NCBI GenBank assembly: GCA_903845935.1
Contig: CAIMZI010000079.1
Span: 1-64,000, forward strand
Direction: 5' to 3'
Length of the DNA stretch: 64,000 bases
DNA from: an uncultured beta proteobacterium
GTDB taxonomy: Bacteria > Pseudomonadota > Gammaproteobacteria > Burkholderiales > Burkholderiaceae_C
Below the pieces are notes generated by a model. That model had not been told where the DNA came from. It was given only the letters and a program-made list of their open reading frames with translations, and did not search any database. Shown here in pieces: positions 1 through 64,000 of the stretch. Every line of letters starts with the position of its first letter. The stretch's first letter is position 1. Position numbers and translations under genes: made by a program.

Positions 1-252
1 AACGGCCGCGCCCGTGCCTTAGGTGACACCACCGGTTTCGTCAAGTTCCTGGCCGATGCCACGACCGACGAAATCCTGGGCGTGCACATCGTCGGCCCAC
101 AAGCCAGTGAACTGATCTCCGAGGCCGTAGTGGCCATGGAATTCAAGGCCAGTGCCGAGGACATCGCGCGCATCTGCCACGCACACCCCAGCTTGAGCGA
201 GGCAACGAAAGAAGCCGCTCTGGCCGTGGATAAGCGCACCTTGAATTTCTAA
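1..252 (+). CDS. lpdA: Dihydrolipoyl dehydrogenase, C-terminal part (5' end outside window)
   Basis: Frame 1 reads ...[57 protein letters not shown], the typical LPD dimerisation-domain end. Confidence 0.9.
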
Positions 253-254
253 CC

Positions 255-1358
255 TTGCCCAATAGCGTCAAGAAAACCTACGAAGCGGAACTGGCCGCCC
301 GTGGCTACCAGGCCGACCCGGCGCAGCTGCGCGCCGTGGAGGCGCTGGAGCGTTGCGCCCAGGAGTGGGCGGCCTACAAGGGCAAGCGCTCCAATGCCTT
401 CAAGAAGCTGATCAACCGCCCGGAGATTCCGCGCGGCGTTTACATGTACGGTGGGGTCGGGCGGGGTAAGAGCTTTCTGATGGATTGCTTTTTCAACGCC
501 GTGCCCTTGAAGCGCAAGACGCGCCTGCACTTTCACGAGTTCATGCGCGAGGTGCACCGCGAGCTGGCCGATCTGCAGGGCACCGTCAATCCGCTGGACG
601 AACTGGCGCGACGCATGGCGCTGCGCTACAAGCTGGTCTGCTTTGACGAATTCCATGTGGCCGACATCACCGACGCCATGATCCTGCACCGGTTGCTCTC
701 GGCCATGTTCGAGAACGGCGTGGGCTTTGTCACCACCTCCAACTTCAAGCCAGACGACCTCTACCCCAATGGGCTGCACCGTGCCCGCATACTGCCGGCC
801 ATCGAGTTGCTCAACAGCAGCATGGAAGTGCTGAGCGTGGACAACGGCACCGACTACCGCACCCGCACGCTTGAGGCCGTCAAGCTCTACCACTGCCCGC
901 TGGGCCCCGAGGCCGACGCGGCCATGATGGAGGCCTTTAACGCGCTGGCTGAGCAGCAGGATGAAGATCCGATCCTGAACATTGAATCGCGCCAGATCCG
1001 CGCCTGGCGCAAGGCCGGTGGCATGGTCTGGTTCAACTTCAAGACCCTGTGCGGTGGACCGCGTTCGCAAAACGACTACCTGGAAATCGCCTCGCGTTTT
1101 CACACCGTATTTCTCAGCGATGTGCCGCAGATGTCGGTGCGCCTGGCCTCCGAGGCGCGGCGCTTTACCTGGCTGATCGACGTGCTGTATGACCGGCGCG
1201 TCAAGCTGGTGTTGTCGGCCGAGGTGCAACCCGAAGAGCTGTACACAGAGGGCCCGATGGCGCATGAATTTCCGCGCACGGTGTCACGGCTTTCCGAAAT
1301 GCAGTCCAAGGAATACCTGGCGCTGGAGCGACGCCTGGTCGACACCGGACTCACCTGA
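255..1358 (+). CDS. zapE: Cell division protein ZapE (AFG1-like ATPase)
   Basis: GVYMYGGVGRGKSFLMDCFF Walker A, CFDEFHVADITDAMIL Walker B; TTG start. Confidence 0.9.
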   Translation: MPNSVKKTYEAELAARGYQADPAQLRAVEALERCAQEWAAYKGKRSNAFKKLINRPEIPRGVYMYGGVGRGKSFLMDCFFNAVPLKRKTRLHFHEFMREVHRELADLQGTVNPLDELARRMALRYKLVCFDEFHVADITDAMILHRLLSAMFENGVGFVTTSNFKPDDLYPNGLHRARILPAIELLNSSMEVLSVDNGTDYRTRTLEAVKLYHCPLGPEADAAMMEAFNALAEQQDEDPILNIESRQIRAWRKAGGMVWFNFKTLCGGPRSQNDYLEIASRFHTVFLSDVPQMSVRLASEARRFTWLIDVLYDRRVKLVLSAEVQPEELYTEGPMAHEFPRTVSRLSEMQSKEYLALERRLVDTGLT

Positions 1359-1936
1359 TGCGCAAGCTCTTGAGCCTGCTGGCGTTGCTCTGCGCCCCCG
1401 CCATGGGCGAGCCGATAGCGGGTGCGGCCGTCAGCGGCGCGGAGTACCAGCGCATAGACCAGCTTCGTGAGCGGGAAATGGCGGATTTCACGGCGCGTGA
1501 ATCGGCCTGTTACCAACGCTTTGCGGTCAATGACTGCCTGAAGGAGCTTCAGCCCGCGCACCGCGCCGTGCTGGCCGATCTGAAACGACAAGAAGTGCTG
1601 CTGCATGACCGTGAGCGCGCCCAGCAGGCTGTGCAGCAGTTGCAGCGTGCCGAACAAAAGGCCCTGGAAAAACAGCAAGCGGCCCAGCAGGCCGCGGCTG
1701 CGGCCACAGTTGCTGAAGAAAAATGGCAGGCGCAAGGGGCTAAGCAGGCAGCACACGCGCAGAACACTGCATCCGGCAGCCGCTCCATTGTGCTGCCTTC
1801 CGGCCCCAGCGCTGCCGAGCGTACGGCCAACGCCAAAAGCTATGCCGCCAAGCAGGCAGCAGCCGAGCAAAAACGCCAGCAAGTCGCCAAACGGCTCAAG
1901 CGGATTGAAAAACCGGTGGCACCGTTGCCTCCCTGA
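1358..1936 (+). CDS. Hypothetical secreted protein, Ala/Gln/Lys-rich coiled coil
   Basis: ORF with N-terminal signal-like segment MRKLLSLLALLCAPAMG. Confidence 0.6.
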   Translation: MRKLLSLLALLCAPAMGEPIAGAAVSGAEYQRIDQLREREMADFTARESACYQRFAVNDCLKELQPAHRAVLADLKRQEVLLHDRERAQQAVQQLQRAEQKALEKQQAAQQAAAAATVAEEKWQAQGAKQAAHAQNTASGSRSIVLPSGPSAAERTANAKSYAAKQAAAEQKRQQVAKRLKRIEKPVAPLPP

Positions 1937-1938
1937 GC

Positions 1939-2700
1939 CTACTCCAGCCGCTCGAGCTTGACCACCACGATGGATAGGTTGTCACCGCGGCCCCGGGCGC
2001 GGGCACGGGCCTTGTCGATCAGGAATTCGCAGGCTTCGCGGGCCGACAGCGTCGCCAGCACCGAGCCGATTTCAGCGTTCGAGAAGTAATGCCAGACGCC
2101 GTCGCTGCAGGCCATCAGCGTGTCACCAGCGCGCAGTTGCGGGATCAGGTGGTGCTCCACCGGAGGCTCGCTTTCGCTACCCAGGCAGCCCATCAGAATA
2201 TTGGACTGCGGGTGTACGGTCGCCTGTTCTTCGGTGATCTCGCCCCGGTTCACCAGGGTCTGCACATAGGAATGGTCTATGGTGCGCTGGACCAAGCTGC
2301 TGCCGTTGAAATGGTATATGCGTGAATCACCGCTATGCGCCCAATGGCAGTCCCCGCCCGGGTTGATGAGGAAGGCGGCCAGCGTGCTGTGCGGTTCTTG
2401 TTCGGCGGAAATGGCGGTGAGCTTGATCACCAGATGCGCTTCGTCGACGATTTGCTGGAGTAAGGCGTCGGCATCTTCGGTGGCTGGGTCATAGCGCTCA
2501 AACACTTGCTTGGCCGTCATCATGACCTGGTCTGAGGCCTTGCGTCCGCCACTGCGTCCGCCCATGCCGTCAGCCACCACGCCCAGAATGCAGCCGTTGA
2601 CGCGCGGGTGCTTGAGCAGCGCCACCTGGTCTTGCTGGTAATTGCGATCGCCCTTGTGAATGCCCGTGGACGCGTGAAGTCGGTAGCCGTTTGTAGCCAT
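1939..2700 (-). CDS. PP2C-family serine/threonine protein phosphatase
   Basis: GVVADGMGGRSGG, HSGDSRIYHF and ACSDGVW motifs; start set at MATNGYRLHASTGIHKGDRNYQQDQ. Confidence 0.85.
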   Translation of the reverse strand: MATNGYRLHASTGIHKGDRNYQQDQVALLKHPRVNGCILGVVADGMGGRSGGRKASDQVMMTAKQVFERYDPATEDADALLQQIVDEAHLVIKLTAISAEQEPHSTLAAFLINPGGDCHWAHSGDSRIYHFNGSSLVQRTIDHSYVQTLVNRGEITEEQATVHPQSNILMGCLGSESEPPVEHHLIPQLRAGDTLMACSDGVWHYFSNAEIGSVLATLSAREACEFLIDKARARARGRGDNLSIVVVKLERLE

Positions 2701-2726
2701 GTTAGCCGTGCCGTGAAGCAAACCTG

Positions 2727-3032
2727 TTGCTTGTCCCTGATCTAGTCGTATTATCAAGGCTGCGGCTGTCGTTCCCGTTGCGGCAGGCGGCAAATTTATT
2801 CCCCACCTTCCTTCTTTCGCTCTTCCCCTTGACCCTCAATTTGAATTCCCCGCAACGGCGCCTGATCGCATTGCGCATGGAGCATGGTGACCTGGATGCC
2901 CTGATCGACCAGGCCTCGGAAAAGCGTCCCATCGATGAGCTAATGATGCAGCGCCTTAAAAAAAAGCGCCTCGCCCTGCGCGATCAGATCGCCCGCGTAG
3001 AGCTTGAGCTGTCTCCCGACGAGCCGGCCTGA
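2727..3032 (+). CDS. DUF465/YdcH-like small protein (start uncertain, probably internal)
   Basis: HGDLDALIDQASEKRPIDELMMQRLKKKRLALRDQIARVE pattern. Confidence 0.6.
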   Translation: MLVPDLVVLSRLRLSFPLRQAANLFPTFLLSLFPLTLNLNSPQRRLIALRMEHGDLDALIDQASEKRPIDELMMQRLKKKRLALRDQIARVELELSPDEPA

Positions 3033-5042
3033 ATGGTCTTGCCCGTTCGCGTAGCTGCGGCCTTTGCTGTGGGCGGGCCCTTGGCCCTGTCGGTGGCCGA
3101 GTACCGGCCGCGCCAAGGCCAGCTGCAAATGGCGGCGGCCGTCGCCGAACTCATGCAGGCCGGCGGCATGCTGGTGGTGGAGGCTGGAACCGGCGTGGGC
3201 AAGACCTTTGCCTATCTGGTGCCGGCGCTGCTATCGGGCCAGCGCGTGTTGGTTTCCACCGCCACCAAGGCCTTGCAGGATCAGCTGTTTGGCCGTGACA
3301 TTCCCCATTTGCTCCAGCTGCTGGGTCTGGCGCTGCGGGTGGCCCTGCTCAAGGGACGCAGCAGCTACCTGTGCCTGAACCGCATGGAGTCGGCGCGTCA
3401 GGACTGGCGCATGGACGAACGATCAGCCCTACAGCAGCTGGCACGGGTTGAAAACTGGGCCCACGCCACCCGCAGCGGCGATCTGGCCGAGGTGGACGCG
3501 CTGGACGAAACTTCCCCCTTGCTGCCCCTGATTACCTCTACCCGCGAAAACTGCCTGGGTTCGCGCTGCCCACAGGCCAGCACCTGCTTTGTGAATCGGG
3601 CCAGGCGCGAGGCGCTGGCGGCCGATCTGGTGGTGATCAACCACCACCTGTTTTTTGCCGACCTGAATGTGCGTGAATCGGGCGTGGCGGAGTTGCTGCC
3701 CTCGGTGCATGCGGTGGTGTTTGACGAGGCGCACCAGCTCAATGAAATTGGTGTGCAGTTTTTGGGGCGGGCCTTGGGCACCGGGCAACTGAGCAGCTTT
3801 GCCCGTGACCTGGAGCAGCTGGCCCTGGCGCATGCCCGCGGTCTGGCACCCTGGGCGGATCTGGCACGAGCCGTAGAGCAGAGCGCGCAGGACATGCGCG
3901 AGCGCTTTCCACAGGGCGAGCGCGTGGAACGCATGGACTGGCGTGCGGTGGGCGCGCGCTGGCCATCCCTGATGCAATCGGTCTGTGCCGCACTGGAGGC
4001 GGCGCAAGCAGCACTCACTCTGGTGGCAGAAATGGCGCCCGAACTACAAAGCCTTCAGCTGCGTGCCGGCGACCTGCTGGAGCTGCAGACCCTGTTCCTG
4101 CAACCCGTTCCAGCGGACGCGGTGCGCTGGTTGGAGCTGGGTCGCCAGCTGCGCATGCTGCAGTCGCCGCTGGACGTGTCGCTGGCCATGCAAACCCGGG
4201 TGCTTCCGGCAGAAGGGGGCCAGGGCGGCAATAAGTCCTGGGTGTTTACCTCTGCCACCTTGGGTCACGACGCGCAGTTGAGCTGGATGGTCGACAGCTG
4301 TGGCCTGGCCGGTGCCCGTGTTCTCAAGGTGCCCAGTCCATTTGACTATGCGAAGCAGGCGGCATTGTACGTACCCAAGGACTTTCCCGCACCGGGCGAT
4401 CCACAGCACAGCCTGGCCGTGGCGCGGTTGGCGCTGCAAGGCGCGCTCACACTGGGGGGGCGCACCCTGGTGCTGACCACGACCCTGCGCGCCATGCGCA
4501 GCATAGGCGACGCCTTGGCACAGGGTCTGCAGGGCAGGGATGATCTGGAACTGTTGGTGCAGGGCGCTCGCCCCAAGCGCGAGTTGTTGTCACGCTTTTT
4601 GCAAGGTGGCATGCGGGGTCAGGGTGCCATCTTGGTGGCCTCGGCCACTTTCTGGGAAGGCATTGACATGCCGGGTGAGGCACTGCAGCTCCTGCTGATC
4701 GACAAGCTGCCGTTCAGCCCACCCGATGACCCGGTGCTACAAGCACGCTCCAAGGCGCTGGAAGAGCAGGGTAAGAGCGCCTTTAAACACCTGCATCTGC
4801 CGCAGGCGGCGGTGGCACTCAGGCAGGGCGCCGGGCGCCTGATACGCCGCGAATCCGATCAGGGCCTATTGGTGGTGTGCGATGCGCGCCTGAACCAAAA
4901 GGGCTATGGCCGTCAGTTGCTAGCGGCCTTGCCCCCCATGCGCAGGCTGTTGAGTCCGCAGGATTTCGAGGAAACCCTGGATGCCCTCAACTCAGTCAGC
5001 AGGTCTACCAGAATTTCCACCACGGATCATCCACCGTTTTGA
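3033..5042 (+). CDS. ATP-dependent DNA helicase, DinG/YoaA (XPD-like) family
   Basis: EAGTGVGKTFAYLVPAL, VFDEAHQL, GAGRLIRRESDQG motifs. Confidence 0.88.
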   Translation: MVLPVRVAAAFAVGGPLALSVAEYRPRQGQLQMAAAVAELMQAGGMLVVEAGTGVGKTFAYLVPALLSGQRVLVSTATKALQDQLFGRDIPHLLQLLGLALRVALLKGRSSYLCLNRMESARQDWRMDERSALQQLARVENWAHATRSGDLAEVDALDETSPLLPLITSTRENCLGSRCPQASTCFVNRARREALAADLVVINHHLFFADLNVRESGVAELLPSVHAVVFDEAHQLNEIGVQFLGRALGTGQLSSFARDLEQLALAHARGLAPWADLARAVEQSAQDMRERFPQGERVERMDWRAVGARWPSLMQSVCAALEAAQAALTLVAEMAPELQSLQLRAGDLLELQTLFLQPVPADAVRWLELGRQLRMLQSPLDVSLAMQTRVLPAEGGQGGNKSWVFTSATLGHDAQLSWMVDSCGLAGARVLKVPSPFDYAKQAALYVPKDFPAPGDPQHSLAVARLALQGALTLGGRTLVLTTTLRAMRSIGDALAQGLQGRDDLELLVQGARPKRELLSRFLQGGMRGQGAILVASATFWEGIDMPGEALQLLLIDKLPFSPPDDPVLQARSKALEEQGKSAFKHLHLPQAAVALRQGAGRLIRRESDQGLLVVCDARLNQKGYGRQLLAALPPMRRLLSPQDFEETLDALNSVSRSTRISTTDHPPF

Positions 5043-5811
5043 ATCCCTTGGAGAGGAATTCGGACTGCGGATAGCTGGTCTCCAAAATACGGCGCGTATC
5101 GTCGCGCAGGGCCACCAAGCCTAGCGCATCGTAAGACTTGTAGGCGATAAACAGGGCTTCTTCCAGTGCCGGCACATCGCGGTAGTCGGCGATGGCAGTC
5201 TGGGCGCGATTCAGTGCCGCCAGATAGGCGCCACGTTTGAAGTAATAGCGCGCCACATGCACCTCGTACTGCGCCAGCGAACTGACGATGTAATTCATGC
5301 GCTGCGCGGCATCGGCGGAGTATTTGGATTGTGGAAAGCGGGCGATCAGCTCCTTGAAGGACTCAAAGGCTTCCTTGGATGCCTTCTGGTCGCGTTCGGA
5401 CAGATCCTGGCGCGAGATGGCAGAAAACAGCCCGAGGTCGTCATTGAAATTGATGATGCCCTTGAGATAGAGCGCATAGTCCAGCGCCGGACTTGCCGGA
5501 TGCAGCTTCATGAAACGGTCCAGCGTCGAAATCGCCTGGGCCGGTTCGCCGTTGCGGTACTGCGCATAGGCCTTGTCCAGCTGCGCCTGCTGTGCCAGTG
5601 GTGTGCCGGCAGCACGGGCTTCGAGCTTCTCCAGCAAGGGCACGGCCTTGTCATACTGGCCATTGTCCATGGAGTCCTTGGCCTCTGCATAGATGGCGTT
5701 GGGGCTCATGGCCAGGGTCTTGTCGACGACGGCCGTGGAGCAAGCGACTAGGCCCAGCGCCACGGTTATCAGCCCCATGGCATAAACAACCGATAATTTG
5801 ACTCGCAACAT
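5005..5811 (-). CDS. bamD: Outer membrane assembly lipoprotein BamD (ComL)
   Basis: Lipobox LVACS; TPR region YAEAKDSMDNGQYDKAVPLLEKLEAR; ends DDPWWKFW. Confidence 0.88.
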   Translation of the reverse strand: MLRVKLSVVYAMGLITVALGLVACSTAVVDKTLAMSPNAIYAEAKDSMDNGQYDKAVPLLEKLEARAAGTPLAQQAQLDKAYAQYRNGEPAQAISTLDRFMKLHPASPALDYALYLKGIINFNDDLGLFSAISRQDLSERDQKASKEAFESFKELIARFPQSKYSADAAQRMNYIVSSLAQYEVHVARYYFKRGAYLAALNRAQTAIADYRDVPALEEALFIAYKSYDALGLVALRDDTRRILETSYPQSEFLSKGFKTVDDPWWKFW

Positions 5812-6842
5812 TGTGGGAAACCTTCTTGAAACAGACCATTGGGATTATATCGGCCACCCCCCTGGACATTCAGGCGGAGGACGCTGAGGAGCTGGGGCCC
5901 GAATCGGACATCCGTGACCTGCAAGTGGGGACTGAGCAGCATGGCGAGCGCCTGGACAAGGCCTTGGCCCACAGTGTGCCCGAGTTTTCCCGCAGCTATT
6001 TGCAGCAGTTGCTGGAGTCTGGTTTTGTCAGCGTCAATGGCAAGACCGGTCTCAAGGCCTCGCACAAGGTCAAGGCCGGCGACGCCATCGCGGTGGAAAT
6101 GCGTCCTACGCCCCAAAGCCAGGCCTTCAAACCCGAAGCGGTGGATTTCGGCATCGCCTACGAAGACGCGCATATTTTGGTGGTCAACAAGCCGGCCGGC
6201 CTGGTGGTGCATCCGGCGCCCGGCAACTGGAGCGGTACCCTGCTCAATGGGCTGTTGGCCCATGCCCCGTGTTTTTTGATGGTGCCGCGCGCCGGCATCG
6301 TGCACAGGCTGGACAAGGACACCAGTGGTCTGATGGTGGTGGCCAAAAGCCGGGAGGTGATGGATGCCCTGGTCAAGGCGATTGCGGCGCGTGAGGTCAG
6401 TCGCCAGTATCTGGCCTTGGCCCATGGTGCATGGAGCGGCCCGGCCCGCAAAACGGTTGATGCGGCCATAGGGCGCGACCCGCGCAACCGTCTGCGCATG
6501 GCGGTGGTGGATCTGGCCACCCAGTCCGGTAAAACGGCACGCACCGATTTTGAACGCCTGGCCAGTGACGCCAGCAGCAGTTACGTGCGCTGCATTTTGC
6601 ACACCGGGCGCACGCACCAGATCCGCGTGCACATGGCGTCCCTCGGTCATCCCTTGATTGCCGACCAGGTATATGGCGGCTCCGCGCTGTTTGGCATGAG
6701 GCGCCAGGCCCTGCATGCCACGCGACTGGCTTTTTTGCATCCGATCAGCGCCGAGGCACTGCAGTTCGACTCGCCGGTTCCCGCCGACATGGCGCAGGCC
6801 TTGCTGCATTTCGGCCCTGCGTTACAATCGGGGCTAGCCTGA
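5811..6842 (+). CDS. rluD: Pseudouridine synthase RluD (start codon uncertain)
   Basis: S4 domain; GIVHRLDKDTSGLMVVAKS; GRTHQIRVHMASLGHPLIAD. Confidence 0.88.
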   Translation: MWETFLKQTIGIISATPLDIQAEDAEELGPESDIRDLQVGTEQHGERLDKALAHSVPEFSRSYLQQLLESGFVSVNGKTGLKASHKVKAGDAIAVEMRPTPQSQAFKPEAVDFGIAYEDAHILVVNKPAGLVVHPAPGNWSGTLLNGLLAHAPCFLMVPRAGIVHRLDKDTSGLMVVAKSREVMDALVKAIAAREVSRQYLALAHGAWSGPARKTVDAAIGRDPRNRLRMAVVDLATQSGKTARTDFERLASDASSSYVRCILHTGRTHQIRVHMASLGHPLIADQVYGGSALFGMRRQALHATRLAFLHPISAEALQFDSPVPADMAQALLHFGPALQSGLA

Positions 6843-6882
6843 ACAGCTGAAGGCCTCACACTAGAGTGGAGGCCGCTGTGGG

Positions 6883-7635
6883 GTGCACCCCCAGCCATCC
6901 GAAGAAACCCCATTGATGCGTCGCCGTGAGGGCGATGTTTTCCGGAAAATGCCTGCAATGAATTTGGCGGACGCAAAGCGGGTCCTTGAGACCGCACTGA
7001 TTTGCACTCAACAACCGATGCCCGTGCGTGACATGCGCAGCCTGTTTGCCGGCGCGCTGGGAGCCGATACGCTCAAAACCCTGCTGGAAGAACTGCGCGA
7101 CGATTGGTCGGGTAAGGGTGTGGAACTGGTCAGCGTGGCGACCGGCTGGCGCTTTCAGAGCCGCCCCGAGATGCGCGAATACCTGGACCGGGTGCATCCC
7201 GAAAAGCCGCCGCGTTACACCCGTGCGACGCTGGAGACTCTGGCCATCATTGCCTATCGCCAACCGGTGACGCGCGGCGATATGGAAGACATACGCGGCG
7301 TGACGATCAATTCGCTGTTGATCAAGCAGCTGGAAGACCGGGGCTGGGTGGAGGTGATTGGTCACCGCGAGGCGGCAGGGCGGCCGGCCTTGTTCGCTAC
7401 CACCAAACAGTTTTTGGATGATCTGGGCCTGGCCTCGCTGGACCAGCTGCCCATGCTGGACAGCCCCAACCAGGCATCTGCCGCGTTTGAGTCGCTAGTG
7501 CCGCTGGAAGAAGAATTGGCCTTGTCGCCTGCGCCCACAGCCGACCTGGCCGAGCCTGAATTGCAATTGGATATGCCCCTGGGCGCCCCTGAACCGGACG
7601 CGCCCCACTTTTGGATGGAAACACGCTATGAATGA
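6883..7635 (+). CDS. scpB: Segregation and condensation protein ScpB
   Basis: RATLETLAIIAYRQPVTRGDMEDIRGV motif. Confidence 0.88.
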   Translation: MHPQPSEETPLMRRREGDVFRKMPAMNLADAKRVLETALICTQQPMPVRDMRSLFAGALGADTLKTLLEELRDDWSGKGVELVSVATGWRFQSRPEMREYLDRVHPEKPPRYTRATLETLAIIAYRQPVTRGDMEDIRGVTINSLLIKQLEDRGWVEVIGHREAAGRPALFATTKQFLDDLGLASLDQLPMLDSPNQASAAFESLVPLEEELALSPAPTADLAEPELQLDMPLGAPEPDAPHFWMETRYE

Positions 7636-8923
7636 AACCACGCCCGCCCCGGATATCGAAGAACCCGTCGCAGAAGAGGCTGCCATTGTGTTCACGGTGG
7701 CTCCCGCTGTGGATGAGTCGCCTGTTGCGGCCAGTCTGCCCACGCGCTTTGATGACATCCTGTCGGGCCAGTTTGATGCCGATGAAGAGGTCGAAGAGCT
7801 GGCACCGCCTAAGCGGGTGTTGGCGCCCATGGCTGAAACCCCCAAGCTGCACAAGGTGTTGGCCCAGGCCGGCATGGGCTCGCGCCTGGAAATGGAGCAG
7901 CTGATCCTGGAAGGCCGCATTTCGGTCAACAATGAGCCGGCCCATATCGGCCAGCGCATCCAGTTTGGCGACAGCCTGAAGGTCAATGGCAAGCCGATTC
8001 GAGTGCGCATAGACCCGCCACCGGCCCGCGTGATTGCCTACCACAAGCCAGTGGGCGAGGTTGTCACCCATGACGATCCGCAGAATCGCCCCACGGTGTT
8101 TCGCAAGCTGCCCAAGCTGCCGCAAGGCAAATGGCAGTCGGTGGGACGTCTGGATCTGAATACTGAAGGCCTGTTGCTGTTCACCAGTTCGGGCGAGTTG
8201 GCCAACAACCTGATGCACCCCCGCTTTGGCCTGGAGCGCGAATACGCGGTGCGGGTGCTGGGCGCACTTACCAAGGACGAAAAGGCCATGCTGCTGTCCG
8301 GCGTCAAACTCGACGACGGTATGGCCCAGTTTGGCTCGATTGAAGACGGCGGCGGCGAGGGCTCCAACTGCTGGTACCGAGTCACCATTTCCGAAGGCCG
8401 CAACCGTGAGGTGCGCCGCATGATGGAGGCCGTGGGCCATGCCGTCAGCCGCCTGATCCGCATCCGCTATGGCGCCATGTTGCTGCCGCGCGGCCTCAAG
8501 CGCGGTGCCTGGATGGAACTCGACGACGCCGATATCCGCGGCCTGATGCAGGCCGCCGGTGGCGTGCGCGCTCCCGGCGAACGGGGTGATCAGCCGGCGC
8601 GTGAAGGCGCAGCAGGCAATACGCGCGGCAATCGCGGCCCGCGTGGCAACCGCCCGCGCTCGGGCGGACCGCGCGGCAATACCGATACCGGCCCAGGCCG
8701 CAATGCCCAGGGTCGAAACGGGGCAGGGCGCAGTGCCCGCCCGGAGCGCTCGGACGACCGACCTAGCGGCAATGCCCAACCCGATCCGATGAAGACCTCG
8801 CTGGGCTACATAGGCGCCGACAGTTTTAACCGCCAACGTCAGGATCGCGCGCAGCGCCCGGGCGGCACCGGCGGACCCCGGCGCAGCGGTGGTGGCGGTG
8901 GCGGACGTGGGCGGCCGGGCTAA
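7628..8923 (+). CDS. rluB: 23S rRNA pseudouridine synthase RluB with Gly/Arg-rich C-terminal tail
   Basis: GRLDLNTEGLLLFTSSGELANNLMHP; EGRNREVRRMMEAVGHAVSRLIRIRYG. Confidence 0.88.
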   Translation: MNETTPAPDIEEPVAEEAAIVFTVAPAVDESPVAASLPTRFDDILSGQFDADEEVEELAPPKRVLAPMAETPKLHKVLAQAGMGSRLEMEQLILEGRISVNNEPAHIGQRIQFGDSLKVNGKPIRVRIDPPPARVIAYHKPVGEVVTHDDPQNRPTVFRKLPKLPQGKWQSVGRLDLNTEGLLLFTSSGELANNLMHPRFGLEREYAVRVLGALTKDEKAMLLSGVKLDDGMAQFGSIEDGGGEGSNCWYRVTISEGRNREVRRMMEAVGHAVSRLIRIRYGAMLLPRGLKRGAWMELDDADIRGLMQAAGGVRAPGERGDQPAREGAAGNTRGNRGPRGNRPRSGGPRGNTDTGPGRNAQGRNGAGRSARPERSDDRPSGNAQPDPMKTSLGYIGADSFNRQRQDRAQRPGGTGGPRRSGGGGGGRGRPG

Positions 8924-8998
8924 ATTCACCGGCTCGCAATGCTAAAATGATAGGCTTTGCCACTCGGGCAAATTACTCAATCCAGATCAGGAATTTTC

Positions 8999-9424
8999 AT
9001 GACTATCGAACGCACTCTCTCCATCATCAAGCCTGACGCCGTTGCCAAAAACGTGATCGGTCAAATCTACGCCCGCTTTGAAGCCGCTGGCCTGAAGGTG
9101 GTTGCCGCCCGTATGGCGCATCTGTCTCGCCGCGAAGCCGAAGCGTTTTACGCGGTGCACGCAGCCCGTCCCTTCTTCAAGGACCTGGTGGAATTCATGA
9201 TCTCTGGCCCGGTGATGATCACGGCCCTGGAAGGTGAAAACGCCATCCTGAAGAACCGTGACCTGATGGGCGCTACCGACCCCAAGAAGGCCGACGCCGG
9301 CACCATCCGCGCTGACTTCGCTGACAGCATCGACGCCAACGCCGTGCACGGCTCTGACGCTGCGGAGACGGCTGCGGTGGAAATCGCATTCTTCTTCCCC
9401 GGCACCGACGTCTTCGCACGCTAA
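8999..9424 (+). CDS. ndk: Nucleoside diphosphate kinase
   Basis: [43 protein letters not shown]. Confidence 0.97.
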
Positions 9425-9436
9425 TCTGGCTTTTCA

Positions 9437-10585
9437 ATGACGGCCAACCTGCTTGATTACGATCTGGACGGATTGGCTGCTTTTTGCGAGCGGCTGGGTG
9501 AGAAGCGTTTTCGCGCCACCCAGTTGTTTCGCTGGATTCATCAAAAAGGCGCGGTCCAATTTGATGACATGACGGATCTGGCCAAGTCCTTGCGCGAAAA
9601 GCTCAAGACCACGGCGCATATCCAGGCGCTCACCGTTCTGTCCCAACATATTTCTTCTGATGGCACCATCAAGTGGCTGTTTGACGTGGGCGGCGGCAAC
9701 GCCATTGAGACGGTATTTATTCCCGAAGACGACAGAGGCACGTTGTGTGTGTCATCCCAGGCCGGTTGTGCCGTGGGTTGCCGCTTCTGTTCCACGGGGC
9801 ATCAGGGTTTCAGCCGCAATCTGACTGCAGCTGAAATCATTGGACAACTCTGGTTTGCCGAGCATTTCCTGCGCAAGTATCTGGGCGTGGAGGAACGCGT
9901 CATCTCCAATGTGGTGATGATGGGCATGGGCGAGCCGCTACAAAACTACCTGCCTGTGGTGCAAAGCCTGCGCGTGATGCTGGACGATCACGGCTATGGC
10001 CTGTCACGCCGCCGGGTCACCGTTTCCACCTCGGGTGTGGTGCTCAAAATGGATAGACTGGGCCAGGATTGTGCCGTGGCTTTGGCGGTTTCCCTGCACG
10101 CACCCAACGATGCCTTGCGCGATAACCTGGTGCCACTGAATCGGACCTATCCGCTAAAAGAATTGATGGCGGCCTGCCAGCGCTACTTGGAGTTTGCACC
10201 GCGCGACTTCATCACCTTCGAATATTGCATGTTGGATGGCGTCAATGACACGCCGGTCCATGCCCAGGAACTGGTGGAGCTGGTCCAGGCCCATGGCAAA
10301 AATGGCTGGTGCAAGCTCAACTTGATTCCCTTCAACCCATTTCCCGCCTCCGGACTGAAGCGCTCGAACCACAGCGCCGTGCTGGCGTTTGCACAGGTGC
10401 TGAGCGCCGCAGGCATTGTGACCACCGTGCGCAAAACGCGGGGCGACGATATCGATGCCGCATGCGGCCAACTGGCCGGCGATGTGCAGGACCGCACCTC
10501 GGTGCTCAAGCGCATGGCCAAGCAGCGCACCATCATGCTGACGCCGGTATCCGAGCCAGCGACGCTGCGAGAACCGGGCACATGA
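9437..10585 (+). CDS. rlmN: Dual-specificity RNA methyltransferase RlmN
   Basis: Radical [41 protein letters not shown]. Confidence 0.96.
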
Positions 10586-11406
10586 AATTAAGCGGGCGCT
10601 TTCAAGTTGCGGCTCTGCTGGCCGCAGGCTTTATGGCCCTGCTGCTGTTGGGCGGCGGTCTGGCAGCTTGCGCGTCCGGTGCCACGTCTGCTTCCGCCAG
10701 TCCACCGACCTATACCGAGTCGGACGAGCCTGAGAGCCGCAAGCGCGCCACCAACCGCCTCAAACTCGCGGTCCTGTATTTTCAGGACGCCAAGTTGAAT
10801 TTCGCGTTGGATGAAGTCAAGCAGGCCATAGTCAATGACCCCAATTGGTTTGAGCCCTACGGCATGCGTGGCCTGATCTACCTGCAAACCGGCGAGTTCG
10901 CGCTGGCCGAGACCAGCTTTCAAAAGGCCTTGTCTATCAACCCGCAGTCCGCCGACACCATGCACAACTACGGCTTTCTGCTGTGCAAAATGAAGCGTCC
11001 CGCCGAGGCCATGAGGTGGTTTGCTGCGGCCCTGGCAGACCCCGGCTATGGCCAGCGCGCCAAGACCTGGAGCGCGCAGGGCAATTGCCAGCTTGCCAAT
11101 GGCCAGAGCGCTGATGCCGAGGTCAGCTACCTGCATTCCTTTGAACTCGATGCCGGCAATCCGGCCACTGGCTACAGCCTTGCTAGTCTGCTGTTTCAGC
11201 GCGGTGAAATGCAGAAGGCGCTGTTCTATGCCCGCCGTGTCAACAACGGTGAGCGCGCGACGGCAGAGTCGCTGTGGCTGGGCATCAAGATCGAACGCAG
11301 CCTGGGCAACCGGGACGCACAGTCGCAGCTGGAAGATCAATTGCGCAGGCGCTTTGGCCAATCAAGCCAGGCCCTGGCACTGGAGCGAGGAGCTTTTAAT
11401 GAGTGA
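10582..11406 (+). CDS. PilF/PilW-like TPR lipoprotein (type IV pilus biogenesis)
   Basis: TPR repeats [33 protein letters not shown]; position upstream of the rodZ-like gene and ispG. Confidence 0.75.
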
Positions 11407-12259
11407 AGATTTGCAGAACCTCGGCCCACCAGTCCAGACGGCCGGTGCGCTGTTGCGCCAGGCAAGGGAATCCACCGGTCTGCATATTGCAGCGCTGGCG
11501 GTTGCCATGAAGGTGCCGGTCAAGAAACTGGAGGCGCTAGAGGCGGACCGTCTGGACACGCTGCACGATGCGGTCTTTGTCCGCGCCCTGGCTGCCAGCA
11601 TGTGCCGCACCCTCAAGATCGACCCGTTGCCGGTGCTGGGTCTGCTGCCAAAGACCGTGGCGCTCCAATTTGAGCGCGATGACCGCGGCATTAACATGCC
11701 CTACAGCTCAGGCCTGTTGGCCGGCAATGGTCTCAGGGGGCTATTTGCCAAACCCGCCGTGCTGCTGGTAGCGGCGCTGGTGATAGGGGCATTGGCCGTG
11801 ATATGGGTTCCGCAATCGGGGGTCACCGAGCGCGCCGCGGAGCTGCTGGCTCAGCCCAAGGTAATGATTCCTGCCAATCCCGCCAGCGCGGCTGCAGCGA
11901 TTGCAGCACCTGAAGCCGCCACGCCCATGGCTTCCGCCGCAGCGTTGGCAATAGCGCCAGCGGCTTCTGCCAGTGTGGCCGTAGTGGCGCAAGCTGCGCC
12001 CGCCTCAGCGCCTGCTTCGGGCGCAGAGGCTGTGGTACTCAAGGCCAGTGGCAGTGCCTGGGTACGGGTCAGCGACAGCCGGGGCGTGGTTCAGTTTGAA
12101 AAGACGCTATCCGCTGGCGAAAGTGCTACGGCAGGCGGCGCCATGCCGCTGTCGGTGGTGCTTGGCAATGCGGCTGCGACCGCGGTGATGGTGCATGGGC
12201 AAGCTTTTGATCTGGTTGCCGTGACCAAAGACAATGTAGCCCGTTTTGAGGTGAAGTAA
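11399..12259 (+). CDS. RodZ-like helix-turn-helix/DUF4115 protein
   Basis: [36 protein letters not shown]; one TM helix; C-terminal DUF4115-like domain. Confidence 0.8.
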
Positions 12260-13539
12260 TGCAAGAACAAAAGGCCATTGAGTTGGCGTCTCCTCGCGTG
12301 CGCAGCTCGTTGCGCGCCGACGTGGCATGGGGTAGTCGGGTGGTTTCCATGGGTGCTGGCGAGCCGGTGCGCGTGCAGTCCATGACCAATACCGATACCG
12401 AACAGGCGGTGGAAACGGCGCTGCAGGTCAAGGAGCTGGCGATCGCCGGTTCCGAGATGGTGCGCATCACCGTCAACACGCCGGAGGCGGCCCAGGCCGT
12501 GCCCTATATCCGCGAGCAGCTCGACCGCATGGGCATAGACGTGCCCCTGATTGGGGACTTCCATTTCAACGGCCACCGCCTGCTGACCGATTATCCGGAG
12601 TGCGCCCAGGCCCTGTCCAAGTACCGCATCAATCCCGGCAATGTGGGCAAGGGCGACAAGCGCGACCGCCAGTTCGGCCAGATGATTGAAGCCGCTGTGC
12701 GCTGGAATAAGCCGGTGCGCATTGGTGTCAACTGGGGCAGCCTGGACCAGGAGTTGCTGGCTTCCATGATGGACGAAAACAGTAGGCGCAAACAGCCCTG
12801 GGACGCCAAGCCGGTGATGTATGAAGCCTTGATCACCTCGGCCATCGCATCGGCCCAGCGCGCCGTGGAGATGGGACTGCCAGCGCATCAAATTTTGCTG
12901 TCCTGCAAGGTCAGCGGTGTGCGCGATCTGGTGGCGGTGTACCGCGAACTGGGCAAGCGCTGCGACTATGCGTTGCACCTGGGCCTGACCGAAGCCGGTA
13001 TGGGCACCAAGGGCACGGTGGCCTCCAGCACGGCACTCGCCATTTTGTTGCAAGAAGGCATTGGCGACACCATTCGCGTCTCGCTGACCCCTGCACCCGG
13101 CGAGTCGCGCACCCAAGAGGTGGTGATTGCCAACGAAATTTTGCAGTCCTTGGGCCTGCGCACCTTTGTGCCCAGCGTCACTGCTTGCCCCGGTTGTGGC
13201 CGCACCACCAGCACCACCTTCCAGGAGCTGACCCAGCAGATCGACGATTTTTTGCGCGCGCAGATGCCGGTCTGGCGGGTCCGCTATCCCGGTGTGGAAC
13301 ACCTCAAGGTGGCGGTGATGGGTTGCATTGTGAACGGCCCCGGCGAGAGCAAACACGCCGATATTGGCATCAGCCTGCCGGGCACCGGCGAGGCGCCTGC
13401 CGCTCCGGTCTTTATTGACGGTGAAAAGCGCATGACGCTGCGCGGCGAACACATCGCCACCGATTTCCAGAAAGTGGTGGAAGACTATATCGAGCAGCGC
13501 TTTGCGGTGGCTGCGACTTCCACTGCGATCGACACCTGA
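12259..13539 (+). CDS. ispG: 4-hydroxy-3-methylbut-2-enyl diphosphate synthase
   Basis: [18 protein letters not shown]-like [33 protein letters not shown]. Confidence 0.96.
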
Positions 13540-13545
13540 AAACGC

Positions 13546-14859
13546 ATGAACGAAAAAATCACTCCACGCAAAGTGGAAAAGTTGCTGGCCGTCAAAGGCA
13601 TGAACGACATCCTGCCGCCGGAATCGGCGCGCTGGGAAGCATTGGAGGAGCGGGTGCGCGAGCTGATGCGCCGCTTTGCCTATGAGAATGTGCGCACGCC
13701 TATCGTGGAACCCACCGCCCTGTTTGTGCGCGGCCTGGGCGAGGTGACCGACATCGTGGAAAAGGAGATGTACTCCTTTGACGACCGGTTGAACGGCGAG
13801 GCGCTGACCCTGCGCCCGGAAAACACCGCCGGTGTGGTGCGTGCCGCCATCGAGCACACGCTCTTGTATAACGGCCCCAAGCGGCTGTACTACATGGGGC
13901 CAATGTTCCGCCATGAGCGCCCGCAACGTGGCCGTTACCGCCAGTTCCACCAGATTGGCGCCGAGGCGCTGGGCTTTTCCGGCGGCGAGATCGATGCCGA
14001 GCTGATCCTGATGGCGCATGCGCTGTGGCAGGAGCTGGGCCTGACCGACGTGGCGTTGCAGCTCAATAGCCTGGGTCAACCCGATGAGCGCCAGCAGCAC
14101 CGCGCCGCCTTGATTCAGCACTTTGAAGCCCATCACGATCTGTTGGATGAAGAGGCCAAGCGTCGCCTGCACCTGAACCCGCTTCGCCTGCTGGACAGCA
14201 AAAACCCGGCCATGCAGGCGGTGATCGAAGCCGCGCCACGGCTGCTGGATTTTCTGGGCGAAGCCTCCAAGCGCCATTTGCAAAGCGTCACCGACGTGCT
14301 GGATGCCTGCGGCGTGGCCTACTCCATCAACCCGCGCCTGGTGCGCGGCATGGACTATTACAACCTCACGGTGTTTGAGTTCGTCACCACCAAGCTGGGC
14401 TCGCAGGGCACGATTTGCGCCGGTGGCCGCTACGACTACCTGTTTGAACAGGTGGGCGGCAAGCCCACGCCGGCCGTCGGTTGGGCGATTGGCATGGAAC
14501 GCGTGCTGGAGCTGCTCAAGGAGCAGGGCACGGCCGATTCCGGCCCCGCGCCCGATGCCTACGCGATTGTTCCGGACGCGGCTTTTCTGTCGACCGTGAT
14601 GGTTTGCCTGCAGGCCTTGCGCGCCCAAGGGGTGTCGGTTCAGATGCACGCCTCCAGCGCCGAGGGCATGGCCAGCATGAAGTCGCAGTTCAAGCGAGCC
14701 GACGCTTCGGGCGCTGCTTACGCCCTGGTGTTTGGTGCCGACGAGATGGCGCAGGGACAGGTCACGGTGAAGGCGCTGCGTGATGCGGGCATCGCACAAC
14801 TAAGCCATGCGCTATCCTGTGCGGCCGAATGGGCCAAGAGCCTACAATCCAACGCTTAA
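13546..14859 (+). CDS. hisS: Histidine--tRNA ligase
   Basis: [34 protein letters not shown]. Confidence 0.96.
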
Positions 14860-14871
14860 CTCATAAGTTCC

Positions 14872-15561
14872 ATGGCAAATCATCTAGACCTCGAAGAACA
14901 AGAACAGCTTGATGAAATCAAGCATTTCTGGAAGCAATACGGCAACGCCATCACCTGGGTTTTGATTGTCGTACTGGGCGCTTTTGCTGCCTGGAATGGC
15001 TACCAGTACTGGCAACGCAACCAGGCCGCACAGGCTGCCGCCATGTTCGATGAAATCGAAAAAGTGACGCGCGAGGGCGATGCCGACAAGATTAACCGCG
15101 CCTTCAAGGAGATGCAGGAGCGCTTTGCGTCTACCGCCTACGCGCCGCAGGCCGGGCTGCTGGTGGCCAAGACCCTGTACGAGTCTGGTAAGGTCGATCC
15201 TGCCAAGGCGGCACTGACCTGGGTGGCGGAAAAATCAAGTGATGCAGGTTATGCCTCGGTGGCACGCTTGCGTCTGGCCGGTGTGTTGATGGACGGCAAG
15301 GCCTATGACGAGGCCCTGAAGGTGCTGGACAGCGGCATCACGGAAGAATTTGCTGCGCTGCAGGCGGATCGCCGCGGTGACATCCTGCTGGCTCAAGGCA
15401 AGAAGCCCGAAGCCAAGGAGCAATACCTCAAGGCCTTCAAGTTGTTTGACGAGAGTACCGACTACCGCCGTCTGGTGCTGGTCAAACTCAATACCCTTGG
15501 CGTGGATCCGATGGTGGCAGACAAGCCTGTCGTCGTGCAAGCCGCCGTTGTAGCGAAGTGA
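14872..15561 (+). CDS. YfgM-like tetratricopeptide/ancillary Sec translocon protein
   Basis: DLEEQEQLDEIKHFWKQYGNAITWVLIVVLGAFAAWNGYQYWQ; position between hisS and bamB. Confidence 0.8.
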   Translation: MANHLDLEEQEQLDEIKHFWKQYGNAITWVLIVVLGAFAAWNGYQYWQRNQAAQAAAMFDEIEKVTREGDADKINRAFKEMQERFASTAYAPQAGLLVAKTLYESGKVDPAKAALTWVAEKSSDAGYASVARLRLAGVLMDGKAYDEALKVLDSGITEEFAALQADRRGDILLAQGKKPEAKEQYLKAFKLFDESTDYRRLVLVKLNTLGVDPMVADKPVVVQAAVVAK

Positions 15562-16724
15562 ACCAAGTGAAGCAAGTGAAGCAAGTGAAGCACCTTCTGC
15601 TGCGTGGAGTCTCGGGACTGCGCTATCCGCTCGCTGCGGCTTTGGCCTTGACCCTGTTGGCCTGTGCCGGGCCCGAGCGACCCAAGCCCGCGCAGCTGGC
15701 AGCCAATGTGCCGCTGATCGGTGTGCGTGCCCTCTGGACCGCATCCATTGGGCCGGTAGATTTTCCGCTGGACATGCGTGTGGTGGAGGGCCGCGCCTAT
15801 GTGGCCAGCGGTGATGGCACGGTGGCTGCGATTGATACGCGCACTGGTGCCGACCTGTGGCGCACCGCACTTGATACGCGCTTGAGTGCCGGCGTCGGCA
15901 GCGACGGCCGCTACGCCGCCGTGGTGACCCGCGCCAATGAACTGGTGGTGCTGGATGCTGGCAAACTGGCCTGGCGCCAAAAGCTCAAGGCACTGACGCT
16001 GACGGCTCCGCTGGTGGCGGGTGGACGGGTGTTCACCCTCTCCGCCGACCGCAGCGTTTCCTCCTTTGATGCCGCCGATGGCCAACGCCTGTGGCAACAG
16101 CAAAAGTCTGCCGATCCGCTGGTACTGGGTCAATCGGGCTTGCTGACGGCCGTGGGCGATACGCTGATCGCAGGAATCGGCGGCAAGGTGGCGGGGCTGA
16201 ATCCTACCACCGGTGCCACGCGCTGGGAAACTGCGGTGGTGAGCGCACGCGGCACCAATGAAGTGGAACGGCTGGTGGATGTGGTGTCGGGCTTTAGCCG
16301 CGACGGTAAGCAGATCTGTGTGCGCGCCTTCCAATACGCCGTGTCCTGTGTCGATGCCAGCAGCGGTCGTGCCCTATGGAGCAAACCGGCCAGCGGCAGC
16401 AGCGGCATAACGGGCGATGCCGGCACCGTATTTGGTTCCGAGGCCGATGGCAAGCTCAGCGCCTGGAGCCGCAAGGACGGAGAAAAACTCTGGACGCTGG
16501 ACCGTTACCGCTTCCGGGTTCTGAGCGCTCCTCTGGTGGCGGGCAACACTCTGATCGTAGGTGACGATGCGGGCAATTTGCACTTCCTGTCCAAGCAAGA
16601 CGGTGCGCCTCTGAACCGGGTCGTCACCGATGATTCCGGCCTGTCTGTATCGCCCGTGTTGGCCGACAAGACCTTGCTGGTGGTAAGCCGTCGTGGCTCC
16701 ATCTATGCGTTCAAGCCTGAGTAG
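15558..16724 (+). CDS. bamB: Outer membrane assembly lipoprotein BamB (PQQ beta-propeller)
   Basis: Repeated WR.AL/LWTLDRYRF propeller motifs; LLACAGPE lipobox; order yfgM-bamB-der. Confidence 0.9.
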   Translation: MNQVKQVKQVKHLLLRGVSGLRYPLAAALALTLLACAGPERPKPAQLAANVPLIGVRALWTASIGPVDFPLDMRVVEGRAYVASGDGTVAAIDTRTGADLWRTALDTRLSAGVGSDGRYAAVVTRANELVVLDAGKLAWRQKLKALTLTAPLVAGGRVFTLSADRSVSSFDAADGQRLWQQQKSADPLVLGQSGLLTAVGDTLIAGIGGKVAGLNPTTGATRWETAVVSARGTNEVERLVDVVSGFSRDGKQICVRAFQYAVSCVDASSGRALWSKPASGSSGITGDAGTVFGSEADGKLSAWSRKDGEKLWTLDRYRFRVLSAPLVAGNTLIVGDDAGNLHFLSKQDGAPLNRVVTDDSGLSVSPVLADKTLLVVSRRGSIYAFKPE

Positions 16725-16742
16725 GCTGTTTTTAAAGCCTCT

Positions 16743-18080
16743 ATGAAACCCGTTATCGCGCTGGTGGGCCGACCCAATGTCGGCAAGTCCACCCTGTTCA
16801 ACCGCCTGACCAAGACCCGCGACGCCATCGTAGCGGATTTTGCTGGCTTGACCCGGGATCGCCATTATGGCAATGGCACGCAGGGCAAGCACGACTACAT
16901 CGTGATTGACACCGGCGGCTTCGAGCCCGACGCCGAAAGCGGCATTTACAAGGAAATGGCCAAGCAGACCCGTCAGGCCGTGGCCGAGGCCGACGTGGTG
17001 GTGTTTGTGGTCGATGCGCGTGCCGGTGTGTCCTCGCAAGACCATGACATTGCCAAGTATTTGCGCAAGCTCGGCAAGCCCTGTCTGCTGGTGGCCAACA
17101 AGGCCGAAGGCATGACCGAGGGCGTGCAGCTGGGCGAGTTTTTCGAGCTCGGTCTAGGTGAAGTCGTGCCGGTGTCTGCCTCGCACGGCCAAGGCATACG
17201 CACCTTGGTAGAGATGGCGCTGGCGCCCTTGAAGCTGCCAGATGAACCCGAAGAAATTGCCGAAGTAGACCCCGGCGTGATCAAGCTGGCGGTGGCTGGC
17301 CGACCCAATGTCGGCAAGTCGACGCTGATCAATACCTGGCTGGGCGAAGAACGACTGGTCGCATTTGACCTTCCGGGTACCACGCGCGATGCCATCTCGG
17401 TACCGTTTGAGCGCAATGGCCAACGCTTCGAGTTGGTCGATACGGCCGGTTTGCGCCGCAAGGGTCAGGTGTTCGAGGCCATCGAGAAGTTCTCCGTGGT
17501 CAAGACGCTGCAGGCCATTGAATCGTCCAGCGTGGTGCTGTTGCTGATCGATGCCACCCAGGGTGTGACCGATCAGGACGCCCATATCGCGGGCTACATT
17601 CTGGAGTCTGGCAGGGCGGTGGTGATTGCGGTCAATAAGTGGGATGCGGTGGACGAATACCAGCGCGAGCTGGTCAAGCGTTCACTGGAAACCCGCATGG
17701 GCTTTCTCAAGTTTGCCACCGTACACTTTATCTCGGCGCAAAAGCGCCAGGGCCTGGGGCCGCTCTGGGACTCCATCGCCCAAGCCCATCGTTCCGCCAA
17801 TTGCAAAATGCCCACGCCGGTGCTGACCCGGTTGCTGCTGGAGGCGGTGCAGTTCCAGACCCCCAAGAAGACTGGCATGTACCGGCCCAAGCTGCGCTAC
17901 GCCCATCAGGGCGGCATGAACCCGCCCATCATCATCATTCACGGCAATTCGCTGGAGCATGTCACCGAGTCCTATAAACGCTTTCTCGAAGGGCGTTTTC
18001 GCAAGGAGTTTGATTTGGTGGGAACGCCGCTGCGCATCCAGATGAAGAGCGCGTCCAACCCGTACGCGGACAAGGACTGA
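16743..18080 (+). CDS. der: GTPase Der (EngA)
   Basis: Two [10 protein letters not shown]-loops and two NKxD motifs. Confidence 0.97.
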
Positions 18081-18184
18081 GCCCGTTCAGTTGGCTTGCA
18101 AGGAATTTGCACAGCCCGGGTCTGAAGTCAGGCGAATTGTGCTATCGTTAGCGCTTATCAATTTTTTCGAACACGGAAAATATC

Positions 18185-18436
18185 GTGAATAATAAAGGCC
18201 AGCTCCTTCAAGACCCCTTCCTCAACGCTTTGCGTAGGGAGCACGTGCCGGTGTCCATTTATTTGGTCAACGGTATCAAGTTGCAGGGTCAAATCGAATC
18301 ATTTGATCAGTACGTGGTGCTGCTGCGCAACACCGTGACTCAAATGGTTTACAAGCACGCGATCTCTACGATCGTCCCCGGCCGTGCGGTAACCTTCAGT
18401 GCCGGCGGCGCCGAAGAGCAGCCTCCTGCAGCCTGA
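18185..18436 (+). CDS. hfq: RNA chaperone Hfq
   Basis: [57 protein letters not shown]. Confidence 0.98.
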
Positions 18437-18484
18437 TCTGACGGCAGCGCCCGAAACGGACGCTGCGGCGTCGACGCCCATACT

Positions 18485-19669
18485 TTGACCGCTCCATTGC
18501 AGAAAACCCGGGCCGCCACGATTCTGGTGGGTGTCGACCTGGGCCTTCCTCATTTTGATGCAGAGCTGGAAGAGCTGGGCCTGCTAGCGCAGACTGCTGG
18601 CATGCAGCCGGTGGCTCGCGTTACTTGCAAGCGCCGTGCGCCGGACGCTGCGCTCTTCATCGGCTCCGGAAAGGCCGACGAAATCAAACTTCTGGCAGCC
18701 CAAGTGGGTGCCACCGAAGTGCTGTTTGATCAGTCGCTCAGCCCCGGTCAACAGCGCAACCTGGAGCGACATCTGGAGCTGCCGGTCAATGACCGCACCT
18801 TTTTAATTCTGGAAATCTTCGCCCAGCGCGCCCGCAGCCACGAAGGCAAGCTGCAGGTCGAACTGGCCCGCCTGCAATACCTCAGCACGCGCTTGGTGCG
18901 GCGTTGGTCGCACCTGGAGCGCCAGAGTGGCGGCATCGGCATGCGCGGCGGCCCGGGCGAGGCGCAGATCGAACTCGACCGACGCATGATTGGTGAAACC
19001 ATCAAGCGCACCAAGGAGCGGCTCTCCAAGGTCAAGAAGCAGCGCCAAACCCAGCGCCGCCAGCGCGAGCGCCGCGATGCCTTCAATATTTCGCTGATCG
19101 GCTATACCAATGCCGGCAAGTCGACCCTGTTTAACGCCTTGGTCAAGGCGCGTGCCTATGCCGCCGACCAGTTGTTTGCCACGCTAGACACGACCACCCG
19201 CCAGCTGTATTTGGGCGAGGCCGCACGATCGGTGTCGCTATCGGACACGGTGGGCTTTATCCGCGACCTGCCGCACGGGCTGGTGGACGCATTTCAGGCC
19301 ACCTTGCAGGAAGCCGTTGATGCGGATCTGCTGCTGCATGTGGTGGATGCGTCCAATCCCGACCATGTGGAGCAGATTGCGCAGGTGCAGCGCGTGCTCA
19401 AGGAAATCGGCGCGCAGGACATCCCGCAACTGCTGGTCTTCAACAAGACCGATGCCTTAGATGCCGACCAACAACCTTTGCGTCTGGTGGATGAATACGA
19501 AATAGACGGCGTGCAAACCCCCCGGGTTTTTGCCAGTGCCAAGAGCCTCATTGGCTTGCCGGAACTGCGGCACAAGCTGTCTTCGATTGTGAGTGCCGCG
19601 GTGCCAGCAGAAGTTGTGGTACCGGATATCCGCCTGGATGACCCTGAAAATGACGGGGCTGCATTGTGA
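18485..19669 (+). CDS. hflX: GTPase HflX
   Basis: GGIGMRGGPGEAQIELDRR; GYTNAGKSTLFN; TTG start. Confidence 0.95.
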   Translation: MTAPLQKTRAATILVGVDLGLPHFDAELEELGLLAQTAGMQPVARVTCKRRAPDAALFIGSGKADEIKLLAAQVGATEVLFDQSLSPGQQRNLERHLELPVNDRTFLILEIFAQRARSHEGKLQVELARLQYLSTRLVRRWSHLERQSGGIGMRGGPGEAQIELDRRMIGETIKRTKERLSKVKKQRQTQRRQRERRDAFNISLIGYTNAGKSTLFNALVKARAYAADQLFATLDTTTRQLYLGEAARSVSLSDTVGFIRDLPHGLVDAFQATLQEAVDADLLLHVVDASNPDHVEQIAQVQRVLKEIGAQDIPQLLVFNKTDALDADQQPLRLVDEYEIDGVQTPRVFASAKSLIGLPELRHKLSSIVSAAVPAEVVVPDIRLDDPENDGAAL

Positions 19670-19707
19670 TTGGGCACAATCAGCGCTCTGCCAATAAAGT
19701 TGAAGCA

Positions 19708-21078
19708 ATGAAATTTCTACACTCCCGGTTGAACTGGGCCCTGCCTTTGCAGGGACTCCAACGTATGTTCGGCATGTTCAATTTGAACGACTCCCGTTGG
19801 GGTCGTGGCGATGACAAGGCGGGCGAGTCCACCAAGCCCGTCGATGGCGCGTCCGAGCCGCAAGCACCCAAGCAGCCCACACCCGATCGACGCCCGCAAA
19901 CTGCCCAGTCCGGCCCACCGGACCTGGACGAGTTGTGGCGCGATTTCAACCGCAAGCTGGGCAGCCTGTTCGGCGGCAAGCCATCGGGCCCACAGGGCGG
20001 TGGTAGCACAGGTGGTGGCGGTTTTCAGCCCGATATGAAAAGCGCCGGTGTCGGCGTCGGCCTGATTCTTGGCGTGCTGGCCCTGATCTGGCTGGGCACC
20101 GGCTTCTTTATCGTGCAGGAAGGCGAGCAGGCCGTCATTACCCAATTTGGCCGCTACAAGACCACCGTCGGTGCCGGTTTCCAGTGGCGTCTTCCCTATC
20201 CGGTGCAACGCCATGAGGTGGTGTCGGTAACGCAAATTCGCTCGGTCGATATCGGCCGTGACACCGTGCTGAAGGCGACTGGCCTGAAAGAGTCGGCCAT
20301 GCTGACGCAGGACGAAAACATTGTGGACATCAAGTTCGCCGTGCAATACCGCTTGAACGACGCGCGTGCCTTCCTGTTTGAAAGCAAGAACCCGCAAGAG
20401 GCCGTGGTGCAGGCCGCCGAAACGGCGGTGCGCGAGGTGATAGGGCGCATGCGCATGGACGCCGCCCTGTCCGAAGAGCGCGACCAAATCGCGCCCCAGG
20501 TGCGCAAGCTGATGCAGGACATTCTGGACCGCTACAAGGTCGGCATCGAGGTGGTTGGCATCAATATGCAGCAGGGCGGTGTGCGTCCGCCCGAGCAGGT
20601 GCAGGCCTCGTTTGACGATGTGCTCAAGGCCGGTCAGGAACGCGAACGCGCCAAGAACGAGGCCCAGGCCTATGCCAATGATGTGATCCCGCGTGCGGTC
20701 GGTTCGGCCTCGCGTCTGAAGGAAGAGTCCGATGCCTACAAGGCCCGCGTGGTGGCCCAGGCCCAGGGCGATGCACAGCGCTTTCGCTCTGTCTTGACCG
20801 AATACCAGAAGGCGCCCCAGGTCACGCGAGACCGCATGTACTTAGACTCCATGCAGCAAATTTACAGCAATGTCACCAAGGTCGTCGTCGAATCGCGCCA
20901 GGGCTCCAGCCTTTTATATCTGCCGCTGGACAAGCTTTTGCAAAGCAGTAGCAGCCCTGCCCCTGCTGACAGTTCCGCGACGCAAGCTGTCACGGTGCTG
21001 CCGCCCCTGGGCAGCGCCAACACCTCGGACGCACGCACGCGTGATGCTGCACGCACCCGTGAACGTGACGTACGCTAG
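19708..21078 (+). CDS. hflK: FtsH protease activity modulator HflK (start may be 19765 or 19774)
   Basis: MFNLNDSRWGRGDD N-terminus; SPFH domain; adjacent to hflC. Confidence 0.93.
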   Translation: MKFLHSRLNWALPLQGLQRMFGMFNLNDSRWGRGDDKAGESTKPVDGASEPQAPKQPTPDRRPQTAQSGPPDLDELWRDFNRKLGSLFGGKPSGPQGGGSTGGGGFQPDMKSAGVGVGLILGVLALIWLGTGFFIVQEGEQAVITQFGRYKTTVGAGFQWRLPYPVQRHEVVSVTQIRSVDIGRDTVLKATGLKESAMLTQDENIVDIKFAVQYRLNDARAFLFESKNPQEAVVQAAETAVREVIGRMRMDAALSEERDQIAPQVRKLMQDILDRYKVGIEVVGINMQQGGVRPPEQVQASFDDVLKAGQERERAKNEAQAYANDVIPRAVGSASRLKEESDAYKARVVAQAQGDAQRFRSVLTEYQKAPQVTRDRMYLDSMQQIYSNVTKVVVESRQGSSLLYLPLDKLLQSSSSPAPADSSATQAVTVLPPLGSANTSDARTRDAARTRERDVR

Positions 21079-21087
21079 GAGCACCCC

Positions 21088-21993
21088 ATGAACCGTATTG
21101 GACTCATTTTTTCCTCCCTGCTGGTGCTGCTCGTGCTGGCCAGCTCCACTCTGTTTGTGGTCGATCAGCGTCAGTTCGGCGTGGTCTATGCCTTGGGTCA
21201 GATCAAGGAAGTGATCACCGAGCCCGGCCTGAACATCAAGTTGCCGCCGCCGTTCCAGAACGTCTCCTATATCGACAAGCGCCTGTTGACGCTGGATAGC
21301 AGCGATTCCGAGCCCATGCTGACCGCTGAAAAGCAGCGCGTGGTGATCGACTGGTATGTGCGCTGGCGCATCTCCGAACCGACCGAATACATCCGCAATG
21401 TCGGCCTGAACGAAGGTGCAGGTGCCAGCCAGATCAACCGCGTGGTACGCAATGCCTTCCAGGAAGAGGTGAACAAGCGCACCGTCAAGGAGCTGCTGTC
21501 GCTCAAGCGCGAGGCCCTGATGGCCGCGGTGAAGGCGGAGGTGCTGGCCCAAGTGCGCGGTGAAAAGCCCTGGGGCGTGGATGTGGTGGATGTGCGCATC
21601 ACCCGCGTCGATTATGTGGAAGCGATTACCGAGTCGGTCTATCGCCGCATGGAGGCCGAACGCAAGCGCGTGGCCAATGAGCTGCGCTCCACGGGTGCGG
21701 CCGAGGGCGAGAAGATTCGCGCCGATGCCGACCGCCAGCGCGAGGTGACGATTGCCAATGCCTACCGCGATGCACAGAAGGTCAAGGGAGAGGGTGATGC
21801 CGAGGCTGCGCACATCTATGGCGAAGCCTTTGGCAAGGATCCGCAATTTGCCCAGTTCTACCGCAGCCTGGATGCCTACAAGGCCAGCTTCGGCAACAAG
21901 AGCGATGTGATGGTGCTGGATCCATCCAACAGCGAGTTCTTCAAGGTGTTCCGCAATGGTGGGTCCGGCGCGAATGTGCCGGGCAAGAAGTAA
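21088..21993 (+). CDS. hflC: Protease modulator HflC
   Basis: SPFH domain LFVVDQRQFGVVYALGQIKEVITEPGLNIKLPPPFQ. Confidence 0.95.
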   Translation: MNRIGLIFSSLLVLLVLASSTLFVVDQRQFGVVYALGQIKEVITEPGLNIKLPPPFQNVSYIDKRLLTLDSSDSEPMLTAEKQRVVIDWYVRWRISEPTEYIRNVGLNEGAGASQINRVVRNAFQEEVNKRTVKELLSLKREALMAAVKAEVLAQVRGEKPWGVDVVDVRITRVDYVEAITESVYRRMEAERKRVANELRSTGAAEGEKIRADADRQREVTIANAYRDAQKVKGEGDAEAAHIYGEAFGKDPQFAQFYRSLDAYKASFGNKSDVMVLDPSNSEFFKVFRNGGSGANVPGKK

Positions 21994-22004
21994 GCGGTCT
22001 GCCG

Positions 22005-22196
22005 GTGGATAGCGACACCTTGTGGATGGCGCTGGCGCTGGTGCTGGTGATTGAGGGGTTGTTCCCCTTTATCTCCCCGGTTCAGTGGCGCCGCACGTTT
22101 TCCAAGTTACTGGAACTCTCGGACGGGCAGATCCGCATGTTCGCTGTGGTCAGCATTTCGGTGGGCTTATTGATGATTTGCTTGCTCGCACCCTGA
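22005..22196 (+). CDS. DUF2065 (YjeT-like) small membrane protein
   Basis: [23 protein letters not shown]; position after hflC. Confidence 0.8.
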
Positions 22197-22249
22197 AAAC
22201 CGAGCCTGTCGCCGGTAAAATCCCTGTTTTAACAGCCTCCCTCAAATCC

Positions 22250-24797
<2,548 letters not shown>

Positions 24798-24852
24798 GCC
24801 GTGGGCGAATTCCGCAACCGCATCCAATCACCAACCTACAGGAGCCAACACG

Positions 24853-25377
24853 ATGTTGACTGAAGACGGCAAGCACCTTTATGTGAGCTACGACGAGTAC
24901 CACAACCTGATTGAAAAGCTGGCGATCAAGATTTTCCAGTCGGGCTGGGAGTTCGACACCATCCTGTGTCTGGCGCGTGGCGGCATGCGCCCCGGCGACA
25001 TTCTTTCGCGCGTGTTTGACAAGCCGCTGGCCATCATGTCTACCAGCTCTTACCGCTCCAACGCCGGCACGCAGCAGGAAAACCTGGACATCGCCCACTA
25101 CATCACCACGCCCAAGGGCGAGATCGCAGGGCGCGTTCTGCTGGTCGATGATCTGGCCGACTCCGGTGTCACGCTCAACGCGGTGATCCACCAGCTCAAG
25201 AACAACTACGCGCCGATTACCGAACTGCGCAGCGCCGTGATCTGGACCAAGGCCTTGTCCAAGTTCACGCCGGATTACCAGGTGGAATGTTTGCCCACCA
25301 ATCCCTGGATCCACCAGCCCTTCGAGAGCTACGACTCCCTGCGTCCGCAACAGCTGATCGAAAAGTGGAGTGTATAA
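24853..25377 (+). CDS. Phosphoribosyltransferase (hypoxanthine-type)
   Basis: PRPP loop VLLVDDLADSGVTL. Confidence 0.85.
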   Translation: MLTEDGKHLYVSYDEYHNLIEKLAIKIFQSGWEFDTILCLARGGMRPGDILSRVFDKPLAIMSTSSYRSNAGTQQENLDIAHYITTPKGEIAGRVLLVDDLADSGVTLNAVIHQLKNNYAPITELRSAVIWTKALSKFTPDYQVECLPTNPWIHQPFESYDSLRPQQLIEKWSV

Positions 25378-25380
25378 ACG

Positions 25381-25460
25381 GAGCCCCCACGCTCCGCCGC
25401 TGCGCGGGTCGCTGCCCCCTCAAGGGGCTAATTCCCCTTGGGGCGGCCCGGCGGGGAATT
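25381..25460. repeat. GC-rich intergenic palindromic element of a type I associate with Comamonadaceae genomes
   Basis: GAGCCCCCACGCTCCGCCGCTGCGCGGGTCGCTGCCCCCTCAAGGGGCTAATTCCCCTTGGGGCGGCCCGG with internal CCCCT..AGGGG and CCCCTTGGGG stems; only one copy seen in this window. Confidence 0.5.
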
Positions 25461-25483
25461 GTTAACTCTCTTCGAGTGTCCAT

Positions 25484-26689
25484 ATGTCGCACCAAGTTAC
25501 CGAGCTGATTCACCACGCCTACGTTCCGCCTGAGGGCTTTGTGGCGCCGCAACCTGGGGTGTTCAAGGCCTCGACCGTGATCTTTCCGACGGTTGCCGCC
25601 ATGCGCAGCCGCGAGTGGAAGGACAAGTCGGCCTATACCTATGGCCTGCACGGAACGCCCACCTCCTACCAACTGGAGGAGCGTCTGTGTACCTTGGAGG
25701 GCGCGTTGCAATGCCTGCTGGTGCCCAGCGGCCTGGCGGCCCTTTCGCTGGTGGCGCTGTCGCTGCTGAAGTCCGGCGACGAGGTTCTGCTACCCGACAA
25801 CTCCTACGGTCCCAACAAGGCCCTGGTCGAGGGCGAACTGATGCACTGGGGCATTACGCACCAGTATTACGACCCTATGGACCCGCAGGATCTGGAGGCC
25901 CAGATTTGCAGCCGCACCAAGCTGGTCTGGTTGGAGGCTGCTGGTTCGGTGACGCTGGAGTTTCCCGATCTGTTGGCTCTGGTGCGCATTTGCAAAGCGC
26001 GCAAGGTGCTGACCGCACTGGACAATACCTGGGGCGCCGGTCTGGCCTTTAAGCCCTTTGACCTATTGCCCAACGAATCACCGGCCTTGGGTGTAGACCT
26101 ATCGGCCCATGCCCTGACCAAATACCCCAGCGGCGGCGGCGATGTGCTGATGGGCAGCGTCACCACCCGCGATGCAGGCTTGCACCTGCGCCTCAAGCTC
26201 ACCCATATGCGCCTGGGCCTGGGCGTGGGCATGAACGATGTGGAGGCGATTCTGCGCTCCCTGCCCAGCATGGCGCTGCGCTACCGGGCCCACGATGAAT
26301 CTACCAGGGTTCTGGCTTTGTGGGCCGACAGCCAGCCCGAGTTTGTGCAGGTGCTGCATCCGGCCTTGCCCGGCTCACCCGGTCACGCCCACTGGAAGGA
26401 CTTGTGCGTGCACACCTTCGGAGGTGCTGCCTGCCTGTTCAGCGTGATTCTGGACGAACGATTCAGCCGGGATCAAACCGACGCTTTTTGCGATGCGCTC
26501 AAGCTCTTCAAGCTGGGTTACAGCTGGGCTGGGCCCATCAGCCTGGTCGTGCCCTACGAACTGCAGTCCATGCGCACGGTCTGGCCCGCGCATATCGAAA
26601 AAGGCACGCTGGTGCGCTTCTCGGTGGGACTGGAAGCGGTGCAGGATTTGCAGCTGGACCTGGAGCATGCGCTGCGCGTGTTGCGGTAG
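25484..26689 (+). CDS. metC: Cystathionine beta-lyase-type PLP enzyme
   Basis: Cys/Met metabolism fold: YTYGLHGTPTSYQLEERLCTLEGA; ALTKYPSGGGDVLMGSV. Confidence 0.85.
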   Translation: MSHQVTELIHHAYVPPEGFVAPQPGVFKASTVIFPTVAAMRSREWKDKSAYTYGLHGTPTSYQLEERLCTLEGALQCLLVPSGLAALSLVALSLLKSGDEVLLPDNSYGPNKALVEGELMHWGITHQYYDPMDPQDLEAQICSRTKLVWLEAAGSVTLEFPDLLALVRICKARKVLTALDNTWGAGLAFKPFDLLPNESPALGVDLSAHALTKYPSGGGDVLMGSVTTRDAGLHLRLKLTHMRLGLGVGMNDVEAILRSLPSMALRYRAHDESTRVLALWADSQPEFVQVLHPALPGSPGHAHWKDLCVHTFGGAACLFSVILDERFSRDQTDAFCDALKLFKLGYSWAGPISLVVPYELQSMRTVWPAHIEKGTLVRFSVGLEAVQDLQLDLEHALRVLR

Positions 26690-26762
26690 TTGGCGCTTTG
26701 GATATTTTTGGCTTGGTGTTTTCCTGAATAGGCAGGGCACTTGACTCAGGTTAATCTGGGTC

Positions 26763-27584
26763 ATGAGTTCACTCCCTGACTACGAAGCGCCTCCACCCTA
26801 TGTTCCGCCGCCGTCCGATGCGCCTTCCAAGACCATAGTCGCCCTGGGTTTTTTCGCCCCGTTCCAGTGGTTGCGTGCCGGCTGGGCAGACATGCGTGAA
26901 CATCCGTGCATCAGCGGTTTTTACGGCCTGGCCTTCTGGTTGATGGCGGTGGTGCTGGGCGCAGTGTTTCGCACCAGCCCTGAATACACGATGACGATTG
27001 CCTCCGGTTGCCTGTTGGTTGGCCCGTTTCTGGCCATGGGCCTGTACGAGGTGAGCCGGCGCCGCGAGGCCGGGCTGCAAGCCGATCTGTCGTCCTCGCT
27101 GACCTGCTGGGCCAGCCACATCAAAAGCATGGGCATGTTGGTGCTGGTGCTGATCGTGATGGAACTGCTTTGGGGGCGCTCGTCGCTGGTGGTGTTTGCG
27201 GTTTTTTTCAATACCGGCATGCCCTCGACCAGTGGCGTGATGGATGCCATCTTCAACCCCCAGAACTGGGAATTCGTGGCTGCCTATGCCATTGTGGGCA
27301 GCGCCTTTGCGGTGCTGGTGTTTTCCATATCCGCAGTCTCGATTCCCATGATCCTGGACCGCGATACCGATGCCATTTCGGCGGCCATCACCAGTCTGGA
27401 GGTAATGTTCCACAACACCGCCGTGATGCTCTTGTGGGGGGGGCTGATCGCTGGTCTGATCGCTGTTTCCCTGGCTCTGCCCTGGGGGCTGGGTCTGCTG
27501 GTTGCCGGGCCCTTGCTGGGCCACGGCAGCTGGTACGCCTACCGCGGCACGGTGCGTTGGCCGCAGGATGTTACAGTCCCATGA
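26763..27584 (+). CDS. DUF2189-type integral membrane protein
   Basis: Multiple TM helices; PFQWLRAGWADMREHPCISGFYGLAFWLM. Confidence 0.75.
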   Translation: MSSLPDYEAPPPYVPPPSDAPSKTIVALGFFAPFQWLRAGWADMREHPCISGFYGLAFWLMAVVLGAVFRTSPEYTMTIASGCLLVGPFLAMGLYEVSRRREAGLQADLSSSLTCWASHIKSMGMLVLVLIVMELLWGRSSLVVFAVFFNTGMPSTSGVMDAIFNPQNWEFVAAYAIVGSAFAVLVFSISAVSIPMILDRDTDAISAAITSLEVMFHNTAVMLLWGGLIAGLIAVSLALPWGLGLLVAGPLLGHGSWYAYRGTVRWPQDVTVP

Positions 27585-27601
27585 ATTAACGAAAGCAAAT
27601 C

Positions 27602-27796
27602 TTGGCAACTCCCAATTACGGATACGAAAAACGTCAGAAAGAACTGGCTAAAAAGAAGAAGAAAGAAGAAAAGCTCAAGGCCAAGTCTGAACGCAAAACG
27701 GTCGATGGCGTAGAGGTCGATTCGAACGAGCCTGATGCCGATGCGACAGAGACCACCAATGCCGCCGCACCGGCGGCCGACAGCGCCCAGAGCTAA
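27602..27796 (+). CDS. Small Lys-rich conserved hypothetical protein (TTG start)
   Basis: MATPNYGYEKRQKELAKKKKKEEKLKAKSERK. Confidence 0.6.
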   Translation: MATPNYGYEKRQKELAKKKKKEEKLKAKSERKTVDGVEVDSNEPDADATETTNAAAPAADSAQS

Positions 27797-27799
27797 AAA

Positions 27800-28450
27800 C
27801 TACCTTAGCAATTTTTTAATGCTGGGCCACAGCGTATTCAGGATGATGGGATGCGCCTGAGCCAGCGGGTGGATGCGGTCGGCCTGAAACATCGTGGCCG
27901 CATTCGGTCCGTCTGCCACACCCTTGAGCAAGAAGGGCACTAGCGCCACCTGCTGCTCTTTGGCGACCTGGCTGAAACTGTCGGCAAACTGATTGGCATA
28001 GGCTTGTCCGTAATTGGGCGGCACTTGCATGCCCAATAGCAGCACCTTGGCACCCGCTGCCTTGGCAGCGACCGTCATGGCCTGCAGGTTGTCCTGCGTC
28101 ATGGCCAGGGGCAGACCGCGCAGGGCGTCGTTGCCGCCCAATTCGATCATCACCAGGTCTGGCTTGTGAAGAGCCAACAGGGCCGGCAATCGGCTGCGCC
28201 CACCCGACGTGGTGTCGCCGCTGATGCTGGCGTTGATGGCGTGGGCGGCTATTTTTTCCTGGTCCAGGCGTGCCTGCAGCAAGGCCACCCAGCCCTGTCC
28301 GCGTTGCAGGCCGTATTCAGCGCTCAGGGAGTCACCCAAGATCAGAATGCTGGCAGGGCGCGGGGTGGCGGCCCGCGCCAGGGATATCCCTGTCAGCAGG
28401 CTCAGGGCCATAAGCAGGCTAAAGTGTCGGCGAACCATTGGGAACTTCAT
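27800..28450 (-). CDS. tesA: Arylesterase/SGNH hydrolase, TesA-like
   Basis: ILGDSLSAEYGL block I; IELGGNDALRG; DRIHPLAQAH; start at MKFPMVRR (28450) or MVRRHF (28438). Confidence 0.85.
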   Translation of the reverse strand: MKFPMVRRHFSLLMALSLLTGISLARAATPRPASILILGDSLSAEYGLQRGQGWVALLQARLDQEKIAAHAINASISGDTTSGGRSRLPALLALHKPDLVMIELGGNDALRGLPLAMTQDNLQAMTVAAKAAGAKVLLLGMQVPPNYGQAYANQFADSFSQVAKEQQVALVPFLLKGVADGPNAATMFQADRIHPLAQAHPIILNTLWPSIKKLLR

Positions 28451-29141
28451 GTCAGATACCATTATTTCCGTAGAGCATGTTTTTAAAAGCGTGACCGATT
28501 CCACCGGTACGCTGGAGATCCTGTCCGATATCGATTTTGCACTCAAGCGCCAGGAGACGGTGTCGATTGTGGGCGCATCCGGCTCCGGCAAAAGTACCTT
28601 GCTGTCCATCATGGCCGGTTTGGACACGCCCTCCAGCGGCACCGTGCGTTTGGCCGGGGTGGACCTGTTTGCCATCGACGAAGATGGCCGCGCCGCACTG
28701 CGGGCTCGTCAGGTCGGCTTTGTGTTTCAGAGCTTTCAGCTCTTGGGCAGCCTGACCGCCTTGGAAAATGTGATGCTGCCACTCGAACTCGATGGCCGCA
28801 AGGATGCGCGCAAGGCCGCCAGCGCCATGCTGGAGCGTGTCGGCCTATCGCAGCGCGTCAATGCCTACCCCAGGGTGCTTAGCGGCGGCGAGCAGCAGCG
28901 CGTGGCCCTGGCGCGTGCCTTTGTGGTTCACCCGGCGGTTCTGCTGGCCGATGAGCCCACCGGAAGCCTGGACTTTGCCACCGGCGAAAAAATTATGGAG
29001 CTGATGTTTGACCTGAATCGCGAGCAGGGCACCACCCTGGTTCTGGTGACGCACGACCGCGCGATTGCCGCGCGCTGCAATCGCAGCATCACCATCGAGG
29101 CGGGCAGGGTGCTGGACGAGGTCCTGGCGGCAACTGCTTAG
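28449..29141 (+). CDS. ABC transporter ATP-binding protein, YbbA/LolD type
   Basis: GASGSGKSTLLS; LSGGEQQRVALARAF; LLADEPTGSLD; divergent from the tesA-like gene. Confidence 0.88.
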   Translation: MSDTIISVEHVFKSVTDSTGTLEILSDIDFALKRQETVSIVGASGSGKSTLLSIMAGLDTPSSGTVRLAGVDLFAIDEDGRAALRARQVGFVFQSFQLLGSLTALENVMLPLELDGRKDARKAASAMLERVGLSQRVNAYPRVLSGGEQQRVALARAFVVHPAVLLADEPTGSLDFATGEKIMELMFDLNREQGTTLVLVTHDRAIAARCNRSITIEAGRVLDEVLAATA

Positions 29142-29157
29142 CGTCGATAATCAGGCC

Positions 29158-29928
29158 ATGTCATCTTCCAAAGTTCTTTTCGGCTTTCATGCCGTGGGCG
29201 TGCGCCTGAAAACCGCGCCGAAATCCGTCATCGAAATTTTTTACGAGCCGACCCGGCGCGATGCCCGCATGCGACAGTTTATCGACAAGGTCAACGAAAG
29301 CGGCGTGCGTCTCGTGGAGGCCGATGGATTGCGTCTGTCCAAGCTGGCCGGCAACCATGGCCACCAGGGTGTGGTGGCAAGGGTCCAGGAGCTCAAGCAG
29401 GTGCATTCGCTGGACGAATTGCTGGAAAACCTGGAAGCCGCCAATGCCGAACTGCCACCGGCCGATCGCACACCGCCCCTGATTTTGGTGTTGGATGGTG
29501 TCACCGATCCGCACAATCTGGGCGCCTGCCTGCGCGTGGCCGACGGTGCCGGAGCCCATGCGGTGATTGCCCCCAAGGACCATGCGGCGGGCATAAACGC
29601 GACCGTGGCCAAGGTGGCCAGCGGCGCCGCCGAGACCATTCCCTACTTTATGGTCACCAACCTGGCGCGCACCCTGGGCGAGCTCAAGGAGCGCAACATC
29701 TGGGTGATTGGCACCAGCGACCAGGCCACGCAGACCCTATACCAGGCCGATCTGAAGGGCCCTGTGGCCCTGGTGCTGGGCGCCGAGGGTGATGGCATGC
29801 GCCAGCTCACCGCCAAGACCTGTGACCAACTGGTCAGCATCCCCATGCTGGGCGCGGTGGAAAGCCTGAACGTCTCGGTGGCCAGCGGCATTTGCCTGTA
29901 TGAGGCCGTGCGCCAGCGCAGCCACTAG
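29158..29928 (+). CDS. rlmB: 23S rRNA (guanosine-2'-O-)-methyltransferase RlmB
   Basis: SpoU family: LDGVTDPHNLGACLRVADGAGAHAVI; LVLGAEGDGMRQLT; SIPMLGAVESLNVSVA. Confidence 0.92.
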   Translation: MSSSKVLFGFHAVGVRLKTAPKSVIEIFYEPTRRDARMRQFIDKVNESGVRLVEADGLRLSKLAGNHGHQGVVARVQELKQVHSLDELLENLEAANAELPPADRTPPLILVLDGVTDPHNLGACLRVADGAGAHAVIAPKDHAAGINATVAKVASGAAETIPYFMVTNLARTLGELKERNIWVIGTSDQATQTLYQADLKGPVALVLGAEGDGMRQLTAKTCDQLVSIPMLGAVESLNVSVASGICLYEAVRQRSH

Positions 29929-29974
29929 TTGCCGGTAACACTGCCCGGTTGCCGCGACAAGGGCGCTGGGCTAT

Positions 29975-32122
29975 TCAGTCGGGTCGTGACAAGCCGTTGC
30001 CAGAAGCCAATTGCGGTTCGGCTACATCCATCTCGTCGCTGAGCACGCGGGCCGCTTCAAATAGAAAAATATCCTTGGCATCCTTGCGCACCTTTTCGAC
30101 CGAGAGCGACTTTGCAAGGCTTCGCTCGTTTACCTGCAGTCCATCATCACGGTCGGCGTTGACATCCTCGGGCAAGGGCCTTGTCTGATCGGCTGCCTTG
30201 CGGGATGCCAGCAAAGCCTCTTGCGCGTCGCGCGCCTTGCGCCTATCTGCCTCATTCAGGGAAACTACGTTTTTCACGCGCTCGCGTTTGAGTTTCGCGA
30301 TATCCGCATATAGGTTTTTCAAGTCTGCATCGGCATGGGCTCGGGCTTCGTGCTTGGTCAACAGGGTCGGGAGGATGGACCGCAGGTCGCCGAGTGGCGC
30401 GTAGTCTGCGGGCTTTATTTGTGTCCATGGCAGTGCATTGCCAAAGCTGGCCTCTCCAAAGTTTCCTTCTTCGGTGCCGCCTTGCAAGGGGATGTCCGGC
30501 AGCACGCCGCGCAATTGGGTGGTGCCTCCATTGATACGGAAGAACTGTGCCACGGTCATCTTCAACTCGCCAAAGCGTGGTTTCTCATTCTTGGCGATCT
30601 GGTCCAGATTGACCATGGTCTGAACCGTGCCCTTGCCGTAGCTTGGGTCGCCAATGATCAGTGCCCGGCCATAGTCCTGCATCGCTGCGGCAAAAATTTC
30701 GGACGCCGAGGCCGAGCCCCGGTTGATCAGAATACCGAGCGGCCCATTCCATGCGAGCTTGGAATGTGCATCCTGTTCCACCGAGACGCTGCCGTTTGCC
30801 CTGCGTTGCTGGACCACCGGGCCGTCGCCCACAAATAGGCTGCTCAGCTCCACCGCCTCGGTTAGCGACCCGCCGCCGTTGTTGCGCAGGTCGACCAGCA
30901 GGCTATCGACATGCTGCTTTTTCAGGGCTTCCAGCAGTTTGCCCACATCGCGGGTGGCGCTGCTGTAATCCTTCTTGCCGGCCTGCTTGGCCGCAAAGTC
31001 TTCGTAGAACGAGGGCAGTGTGATGACGCCGATGCGGTGCGTGGCAGCACCATCCGAGATCGATTCAATAGACGACTTGGCGGCCTGCTCGTTCAGGTGT
31101 ACCGGCTTGCGTACCAGAGTCACCAGCTTATGCGCTGCGTCCGGTCCTGCCTGTGTCGGAAGAATATCAAGCCTCACGATGGAGTCGGTCGGGCCTCGAA
31201 TCAAGTCTACGGCGTCGTCTTGTCTCCAGCCAAGAATATCCACCATGGGGCCGGTCTCGCCTTGTGCCACGCCGACAATGCGGTCGCCCACCTGCAACTG
31301 ACCCGACAGGATCGCAGGTCCTCCAGCAATCAGATCCCTGATGATGGTGTAGTCCTCTGACTCGGCCAGGCTGGCACCTATGCCCGTCAGGGACAAGCGC
31401 ATCGATATGTCAAACTCCTCTGCAGCCCTGGGAACCATGTAGTTGGTGTGGGGGTCGATGGACATGGTGTAGGCGTTCATGAAGGTCTGGAACGCGTCCT
31501 CACTTTGGGTCTTGGACACGCGCTGCATGGCATGTGTATAGCGCTTGTCCAGTATCCCTGCAATGCTTGCGCTGTCCTTTCCTGCAATTTTGAGCCTCAG
31601 CCAGTCATTCTTGACCCGCCTGCGCCACAGGTCGCGCATGTCCGCGTCGCTTTGCGGCCAGGGCAACTTATCCCGTGTCAGCTCCAGCTCTTCATGCGCT
31701 TGAAAGTCCATCCCCTGCTTCAGCAGCGTTCTTGCATACGCGAAGCGCTCCAGCAGCCTCTGCTGGTACACGTTGAAGATGGAAAACGGCAGGCTCAGAT
31801 CCTCCTTCAGGATCGCGCTTCCAAGTTGGCCCCGCTGCGAAGCAAAGCGGTCGATGTCGGCTTGCACAAAGAAATACTTCTCGCCGTCCAGGGCCTTGAA
31901 ATACTGGTCAAAAATTTTCCCGGACAGAGCCTGGTCCAGCGGCGTCGCCTTGTAGTGGTAGCGCGAAAGGACCTCGGCGGCCAGATGTGCGGCCTGCGCC
32001 TCATAGCGCTCTGGTTTGATCTCTGGTGGGAGTTGCAATCCGGTATCGAGCGCAGCGCCTTGTGCAAGCGTGGCCAATCCCAGCGTCCAAACCAACCACA
32101 ACAGTTTTTGCCTCAATTTCAT
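29975..32122 (-). CDS. prc: Carboxy-terminal (tail-specific) processing protease Prc
   Basis: PDZ; LVDLRNNGGGSL; LINRGSASASEIFAAAMQDYGRALIIGDPSYGKGTVQ; C-terminal DUF3340-like region. Confidence 0.92.
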   Translation of the reverse strand: MKLRQKLLWLVWTLGLATLAQGAALDTGLQLPPEIKPERYEAQAAHLAAEVLSRYHYKATPLDQALSGKIFDQYFKALDGEKYFFVQADIDRFASQRGQLGSAILKEDLSLPFSIFNVYQQRLLERFAYARTLLKQGMDFQAHEELELTRDKLPWPQSDADMRDLWRRRVKNDWLRLKIAGKDSASIAGILDKRYTHAMQRVSKTQSEDAFQTFMNAYTMSIDPHTNYMVPRAAEEFDISMRLSLTGIGASLAESEDYTIIRDLIAGGPAILSGQLQVGDRIVGVAQGETGPMVDILGWRQDDAVDLIRGPTDSIVRLDILPTQAGPDAAHKLVTLVRKPVHLNEQAAKSSIESISDGAATHRIGVITLPSFYEDFAAKQAGKKDYSSATRDVGKLLEALKKQHVDSLLVDLRNNGGGSLTEAVELSSLFVGDGPVVQQRRANGSVSVEQDAHSKLAWNGPLGILINRGSASASEIFAAAMQDYGRALIIGDPSYGKGTVQTMVNLDQIAKNEKPRFGELKMTVAQFFRINGGTTQLRGVLPDIPLQGGTEEGNFGEASFGNALPWTQIKPADYAPLGDLRSILPTLLTKHEARAHADADLKNLYADIAKLKRERVKNVVSLNEADRRKARDAQEALLASRKAADQTRPLPEDVNADRDDGLQVNERSLAKSLSVEKVRKDAKDIFLFEAARVLSDEMDVAEPQLASGNGLSRPD

Positions 32123-32256
32123 GCTCACGCTCGCTGCCTTTGATGTGACTGCCATGATGGCAATCTGAAGCGCCCCAGTATGGGCCGAACTCGTAACGGG
32201 CTGCTTCCGGTGGATGAAGATTTAGTAAAGTTGAAGCCTGGTGGTATCTTCGCTGC

Positions 32257-33322
32257 ATGTCAAGCCCGTTGCATCGCTTTCTCCCGCACTGGCCGGATTG
32301 GCGCGATCGATGGCAGCGCCTGGCCTGGCTTTCAATGATTCTATGGTCGGTTCTCGCGGGTCTGATTGGCGCTTTTGCCACAGAATCGTTCCGCCTGTCG
32401 ATGTATTGGGGTGATCGCGTTTTGCTGGGGCAGGGCGGAAGCCTGGTGGCACTGGCGCGCAGTCTGCCTCCGCTGCTGCGCGTGCTGGCACCGGCACTGG
32501 GTGGCGTGTTAGCCGGTCTGCTGTTGCTGTGGGTAAACCGATTCACGGTGGCCGGCAGCAAGACCGACTATATGGATGCCAGCACCATGGGGGACGGGCG
32601 TATACCGATTGCCTGCGCCTGTTGGCTTGCCCCTGCGCCTGGGGCTGGGCGGACTGGTGGTGGGACTGGTTTCCTGGGTCTGGCCCCAGGCGACTTCGGC
32701 TCCTTTCGCCTATGGCATTGTCGGCATGGGTGCATTCCTGGCCGGTTCCACACAGGCGCCCTTGATGGCCGTCCTGATGCTGTTTGAAATGACCCTGAGT
32801 TACCAGGTGATGTTGCCCTTGATGTTGAGCTGTGTGATGGCCTATTTTGTGGCGCGCGCCACCAATGCCGGCTCCATGTATGACATCACGCTGCGCAGAC
32901 TGGCCCAGAGTGACGAACGCCAGCGACTACGCAAGCAACTGGTACGCGACCTCATACAGCCAGCAGCCACTGTCGTGGCCTTGGACGCCGACCTGGATTG
33001 CATGGCCCGGCTGTTTGCGCTGCATCCGGTGAAGTACCTGTATGTGGTCGATGCCCAGGGCCGTTACCAAGGCGTGGTGCCACTGCGCAAACTCAGTGCC
33101 GCTGAAGCCGAGAGTGGACTGCAGGGTCACAGCGCATCGGATTTTCTGAGTCAGGAAATTCAGCCACTGACGAGTGACATGGCACTGGACACTGCCTTGC
33201 GGTGCTTTATGGCACACCCGGGTGAGCGTTTGCCGGTGGTCCAATCGTTGGCCTTGCCCCGTTTGATAGGGGTAGTGAAGAAAAGTGCCTTGCTGCAGAC
33301 CTTTGTGCGCTTGAGTGTGTGA
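32257..33322 (+). pseudogene. ClcB-like voltage-gated chloride channel, internally deleted and frameshifted
   Basis: N-terminal half in frame of 32257 (to GDGRIPI); C-terminal half plus CBS region in frame of 32576 (RLPAPVGLPLRLGLGGLVVGLVS|WVWPQATSAPFAYGIVGMGAFLAG); GREGP and GxFxP motifs absent from both. Confidence 0.75.
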
Positions 33323-33389
33323 TGGCGTAGCCCCGCGGGGTGGATGAATTTTTCAACAAGCTGGTGCGTGCCACTCAAGGATATGAAAT

Positions 33390-34214
33390 ATGCTGAACGT
33401 GAATCTAGGTCCCTTTGCTGTGCAAGTCAGCCACTTGCTTGGCTTGCTGTCCTTGTTGGTGGCGGCCGGTGTTGGACATCTGGTCGGACGGGCTCAGAAA
33501 ACGGGCATAGTCAAGGTCTTGGTGGACATGGTCTTGGTCGCCATGCTGGTGGCCCGCTTGGTATTTGTTGCAATCTGGTTTGACACCTATCGCCAAGCAC
33601 CCTGGTCCATTTTTGATATCCGTGACGGTGGCTTTACGCCCTGGGCAGGATTGCTTGCCGGTCTGCTGGTGGCCGTGATGCGCGCTAGCAAGAGCCCGCC
33701 ATTGCGCAAACCGCTGAGTCTGGGCCTGATAGCGGGAGTGCTGGCATGGGACATGTCGGGTGCGTCCGGAATGATCGGCCTACACACCTTGCCCACGCTT
33801 GGCTTTACGACGCTAGCGGGAGAGTCAACGCATCTGGCTGCCTTGTCTCAGGGCAAGCCCATAGTGGTCAATCTGTGGGCCACATGGTGCCCTCCCTGCC
33901 GCAGCGAAATGCCGGTTCTTGCCGCCGCGCAAAAACAGGAAACCGGGGTGCGTTTTGTCTTCGTCAATCAGGGCGAGGACAGGGCTGTGGTCCAGCACTA
34001 TCTCCGGTCTACCGGGTTCGAACTGGCCAACGTGCTGATCGATCCGAGCGCCGGCCTTGGTCACGAAATTGGCTCCAGTGCGCTGCCGACAACGCTTTTC
34101 TATGACAGCGCCGGACAGCTCATCGACACCCATCTGGGTGCGCTCTCGGCCGCCTCGCTCACGAGTCACTTGGCATCTCTGCTTGCCCTCAAAAATCCTT
34201 CCGCCAAGAAATAG
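33390..34214 (+). CDS. Membrane-anchored TlpA-family thiol-disulfide protein with Lgt-like N-terminal membrane domain
   Basis: N-terminal TM region with WSIFDIRDGGFTPWAGLLAG (Lgt-like); C-terminal VVNLWATWCPPCRSEMPVL thioredoxin motif. Confidence 0.85.
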   Translation: MLNVNLGPFAVQVSHLLGLLSLLVAAGVGHLVGRAQKTGIVKVLVDMVLVAMLVARLVFVAIWFDTYRQAPWSIFDIRDGGFTPWAGLLAGLLVAVMRASKSPPLRKPLSLGLIAGVLAWDMSGASGMIGLHTLPTLGFTTLAGESTHLAALSQGKPIVVNLWATWCPPCRSEMPVLAAAQKQETGVRFVFVNQGEDRAVVQHYLRSTGFELANVLIDPSAGLGHEIGSSALPTTLFYDSAGQLIDTHLGALSAASLTSHLASLLALKNPSAKK

Positions 34215-34439
34215 ACGGACCATGCTTGCGACGCCATGTCGGGCACCTTCGGCAACGAGAAATTGACGACCCGGGCTTTGAAGGGTTTGCGGGCATGCGG
34301 AAATGACACGCTCTGGCCTAGTGCGCAGACTTAAGCAGGCCTTAATACGAGTTCTCCGTCACGAAACAGACACATGTAAATACTAACTTTTGGATTCCCT
34401 AAATCCGTGGGCATAACCGATGCTAGGGCAAACCCCTGG

Positions 34440-34468
34440 TTGCAATAATACTCTGTGGGGTATATGCT
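34440..34468 (+). promoter_or_regulatory. Putative sigma-70-type promoter upstream of the SQR-like gene, spacer occupied by the inverted repeat
   Basis: TTGCAA (34440-34445), 17-bp spacer, TATGCT (34463-34468). Confidence 0.35.
34448..34463. promoter_or_regulatory. CsoR/CstR-like operator candidate 1
   Basis: ATACTC-TGTG-GGGTAT; same layout as the copies at 49953 and 51397. Confidence 0.45.
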
Positions 34469-34509
34469 TCGTTTTGGAAGATTCGAAGCACGCAACGAGG
34501 AGACACGAT

Positions 34510-35967
34510 ATGGCGAGAATAGTAGTTCTGGGAGCCGGCATCGCCGGCCACACAGCGGCTAGGCATCTGCATTTATGGCTAGCCAAAGAACACGAGATCG
34601 TCGTCATCTCACCGAATCCCAAGTGGAATTGGATTCCCTCCAACATCTGGGTGGGCGTGGGGCAGTTGACCGAGAAAGATGTCACTTTCGATCTTGCGGA
34701 AATCTACAAAAAAACACGCATTGACTTTCATCAGGCCAAGGGCCTGTCAATTCATCCCGAGGGCAATGTGGCCAGCGCCCGCCCTTACGTCACCGTGGAG
34801 TCCACATCACCAGGGTCGGAAGGTCAGCTTGAAAACATCGACTACGATTACCTGATCAATGCCACCGGACCCAAGCTGAATTTTGGCGCAACTGAAGGGC
34901 TGGGCCCTGAGCACGGTCATACCGTGTCCGTATGTACTGCCGGTCACGCCAAAGAGGCCAATGACCAGCTTCAGGCCATTGTGGACTCACTCCAACGGGG
35001 CGAGAAGAAAACCATTGTGATCGGAACCGGTCACGGTACCTGCACCTGCCAGGGCGCAGCCTTTGAATACATCTACAACGTAGACCATATCCTTCGAGAA
35101 GCAGGCGTGCGTCATAACGCCCGCATCGTGTGGCTCAGCAATGAATTCGAATTAGGTGATTTCGGCATGGGCGGCGTTCATATCCAGCGCGGCGGTTACA
35201 TCACCAACGGGAAGACTTTCGCCGAATCCTTGATGGTTGAACGAGGCATCGAATGGATTATTCGTGCGCATGTGAGAAAGGTAGAAGCGGGCAAGATTCA
35301 TTACGAAACGCTGGATGGAATTTTCCATGAGCTGGATTTTGATTTTTCGATGCTCATTCCACCATTTAGTGGCGTTGGACTGAAAGCCTTCGACAAGGAG
35401 GATAAGGACATCAGCTCTCAGATATTTGCTGCCAGTGGTTTCATGAAAGTCGACGCGGATTACACGGCAAGGCCGTATGCAGAATGGAGCGCCAATGACT
35501 GGCCGCAGACCTATCAAAATCCCACGTATGGGAACCTCTTTGCCATTGGAATTGCATTTGCCCCACCGCACCTGATCAGCAAGCCCATGCAAAGTGCCAA
35601 TGGCACTCCCATAAACCCAGCACCGCCGAGAACGGGAATGCCTTCGGCTGCCATGGCGATTGCAGTTGCAAAAAGCATCAGGGACATGATTGCCGGCGCG
35701 AAGAAGCCCACCCACACAGCCTCTATGGCCAAGATGGGCGCCGCCTGTGTGGCTTCAACCGGCGCACATTTTTTCAGGGGCTCTGCGGCCACCATGACGG
35801 TTTACCCGATAGTGCCTGACTATGAAAAGTATCCGGAATACGGCCGCGACTTAGAACTCACCTTTGGTGAAATAGGACTTGCAGGGCATTGGATGAAAAC
35901 GCTGCTCCACCATACCTTTATCTATCAAGCACGCATGTTCCCCGGCTGGCGACTGCTTCCAGACTAA
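34510..35967 (+). CDS. Sulfide:quinone oxidoreductase-like FAD-dependent oxidoreductase
   Basis: IVVLGAGIAGHTAARHL Rossmann motif; HTVSVCTAGHAKEA, GTGHGTCTCQGAAFEY and KMGAACVASTG at positions resembling the SQR redox cysteines. Confidence 0.8.
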   Translation: MARIVVLGAGIAGHTAARHLHLWLAKEHEIVVISPNPKWNWIPSNIWVGVGQLTEKDVTFDLAEIYKKTRIDFHQAKGLSIHPEGNVASARPYVTVESTSPGSEGQLENIDYDYLINATGPKLNFGATEGLGPEHGHTVSVCTAGHAKEANDQLQAIVDSLQRGEKKTIVIGTGHGTCTCQGAAFEYIYNVDHILREAGVRHNARIVWLSNEFELGDFGMGGVHIQRGGYITNGKTFAESLMVERGIEWIIRAHVRKVEAGKIHYETLDGIFHELDFDFSMLIPPFSGVGLKAFDKEDKDISSQIFAASGFMKVDADYTARPYAEWSANDWPQTYQNPTYGNLFAIGIAFAPPHLISKPMQSANGTPINPAPPRTGMPSAAMAIAVAKSIRDMIAGAKKPTHTASMAKMGAACVASTGAHFFRGSAATMTVYPIVPDYEKYPEYGRDLELTFGEIGLAGHWMKTLLHHTFIYQARMFPGWRLLPD

Positions 35968-35997
35968 CCAGGTTTCAATGTCACCAAAGGATCAACC

Positions 35998-36156
35998 ATG
36001 AGCAAGCCCGTCAATAAAGAGCCCTATCAGCAAGCTTATTACCCACCCGTTCCCACGGGAATTACATGCCACATGCGAAGCAATGTCATCTGGCAAATTT
36101 TCAGATTTTTCGTCATCAACCTGAAAATGTTGAAGCTCATGAGGAAGTCTCACTAG
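35998..36156 (+). CDS. Small 52-aa protein downstream of the SQR-like gene (not in supplied ORF track)
   Basis: ATG with AAAGGA upstream; MSKPVNKEPYQQAYYPPVPTGITCHMRSNVIWQIFRFFVINLKMLKLMRKSH*. Confidence 0.65.
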   Translation: MSKPVNKEPYQQAYYPPVPTGITCHMRSNVIWQIFRFFVINLKMLKLMRKSH

Positions 36157-36189
36157 CGCCCCTGTGTTCAAAATGCTGAACATCCATCT

Positions 36190-37542
36190 CTATGGCATGG
36201 ACTTCAGCTTGCGATACAGAGAACGCGTGCTGATTCCCAACTGGCGTGCCAGTTCGCTCCGACTGCCTGAGTGCTGGGCAACCAGTTGGGCCAGTGCAGC
36301 ACGCTCCGCATCCTTTAGCTTGGCCTGACTGGGAGCTTCAGAACGCACGGCTTGGCCGAGCTCTCCAGACTTCTTTGCGGGCAAGGAAATTCCCCCGACC
36401 CTCAGGGCACGTTCGAGATGGCTGCTTTCCAATACATCGCTATCGCACAGCAGTGAGGCCCGCTCAAGCATATTGCGCAGTTCGCGCACATTTCCAGGAA
36501 AGCGTTGCACCTGCAGCAAGTGCTGCGCGGAGGCGCTCAGGGACAGCTTACGTTGGGGACTCATGCGCTTCAATAGTGCCGAACTCAATAAGGGAATATC
36601 GTCTCTGCGCTCGCGCAGTGCCGGTAGGTAAATGGGAAAGGTGCTCAGGCGGTAATACAAGTCCTCGCGGAATGTGCCATCGGCCACCATCTGGCCTAAA
36701 TCCCTGTGGGTCGCCGAAACAACGCGAATATCCGCGTGGCGCAGCTCGGTGCTTCCCACTCTGCGGTAGGTACCGGATTCGAGCAGGCGCAGCAGTTTGA
36801 CCTGAATGGTCAGCGGAATATCACCCACCTCGTCCAGAAACAAGGTCCCGCCGCTGGCTGCCTCCACCAGTCCGCCGCGCGCGGTAGCGGCCCCGGTGAA
36901 TGCACCGCGTTCATGGCCAAACAATTCGGATTCAAACAGATTTTCCGGCATGCTGGCACAGTCCACGGCCACCAGTGGACGGTGCGCGCGCGCACTTGAT
37001 GCGTGTACCGCTTGTGCCACCAGCTCCTTACCGGTGCCAGACTCTCCCAGCAGCAGCACGGTGGCCATGGAGGGTGCCACACGCGCCACCAGGGCCAGCA
37101 TTTCCCGAAATACAGGTGATCTTCCGATGAGTCCTTTGCCCGCCGATCGCTCCTGCGTCACCCGCAAGGGCTCCATCTTTTCCACGTAATAGGCTTGCTT
37201 ACCAGCGGCATCGGCAATCGGAGTCAGCTCGATCTGTATGTACTCCTCACCCTTGGCTGTGTGGTGCAGATGCATGACGCGTTCGCGTTGCCCGGATGCA
37301 CGCGCCTGGGCCAGTGGGCAGGACTCTCCAGCCTGGTCACAGGGCATGCTGAAGTGATGGGACACCTCATAGCAGGTCCGTCCCACCACGCTTTGTGACT
37401 GGCTGAATTGCTGGCGGTATGCGGAATTGGCTGCCAGGATGCGATAGTTCGCATCAAACAATATGTGGGGTTCGCTTAAGCCCTCCAGGAAGGACATCAA
37501 CTCCGGCAGTGGCTTCACGAGAATCCTTTTTGGGGCGGTCAT
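36190..37542 (-). CDS. Sigma-54-dependent transcriptional regulator with N-terminal Cys-containing PAS domain
   Basis: [35 protein letters not shown]-terminal Fis-type HTH; PAS with [23 protein letters not shown]. Confidence 0.92.
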
Positions 37543-37547
37543 CAGCT

Positions 37548-37582
37548 TATGCCATCTACGGCATAGGGTGCCAATTATGGCA
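37548..37582. promoter_or_regulatory. Two tandem TGCC-N6-GGCA dyads (candidate enhancer sites for the sigma-54 regulator)
   Basis: TGCCATCTACGGCA (37550-37563, extended TATGCC..GGCATA 37548-37565) and TGCCAATTATGGCA (37569-37582); centres 19 bp apart. Confidence 0.5.
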
Positions 37583-37669
37583 GCTTCCTTCTTGTCACTT
37601 TGTTTCGCTGGCCACCCGTCTGTGGCTCCAAGCCCATGAATTCATTGACCTTTCCCCCCACTTGGTTCA

Positions 37670-37685
37670 TGGCACGGTTCTTGAT
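37670..37685 (+). promoter_or_regulatory. Sigma-54 (-24/-12)-like promoter for the cyd operon
   Basis: TGGCACGGTTCTTGAT versus TGGCACG-N4-TTGCW; mismatch at the -12 GC. Confidence 0.4.
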
Positions 37686-37714
37686 TGAAAATACTGGCAT
37701 ATGTATTGACCGTC

Positions 37715-37897
37715 ATGAACTTTTCCGACAAATCCCTGCTCAACAAACTGGCTGTGATGCTGGTTTTCAAGCTCGCCATCCTAGTGGCGCTGTGGTGGGT
37801 GTTTGTGCGGGAACAGCGCGTGACCGTCGATGACAGCGGCGTTGCCGCTCAACTTTTGCACCCCGCAATTGCTGCTACACAAGGAACAAATAAATGA
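37715..37897 (+). CDS. cydP: CydP-like putative cytochrome oxidase small subunit
   Basis: MNFSDKSLLNKLAVMLVFKLAILVALWWVFVREQRVTVD; overlaps cydA start. Confidence 0.75.
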   Translation: MNFSDKSLLNKLAVMLVFKLAILVALWWVFVREQRVTVDDSGVAAQLLHPAIAATQGTNK

Positions 37898-39453
37898 TTT
37901 CGGAACAACTGGTAGATCTGTCGCGGTTGCAGTTTGCCGCCACAGCGCTGTACCACTTTCTCTTTGTGCCACTCACCATCGGCATGGTGTGGATGTTGGT
38001 GATCATGGAGAGCGTCTATTTAATGACGGGCAATGTGATCTGGAAAGACATGACGCGCTTCTGGGGCAAGCTCTTTGGCATCAATTTTGCATTGGGCGTC
38101 ACCACCGGCATCACGCTGGAATTCCAGTTCGGCACCAACTGGGCCTATTACTCGCATTACGTGGGAGACATCTTTGGCGCACCCCTGGCCATCGAAGGGC
38201 TGATGGCCTTCTTCCTGGAATCGACCATGATTGGCCTGTTCTTCTTTGGCTGGGACCGGCTTAGCAAACCCCAGCATTTACTGGTCACCCTGCTGATGGC
38301 CGTGGGCACCAATCTGTCGGCGCTGTGGATTCTGATTGCCAATGGTTGGATGCAAAACCCAGTGGGTGCGGAGTTCAGCTACCAGACCATGCGCATGGAG
38401 ATGACCGATTTCTGGGCCGTGCTGTTCAACCCCGACGCACAGGCCAAGTTTGTGCACACGGTGTCGGCCGGCTATGCCACCGGCGCCATGTTTGTGCTGT
38501 CGATTTCCAGCTGGTATCTGCTCAAAAAGCGGAACGTGGAATTTGCCAAGCGCAGCTTTCGCGTGGCCGCCGCCTTTGGTCTGGCCTCGGTGCTGAGCGT
38601 CATCGTGCTGGGTGATGAATCGGGCTACACGGTAGGTGAGGCGCAGCAAACCAAACTAGCTGCCATGGAAGCCATGTGGGAGACCAAGCCTGCACCGGCA
38701 GGACTGACGCTGGTAGCCAGCATCAACGAGGTCGAACAGAAGAACAACTGGGAGATTGAAATTCCTTGGGTCATGGGCGTGATTGGCACGCGCTCGCTCA
38801 GCAAGGAGATTCCCGGCATTCACGAGATCAAGGCCAAGAACCGCGAGCGGATTGTGCGTGGCATCATCGCCGTCAATGCACTCGAAGCACTGCGCACCAA
38901 CCGGCAGGACGCGGTGGCCAAGCAGGTATTCGAGGAGCACAAGACAGACCTGGGTTTTGGCCTGTTGCTTAAAAAATACGTGGTCGATGTCAACACCGCC
39001 ACCCCCGAGATCATCGAGCGCGCCGTCAATGACACCGTGCCACGCGTCACTCCCATGTTCTGGGCCTTCCGTCTCATGGTCTCACTGGGATTTTCCATGC
39101 TGCTGCTCTTTGGTTTGGCCTTCTGGAGTACCTTGAAGTCGGCCTGCATGGGCAAGCCTTGGCTACTCAAAGTTGCGCTGTGGATGCTGCCCGCACCCTG
39201 GCTGGCCTGCGAGCTGGGCTGGTTTGTTGCCGAGTACGGCCGCCAGCCCTGGACCATCTATGGCGTGCTGCCCACGCACCTGAGTGTGTCAACACTAAGC
39301 GTCAACAGCCTGTATGGCTCACTGGCCGGATTCATCGGCTTCTACACCGTGCTGCTGGTGGTCGAGATGTTCCTGATGGTCAAGTTCGCCCGTATGGGCC
39401 CCGGCAGCCTGGGCACCGGTCGCTATGTCAACGAGCCGCAGTTTCATGCTTAA
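37894..39453 (+). CDS. cydA: Cytochrome bd ubiquinol oxidase subunit I
   Basis: LSRLQFAATALYHFLFVPLTIGMVWMLVIMESVYLMTG; long Q-loop; PAPWLACELGWFVAEYGRQPWTIYGVLPT. Confidence 0.97.
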   Translation: MISEQLVDLSRLQFAATALYHFLFVPLTIGMVWMLVIMESVYLMTGNVIWKDMTRFWGKLFGINFALGVTTGITLEFQFGTNWAYYSHYVGDIFGAPLAIEGLMAFFLESTMIGLFFFGWDRLSKPQHLLVTLLMAVGTNLSALWILIANGWMQNPVGAEFSYQTMRMEMTDFWAVLFNPDAQAKFVHTVSAGYATGAMFVLSISSWYLLKKRNVEFAKRSFRVAAAFGLASVLSVIVLGDESGYTVGEAQQTKLAAMEAMWETKPAPAGLTLVASINEVEQKNNWEIEIPWVMGVIGTRSLSKEIPGIHEIKAKNRERIVRGIIAVNALEALRTNRQDAVAKQVFEEHKTDLGFGLLLKKYVVDVNTATPEIIERAVNDTVPRVTPMFWAFRLMVSLGFSMLLLFGLAFWSTLKSACMGKPWLLKVALWMLPAPWLACELGWFVAEYGRQPWTIYGVLPTHLSVSTLSVNSLYGSLAGFIGFYTVLLVVEMFLMVKFARMGPGSLGTGRYVNEPQFHA

Positions 39454-39464
39454 CAGGACGCACT

Positions 39465-40601
39465 ATGTTTGACTATTCAACTCTCAAAATCATCTGGTGG
39501 CTGCTGGTCGGTGTTCTCTTGGTCGGCTTTGCCATCATGGATGGACACGACATGGGTGTGGGAACCCTGCTGCCCTTTGTTGGGCGCAACGATCTGGAGC
39601 GCCGCGTTGTCATCAACACGGTGGGGCCGCACTGGGACGGCAACCAGGTCTGGTTCATCACCGGTGGAGGCGCCATCTTTGCCGCTTGGCCTCTCGTCTA
39701 TGCCACTGCATTTAGCGGCTTTTACTGGGCCATGTTGGTGGTGCTGTGGGCGCTGTTCTTCCGCCCGGTGGGCTTTGATTACCGCAGCAAGATCCACAAC
39801 GCCACTTGGCGCAGCACCTGGGATTGGGGGCTGTTCATTGGCGGCTCGGTGCCTCCGCTGATCTTTGGCGTGGCCTTTGGCAACCTGCTGCAGGGGGTTC
39901 CCTTCCAGTTCGACCTCTACATGGTCTCCACGTATACAGGCAGCTTCTGGCAATTGCTCAACCCGTTTGCCCTGCTGGCCGGTGTCGTCAGCAGCGCCAT
40001 GATCACCCTGCAAGGTGGCGCCTATCTGGCCCACCGCACCGAAGGCATTATTCAGGAGCGCACCATCCGGGCGGCAACGGGTGCGGCGCTGCTGATGGTG
40101 CTGGCCTTTGTGGGCGCGGGCTTCTGGCTGCAAGGCATTGACGGTTACCGGATTGCCTCCGTCATCAGCACCAACGCCTTGCCAGACCCCATTGCCAAGA
40201 CGGTGGTCCGCGAGGCCGGTGCCTGGATGGTGAATTACGGCAAACAACCGCTGCTGTGGCTGCTGCCTGCTCTGGGCATTGGCGGTGCGTTGCTGAGCGC
40301 CTTGCTGCTTCGTCTGCGCTGGACCCTGAGTGGCTTCGTGGCCTCCTCGCTGGCCGTGCTCGGAGTCATCGGCACGGCGGGCGCGTCGATGTTTCCCTTC
40401 GTCATGCCGTCGAGTTCCATGCCGGCTGCGAGCTTGACGGTGTGGGACAGCGTGTCGAGTCACCTGACCCTTGGCATCATGTTCTGGGCCACCATGCTGT
40501 TCATGCCCCTCATCATCCTTTACACCTCCTGGGCCTATAGTGTCATGCGCGGCAAGGTGACGGCGGCCTACATCCGGGAGAACGACCATGCTGCTTACTA
40601 A
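39465..40601 (+). CDS. cydB: Cytochrome bd ubiquinol oxidase subunit II
   Basis: DYSTLKIIWWLLVGVLLVGFAIMDGHDMGVGTLLPFVGRND. Confidence 0.97.
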   Translation: MFDYSTLKIIWWLLVGVLLVGFAIMDGHDMGVGTLLPFVGRNDLERRVVINTVGPHWDGNQVWFITGGGAIFAAWPLVYATAFSGFYWAMLVVLWALFFRPVGFDYRSKIHNATWRSTWDWGLFIGGSVPPLIFGVAFGNLLQGVPFQFDLYMVSTYTGSFWQLLNPFALLAGVVSSAMITLQGGAYLAHRTEGIIQERTIRAATGAALLMVLAFVGAGFWLQGIDGYRIASVISTNALPDPIAKTVVREAGAWMVNYGKQPLLWLLPALGIGGALLSALLLRLRWTLSGFVASSLAVLGVIGTAGASMFPFVMPSSSMPAASLTVWDSVSSHLTLGIMFWATMLFMPLIILYTSWAYSVMRGKVTAAYIRENDHAAY

Positions 40602-40737
40602 GCCGCCCGAGCAAGACAACGAACGCCGCAACGGCTGGGTCTTTAAAGACAAATCGGCACCTGCCAACTTGGAAGTGCCGCCGCATAAATACCTCACCGC
40701 CAGCAAGTTGCTGATCGGTGAAGACGACGCAGCCTGA
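40588..40737 (+). CDS. Small 49-aa protein between cydB and cydX (not in supplied ORF track)
   Basis: ATG 14 nt before the end of cydB with GGGAG upstream; MLLTKPPEQDNERRNGWVFKDKSAPANLEVPPHKYLTASKLLIGEDDAA*. Confidence 0.5.
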   Translation: MLLTKPPEQDNERRNGWVFKDKSAPANLEVPPHKYLTASKLLIGEDDAA

Positions 40738-40757
40738 GCGCTGAGAAAGACAATCAC

Positions 40758-40877
40758 ATGTGGTACTTTGCCTGGATTTTGGGCGTCGGCTTTGCCGTCT
40801 TGCTGGCCATTTTGAATGCGATGTGGGGTGAAAACGAGGACGCGCGTGCCGCTGTGCGAAAGGGCAAAAAGCGGTGA
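40758..40877 (+). CDS. cydX: Cytochrome bd-I accessory subunit CydX (39 aa; not in supplied ORF track)
   Basis: MWYFAWILGVGFAVLLAILNAMWGENEDARAAVRKGKKR*, canonical CydX pattern. Confidence 0.9.
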   Translation: MWYFAWILGVGFAVLLAILNAMWGENEDARAAVRKGKKR

Positions 40878-41167
40878 TGGCAAATAATGCGGTAGCCCCG
40901 GCGCCTGCGCCGAGCGCCATACACTTACCAAGCCTGCTCGCAGCACTTGCCATCATGCTGTTCGGCACCATCTATCCTCTGGCGCTCGCGCGTTCCAATG
41001 GCAGTGTGGACCATGGTTTTCTCGTAGCCCTGTTATGGGCCATGAGTGCCGGACTGGTGCGTGGCGTGGGCTTTGTGCCGCGCGCCCTCGGCTGGAAGCT
41101 ATTTTTTTCCGGCTGGTCTTGCGGGGCAGGTCTGCTTATGGCGGCAGGGTTGCGTTGGATTGTCTGA
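40877..41167 (+). CDS. Cyd operon YbgE-like membrane protein
   Basis: LAALAIMLFGTIYPLALAR...GLVRGVGFVPR; overlaps cydX stop. Confidence 0.75.
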   Translation: MANNAVAPAPAPSAIHLPSLLAALAIMLFGTIYPLALARSNGSVDHGFLVALLWAMSAGLVRGVGFVPRALGWKLFFSGWSCGAGLLMAAGLRWIV

Positions 41168-41194
41168 GCCACTGATACGTAAAGAGATACGCCT

Positions 41195-41602
41195 ATGCCC
41201 ACTGAAACTACCATCTATGTCCAACTGGGCGGCGAAGCCGCCATCTATGCGCTGGTGAATCGCTTTTATGAACTGATGGACGCGCTACCAGAGGCGTACA
41301 CGGTGCGTCAGTTGCACCCTGAAAGCCTTGCGGGAAGTGCGACAAGCCTGTTTGAATATTTGTCAGGCTGGTTTGGTGGCCCAGCGCTTTATGTCGCCAA
41401 AAAGGGCCACCCCCGCTTGCGCATGCGCCATGCTCCCTATGCCGTGGGACCGGTGGTGCGGGATGAATGGATGCTGTGCATGACCCAGGCGCTTACCGAG
41501 CAGGTGACTGACATCGCGCTGCGCGACCAACTCATCCACACCTTTGACCAAATGGCCACCCATTTGATCAACACCGACGGCAGCCATAGTTGCGCTAGCT
41601 AG
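41195..41602 (+). CDS. Group II truncated hemoglobin
   Basis: IYALVNRFYELMD; YLSGWFGGPALYVAKKGHPRLRMRHAPYAVG; RDEWMLCM. Confidence 0.9.
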   Translation: MPTETTIYVQLGGEAAIYALVNRFYELMDALPEAYTVRQLHPESLAGSATSLFEYLSGWFGGPALYVAKKGHPRLRMRHAPYAVGPVVRDEWMLCMTQALTEQVTDIALRDQLIHTFDQMATHLINTDGSHSCAS

Positions 41603-41647
41603 TGCAGCTGAACCCTGAGGTTCATGAAATTTCCCCCTGGAGACCCT

Positions 41648-42121
41648 ATGAAAGCCTTTCAAGACTACTACCCCGAAAACGTCGCACAGTGTTACGGTTG
41701 CGGCTCCAACAACAGCCACGGCCACCAAATCAAGACGCATTGGGATGGCGAGGAAACGGTGACCTTTTTTACACCCGAGCCTTACCAGATGTCGGTGCCG
41801 GGTTTTGCCTATGGTGGATTGATCGCATCGCTGATTGACTGCCACGGCACAGCAACCGCCGCTGCCGCCATGTACCGGGAACAAGTGCGCGCAATGGACA
41901 GCCTGCCGCCGTTTCGCTTTGTGACAGGCTCACTGCATGTGGATTTCCTGAAACCCACGCCTATTGGGGGCGCACTGGAAATTCGCGGACGTGTCAAGGA
42001 GATCAAAGGCCGAAAAGTTATCGTGGAAATTTCGGTTTTGGCCAGCGCTGTGCTTACCGCGCGTGGCGAAGTCATCGCCGTCCAAATGCCCGAGAGCTTC
42101 GGCAGCAAACCAGGCGAGTGA
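41648..42121 (+). CDS. PaaI-family hotdog thioesterase
   Basis: YGGLIASLIDCHGTATAAAAMY; GSLHVDFLKPTPIGG. Confidence 0.85.
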   Translation: MKAFQDYYPENVAQCYGCGSNNSHGHQIKTHWDGEETVTFFTPEPYQMSVPGFAYGGLIASLIDCHGTATAAAAMYREQVRAMDSLPPFRFVTGSLHVDFLKPTPIGGALEIRGRVKEIKGRKVIVEISVLASAVLTARGEVIAVQMPESFGSKPGE

Positions 42122-42234
42122 TATGGCGGTATTGGGCTGATTCGTTCACTCTAGGAGCAGCGCGCACCCTCGCAGCGTGCATGGAACGTTGAAGGCAGTA
42201 GAACCTTGAGCTCTTTAGGAAGAATCACGCTTTT

Positions 42235-42254
42235 CATATGACTCGGATCATATG
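42235..42254. promoter_or_regulatory. ArsR/SmtB-like operator candidate
   Basis: Perfect inverted repeat CATATGA-CTCGGA-TCATATG (ATGA-N6-TCAT core). Confidence 0.5.
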
Positions 42255-42334
42255 GTTATTCGTGTTTGTCATTCATACTTTTCCCATACGCAGTGAATCC
42301 GTTGCGCGCGGTCATCGCCCTGAAGGACATCGAG

Positions 42335-42552
42335 ATGAACATATCCATGCAAATCGAAATCGACAACCTCACATGTGGGCGATGCGAAAGATCGTCAAAG
42401 GCCTGTCAGCCATGCTGGAGGTCTCTGATCTCTTCGCGGATCGCGAACATCAGCTGGTGCAATTCACTGGTGCTGCCTGGCTTCGCGATGCAGTCGTCCA
42501 AAAGCTCCGAACCATGGGCTATCCGGAGAAGGCGATGCGAGAATCTATGTAG
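42335..42552 (+). pseudogene. Heavy-metal-associated (HMA) domain protein, frameshifted
   Basis: MNISMQIEIDNLTCGRC in one frame (42266 ORF), continued by RKIVKGLSAMLEVSDLFADREHQLVQFTGAAWLRDAVVQKLRTMGYPEKA in another (42238 ORF). Confidence 0.65.
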
Positions 42553-42625
42553 AAGAAAATGAGCGTCAACAGATGCTGTAAAAGCGCATGGGCATGACGT
42601 CCATGTAAGGTTTGGCCAGCCGATC

Positions 42626-43930
42626 GTGCGGTCTAGTGGTGGCAGATTGACCCACGGGTTCGTACGTCCAATACGATGCGCGGTAGTCCCCAGCCTCAAC
42701 AACCATTCGAACGGACCGCCCGAGTCATTCTCCTCCTCGATCAAACGCCGCCTTCTGTTGGCTTGCTTAGCCGCGCTACTTATAGGTCTATTCCTCTTCG
42801 TGATGATGCGATCGGGTCCGCTGGCTCCCATCAAATTAACGATTGCCTGAGTCCAGGAGGGTAGCTTCGCCCCCGAGCTTTTTGGCATCGGCACCGTGGA
42901 GGCCCGACGCAACTGGATGATTGGCCCGACCGTCGCCGGGCGCGTGCTGAGCGTGAAGGTCGACGTGGGCGACGCGGTCAAAGCCGGACAGCTGCCTGCG
43001 GAGATGGACCCGGTGGACGTCGACCAGCGACTGGCATCACTGGATGCCGCCATTGAGCGAGCCCGAAGCGCACAGGCGGCAGCGACTGCTCTTCAAACGG
43101 ACGCTGCTGCCAGACGCGAATTGGCGAGTTCTAACATGCGCAGAAATCAGGACTTGGCGGACCAGCATTTCATCAGTTCGGGCGCCTTGGAGAGTTTCAT
43201 CCAAACCAAGGCGTCGGCCGATGCCACGCTGGATTCGGCACGCGCCAACGCGACGGGCGCCGTACAGGACTTGAACCGCGCCAAGGCGGATCGGGCTGCC
43301 TTGTTGCAGCAGCGTGCCAATGTGCGCTTGATTGCACCATCGGATGGCGTCGTGTCTGCACGCGATGCAGAGTCCGGCTCCACCGTCGTGGCGGGCCAAT
43401 CGGTGCTGCGCCTCATTGATCCGACCAGCCTGTGGGTCAAGTTGCGTGTGGACCAAGGCCGTTCCGGCGGACTCAAGCAGGGATTGAAGGCTCGGTTGGT
43501 CTTGCGTTCCCAGCCGCAAACCACCATCGACGGCACGGTGGCCCGGGTCGAGTTGCTCGGCGACAGTGTGACCGAAGAGCGCATCGCCCAGTTGGCATTC
43601 GACAAAGCGCCACTCGGGATGGCGGTGGGGGAAATGACTGAGGCACGCATTCAACTCCCGTCCATAGGCCAATCCCTCATCGTTCCGGCTGCGAGCATTC
43701 GGCACCAGGGCGGCACTACCGGCGTCTGGCGCATGGAGTCGGTCAAGCCTGTGTTCGCACAGGTAAAGCTAGGCGCCACCAGTCTGGATGGTCATACCCG
43801 AATTGTGGATGGTCTCAAAGCCGGCGACGAAGTCGTAGTCTACAGCCAGAAGCCCCTATCTGCCGGTGCTCGCCTACAGGTCGTGGACGCCATCGTCGCG
43901 CCCGCAGGCGTAGCCGGAGTGGCCCAGTGA
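42626..43930 (+). pseudogene. HlyD/MFP-type periplasmic adaptor with in-frame TGA at 42848-42850
   Basis: Same frame on both sides: ...LLLACLAALLIGLFLFVMMRSGPLAPIKLTIA*VQEGSFAPELFGIGTVEARRNWMIGPTVAGRV...; ORF resumes at 42896. Confidence 0.7.
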
Positions 43931-45121
43931 TAAGCCTGGCAGGCCGCGATATCCTGCACGCGTGGCCCAAGTTTGTGTTGACGGGCATGGGCCTGGGACT
44001 GCTGATTGGCGTGACCTTGTCCATGGCCGGGGTGTATCGCGGCATGGTGGACGATGCCGAGGCCTTGCTGACCAACAGCGGTGCCGATCTGTGGGTAGTG
44101 CAAAAAGACACCCAGGGCCCTTACGCGGAGTCGTCCAGCCTCAAGGACGACGCAGTTCACGGCATCGAAGGCATGCCGGGCGTCTCGCTGGAGGCCAATG
44201 TGACCTATTTGAACATGCAGGTCCAAAGAGGCTCCGACGAGGCACGCGCCTTGGTGGTGGGCATAGAGCCAGGCAAACCCGGCAGTCCTGCGCAGCTGGT
44301 GGCGGGGCGATCTTTGACTCGCAGCCATTATGAAGCGGTGGCAGACGTGAAGACCGGCTTTGTCCTCGGGGACCGCATTCGCATCCGTCGCCATGCGTAC
44401 GACGTGGTCGGCCTGACCCAACGCATGGTGTCTTCGGGCGGCGACCCGATGGTTTTCATTCCACTGAAGGATGCCCAGGAAGCGCAGTTTTTTTAAGGAT
44501 AACGACGCTATCGTTAACGACCGCGCGCGCACTTCGGCCAACCCCGCGTTCAACCGTCCGGGTTTGCCGGGACTGTTGGATGCTGCCATTGCCAGCCAGA
44601 CCAGCAGCCATAGCGTGAACGCAGTGCTGGTGCGGGTGCGCGAAGGATATTTACCGGAACAGGTTGCCGAGCCGATACGGCGATGGAAGCACCTGGAGGC
44701 CTATGACCGAGCGGGTATGGAAGACATCCTGGTCGCCAAACTCATCGCCACCTCGGCCAAGCAGATCGGCATGTTTCTGGTCATCCTGGCCATCGTCAGT
44801 GCCGCCGTCGTGACCTTCATCATCTACACCATGACGATAGGAAAGATCCGCGAAATTGCGGTTCTAAAGCTCATTGGTACCAGCAACACGACCATCGCCT
44901 CAATGATTTTGCAGCAAGCCATGGGATTGGGATTGATCGGTTTCCTCGTTGGAAAGCTTGCGGCCACGCTATGGGCGCCGGTCTTCCCCAAATACGTGCT
45001 CTTATTGCAAAACGATGCCTTGCGCGGACTTGCGGCTGTGATGCTGATCTGCGCACTGGCGAGCACCCTGGCCATTCGCATCGCCATCAAGGTCGATCCA
45101 GCAGAAGCGATTGGAGGATGA
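43927..45121 (+). pseudogene. ABC transporter permease (MacB/FtsX-like), frameshifted at a T7 tract
   Basis: ORFs 43927-44496 (...FIPLKDAQEAQFF*) and 44471-45121 (FFKDNDAIVNDRARTSANP...) join if one T of CAGTTTTTTTAAGG is skipped. Confidence 0.75.
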
Positions 45122-45882
45122 ACATGACATCCATCATCCAGCCAAGCATTCGGCAGGCCGGCATCGTTGTTCAGCGCTTGCGCAAGGTCTATGGTCGGGG
45201 CGACACCGCCGTCGAGGCGCTAAAAAGTGTTGACATGGTGGTTTGTCCTGGCGAGGTTGTGGGGCTCGTGGGGCCCTCGGGTTCAGGCAAGAGCACCTTG
45301 CTCAAATGCCTGGGTGCCATCATCGAGCCCACCTCGGGTCGCATGGTGTTGGGTGGCAACACGCTGTACGACAACGCATGGAAAACCAAGGACCTGCGTA
45401 CCTTGCGCCGCGACAACATTGGTTTTGTCTTTCAGGCGCCCTATCTGATCCCATTTTTGGATGTGACCGACAACGTGGCCTTGCTCCCTATGCTGGCCGG
45501 AATGCCCAATTCGCTGGCGCGGGCGCGGGCATTGGAACTGCTGAAAGAACTCGATGTAGCGCATCGCGCCAAGGCGGAGCCATCCCAGCTTTCGGGTGGC
45601 GAGCAGCAACGGGTGTCGATTGCCAGGGCTTTAGCCAACCGGCCACCCGTCATTCTGGCCGACGAGCCTACTGCGCCACTGAACAGTGAAAGGGCCTTGG
45701 CCGTGATGCGCATTCTCAATCGCATGGCCATCCAGTACCAAGCCGCAGTCATCGTGGTGACGCACGACGAAAAAATCATTCCCACCTTCAAGCGGATTTA
45801 CCACATTCGGGAGGGGCGGACGATGGAGGAGGCTGGGGAAGGCCGCTCGTTGGATCAAATGCGGCCGACTTTACCGTCCTGA
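45118..45882 (+). CDS. ABC transporter ATP-binding protein (MacB/DevA-like exporter)
   Basis: GPSGSGKSTLLK; LSGGEQQRVSIARAL; VILADEPT; ATGA overlap with permease stop. Confidence 0.9.
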   Translation: MNMTSIIQPSIRQAGIVVQRLRKVYGRGDTAVEALKSVDMVVCPGEVVGLVGPSGSGKSTLLKCLGAIIEPTSGRMVLGGNTLYDNAWKTKDLRTLRRDNIGFVFQAPYLIPFLDVTDNVALLPMLAGMPNSLARARALELLKELDVAHRAKAEPSQLSGGEQQRVSIARALANRPPVILADEPTAPLNSERALAVMRILNRMAIQYQAAVIVVTHDEKIIPTFKRIYHIREGRTMEEAGEGRSLDQMRPTLPS

Positions 45883-46719
45883 TTTGGCCACTACATCCAG
45901 CAAGAAGGGCAAATAGTCAGGCCAACCGTCCAACGGCCCCGCGTGCGAGAAAACCACCATCCCCAGCTTGTCAAGTACATAGGTCGTCGGAAATGTGGTG
46001 GCCAAGTCTCGATCCGCAATTTTCTTGCCATTGGCCAAGGTCAAGAGCTTTGCGTTGTTGTCTTGCATGCCCGAATCGTGCAGCGGCAATGACAAATGCT
46101 GCCGCTGCATCCATTTGCTGGCAGTCGATATGTTTTCTCTCACCTGCAATAGCACCAGTTGGACCTCAGGGCCGTTTCCCAGCGCTTCGTGCAGCCTCTG
46201 CAACTGAGGCATCTCCAGTTGGCAAGGCTGACACCAAGACGCCCAAAAATGCAATACCAGCACTCGGCCGCGCAGTTCTGACAAGGTGATGGACTTACCG
46301 GTCGGACTGTTAAAGCGGAGATCAAAAAACCGCTCACCCCTGGCCTTGCCCACTCTGGAGTTCCTGGCATCTTTCGAGTTTGCATAGGGGCCCCATAGGG
46401 TGGGCCATTGTTGTGTATCGAACACGATACGGTCGTCAGTTGCGTACGGTGCGCAGATTTCCCCAGACTGCTCATGACAAGCCTGCAGCGCAGCCTTCAG
46501 CACGGTTGGAGCGTTGGCGCCGTCTGCTTTCCATGCCCAGCTGCCACCCGGTGCAATCACAAATGCCCGGTGCGTCCCCGCCTCAAGAAATGCCCGGTAC
46601 CCATCCCGCCCGCTGGAATCCAGATGAGGCACCGCCTCGGCACCAGACAAATTTGAGGCCAATGCGGCCGGCATGCAGCAGCTAACTATCAGCCAGGCTT
46701 CCAACGCCATCGAGCGCAT
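45871..46719 (-). CDS. TlpA-like thiol-disulfide redox protein, exported
   Basis: VLVLHFWASWCQPCQLEMPQLQRLHEAL thioredoxin motif; N-terminal signal-like segment. Confidence 0.82.
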   Translation of the reverse strand: MRSMALEAWLIVSCCMPAALASNLSGAEAVPHLDSSGRDGYRAFLEAGTHRAFVIAPGGSWAWKADGANAPTVLKAALQACHEQSGEICAPYATDDRIVFDTQQWPTLWGPYANSKDARNSRVGKARGERFFDLRFNSPTGKSITLSELRGRVLVLHFWASWCQPCQLEMPQLQRLHEALGNGPEVQLVLLQVRENISTASKWMQRQHLSLPLHDSGMQDNNAKLLTLANGKKIADRDLATTFPTTYVLDKLGMVVFSHAGPLDGWPDYLPFLLDVVAKSGR

Positions 46720-46731
46720 CTGTGTGAACGC

Positions 46732-47364
46732 TCAGTCAGCGTCTTCCCAACCCGTGATCATTGCCTTGATGTGGGCAGTAGGCTTGTGGCCGATCGTTGC
46801 CAGGTAGATATGCACGATAAAAAAGACCAACATCATGAACGCGCCCGCCGTGTGGGCCCAAGCCACCCATTCCAGTTGCAACCAACTATCCAGCGAGACC
46901 CTAGCCCAGTTTGAACGAAACAGATACAGCAACCCTGATCCCCAGACCAGGGGAGAGATCATCGCCAGCAGTGCGAGATAGGCCAGTCGTTGCAAGGGGT
47001 TGTGCTTGTGCTGCAGGGTTTTGTGGAACGGATTGGGGGCATCTCTGAAGATGCCCCATGCGTAGTAGCGCACCATGGCATCTACCCGTTTGAGAGTGGG
47101 CAGATACTGGCGCCATTCGCCCGTGGTGAACTGCCAGAAAATGGTGAACGCCCACAGACTTAGCAGCAGCCAGGCAGATTGGGTGTGCAGATTCACGGCC
47201 GACTCAAAACCCAGCAGGTGGTAGCTGCCATGCACCTCGAAGCCGCTGAGCATCATGATGATCACCAGCACGGCTTGCGACCAGTGCCAAAAGCGTTCAT
47301 ACCGTTTGTACAAGTAGATGCGCGTTCCCACATCTTGTGGTGGGGTGTCTATGGCCTTATCCAT
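46732..47364 (-). CDS. Cytochrome b (b561/Ni-Fe hydrogenase-like) membrane subunit
   Basis: YKRYERFWHWSQAVLVIIMMLSGFEVHGSYHLLGFESAVNLH; conserved His pairs in TM segments. Confidence 0.85.
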   Translation of the reverse strand: MDKAIDTPPQDVGTRIYLYKRYERFWHWSQAVLVIIMMLSGFEVHGSYHLLGFESAVNLHTQSAWLLLSLWAFTIFWQFTTGEWRQYLPTLKRVDAMVRYYAWGIFRDAPNPFHKTLQHKHNPLQRLAYLALLAMISPLVWGSGLLYLFRSNWARVSLDSWLQLEWVAWAHTAGAFMMLVFFIVHIYLATIGHKPTAHIKAMITGWEDAD

Positions 47365-49054
47365 TTTTTTGCTCCTTGAGGTTGCGTTTGTGAGCCCACA
47401 TGCGAAGAAAGGCATGCAGCATGACGCCCGCCGCCGTAGCTGCAACTGCCAACCATCCCAGCCAATCAATCCACGGGTTGCTGTCGCGTGACGGCATGTA
47501 AACACCCTTGATGTCTTTCAGTCGCCCATGGGTGCTGTGGCACTGGGCGCAGGTGAGTGCATCGCCCTTGGGCGCGACCATATGGGTGATTGGCCATGTC
47601 ATCTCCGTGCTGACAAATCCATACTTGCCGCTGAAGGGCAGACCCGCCGCCTTCATGCCGGTGGTGATCGCTTTGCCCCAGTCATAGTTCTGCCACAAGG
47701 CCGTGTCATCTTCTCCTGCCGTATGCTGGACAGTGAGCACGTTGTTAACCATGTCATAGGGTTGTTTGCCGCGATGCACCTTGGTTGGCCAGATACGCGA
47801 GTCCGGGGCGTTGGGGCTGCCACCGACGACATTGATCTGCACGACTTTGGTCGGGTCGATTTTGTCGCCGATGACCTTGTAAGTGGAAACACCGTTGTAC
47901 CAGCGATACTCGGGAATGACATACGACTCCCAAACCCAGGCCCCTTTTTTGGAGTCAAAGGCTCTGCGACCGGCACTGTCTTTGCGGGCTGTAGGCTTGC
48001 CATTGGGTCCCATGACGGTAGCCTGTGACCAGTCCCAACTCATCTCCGTGCCAATGTCGTTGCGTGCGTATTCAGGAATGTGGCAAGTCTGGCAGGCTAT
48101 CTTGTCGGTATGCTCGTTCAGCTTGTCCATACTGGGCGGATGTGGTTTGTTGCTGTGGCAAGACTGGCAGGCAGCGGGAGAATCATCCAATTTGCCGCGA
48201 ATGTGGGCCTTGCCCGTAACTGCGGCTGCCACGTTGTACCGACTCCCGGACACTTCATGGCTGGATGTGGAGTGGCAATCTGCACAGCTGAAGTTGAGTC
48301 CTTTTTCGTTCATGTGCACATCGAGGTACTTGCCAGGATGTTGCAACGACGTATCCAGGTCGCCATGCTTGGCTCCATTGGCACCGGCGCCAAAAAAGTG
48401 ACAGGAACCGCAGTTGGTGCGACTCGGCATGGCAACCGATTGCGCTACCTTGTTCAGGTCCACCGCTTCCACGAACTTGCCCGATCCGGGCGGAAATTCC
48501 TTGCGTTCGTAGATTGGATGCCCGGAATCACCCGGCAACTTACGATAGGTGCCAGTGCTGTCGTGGCACACCAGGCAGTCCACGTTTTTGGCGCTCTTGA
48601 AGTCGAAGCTACTGTCTGCCCAACCCACGCCGGCATGGCAGGCCATGCAGTCTTTTTCGTTGGAGATGGGCGAGGTGCAGTAGTTATTGATGATGTTCTT
48701 TTTGCCGCGAATCTGCCCCGTCTTGGGGTCTGCCGATTCCCAGGTCCAGTGCTTGGTGTGCTGTACCTGGCTGGCAGCTTCGGTGTGGCAACTCAGGCAG
48801 GCGATGGTCACCTCGGACAGGACTTTGAACGATTGCTTGAGTTCCTTGAACTTGCTGTGGTCAGCTGTGGAATTGCTCTTCTTTCTGAGCGGCAAGGTGG
48901 CTGTCGGGAGCGCGCTGTTGGCAGTGGCTTGGCTGGCTTGTGGCGCAGGTGTGGATGCTGCAGGGGTCGGAACAGATGTTGCGAAGGAACTGAGTGTTGC
49001 CAAGAGGGCAGCAGATATCAGCGCCTTCAGCGCTACATGGGTTTTAGTGAACAT
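47357..49054 (-). CDS. Octaheme c-type cytochrome, tetrathionate reductase (OTR) family-like
   Basis: Eight CXXCH motifs: CLSCH, CMACH, CLVCH, CGSCH, CADCH, CQSCH, CQTCH, CAQCH; signal peptide and C-terminal TM anchor. Confidence 0.88.
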   Translation of the reverse strand: MFTKTHVALKALISAALLATLSSFATSVPTPAASTPAPQASQATANSALPTATLPLRKKSNSTADHSKFKELKQSFKVLSEVTIACLSCHTEAASQVQHTKHWTWESADPKTGQIRGKKNIINNYCTSPISNEKDCMACHAGVGWADSSFDFKSAKNVDCLVCHDSTGTYRKLPGDSGHPIYERKEFPPGSGKFVEAVDLNKVAQSVAMPSRTNCGSCHFFGAGANGAKHGDLDTSLQHPGKYLDVHMNEKGLNFSCADCHSTSSHEVSGSRYNVAAAVTGKAHIRGKLDDSPAACQSCHSNKPHPPSMDKLNEHTDKIACQTCHIPEYARNDIGTEMSWDWSQATVMGPNGKPTARKDSAGRRAFDSKKGAWVWESYVIPEYRWYNGVSTYKVIGDKIDPTKVVQINVVGGSPNAPDSRIWPTKVHRGKQPYDMVNNVLTVQHTAGEDDTALWQNYDWGKAITTGMKAAGLPFSGKYGFVSTEMTWPITHMVAPKGDALTCAQCHSTHGRLKDIKGVYMPSRDSNPWIDWLGWLAVAATAAGVMLHAFLRMWAHKRNLKEQKNG

Positions 49055-49071
49055 GATGGACCTTGCTTGGC

Positions 49072-49620
49072 TTAGCAACCACCCGCCGCTGTAGCACCGG
49101 CACCTCCACTGGCGCCGGGCGGGGCCGGCCTGACAATGGCAGGGGCCGGTTTGCTTGCGTCGAACAGAAGGAACTTGGCCTGGTCGGCCGACACATGGCT
49201 CATGATCTCTCCTATGTCTGAGCCAAACAGGCGCCCCAGAAAAGCGGCATTCATGGTGCCGATGTAGGTTTTTCCGTCGTTCTTTTTATAGACAGATACC
49301 TTGCACGGAATTAACAAAGAGAGGAATCTGACCTTGTCGTTCTTGAGGATGGGCCCCGAGTAGTTGGTACTGCATGCCTCTATCAGCATGACTGGCAAGA
49401 CATTGCCGCCGTCGTTTTGCACTGCTTTGGCCGGATCACGCAGGCCGACCAATGCCCAACCGTTGCCGACATTCTGGATGTTCTGTTGAATGCGTGCGAC
49501 CGTCTCCTCAACTCCAAATGGGCTGGGTGTTTCCTTGAACATCAGTCCGCCGAAGAGGTTGTAGACCAAGGAAAATACCAAGACCAGGCCCGCCATAAAG
49601 CCAGTGAAAAGTTTGATCAT
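49072..49620 (-). CDS. DUF302 domain protein
   Basis: VEETVARIQQNIQNVGNGWALVGLRD...VMLIEACSTNYSGPILKND..LLIPCKVSVYKKNDGKTYIGTMN. Confidence 0.8.
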   Translation of the reverse strand: MIKLFTGFMAGLVLVFSLVYNLFGGLMFKETPSPFGVEETVARIQQNIQNVGNGWALVGLRDPAKAVQNDGGNVLPVMLIEACSTNYSGPILKNDKVRFLSLLIPCKVSVYKKNDGKTYIGTMNAAFLGRLFGSDIGEIMSHVSADQAKFLLFDASKPAPAIVRPAPPGASGGAGATAAGGC

Positions 49621-49685
49621 GGAAAATCCTTTTGGTTTAAATTCCGTATATAAGCAATAAATGATGTAATCCACAGAAGACTTAA

Positions 49686-49707
49686 AGCTAGCGGGTTAAC
49701 CCTAGCT
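49686..49707. repeat. Interrupted palindrome, possible regulatory site upstream of the DUF302 gene
   Basis: AGCTA-gc-GGGTTAACCC-TAGCT. Confidence 0.3.
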
Positions 49708-49952
49708 GCCAAGGCATTGCCTGCGCTAGGTCAAGATCAATGCCCTTAGTAGAGAAATTTCCGAATCACTTCATAAACTTGTCGCCTCAGTTCTCGCAAT
49801 CGGGGGCTTGAACGTCCAACGCAACAATCAACCAGTCGGCCCACCTGCAGGCACCATTTATACTTTCTCAGCTAACGGATATGGCATTCGCACCGAAAAA
49901 GCAATTCACGTCGAACTGGATCAACCGGACCATCTACTGGACATTCGTCCAT

Positions 49953-49968
49953 ATACCCCATAGGGTAT
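49953..49968. promoter_or_regulatory. CsoR/CstR-like operator candidate 2
   Basis: Perfect inverted repeat ATACCC-CATA-GGGTAT, overlapping a TATGAT -10-like hexamer (49966-49971), 44 bp before DUF3149. Confidence 0.55.
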
Positions 49969-50011
49969 GATGCAAAAGTGCCAATCTACCTGAATCGCCA
50001 ATAGGATCCAC

Positions 50012-50179
50012 ATGAAGTTATTTGCCGACCTCTTCACCACCGACTACGGCTTGGTGGCGCTTGTCTTCACCTTGGCTTCCGTTGCGCTCGCCATAGCGAT
50101 GCGCCTCTTCATTGCAAAGAAGATGCGTGACAGCGACACCGCGCATCCATTGACCCAACCGTTGACCTCCAAGGACTGA
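50012..50179 (+). CDS. DUF3149-like 55-aa membrane protein (not in supplied ORF track)
   Basis: MKLFADLFTTDYGLVALVFTLASVALAIAMRLFIAKKMRDSDTAHPLTQPLTSKD*; AGGA upstream. Confidence 0.75.
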   Translation: MKLFADLFTTDYGLVALVFTLASVALAIAMRLFIAKKMRDSDTAHPLTQPLTSKD

Positions 50180-50180
50180 A

Positions 50181-50537
50181 ATGAATTTCGCAAACGCGTT
50201 TGAACAGTATTGGCCCTTCTTTGCCCTGGTGCTCTGGTTTGGCTACAAGTGGTGGAACTCCAGACGCGTGGTGGCGCTGTTGCCGGAACTAAAAAGAAAA
50301 GGCGCACTGTTGATCGACGTGCGATCCGCGACGGAATTCGCCAGCGGCAACGCACCGGGAACCCTTAACATCCCACTTCAGGAACTGGGCAGCAGGCTGG
50401 CTGAGATTCCCAAATCGACCCCAGTGGTGTTGTGCTGCGCCAGCGGAACACGCAGTGGCATGGCCAAGCTGGTGCTTAAGAAAAATGGCTACCAACAGGT
50501 CTACAACGTCGGCACCTGGGGTAAGCTACTGGGGTAA
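50181..50537 (+). CDS. Rhodanese-like domain protein with N-terminal TM segment
   Basis: LLIDVRSATEFASGNAPGTLNIPLQEL; VVLCCASGTRSGMA (catalytic Cys). Confidence 0.9.
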   Translation: MNFANAFEQYWPFFALVLWFGYKWWNSRRVVALLPELKRKGALLIDVRSATEFASGNAPGTLNIPLQELGSRLAEIPKSTPVVLCCASGTRSGMAKLVLKKNGYQQVYNVGTWGKLLG

Positions 50538-50700
50538 TTTTCAGACCACCGCGACACCGACAGCCTAGCATGGCTTAAGTCAGGCATTCCTTCGCTTCAA
50601 TGCCTTGGCCATCCACGTAATTCAGGTTCGTGCAGAGCCCAGGCGCTGGTTAAACAATTCATGGTGACTGTCCACGTGCCTGGCGTTGTCGCAAAGGGCT

Positions 50701-51336
50701 TTAGCGTCGCACGCCAACCAGGCCAATGACGGCGGATTGGCCCTTGTGGCCGTCACCCTCTGTCAGCTCGGTCTCGTATTCATCCGTGACTTGAATGTCC
50801 AAATCGCCAAACGCCTCACGCAGCATGTCTTCGGTGTACAAATGCGACAGAACGGACGGTCCGCCGGTTCGGTATTCCAGTTGCTTGGGCGTGTAGCCCA
50901 GCAGGATGAGTGAGCCGCCGGGCTTGAGGCTGCGCACCATATTGCCAAAAAGCCTGGCGCGAAGCTCTGGATCGGCGAACTGCACAAATATGGTGGCGAT
51001 GCCGTCGTAATGATTCTGTGGCCAGGCAAAGTCGTCGCAAGTGGCGACGCTGAAGTTCACGCCGACCCGGCTATCCTCAGCAAGGCGTTTGGCCTTGGCT
51101 ACGCCCACCTCCGAGATATCAAAAGCGTCGACCTGGTGGCCTTGTTTTGCCAACCACACGCTGTTGCGGCCCTCACCATCGGCCACGCTCAGAATTCGGG
51201 AGCCCGGCTTCCAGATGGCTGCATTGCGCTGCAGCCATTCATTGGGCTCGGTGCCGAAGACATAACCGTCCTTGGAAAAGCGTGCATTCCAGGTCTGCGC
51301 GGGATCGGTAAAGGGTGTATTGCTTGAATGGGTCAT
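50701..51336 (-). CDS. Class I SAM-dependent methyltransferase (TehB/thiol methyltransferase-like)
   Basis: SRILSVADGEGRNSVWLAKQGHQVDAFDIS motif I. Confidence 0.82.
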   Translation of the reverse strand: MTHSSNTPFTDPAQTWNARFSKDGYVFGTEPNEWLQRNAAIWKPGSRILSVADGEGRNSVWLAKQGHQVDAFDISEVGVAKAKRLAEDSRVGVNFSVATCDDFAWPQNHYDGIATIFVQFADPELRARLFGNMVRSLKPGGSLILLGYTPKQLEYRTGGPSVLSHLYTEDMLREAFGDLDIQVTDEYETELTEGDGHKGQSAVIGLVGVRR

Positions 51337-51396
51337 GCTGAAACTGCTTGCCTTGAAATTGAAGTATCCGTATCACATATACGTGGTGAGTCAAGC

Positions 51397-51412
51397 ATAC
51401 CCCAATGGGTAT
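51397..51412. promoter_or_regulatory. CsoR/CstR-like operator candidate 3
   Basis: Perfect inverted repeat ATACCC-CAAT-GGGTAT (7-bp arms with flanking C/G), about 60 bp upstream of the methyltransferase start. Confidence 0.55.
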
Positions 51413-51453
51413 GACTTAAGCCAGAGGCTCAATTCCGGCGGGAGCAGCGCAAG

Positions 51454-53994
51454 CTAATCCATGCCATGAGCGTGTACCCTACACCTGCAGTATTGCAGGC
51501 CGAACAGCAGGCGCGCCACCTGGTGCTTGGTTGGAGCCCTATATCCTTTTTCCGTCTGGTAGTGCTCTCCCAGCTCGGGGCCGCTGGCTTCGATTTCCTT
51601 GAGCATTTGGTAGGCGGTGATGTAGCCCAGCTCGCGGTAGGAGTCGAACTGCTTTTCATCAAAGAACTGGTCCAGGGTGGATTGGTTGGGAAATTCAGGG
51701 TGTTCCCTGCGGTAGCTGAACAAGTCTGCCGGCGCGCCCTTGAAGGCTGTGGCCTTGAGCAGGATGAGCGTGCCCACCTCGCGCTCGCTGTCTTGTTCTA
51801 CCCGCGTGGAGTAGCGGATGGGCGCAATCAGGTGGCCCTGTGCTGCGCGGGCTTGTGCGCAGTGGGCCTCTTGGGGCTGGGGTATGAGGGTGGCCAACTG
51901 GTCGTCGGTGATGTCGATCAGGGCGCCGAAATCCGCGCGTGCCTTCTGGATGGCGTTGGCCAAGTCGGTGAACTTAAAGTCCGGATCGGCGCTGGCGTCG
52001 CACACGATAATCAGTTTGAGGCGCCGGCGCACCAGCTCATACAGGCCCAGGTTCTCAAAATGTCCGCCGTCGGTGAGCAACGAGTAGCGTGCGCGCTCGT
52101 TCAGGTTAAAGCGCCCAAAGGACTCGAACAGCCCTGGATAGAGCTGGTTGGGCTTGCCCCACGAAAGACCCATGCCGCTGCTATCAGCCTTGGCGGCGCG
52201 CCTCGCATTGGTGGCCCAGTAGCCCAGCCGCAGATTGAGTAGGCCCATCAATACCGACAGCACCGGTTGCCGTGTGATGCCTTCGCCACCCGGCCCGGCA
52301 TTGGGGTTGACGGCCGCGCCTGAAATGGCCATGGCCGTGGCCAGCGTGAAGCCGCTGCCGGGCGTGCGGTCTGTGGCAGTCCAGCCGGTGGCCCGGCTGC
52401 CGCAGAACAGCGGGCTGAAAATGAAATTATCGCCACCTCTTGGCCGGTAACGCGGGTGCTGGGATGCCGTCAACACCACGTTGGCGTTGAGGATGGGGTA
52501 GGGGCCACGCAGCAGTTTGTTGCCGGAGTCGCTGAAGTTTGCTGGCTGGCACAGGTCGCCCAGCAGGGTAGCATCGCCAGGTTGGGGCCCGACGATGCGC
52601 CGGTAGAGCGCCTTCAAGCTGCCGACGATTCCGGACCAGACAGTGAGGTGCAAGGGCCGGGTGCTTGCCAGCATGTCGTCCTGTACCACCTGAAGATCGG
52701 GCAGAAACAGGTCCATCAGTCGGTCCCGGTAAAAGCGGTGCAGCGAGACGTAGTTGGCTTCCGGCAACCAGCCGAACATGAGCAGCAAGCTCCCCGCCAT
52801 CGCCAGTATTCCCCCATCGCCCCCCAATGCATGGTTCACACGCAGCCAGCCGGTCAGCATGTAGACCAGCAGCAGCAAGCCAAAGGACAGCAGCACTGAG
52901 GCCAGGCCCACCAGCAGCCCGGTTGGTATGCGGGGCTTGCTGCTGCTGCGTGCCTGCAGAAAGCCCCATAAGTTACCGATAATGCCGATGACCGTGGCCA
53001 CAATGCCGGTAGCCACCGGGTTGCTCTTGTCGCCCTTGTCCAGCATTTGGAACCAGCCCTGAATGTGGGTGAGGTGCAAGCCCGCCAGTAGTTCATAGAC
53101 CCAGGGCAGGCCGCCCAGCACCAACAGTGCAATGGCCGTCACAAACAAGTAATGCACAGCGACCTCATATTGGCGCCGCACCCAATAGGAGGAGCGTCGG
53201 CCACCGCGCTCCAGCAAATCAAAGCTGCGCGTCAACACGATGTAGAGCACCGACAACAGACTATAGGCCAACACGGCATCACCCGACAGGCTCAGAAACA
53301 CATTCGATGGTGGTATCACCAGCGCCGCTGCAGGGCTGACCGCGGCGGAGTCGGCATGGGGCAGGAAGACAAACCAGCCCTTTAGAAGCAGCAATTGAAA
53401 TAGAACCACCAGCAAGGCCACATGCACCACCAGGCTGCTGGTCAGATTGCGCAGCACTACCCCGGCCAGCGACAAGTACGTGATGCCATGTCCGGGCACC
53501 AGGTAGTTGGCGCTCTGGCGCAGGCGGCGCAGGAGTCTGCCCTTGAAGTTCTCATGGCGGCGCAGCTCCCGGTCCACCAAACCGCTGGCGGGATGCGAGG
53601 CCGCCACACCGGCCACACCCACCATGGGGTAGGCCACGTAGGGGAAGTTCTCCCGCGACACGTCAAACTTTGGCGCCCGCTTGAAGCCAGAGTCTGCCGC
53701 ACCCTTGGCCGATTGGTGCAACAGGTAGCTCAGCGAGGCACCGATGTAGCCACCGCCTGATACGCTGGACAGGTAGTCCACCTGGGGCAGAGCTCGCCGG
53801 TAGGCCAGCGCTTGTAGGACGCCAAGGCAGTAGCTGGCCGAGCGTATGCCCCCACCCGACAGTGCCAGCCCCACCAGTGGTTCGCGGCCTCGCCATTTTT
53901 TGAGGTGCTCGGTTTCGGCCTGAACAACCTCGGATGCACCGTCGTAGAAAAGATTTTCCGAACTGAATCGGTCCTGGCCTTCGCTTGCGTTCAT
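51454..53994 (-). CDS. Large patatin-like phospholipase with central transmembrane region
   Basis: LVGLALSGGGIRSASYCLGVLQAL oxyanion/nucleophile region; SSVSGGGYIGASL; DGGHFENLGLYELVRR. Confidence 0.85.
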   Translation of the reverse strand: MNASEGQDRFSSENLFYDGASEVVQAETEHLKKWRGREPLVGLALSGGGIRSASYCLGVLQALAYRRALPQVDYLSSVSGGGYIGASLSYLLHQSAKGAADSGFKRAPKFDVSRENFPYVAYPMVGVAGVAASHPASGLVDRELRRHENFKGRLLRRLRQSANYLVPGHGITYLSLAGVVLRNLTSSLVVHVALLVVLFQLLLLKGWFVFLPHADSAAVSPAAALVIPPSNVFLSLSGDAVLAYSLLSVLYIVLTRSFDLLERGGRRSSYWVRRQYEVAVHYLFVTAIALLVLGGLPWVYELLAGLHLTHIQGWFQMLDKGDKSNPVATGIVATVIGIIGNLWGFLQARSSSKPRIPTGLLVGLASVLLSFGLLLLVYMLTGWLRVNHALGGDGGILAMAGSLLLMFGWLPEANYVSLHRFYRDRLMDLFLPDLQVVQDDMLASTRPLHLTVWSGIVGSLKALYRRIVGPQPGDATLLGDLCQPANFSDSGNKLLRGPYPILNANVVLTASQHPRYRPRGGDNFIFSPLFCGSRATGWTATDRTPGSGFTLATAMAISGAAVNPNAGPGGEGITRQPVLSVLMGLLNLRLGYWATNARRAAKADSSGMGLSWGKPNQLYPGLFESFGRFNLNERARYSLLTDGGHFENLGLYELVRRRLKLIIVCDASADPDFKFTDLANAIQKARADFGALIDITDDQLATLIPQPQEAHCAQARAAQGHLIAPIRYSTRVEQDSEREVGTLILLKATAFKGAPADLFSYRREHPEFPNQSTLDQFFDEKQFDSYRELGYITAYQMLKEIEASGPELGEHYQTEKGYRAPTKHQVARLLFGLQYCRCRVHAHGMD

Positions 53995-54119
53995 GAGGCT
54001 CCTCTTTGAAGTGCGACGCAGGCTTGGTGCTGGCCGTCACATCGTCAAATGGTGCGCAAGCGGTGAATCGACCGCTTGAGAATTCGCAACGAATTTCTGC
54101 GGCTGGCGCAGCCACCGGC

Positions 54120-54335
54120 TCAGCAGCAGCCGCCCGAGCGCCCCGATCCGTAGCGGGCCTCTTGGCGGTTGCGGATGAACTCCACCTCCGACAGAAAGGG
54201 CAGCTCGGAGTGCACCAATTTGCGGTGTCGAACGTAGGTAGCGTAATCGGGCACGCCCACCATCATTCTTGCTGCCTGCCCCAGGTACTTGCCCACCGTG
54301 GCCAGGTCGCTCTGAAGCAGGTTTTTGAACAGCAT
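54120..54335 (-). CDS. YbdD/YjiX family small protein (CstA accessory)
   Basis: DLATVGKYLGQAARMMVGVPDYATYVRHRKLVHSELPFLSEVEFIRNRQEARYG. Confidence 0.88.
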   Translation of the reverse strand: MLFKNLLQSDLATVGKYLGQAARMMVGVPDYATYVRHRKLVHSELPFLSEVEFIRNRQEARYGSGRSGGCC

Positions 54336-54336
54336 G

Positions 54337-56400
54337 TCAGGCAGCCGCTGCAGGCACCGCCTGGTACGGTGTTTCGCGGCTGGTGATCTTGTCGCTGTGG
54401 AGCGCCTTGAAGCAGGCAACGATGGTGTAGTACAGCATGCTGACCACTACGAAGATGAAGAACACTGCTAGGCCCGCATCCAGGTAGTTGTTGAAGACAA
54501 TCTGTTGCATCTGCTCCACGCTCTTGGCCGGGGCCAGCAGCGTGCCCTTGTCGATGGCGGCCTGGAACTTGTGGGCCAGCGCCAGGAAGCCGATCTTCGG
54601 ATTCGCGTCAAACACCTTTTCGTAGCCGGCCGCCAGCGTACAGATCAGCAGCCAGACGGTCGGCAAAATGGTGACCCAGGCATATTTCTGGCGCTTCATC
54701 TTGAACAGCACCACGGTGCACAACATCAGCGCCACGCCGGCCAGCATCTGGTTGGAGATGCCGAACAGTGGCCACAGGCTGTTGATGCCGCCCAGCGGAT
54801 CGACCACGCCCTGGTACAGGATGTAGCCCCAGGCGGCCACGCACAGGCCGGTGGCAGTCAAGCTGGCAGCCCAAGACTCAGTCCGTTTCATGGCCGGCAC
54901 AAAAGCTCCCAGCAGGTCTTGCAACATGAAGCGTCCGGCACGGGTGCCCGCGTCACAGGCGGTCAGGATGAACAGCGCCTCAAACAGGATGGCAAAGTGG
55001 TACCAAAAAGCCATCATGGCCTGGCCGCCTATGACTTGCGAGAAGATCTGGGCCATGCCCACGGCCAGCGTCGGGGCGCCACCTGCGCGCGACAGGATGG
55101 TTGTTTCGCCCACATCCTTGGCAGTTTGAATCAGCACGTCGGGGGTGATGACAAAGCCCCAGGCCGAGATCACTTGGGCCGCGCCTTCCACCGTGGTTCC
55201 GATGACGGCCGCCGGGCTGTTCATGGCAAAGAAGATGCCGGGGTCGATCACTGAGGCGGTGACGATGGCCATGATGGCCACAAAGCTTTCCATCAGCATG
55301 GCGCCGTAGCCGATCATGCGGGCATTGTCCTCGCTGTCCAGCAACTTGGGCGTGGTGCCCGAGGAGATCAGCGCATGGAAACCCGACACCGCGCCACAAG
55401 CAATGGTGATAAAGATGAAGGGAAACAGGCTGCCAGACCAGGCTGGGCCGCTGCCGTCGACAAATTGGGTGAAGGCCGGCATGCGTAAGTTCGGCGCCAC
55501 AAACACCATGGCCAAGGCCAGGCCGACGATGGTGCCGATCTTAAGGAAGGTGGACAGGTAGTCGCGCGGCGCCAGCAACAGCCACACCGGCAACACGGAG
55601 GCCACAAAGCCGTAGCCTATCAGCATCCAGGTCAGCTGCTTGGCATTAAAAGTGAACAGCGGCGCCCAGTCGGGGCTGGCAGCGACCTGGCCGCCCAGCA
55701 CGATGGAGCCGATCAAGAGCACCAGGCCGATGACCGACACCTCGCCCACTTGGCCGGGGCGTAGGTAGCGGTTATAGACGCCCATGAACAGGGCGATGAC
55801 GATGGTCGCCGCCACGGTAAAGGTGCCCCAGGGGCTGCCGGCCAGGGCCTTGACCACAATCAGCGCCAGCACGGCCAGGATAATGACCATGATGGCAAAG
55901 GTGCCCACTAGCGCAATCACGCCTGGCACCAGGCCCAGCTCTTCCTTGACCAGTTCACCCAGCGAGCGGCCGTCGCGGCGGGTGGAGACAAACAGCACCA
56001 TGAAGTCCTGCACGGCGCCTGCCAGCACCACGCCGACGATGATCCACAGCGTGCCCGGCAAATAGCCCATCTGCGCCGCAAGCACCGGACCGACCAGGGG
56101 GCCAGCGCCTGCGATAGCCGCAAAGTGGTGGCCGAACAGGATGTATTTGTTGGTCGGCACGAAGTCCAGGCCGTCGTTCTTGCGCACGGCTGGGGTGGCG
56201 CGGGTTGGGTCTATCTGCATCACCTTGTCTGCGATATACAGGCTGTAGTAGCGGTAGGCCACCAGGTAGATGGAAACGGCCGCGGTGATGATCCACAGGG
56301 CGTTAATGGTTTCGCCGCGCGACAAGGCCACCGTGGCGAGCGAAAACGCCCCGATCACGGTGAGCAGCCACCACAGGGCGTGTTTGCTTACGAAGTTCAT
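54337..56400 (-). CDS. Carbon starvation CstA family peptide/pyruvate transporter
   Basis: NDGLDFVPTNKYILFGHHFAAIAGAGPLVGPVLAAQMGYLPG. Confidence 0.95.
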   Translation of the reverse strand: MNFVSKHALWWLLTVIGAFSLATVALSRGETINALWIITAAVSIYLVAYRYYSLYIADKVMQIDPTRATPAVRKNDGLDFVPTNKYILFGHHFAAIAGAGPLVGPVLAAQMGYLPGTLWIIVGVVLAGAVQDFMVLFVSTRRDGRSLGELVKEELGLVPGVIALVGTFAIMVIILAVLALIVVKALAGSPWGTFTVAATIVIALFMGVYNRYLRPGQVGEVSVIGLVLLIGSIVLGGQVAASPDWAPLFTFNAKQLTWMLIGYGFVASVLPVWLLLAPRDYLSTFLKIGTIVGLALAMVFVAPNLRMPAFTQFVDGSGPAWSGSLFPFIFITIACGAVSGFHALISSGTTPKLLDSEDNARMIGYGAMLMESFVAIMAIVTASVIDPGIFFAMNSPAAVIGTTVEGAAQVISAWGFVITPDVLIQTAKDVGETTILSRAGGAPTLAVGMAQIFSQVIGGQAMMAFWYHFAILFEALFILTACDAGTRAGRFMLQDLLGAFVPAMKRTESWAASLTATGLCVAAWGYILYQGVVDPLGGINSLWPLFGISNQMLAGVALMLCTVVLFKMKRQKYAWVTILPTVWLLICTLAAGYEKVFDANPKIGFLALAHKFQAAIDKGTLLAPAKSVEQMQQIVFNNYLDAGLAVFFIFVVVSMLYYTIVACFKALHSDKITSRETPYQAVPAAAA

Positions 56401-56431
56401 AGAGTCTCCTAGTTTGGTGCGCGTGCAATGT

Positions 56432-56514
56432 AGCGGTTACAGGTGCGTAAGGGTGTGTAAGGTGGCCAGCGGTCGAATGGCGGTTTAAGCGGTGTTTGGG
56501 CTAGCGTTAGCGGT
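56432..56514 (-). promoter_or_regulatory. LytTR-like ACCGCT direct repeats upstream of cstA
   Basis: Plus-strand AGCGGT at 56432, 56468, 56488, 56509 (near-matches at 56479, 56503); 20- and 21-bp periodicity for the last three exact copies. Confidence 0.45.
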
Positions 56515-56636
56515 GCATGGTAGGCACCTGAATTGCTCGGTTATTGATATTTTTCCAACTTGGAGCCAAGACACTTCTGGGCTCAAGATGAGACGCGCGC
56601 GTGCAATATTTGGTATTCGGTCATCGCGTGCCCAAT

Positions 56637-57359
56637 TCAGCCAATCAACAACCGGTCCTTCATTTCGCGCAGATAGCGGCGGCTCACCGGCAGGCGCTTG
56701 CCGCTGCGGGTGACGATTTCGGCCGCGCCGTTATCCAGCAGCCCGATCTCGGCAATCTGGTCGGTGTTCACCAGGTACTGCCGGTGGCAGCGCAACAGCG
56801 GGGTGCGCTCCTGCAGGATTTTTAGCGTGAGCTCGGTCGTGCCCTGGCGCTCAGGCCCCACCACCTGCACGCCGGCCACATCGGTGTACACATATTCCAC
56901 CTCGGCCAGTCCGAGCAGAAAAATCTTGCTGCGACCTATGCAGGGAATCTGGCGTAGCGGCTCGGCCCAGGCCATGGTGGGCAGCAACTGGCTGGGCGCG
57001 CGGGCGCCGCTGCGCAGCCAGTTTAGAGTCTTAGCCAGGCGCTGCGGGTCAATCGGCTTGAGCAGATAGTCGGTGGCATGCTCCTCAAACGCCTGGAGGG
57101 CGTGCTCGTCATGTGCGGTGACAAACACGATGTGTGGCAGGGCCGCAGGGTCAATCATGCCGGCCATTTCCAGTCCGCTCAGGCGCGGCATCTGGATGTC
57201 CAGAAACACCACCTGTGGGCGCAGCCGGTGGATGGCCGCCAGGCCTTCAATCGCGTTTGAACATTCGCCCAGCACCTCCACATCGGGCTCGGCCGACAGC
57301 AGCGCCCGCAGCTCCTCGCGCGAGGGTGCTTCGTCGTCAATGATCAGGGCGCTCAGCAT
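56637..57359 (-). CDS. LytTR-family response regulator
   Basis: SALIIDDEAPSREELRALL receiver; VFLDIQMPRLSGLEM; C-terminal LytTR domain ..LRCHRQYLVNTDQIAEI. Confidence 0.93.
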   Translation of the reverse strand: MLSALIIDDEAPSREELRALLSAEPDVEVLGECSNAIEGLAAIHRLRPQVVFLDIQMPRLSGLEMAGMIDPAALPHIVFVTAHDEHALQAFEEHATDYLLKPIDPQRLAKTLNWLRSGARAPSQLLPTMAWAEPLRQIPCIGRSKIFLLGLAEVEYVYTDVAGVQVVGPERQGTTELTLKILQERTPLLRCHRQYLVNTDQIAEIGLLDNGAAEIVTRSGKRLPVSRRYLREMKDRLLIG

Positions 57360-59059
57360 GGCACCACCTCTGGCTCCAGCGGCAGCGCAATCGCCACTCG
57401 GGTGAATCGCTCGGGCTCGAACGTGACCTGCACGCCGAAGGCCTCGCCATAGCGCAGCTTGATGCGCCGGTCCACCAAGTTCATGCCCAGGCCGTCGCTG
57501 CCGTGCTTTGGCTGGTACAGGCCCGCGCTGTCTTCCACGGTGACGGTCAGTAGCCCGTCGCTGCGCGCTGCACGAATAGTGATACATCCCGGCTCCAGCA
57601 TCTGCGAGATGCCGTGCTTGATAGCGTTCTCCACAATCGGCTGCAGCGAGAAGGCGGGCAGGTGAAGGCCCAGCAGCTCTGGCGCGATCGCAATGCGTAC
57701 GCGCAGGCGCTCGGCAAAGCGCGCCAGCTCGATGTTGAGGTAGGCGTTGACGTGCTCCACCTCATCGGCCAGCGTCACGTCATTGCCGGTGCGCTTGAGG
57801 CTCTTGCGGAAGAAAGTGGACAGGTACTGCACCAGTTGGCGCGCTTCCTCGGGTTTGCTGCGAATCACCGCGGCCAGGGTGTTGAGCGCGTTGAACAAGA
57901 AATGCGGGTCGATCTGCGCCTGCAGCAGCTTGATTTCGGACTGCACCAGCAGGCGCTTTTGCTCCTCGATCTTGCCGGCCAGCACCTGGTTGGAAATCAG
58001 CCGGGCAATACCCTCGCCTAGGGTGCGGTTGAGGGTCGAGAAGAATTTGGACTTGGGCTCGTACAGCTTGATGGTGCCAAATACCACATTGCCCTCGCCG
58101 CGCAGCGGTATCACCAGGCAGGAGCCTAATCTACAGTCCTTGTGCAGCGAGCAGCGGTAGGGCCTGCTGACGCCATCGGCGTAGACCACTGCGTTTTGGT
58201 GGATGGCGGCCAGCGTGTGCGGCGATGAAATCGGCGTGCCGCTCAGGTGGTGGTCTGAGCCTGTGCCGACAAAGCCGAGCAGCTTCTCGCAATCGGTAAT
58301 GGCTACTGCGCCCACGCCGGTCTCCTCCTGAATGATGCTGGCTAGGTGGCTGCAGTTCCGCGTGTTGAAGCCCTGCATCATCACGCCCACCGAGCGCTCG
58401 GCAATGCGCAGGGCCTTGGCTGAAAAGGCGATCGAATACTTTTCCAGCGTCTCGCGCCGGTCCAAGATCAGGCGCATGAACAGAGCTGCGCCAAACGAGT
58501 TGGTCAGCACCATGGGCAGGGTGATCTGGGCCACCAGGCGTGCCGCCTGATCGCTGGGCTTGGCCAGCAGCAGAATGATGAGCATCTGCGCGATCTCGGC
58601 CACCAGCGTAGTGCCAAAGGCAATCGAGGGCTTAAGCAGTCGGTCGGCCTGGTGGCGGCGCATCAGGATCAGGTGCAGGGCACCGCCAATGAGGCCCTCG
58701 GTCACGGTGGATACGGCGCAGGCCGTGGCCGAGAAGCCGCCTAGGGAATAGCGGTGCATGCCGCCGGTCAGCCCCACGGCCAGTCCCACCACCGGCCCAC
58801 CCAGCAGCCCGCCCAGAACGGCGCCAATGGCGCGGGTATTGGCAATCGCTCCTTCGATGTTAAAGCCCAAGTAGGTGCCCATGATGCAAAAGCCGGAGAA
58901 CACCAGATAGCAGACCAGCTTGTCGGGCAGGCGCACGGTCACCTGCATCAGCGGCGCAAACAGCGGCGTCTTGCTCAGCAGATACGCCACTACCAGATAT
59001 ACGCACATCTGCTGCATCAGCTCGCCGATCAGGGCGAGGTGGTTGATCTGCTCAAACAT
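57353..59059 (-). CDS. LytS-like sensor histidine kinase
   Basis: 5TM-5TMR N-terminus; QAQIDPHFLFNALNTLAAVIRS; GMNLVDRRIKLRYG. Confidence 0.93.
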   Translation of the reverse strand: MFEQINHLALIGELMQQMCVYLVVAYLLSKTPLFAPLMQVTVRLPDKLVCYLVFSGFCIMGTYLGFNIEGAIANTRAIGAVLGGLLGGPVVGLAVGLTGGMHRYSLGGFSATACAVSTVTEGLIGGALHLILMRRHQADRLLKPSIAFGTTLVAEIAQMLIILLLAKPSDQAARLVAQITLPMVLTNSFGAALFMRLILDRRETLEKYSIAFSAKALRIAERSVGVMMQGFNTRNCSHLASIIQEETGVGAVAITDCEKLLGFVGTGSDHHLSGTPISSPHTLAAIHQNAVVYADGVSRPYRCSLHKDCRLGSCLVIPLRGEGNVVFGTIKLYEPKSKFFSTLNRTLGEGIARLISNQVLAGKIEEQKRLLVQSEIKLLQAQIDPHFLFNALNTLAAVIRSKPEEARQLVQYLSTFFRKSLKRTGNDVTLADEVEHVNAYLNIELARFAERLRVRIAIAPELLGLHLPAFSLQPIVENAIKHGISQMLEPGCITIRAARSDGLLTVTVEDSAGLYQPKHGSDGLGMNLVDRRIKLRYGEAFGVQVTFEPERFTRVAIALPLEPEVVPC

Positions 59060-59065
59060 CGGCAG

Positions 59066-61081
59066 TCAGTGCCCGAAGGCGCTATCGCTGGGCCGCTGCT
59101 TGTAAAACACCATGGACTGCTCCGCCTGCGCCAGCTGTTCCTTGGTCTGGCGCGCAATGGCCGTCTTCGCCCGTCCGACCACATGCATTTCGCAGGGCTT
59201 GCAATCAAAACGCAGGGTAAGTTTCTCTTTGCCGTTGATGAGTTGCAGCGGTTCGGCCTTGACCTGACCTTGCACGCCGGTCACGCCCTTGGCCTGCTTG
59301 GGGCACAGGCTGAGCGAAAAGCGTACGCAATGCTTGGTGATCATCAGGCTGACCTCGCCCAGCTCCTTCATCGCCTCGTATGCCGGGGCAATCACCTGGA
59401 CGCCATGCTTGGCGTAGAAGCGATGCGCGGCTTCATTGAACACATTGCCGAGGTAACTCAATGAGTCTTCTGGGAAAGGGGCGGGTGGCTCCACGGGTAA
59501 GGCGCGGGGCAGCCGGGTGAAGGCCTTGGCACGCGCCGACTCCAGCGATTCCACCGCCTCACGCCGCAACGCATTGAGCGCGGAGGCGGGCACAAACCAG
59601 GGCTGGCTGAAGTTCACCGCCACGTCCAGCGCCTGAAAAATGGTGTTTCCCAGGCGGCCGAGTTGTTCGCGCAAGGATTCCAGCGAGGCGTCGCTGTCCT
59701 TGGAAAGCTGGCGCTGCAGCGTACCGTGGGCTTTTGCGCTGTGGCCGTCTTCGTCGGTCAGCGTCAACGCCATGCCACGCTCGGTTTCATCCAGTGCCAG
59801 CCAGACACCAATGCGGCGGTCGCTGGATTTCTTCTCCAGCGTGCGCGTCCACTCCACATCGCGGTTGCGGTTGACCTGCGTACCCTTGCGTAAATCCTTC
59901 AGGCCCGCTACTGCATCCTTGGGGAAAATACGCCACTTGCCCTTGGCCGCACTCTGTACCTCGGAGCGGTTCACCGCCAGGCCCACCAGTTCTTTTTGCA
60001 GGTCGTAATAGCAAAGCCCGTCGCCGTTGTGCAGGCTGACGCTCTTGTCGTCGAGTTGCAGCTCCACCCAGTTCGGACCGACCTGGGTTACATAGCCTAT
60101 GGGTTGGCCCGGATTTTTTGGGCTGTCGAAGGCGCCAATGGTGTCCGATCGGCCATTGACAAAGTAGTCAGTGAACTCGCGGTTGAAGTTCTGGTCCGGG
60201 TCTGGCGTGAAGCTGAAGCTGGTGGTTCCGCTGCTGGAGCGTGCCAAGGGTTGGTCGGAGGACTGGCGCTCTTCGATCAGAACGTCGAGCAGCTTGCGGT
60301 AATGCGCCGTGATGTTTTTCACATAGCCCATGTCCTTGTAGCGGCCCTCGATCTTGAAGCTGCGCACCCCGGCATCCACCAGCGCGGCCAGGTTCTGGCT
60401 CTGGTTGTTGTCCTTCATGCTGAGCACGTGTTTGTCGTGCGCCACAAACCGGCCCTTGGAATCCACCACCTGATAAGGCAGGCGACACGCCTGGTTGCAT
60501 TCGCCCCGGTTGGCGCTGCGCCCGGTGTGTGCGGCGCTGATGTAGCACTCACCGCTATAGGCCACGCAGAGCGCGCCGTGCACAAAGAATTCCAGCGAAC
60601 AGCGCTCGGCATCGGTTGCTGCGCGGATGGCCGCAATCTCGCGCAGGTTCAGTTCGCGCGCCAGCACGATTTGCGACAGCCCCACGTCCTGCAGAAAGCG
60701 TGCCTTCTCGGGGGTGCGGATATCGGTCTGGGTGCTGGCATGCAGTTGGATAGGCGGCAGGTCGATTTCCAGCAGGCCCATGTCCTGAATGATCAGCGCG
60801 TCCACGCCGGCGTTATAGAGTTGCCAGGCGAGTTTGCGTGCGCCCTCGAGTTCGTCGTCACGTAGGATGGTGTTCAGGGTGACGAAGATGCGGCTATTGA
60901 AGCGGTGCGCGAATGTGGCCAGTTCGGCAATATCCGAGACGCTGTTGTCGGCGCTCGATCGTGCGCCAAAAGATGGGCCACCGATATACACGGCATCGGC
61001 GCCATGCCTGACGGCCTCCAGGCCGATCTCCAAGCTGCGCGCCGGAGCGAGTAATTCCAGTTGGTAATTCTGCAAGGACAT
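59066..61081 (-). CDS. Peptidase U32 family protein (RlhA/YegQ type)
   Basis: LELLAPARSLEIGLEAVRHGADAVYIGGPSFGARS; EFFVHGALCVAYSGECYIS; SANRGECNQACRLPY. Confidence 0.9.
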   Translation of the reverse strand: MSLQNYQLELLAPARSLEIGLEAVRHGADAVYIGGPSFGARSSADNSVSDIAELATFAHRFNSRIFVTLNTILRDDELEGARKLAWQLYNAGVDALIIQDMGLLEIDLPPIQLHASTQTDIRTPEKARFLQDVGLSQIVLARELNLREIAAIRAATDAERCSLEFFVHGALCVAYSGECYISAAHTGRSANRGECNQACRLPYQVVDSKGRFVAHDKHVLSMKDNNQSQNLAALVDAGVRSFKIEGRYKDMGYVKNITAHYRKLLDVLIEERQSSDQPLARSSSGTTSFSFTPDPDQNFNREFTDYFVNGRSDTIGAFDSPKNPGQPIGYVTQVGPNWVELQLDDKSVSLHNGDGLCYYDLQKELVGLAVNRSEVQSAAKGKWRIFPKDAVAGLKDLRKGTQVNRNRDVEWTRTLEKKSSDRRIGVWLALDETERGMALTLTDEDGHSAKAHGTLQRQLSKDSDASLESLREQLGRLGNTIFQALDVAVNFSQPWFVPASALNALRREAVESLESARAKAFTRLPRALPVEPPAPFPEDSLSYLGNVFNEAAHRFYAKHGVQVIAPAYEAMKELGEVSLMITKHCVRFSLSLCPKQAKGVTGVQGQVKAEPLQLINGKEKLTLRFDCKPCEMHVVGRAKTAIARQTKEQLAQAEQSMVFYKQRPSDSAFGH

Positions 61082-61102
61082 GGCCGCATTATCCCCGCCA
61101 AT

Positions 61103-61130
61103 AAAAAACGCGGCCAAGGCCGCGTTTTTT
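61103..61130. terminator. Bidirectional-type rho-independent terminator
   Basis: AAAAAACGCGGCC-AA-GGCCGCGTTTTTT near-perfect palindrome with U-tract. Confidence 0.75.
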
Positions 61131-61149
61131 GAGTGAGCGTTAAACCCGC

Positions 61150-61935
61150 TTATTCGATCTTGGCCTTGGCGCGCAGTTCTTCCTGGTACTTGGAGATTTT
61201 TTGCTGCGACAGTTGCTGGGAAATTTGCGGCTTGACATCTTCAAACTTCGGCAACTGGGCATCGCGCACATCGTCCAAGCGGATGATGTGGTAGCCAAAC
61301 TGGCTCTTCACCGGGGAGTCAGTCATCTTGCCCTTTTGCAGGCCGGTCAACGCTGCGGAAAATTCCTTCACGTAGTTGCCGGGGTTGGCCCAGTCCAGAT
61401 CGCCACCCTTGGCACCCGAACCTGGGTCCTTGGAAAACTTCTTGGCCAGGTCTTCAAACTTAGCGCCCTTTTTGATCTTGGCAATGATGTCATTGGCTTC
61501 GGATTCTTTTTCCACCAGGATATGGCGGGCCTTGTATTCCTTGCCGGCGTTGGTGGCGGCAAATTTGTCGTACTCTGCCTTGATGTCGGCATCGGTCACC
61601 GGGTTGCTCTTCTGGTACTCCGTGAACAGTTCGCGGATCAGGATCGACTGCTTGGTCAACTCGACCTGGTTCTTAAAGTCTTCTGTGGCGTCCAGGCCCT
61701 TGTTATGGGCTTCCTGGGCAAAAATTTCGCGGGCGATGACTTCGTCCTTCAACTGGCCCTGCATTTCGGGTGTGATCTGACGGCCGGAGCGAGCCACTTG
61801 CTGTGCCAGCGCTTCTACGCGGTCCTTGGAGACTGCCACGCCATTGACGATGGCCACGTTCTGGGCCAGAGCGGCGCCAGACAGGGCGCCCAGGCAGGCC
61901 GCTACGGTCAGGGCAGACAAGATTTGCTTTTTCAT
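61150..61935 (-). CDS. Periplasmic peptidylprolyl isomerase (parvulin/SurA-like)
   Basis: Signal peptide; parvulin region YKARHILVEKESEANDIIAKIKKGAKFEDLAKKFSKDPGSGAKGGDLDW. Confidence 0.92.
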   Translation of the reverse strand: MKKQILSALTVAACLGALSGAALAQNVAIVNGVAVSKDRVEALAQQVARSGRQITPEMQGQLKDEVIAREIFAQEAHNKGLDATEDFKNQVELTKQSILIRELFTEYQKSNPVTDADIKAEYDKFAATNAGKEYKARHILVEKESEANDIIAKIKKGAKFEDLAKKFSKDPGSGAKGGDLDWANPGNYVKEFSAALTGLQKGKMTDSPVKSQFGYHIIRLDDVRDAQLPKFEDVKPQISQQLSQQKISKYQEELRAKAKIE

Positions 61936-61950
61936 TCGGTTTCCTTGTAA

Positions 61951-62220
61951 TCAATCGAGGGTTTCAATGGCCAGGGCATGCACGCCATTGGCCATAAATT
62001 CTTGCAGTGCATCATACACAAGGCGATGACGCGCCACCCGGGCCTTGCCGGTAAATAAAGGTGAAGCAATGCGCACCCGGAAATGCGTTCCATGACCGGC
62101 ATCACCGGCACCGGCATGGCCGGCATGCTGCGCACTTTCGTCCAGCACTTCCAGTATGTGGGGCGCAAGGCTTTGCTGCAACCGCTCTTGCAAGGCCAGC
62201 GCCGTCGGCACGGCGCTCAT
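61951..62220 (-). CDS. BolA family protein
   Basis: [20 protein letters not shown]...[29 protein letters not shown]. Confidence 0.9.
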
Positions 62221-62771
62221 TGCGAGGCTCCGTCTTCGGGTGCATCCTGGCCCTTGAGATAGGGGGCAATATAGAAGCCCTGCGCGATCAAGAACGTGAG
62301 CGGGAATACATAACCCCAGACCTTGAAGCTGACCCAGTCCGCCGTGCTGTAGTAAAGAACAACATAGGCGTTGCTGGCGGCCATAAAAAGGGTGTAAAAA
62401 ATCCAAGCGATATTGAGCCTATGCCACACGTTATCGGGCAATTCCAGCTGGGCCGACAGCATCAGTTTGAGGATGTTCTTGCGCATGCCCCACAGCGCAA
62501 CGGCCATCGCAATGGCCATGGCAAGGTACAGCACCGTGGGTTTCCACTTGATGAAGCGTTCGTCATGCAAGACCAGCGTCAAGCCACCAAAGACCAGCAC
62601 CAGACCCAAGGTGATCTTCTGCATGGTTTGCAGCTTCCCGTCCATCCGGTACACCAACAGCATCTGCAGCGCCGTGGCGGCCATTAGCACCGCCGTGCCG
62701 ACGTAGATGTCGTAGAGCTTGAAGGCGCCGAAGAAGAACAGAAAGGGAAGAAAGTCGATAAGTGTTTTCAT
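62217..62771 (-). CDS. yciB: Septation protein A / YciB
   Basis: [37 protein letters not shown]. Confidence 0.92.
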
Positions 62772-63178
62772 TCAGGCATGAAGTGTAACGAGGCCGAGTT
62801 CATGCAGTAGCGCAGGCCGGTAGGCGCCGGGCCATCTTCAAACACATGGCCCAGGTGCGCACCGCAGTCGGCGCAGTGGACCTCGGTGCGTTTCATCCAC
62901 AGCACGCCGTCCACCTGGGTGGCCACCGCGTCCGCGCTAAGCGGCTGAAAGTAGCTGGGCCAGCCGCTGCCGGACTCGTATTTGGCCTCGGAAGAAAACA
63001 GGGGCTTGTCGCAGCAGATGCAGCGGTAAATGCCCGCGGCCTTGTTACTCTCCAGGCGGCCGGTGTAGGCGCGTTCGGTGGCTTCGCGGCGCGTCACATC
63101 AAAGGCCAGGGCCTCGGCATTTTTGGTCTGGAGCAGGGCTTTCCACTCTTCAGCAGACTTTTCAATTTTGAAGGTCAT
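62768..63178 (-). CDS. msrB: Peptide-methionine (R)-S-oxide reductase MsrB
   Basis: [42 protein letters not shown]. Confidence 0.95.
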
Positions 63179-63201
63179 GTGTGTCTCGAAAAAAGCGTGT
63201 T

Positions 63202-64000
63202 TCAGGAACTGCAGCTGATCGCTATGCCGCTGGCCCAATCGGGCGGGAAGCCGGCATAGGCTTCGTATTGTGAATGTTCGTCGAAGGGCGACTGCAAAAC
63301 TTTCAGCAAATCCGCTATCACGCTGAAATCTTTTTGCTGCGCCGCGCGAATGGCCAGCTCACCCAGATGGTTGCGCAGCACATATTTGGGGTTGGCCCCC
63401 AGCATGCGCCGTGAGGCCAGGCCGCGTGATTCCGGCGGATGCAGCTGCGCAAAGCGCGCCAGCCAGGCATCGATAGCGGCCCGGTCCAAGAACAAATCGC
63501 GTACCGAGCTATCTGTCGCATCCTGCGCTGCCACCCAGTGGCTAAGGCGGCGCCAGAAGATGGTGAAGTCCACGGCGTCGACCGCCAGCAGGTTGCGAAT
63601 GTCCTGCACCAGCGCGTCGGGTGCCGCTTGTCCGGCAGGCAGGCCGAGCTTGGCGCCAAAGCGCAGGGCCAAGGCCTGCGGAAAGTGGGTCTGGAATCCA
63701 TCGAGTGCGGCAACGGCCTCGTCCTGGTCCTGGATCAGTGGCAGCAGGGCCTGGCCCAGGCAATACAGGTTCCAATAGGCCACCTGTGGCTGTTGGTCAA
63801 AGGCATAGCGCCCCTGGTTGTCGGAATGGTTGCAAATGTGGCCGGGCGCATAGGCGTCCAGAAACTGGAACGGCCCGTAGTCCATGGTCAGACCCAGAAT
63901 GCTCATGTTGTCGGTGTTCATCACGCCGTGGCAAAAGCCCGTTGATTGCCAGTGCGCCACCATCTCGGCGCTGCGCTCGGTCACTGCCGCTAGCAATGCG
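63202..64000 (-). CDS. selO: Protein adenylyltransferase SelO (YdiU), partial, 5' end outside window
   Basis: QSTGFCHGVMNTDNMSILGLTMDYGPFQFLDAYAPGHICNHSD; ends ASGIAISCSS. Confidence 0.93.
   Translation of the reverse strand, partial: ALLAAVTERSAEMVAHWQSTGFCHGVMNTDNMSILGLTMDYGPFQFLDAYAPGHICNHSDNQGRYAFDQQPQVAYWNLYCLGQALLPLIQDQDEAVAALDGFQTHFPQALALRFGAKLGLPAGQAAPDALVQDIRNLLAVDAVDFTIFWRRLSHWVAAQDATDSSVRDLFLDRAAIDAWLARFAQLHPPESRGLASRRMLGANPKYVLRNHLGELAIRAAQQKDFSVIADLLKVLQSPFDEHSQYEAYAGFPPDWASGIAISCSS

Follow-up and report, generated by a model that had tools for sequence, protein, structure and literature searches.

A sulfide:quinone oxidoreductase gene and its constant 52-residue companion in an uncultured beta proteobacterium

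Sulfide:quinone oxidoreductases (SQRs) are described as single-subunit enzymes (PMC10892978). A 64,000-nucleotide stretch of DNA from an uncultured beta proteobacterium, here called the window, raises the question of whether one class of them has a second component. An SQR-like flavoprotein gene in the window is followed by a short open reading frame (ORF); an earlier note, made from the letters alone, took the C-terminal half of its product for a possible membrane-docking or subunit peptide. We asked what the large protein is, whether the short frame is a gene and whether its product belongs to the enzyme. The answer is a known enzyme type whose obligate small partner has apparently gone unrecognized.

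A sulfide:quinone oxidoreductase with an extra cysteine

The large gene and its landmarks are as follows.
34510–35967, plus strand: SQR-like flavoprotein gene, most likely type IV (SqrD-like), 485 aa (ORF reading, PDB sequence and fold matches, alignment)
34933–34935, plus strand: codon of Cys142 (SVCTAGHA), a canonical SQR cysteine (invariant in 82/82 homologues, aligned with the type I cysteine)
35041–35049, plus strand: Cys178-Thr179-Cys180 (CxC), in which C180 is the canonical central cysteine and C178 is extra and family-specific
35746–35748, plus strand: codon of Cys413 (GAACVAST), the third canonical SQR cysteine (conservation and type I alignment)
35884–35934, plus strand: single C-terminal amphipathic helix, residues 459–475 (AlphaFold model; alignment with 13 type I SQRs)

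The mechanical ORF opens at 34420; the ATG at 34510 has a GAGGAG ribosome site before it and opens the conserved N terminus MARIVVLGAG. The protein carries the FAD-binding Rossmann motif GAGIAG at residues 8–13 and matches Pyr_redox_2 above cut-off. Its best matches in a PDB sequence search were the SQRs of Aquifex and A. ferrooxidans, and its predicted structure (AlphaFold, pLDDT 81) returned SQRs as all of the top 19 Foldseek matches (best E 8e-29, TM 0.8 by target). By sequence and predicted fold, the large protein is a sulfide:quinone oxidoreductase, with sulfide-dependent quinone reduction as its predicted activity. Flavocytochrome c sulfide dehydrogenase (FccB) was ruled out: there is no match to the FCSD flavin-binding Pfam family, and the 52-aa product of the partner gene has no CxxCH heme motif and is not a cytochrome c.

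The coding sequence ending at 35967 and the cysteine contexts quoted in the earlier note are all present, SVCTAGHA, HGTCTCQG and GAACVAST supplying C142, C178, C180 and C413. Its statement that a CxC occupies the central redox position stands in part: the CxC is there, but the canonical cysteine is retained as C180 and one extra invariant cysteine, C178, precedes it. C142, C180 and C413 correspond in the alignment to the three redox cysteines of SQR (C128, C160 and C356 in A. ferrooxidans); C180 aligns with the central cysteine of the A. ferrooxidans and Aquifex enzymes, and C178 is an additional residue brought by a one-residue insertion. All of the 82 close homologues keep the four cysteines, which are also invariant in a wider alignment that includes Sulfurovum and Marivivens. 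In the alignment, C178 is absent from type I SQRs and invariant in the window family.

Across bacterial and archaeal genomes, a scan gave 80 loci with 67–81% identity to this SQR, 79 of them over essentially full length. The homologues lie mainly in Gallionellaceae/Sideroxydans, Mariprofundus, Thiobacillaceae, Chromatiaceae, Rhodocyclus and some alphaproteobacteria; each of the six Chromatiaceae genomes searched holds the window-type SQR together with one weak second match. Two Chromatiaceae, Thiocapsa roseopersicina and Thiodictyon syntrophicum, are reported to have SqrD and SqrF (PMC5944118, PMC10892978), and PMC5944118 names one SqrD (THSYN_04215) and one SqrF (THSYN_09305) in T. syntrophicum. 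The second SQR of T. roseopersicina is SqrF, with 375 aa and V331, C332, I333, F366 and W369 as numbered in PMC9666304, a match that rules out type VI (SqrF) identity for the window family. The T. syntrophicum genome has two window-family copies, one on the chromosome at 0.968 Mb and the other on plasmid pTs485, besides a single SqrF-like gene at 2.193 Mb, and the SqrD/SqrF ratio of map positions (0.441) agrees with that of locus tags (0.453). Because both species hold SqrF plus the window family, and because these ratios agree, the family is most likely the type IV SQR, SqrD, of the literature, an assignment made by elimination in Thiocapsa and Thiodictyon. Type I identity is ruled out by the absent second C-terminal helix and by the insertions. 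The window genome does encode a type I-like SQR as well, on a different contig; over the first 290 residues it is about 37% identical to the window SQR.

Two upstream neighbours are recorded here. A TlpA/ResA-like thioredoxin at 33390–34211 lies directly upstream of the SQR gene, and its N-terminal membrane part matches prolipoprotein diacylglyceryl transferase (LGT, residues 5–100). A ClcB-like chloride channel at 32257–33322 appears broken, through either a pseudogene or an assembly error, with an N-terminal-looking part at 32257–32787 and a C-terminal part (profile 361–573) in another frame at 32576–33322.

The small ORF is a gene that accompanies this SQR

Downstream of the SQR gene lie the following features.
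35968–35997, plus strand: 30-nt gap from the SQR stop to the small gene, holding the small gene's ribosome-binding site (no terminator found)
35998–36156, plus strand: gene of the 52-aa small protein, obligate SQR partner (tblastn, synteny, genome co-occurrence, dN/dS)
36085–36150, plus strand: basic amphipathic helix of the small protein, residues 30–51, core WQxxRFxxxNxKxxKL (model; conservation)

The unlisted ORF with a good ribosome-binding site that the earlier note placed at 35998 is real: it begins 30 nt past the SQR stop, with AAAGGA upstream, and is conserved. The tblastn search proposed there placed it directly downstream of the SQR gene in essentially every relative. A pattern search recovered it in 79 of 81 SQR loci, the remaining two contigs ending too early (L074 has 165 bases past the SQR gene, and L085 is cut inside it). 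The two genes are thus syntenic in 79/79 loci with a readable small gene, and the small gene adjoins in all of about 150 SQR gene copies with readable downstream DNA. A reversed small-protein consensus gave 0 matches against 79 for the forward one. Spacing from the SQR gene ranges from 16 to 278 nt across loci, and most starts have an AGGA-type site.

The linkage extends to whole genomes. Of 399 genomes drawn evenly from the phylum, 25 had the SQR, and these same 25 had the small protein; among 146 genomes of the T. roseopersicina family, the same 51 had both. Neither sample contained a genome with one and not the other, and the co-occurrence holds despite a divergent SQR in one genome (G514) and a broken one in another (G224). 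The small gene, annotated 'hypothetical protein', also adjoins the SQR gene on plasmids of Thiodictyon syntrophicum, Marivivens (Alphaproteobacteria) and Sulfurovum mangrovi, the last being the one plasmid that represents Campylobacterota.

Substitutions in the small gene are concentrated at third codon positions, and a median dN/dS of 0.28 over 699 unsaturated pairs indicates purifying selection. The earlier note had named poor conservation beside orthologous SQR genes, or lack of purifying selection, as what would count against a linked peptide; we found 1:1 co-occurrence, synteny and constraint. The 52-aa ORF is a real gene, and these three lines of evidence together strongly support a role of its product as a companion or subunit of the SQR.

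A short arm and one basic amphipathic helix

Members of the small-protein family are 38–59 aa long, with the consensus NKEPYQQAYYPPxPTGFTRYMRTSLxWQxxRFxVINxKMLKLMxKSHH. AlphaFold, run on alignments made up of the non-plasmid rows, predicts an extended N-terminal arm, a short helix (residues 21–28) and a longer helix (30–51), with a mean pLDDT of 86. The longer helix has a hydrophobic moment of about 0.3 and a hydropathy of about 1.3 over 19 residues. Because this hydropathy is below that of a typical transmembrane span, the modelled helix is more likely interfacial than membrane-spanning. The net charge of the window protein is about +7.

The arm varies more than the helix. It is replaced in Sulfurovum and Marivivens, and in G514 (locus L220, C229:13000-16500) a highly divergent SQR that keeps GTGHGTCTCQG is followed by a partner of about 38 aa, MNYTLTHTVKRLNGNVFWQFWRFIILSFKFMKLTRQGT, which lacks the Pro/Tyr arm and retains the WQFWRF..KFMKL helix. 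The irreducible part is therefore the helix around WQ-x2-RF-x5-K-x2-KL, and L220, as an intermediate, helps to define the minimal partner.

None of 66 members gave a credible match to Pfam or NCBIfam, and there was none between the window protein and PHROGs or between the small-protein profile and PDB sequences. Named small families, including CydX, CydP and DUF1641, were considered and set aside for want of a profile match. A literature search for a small protein or anchor of SQR found no publication, a weak sign of novelty, and the SQR literature, in the parts available, makes no mention of a small partner for this family.

A FisR-like regulator and cytochrome bd genes beside the pair

Beyond the small gene, the window continues as follows.
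36190–37542, minus strand: FisR-like sigma-54 activator (PAS, AAA and HTH_8), downstream of the pair and convergent with it
37318–37374, minus strand: C-x10-C-x6-C motif of the regulator's sensor domain, also present in L045, L060 and L062
37670–37685, plus strand: sigma-54 promoter-like site TGGCACGGTTCTTGAT, 11/12, before cydPAB
37715–37897, plus strand: cydP, cytochrome oxidase putative small subunit (NCBIfam NF045611, above cut-off)
37894–39453, plus strand: cydA, cytochrome bd subunit I
39462–40601, plus strand: cydB, cytochrome bd subunit II (TIGR00203, above cut-off)

Within 36190–40601 the regulator is divergent from cydPAB, with the near-perfect site at 37670 (one of only two sites of at least 11/12 on both strands of the 64 kb), an arrangement that suggests control of cytochrome bd by sulfane sulfur. 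No site immediately in front of the SQR gene scored above 9/12, either in 18 loci or in the window. The regulator resembles FisR in its sigma-54 AAA domain, Fis-type HTH, three sensor cysteines (C-x10-C-x6-C) and adjoining sigma-54 site. We take the cysteine spacing to be that of C53, C64 and C71 of Cupriavidus FisR. Judged by these motifs, the regulator is FisR-like, with a putative response to sulfane sulfur.

Three further loci (L045, L060 and L062) share the order fisR (divergent), sigma-54 site, cydA, cydB, small ORFs, SQR gene and small-protein gene; their sigma-54 sites, between fisR and cydA, score 10–11/12, and by eye the small ORFs after cydB resemble cydX and ybgE. The order cydAB–SQR recurs in L057 and L037. 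Overall, cyd genes lie near the pair in six loci besides the window and FisR in four, a minority. Because most loci lack cyd genes within their flanks, the cyd/FisR linkage is not part of the core unit.

FisR is reported to activate the sqr/pdo operon under sulfide, and cytochrome bd to be refractory to H2S and encoded by sulfide-induced genes (PMC7315123). The window regulator differs from the FisR described there with a pdo-sqr operon in adjoining cydPAB and a type IV-like SQR. In the window genome, induction of cydPAB probably depends on a FisR-like sulfane-sulfur sensor together with sigma-54; were this induction sulfide-dependent, as we infer, SQR electrons would exit via a sulfide-tolerant cytochrome bd. 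The Gallionellaceae order, fisR followed by cydAB, sqr and the small gene, probably represents a sulfide-induced route from H2S through SQR, quinone and cytochrome bd to O2. A search of the window genome for dsrA gave no match above cut-off.

The pair is laterally mobile

In the tree, the window SQR is sister to that of a Limnohabitans metagenome-assembled genome (support 99/94), inside a mixed group of betaproteobacterial and alphaproteobacterial sequences. A window-type SQR is missing from each of 36 further genomes of the window organism's genus, which hold only relatives at 37% identity. This absence, together with three plasmid-borne copies of the SQR and small gene (L116, on Thiodictyon plasmid pTs485, L117 and L118), shows that the two genes form a laterally mobile cassette and travel together. 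The Thiodictyon plasmid copy, a second one besides that on the chromosome, lies near IS4 and IS91 transposases. Two scans of viral contigs found no relative, and a phage-borne origin was dropped.

Two apparent fusions were also seen. L221 (G496 C8:64800-66400, minus strand 1284-475) joins SQR residues 1–250 in frame to the small-protein helix, with C178 replaced by Ala; because G496 has two further pairs, it is probably a deletion remnant. A 4,232-aa 'fusion' ORF in G180 is an artefact of masked N.

A candidate two-subunit enzyme and its alternatives

What might the small protein do? In an alignment with 13 type I SQRs, those of the window genome and related genomes end in two C-terminal stretches, GKWVHLAKIAFEKYF... 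and then SEPIYEKYVLKALGI..., and the window family stops right after the first, ...GHWMKTLLHHTFIYQARMFPGWRLLPD. The small protein is in essence one basic amphipathic helix and always accompanies an SQR that lacks one, suggesting replacement of the helix in trans. We consider it reasonably probable that the pair is a two-component SQR in which the 52-aa protein is a dedicated subunit supplying the second C-terminal helix. The large protein would bind FAD and oxidize sulfide to protein-bound polysulfide via C142, C180 and C413, plus C178, which may serve as an extra sulfur relay or as a disulfide partner beside C180; electrons would pass to quinone. The extended arm (NKEPYQQAYYPPxPT) of the small protein probably grips the SQR in a physical complex, and its helix would sit at the membrane interface, close to where quinone enters, taking in trans the place of the second amphipathic helix that type I SQRs have in cis. 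The 'subunit' part of the earlier proposal, in the broad sense of a companion or subunit, is strongly supported by linkage and selection, and 'membrane-docking' fits the anatomy, that is, the basic amphipathic helix, its charge and low hydropathy and an SQR without a second helix, with docking itself the more conjectural part.

Published work bears on this model from both sides. The C-terminal region of SQR is credited with membrane binding and the quinone pocket, and a type VI SQR from which the helix had been deleted stayed membrane-bound (PMC9666304), so anchoring may be less important than shaping of the quinone pocket. As a counterpoint, type VI SQR, with a single C-terminal helix, works without a known partner. 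The wider claim, that type IV SQRs are an unrecognized two-subunit class in which a subunit of about 52 aa docks the membrane and quinone in trans and the extra cysteine modifies sulfur-relay chemistry, we hold at even odds.

The small protein could instead help to assemble or mature the enzyme, for example by promoting FAD insertion or delivery to the membrane, without remaining part of it; obligate linkage and strong conservation would suit such a dedicated chaperone no less than a subunit. We regard this as unlikely, since a protein of 38–59 aa with one arm and one amphipathic helix looks more like a small respiratory subunit, and exactly one amphipathic helix is what the SQR lacks. That the ORF is a by-product of a conserved DNA element (a leader peptide, a remnant or noise) might be suggested by its shortness and its lack of a name in databases, but is scarcely credible given amino-acid conservation across classes and in a second phylum, purifying selection, its own ribosome site and its retention across gaps of 16–278 nt.

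Other readings accept the small protein and assign the pair a different task. The extra invariant Cys178 and the insertions relative to type I SQR might indicate another reduced sulfur or selenium compound as substrate, with CxC as a persulfide or polysulfide acceptor site; relatives of iron oxidizers commonly carry the enzyme, and two such strains are reported not to grow on sulfide (PMC4643136). Against this, which we judge improbable, every canonical SQR cysteine is retained, and the same enzyme is most likely the SqrD of purple sulfur bacteria, whose green-bacterial counterpart is reported to give most SQR activity there (PMC3368242, PMC4584964). The genes beside the pair, cydAB and FisR in the window and upstream in L045, L060 and L062, and cydAB also in L057 and L037, would accord with a small protein that tethers SQR to cytochrome bd in a sulfide-oxidizing supercomplex. 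This too is very doubtful, because the retrieved flanks of most loci contain no cyd genes and the small protein is retained in purple sulfur bacteria whose SQR serves photosynthesis.

Implications and comparison with known systems

A two-component SQR would matter beyond this locus. In green sulfur bacteria, type IV SqrD is reported to be the principal SQR for sulfide oxidation; many purple sulfur bacteria and relatives of iron oxidizers also have it. SQRs are regarded as single-chain enzymes, and an overlooked obligate subunit would bear on the expression and assay of type IV SQRs. If the subunit is real, it also affects views of membrane and quinone binding and the annotation of sulfide oxidation in environmental genomes, in which the small gene offers a tiny, specific marker for this enzyme class.

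Among known SQRs, the window enzyme shares with type I (A. ferrooxidans 3KPK/3T31, Aquifex 3HYV) its fold (Foldseek E about 1e-28), FAD domain and three cysteines, but differs in having the extra Cys178 with its insertion, several further insertions and one C-terminal helix instead of two. Type IV SQR, represented in the literature by Allochromatium vinosum Alvin_2145, Thiodictyon THSYN_04215 and Chlorobaculum CT0117, is reported to be a relative of type I that shares its three cysteines (PMC4584964), which is also true of the window SQR. Type VI SqrF of T. roseopersicina also has one C-terminal helix according to PMC9666304; it differs from the window SQR in being 375 aa long, with cysteines at 49, 121, 272 and 332 and about 30% identity, and is the other SQR in the same Chromatiaceae genomes. 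The neighbours of SqrF, Alvin_1196 and Alvin_1197, have been proposed as its membrane anchors (PMC10892978), an analogous idea with other genes. Unlike SQRs in the literature, every window-family SQR gene has a small partner. That partner recalls CydX, CydP and YjlC (the partner of the NDH-2 YjlD; a YjlC–YjlD model is among the PDB matches of the SQR model in Foldseek), tiny or accessory membrane-associated partners of a quinone oxidoreductase or oxidase, but it has no sequence relation to them.
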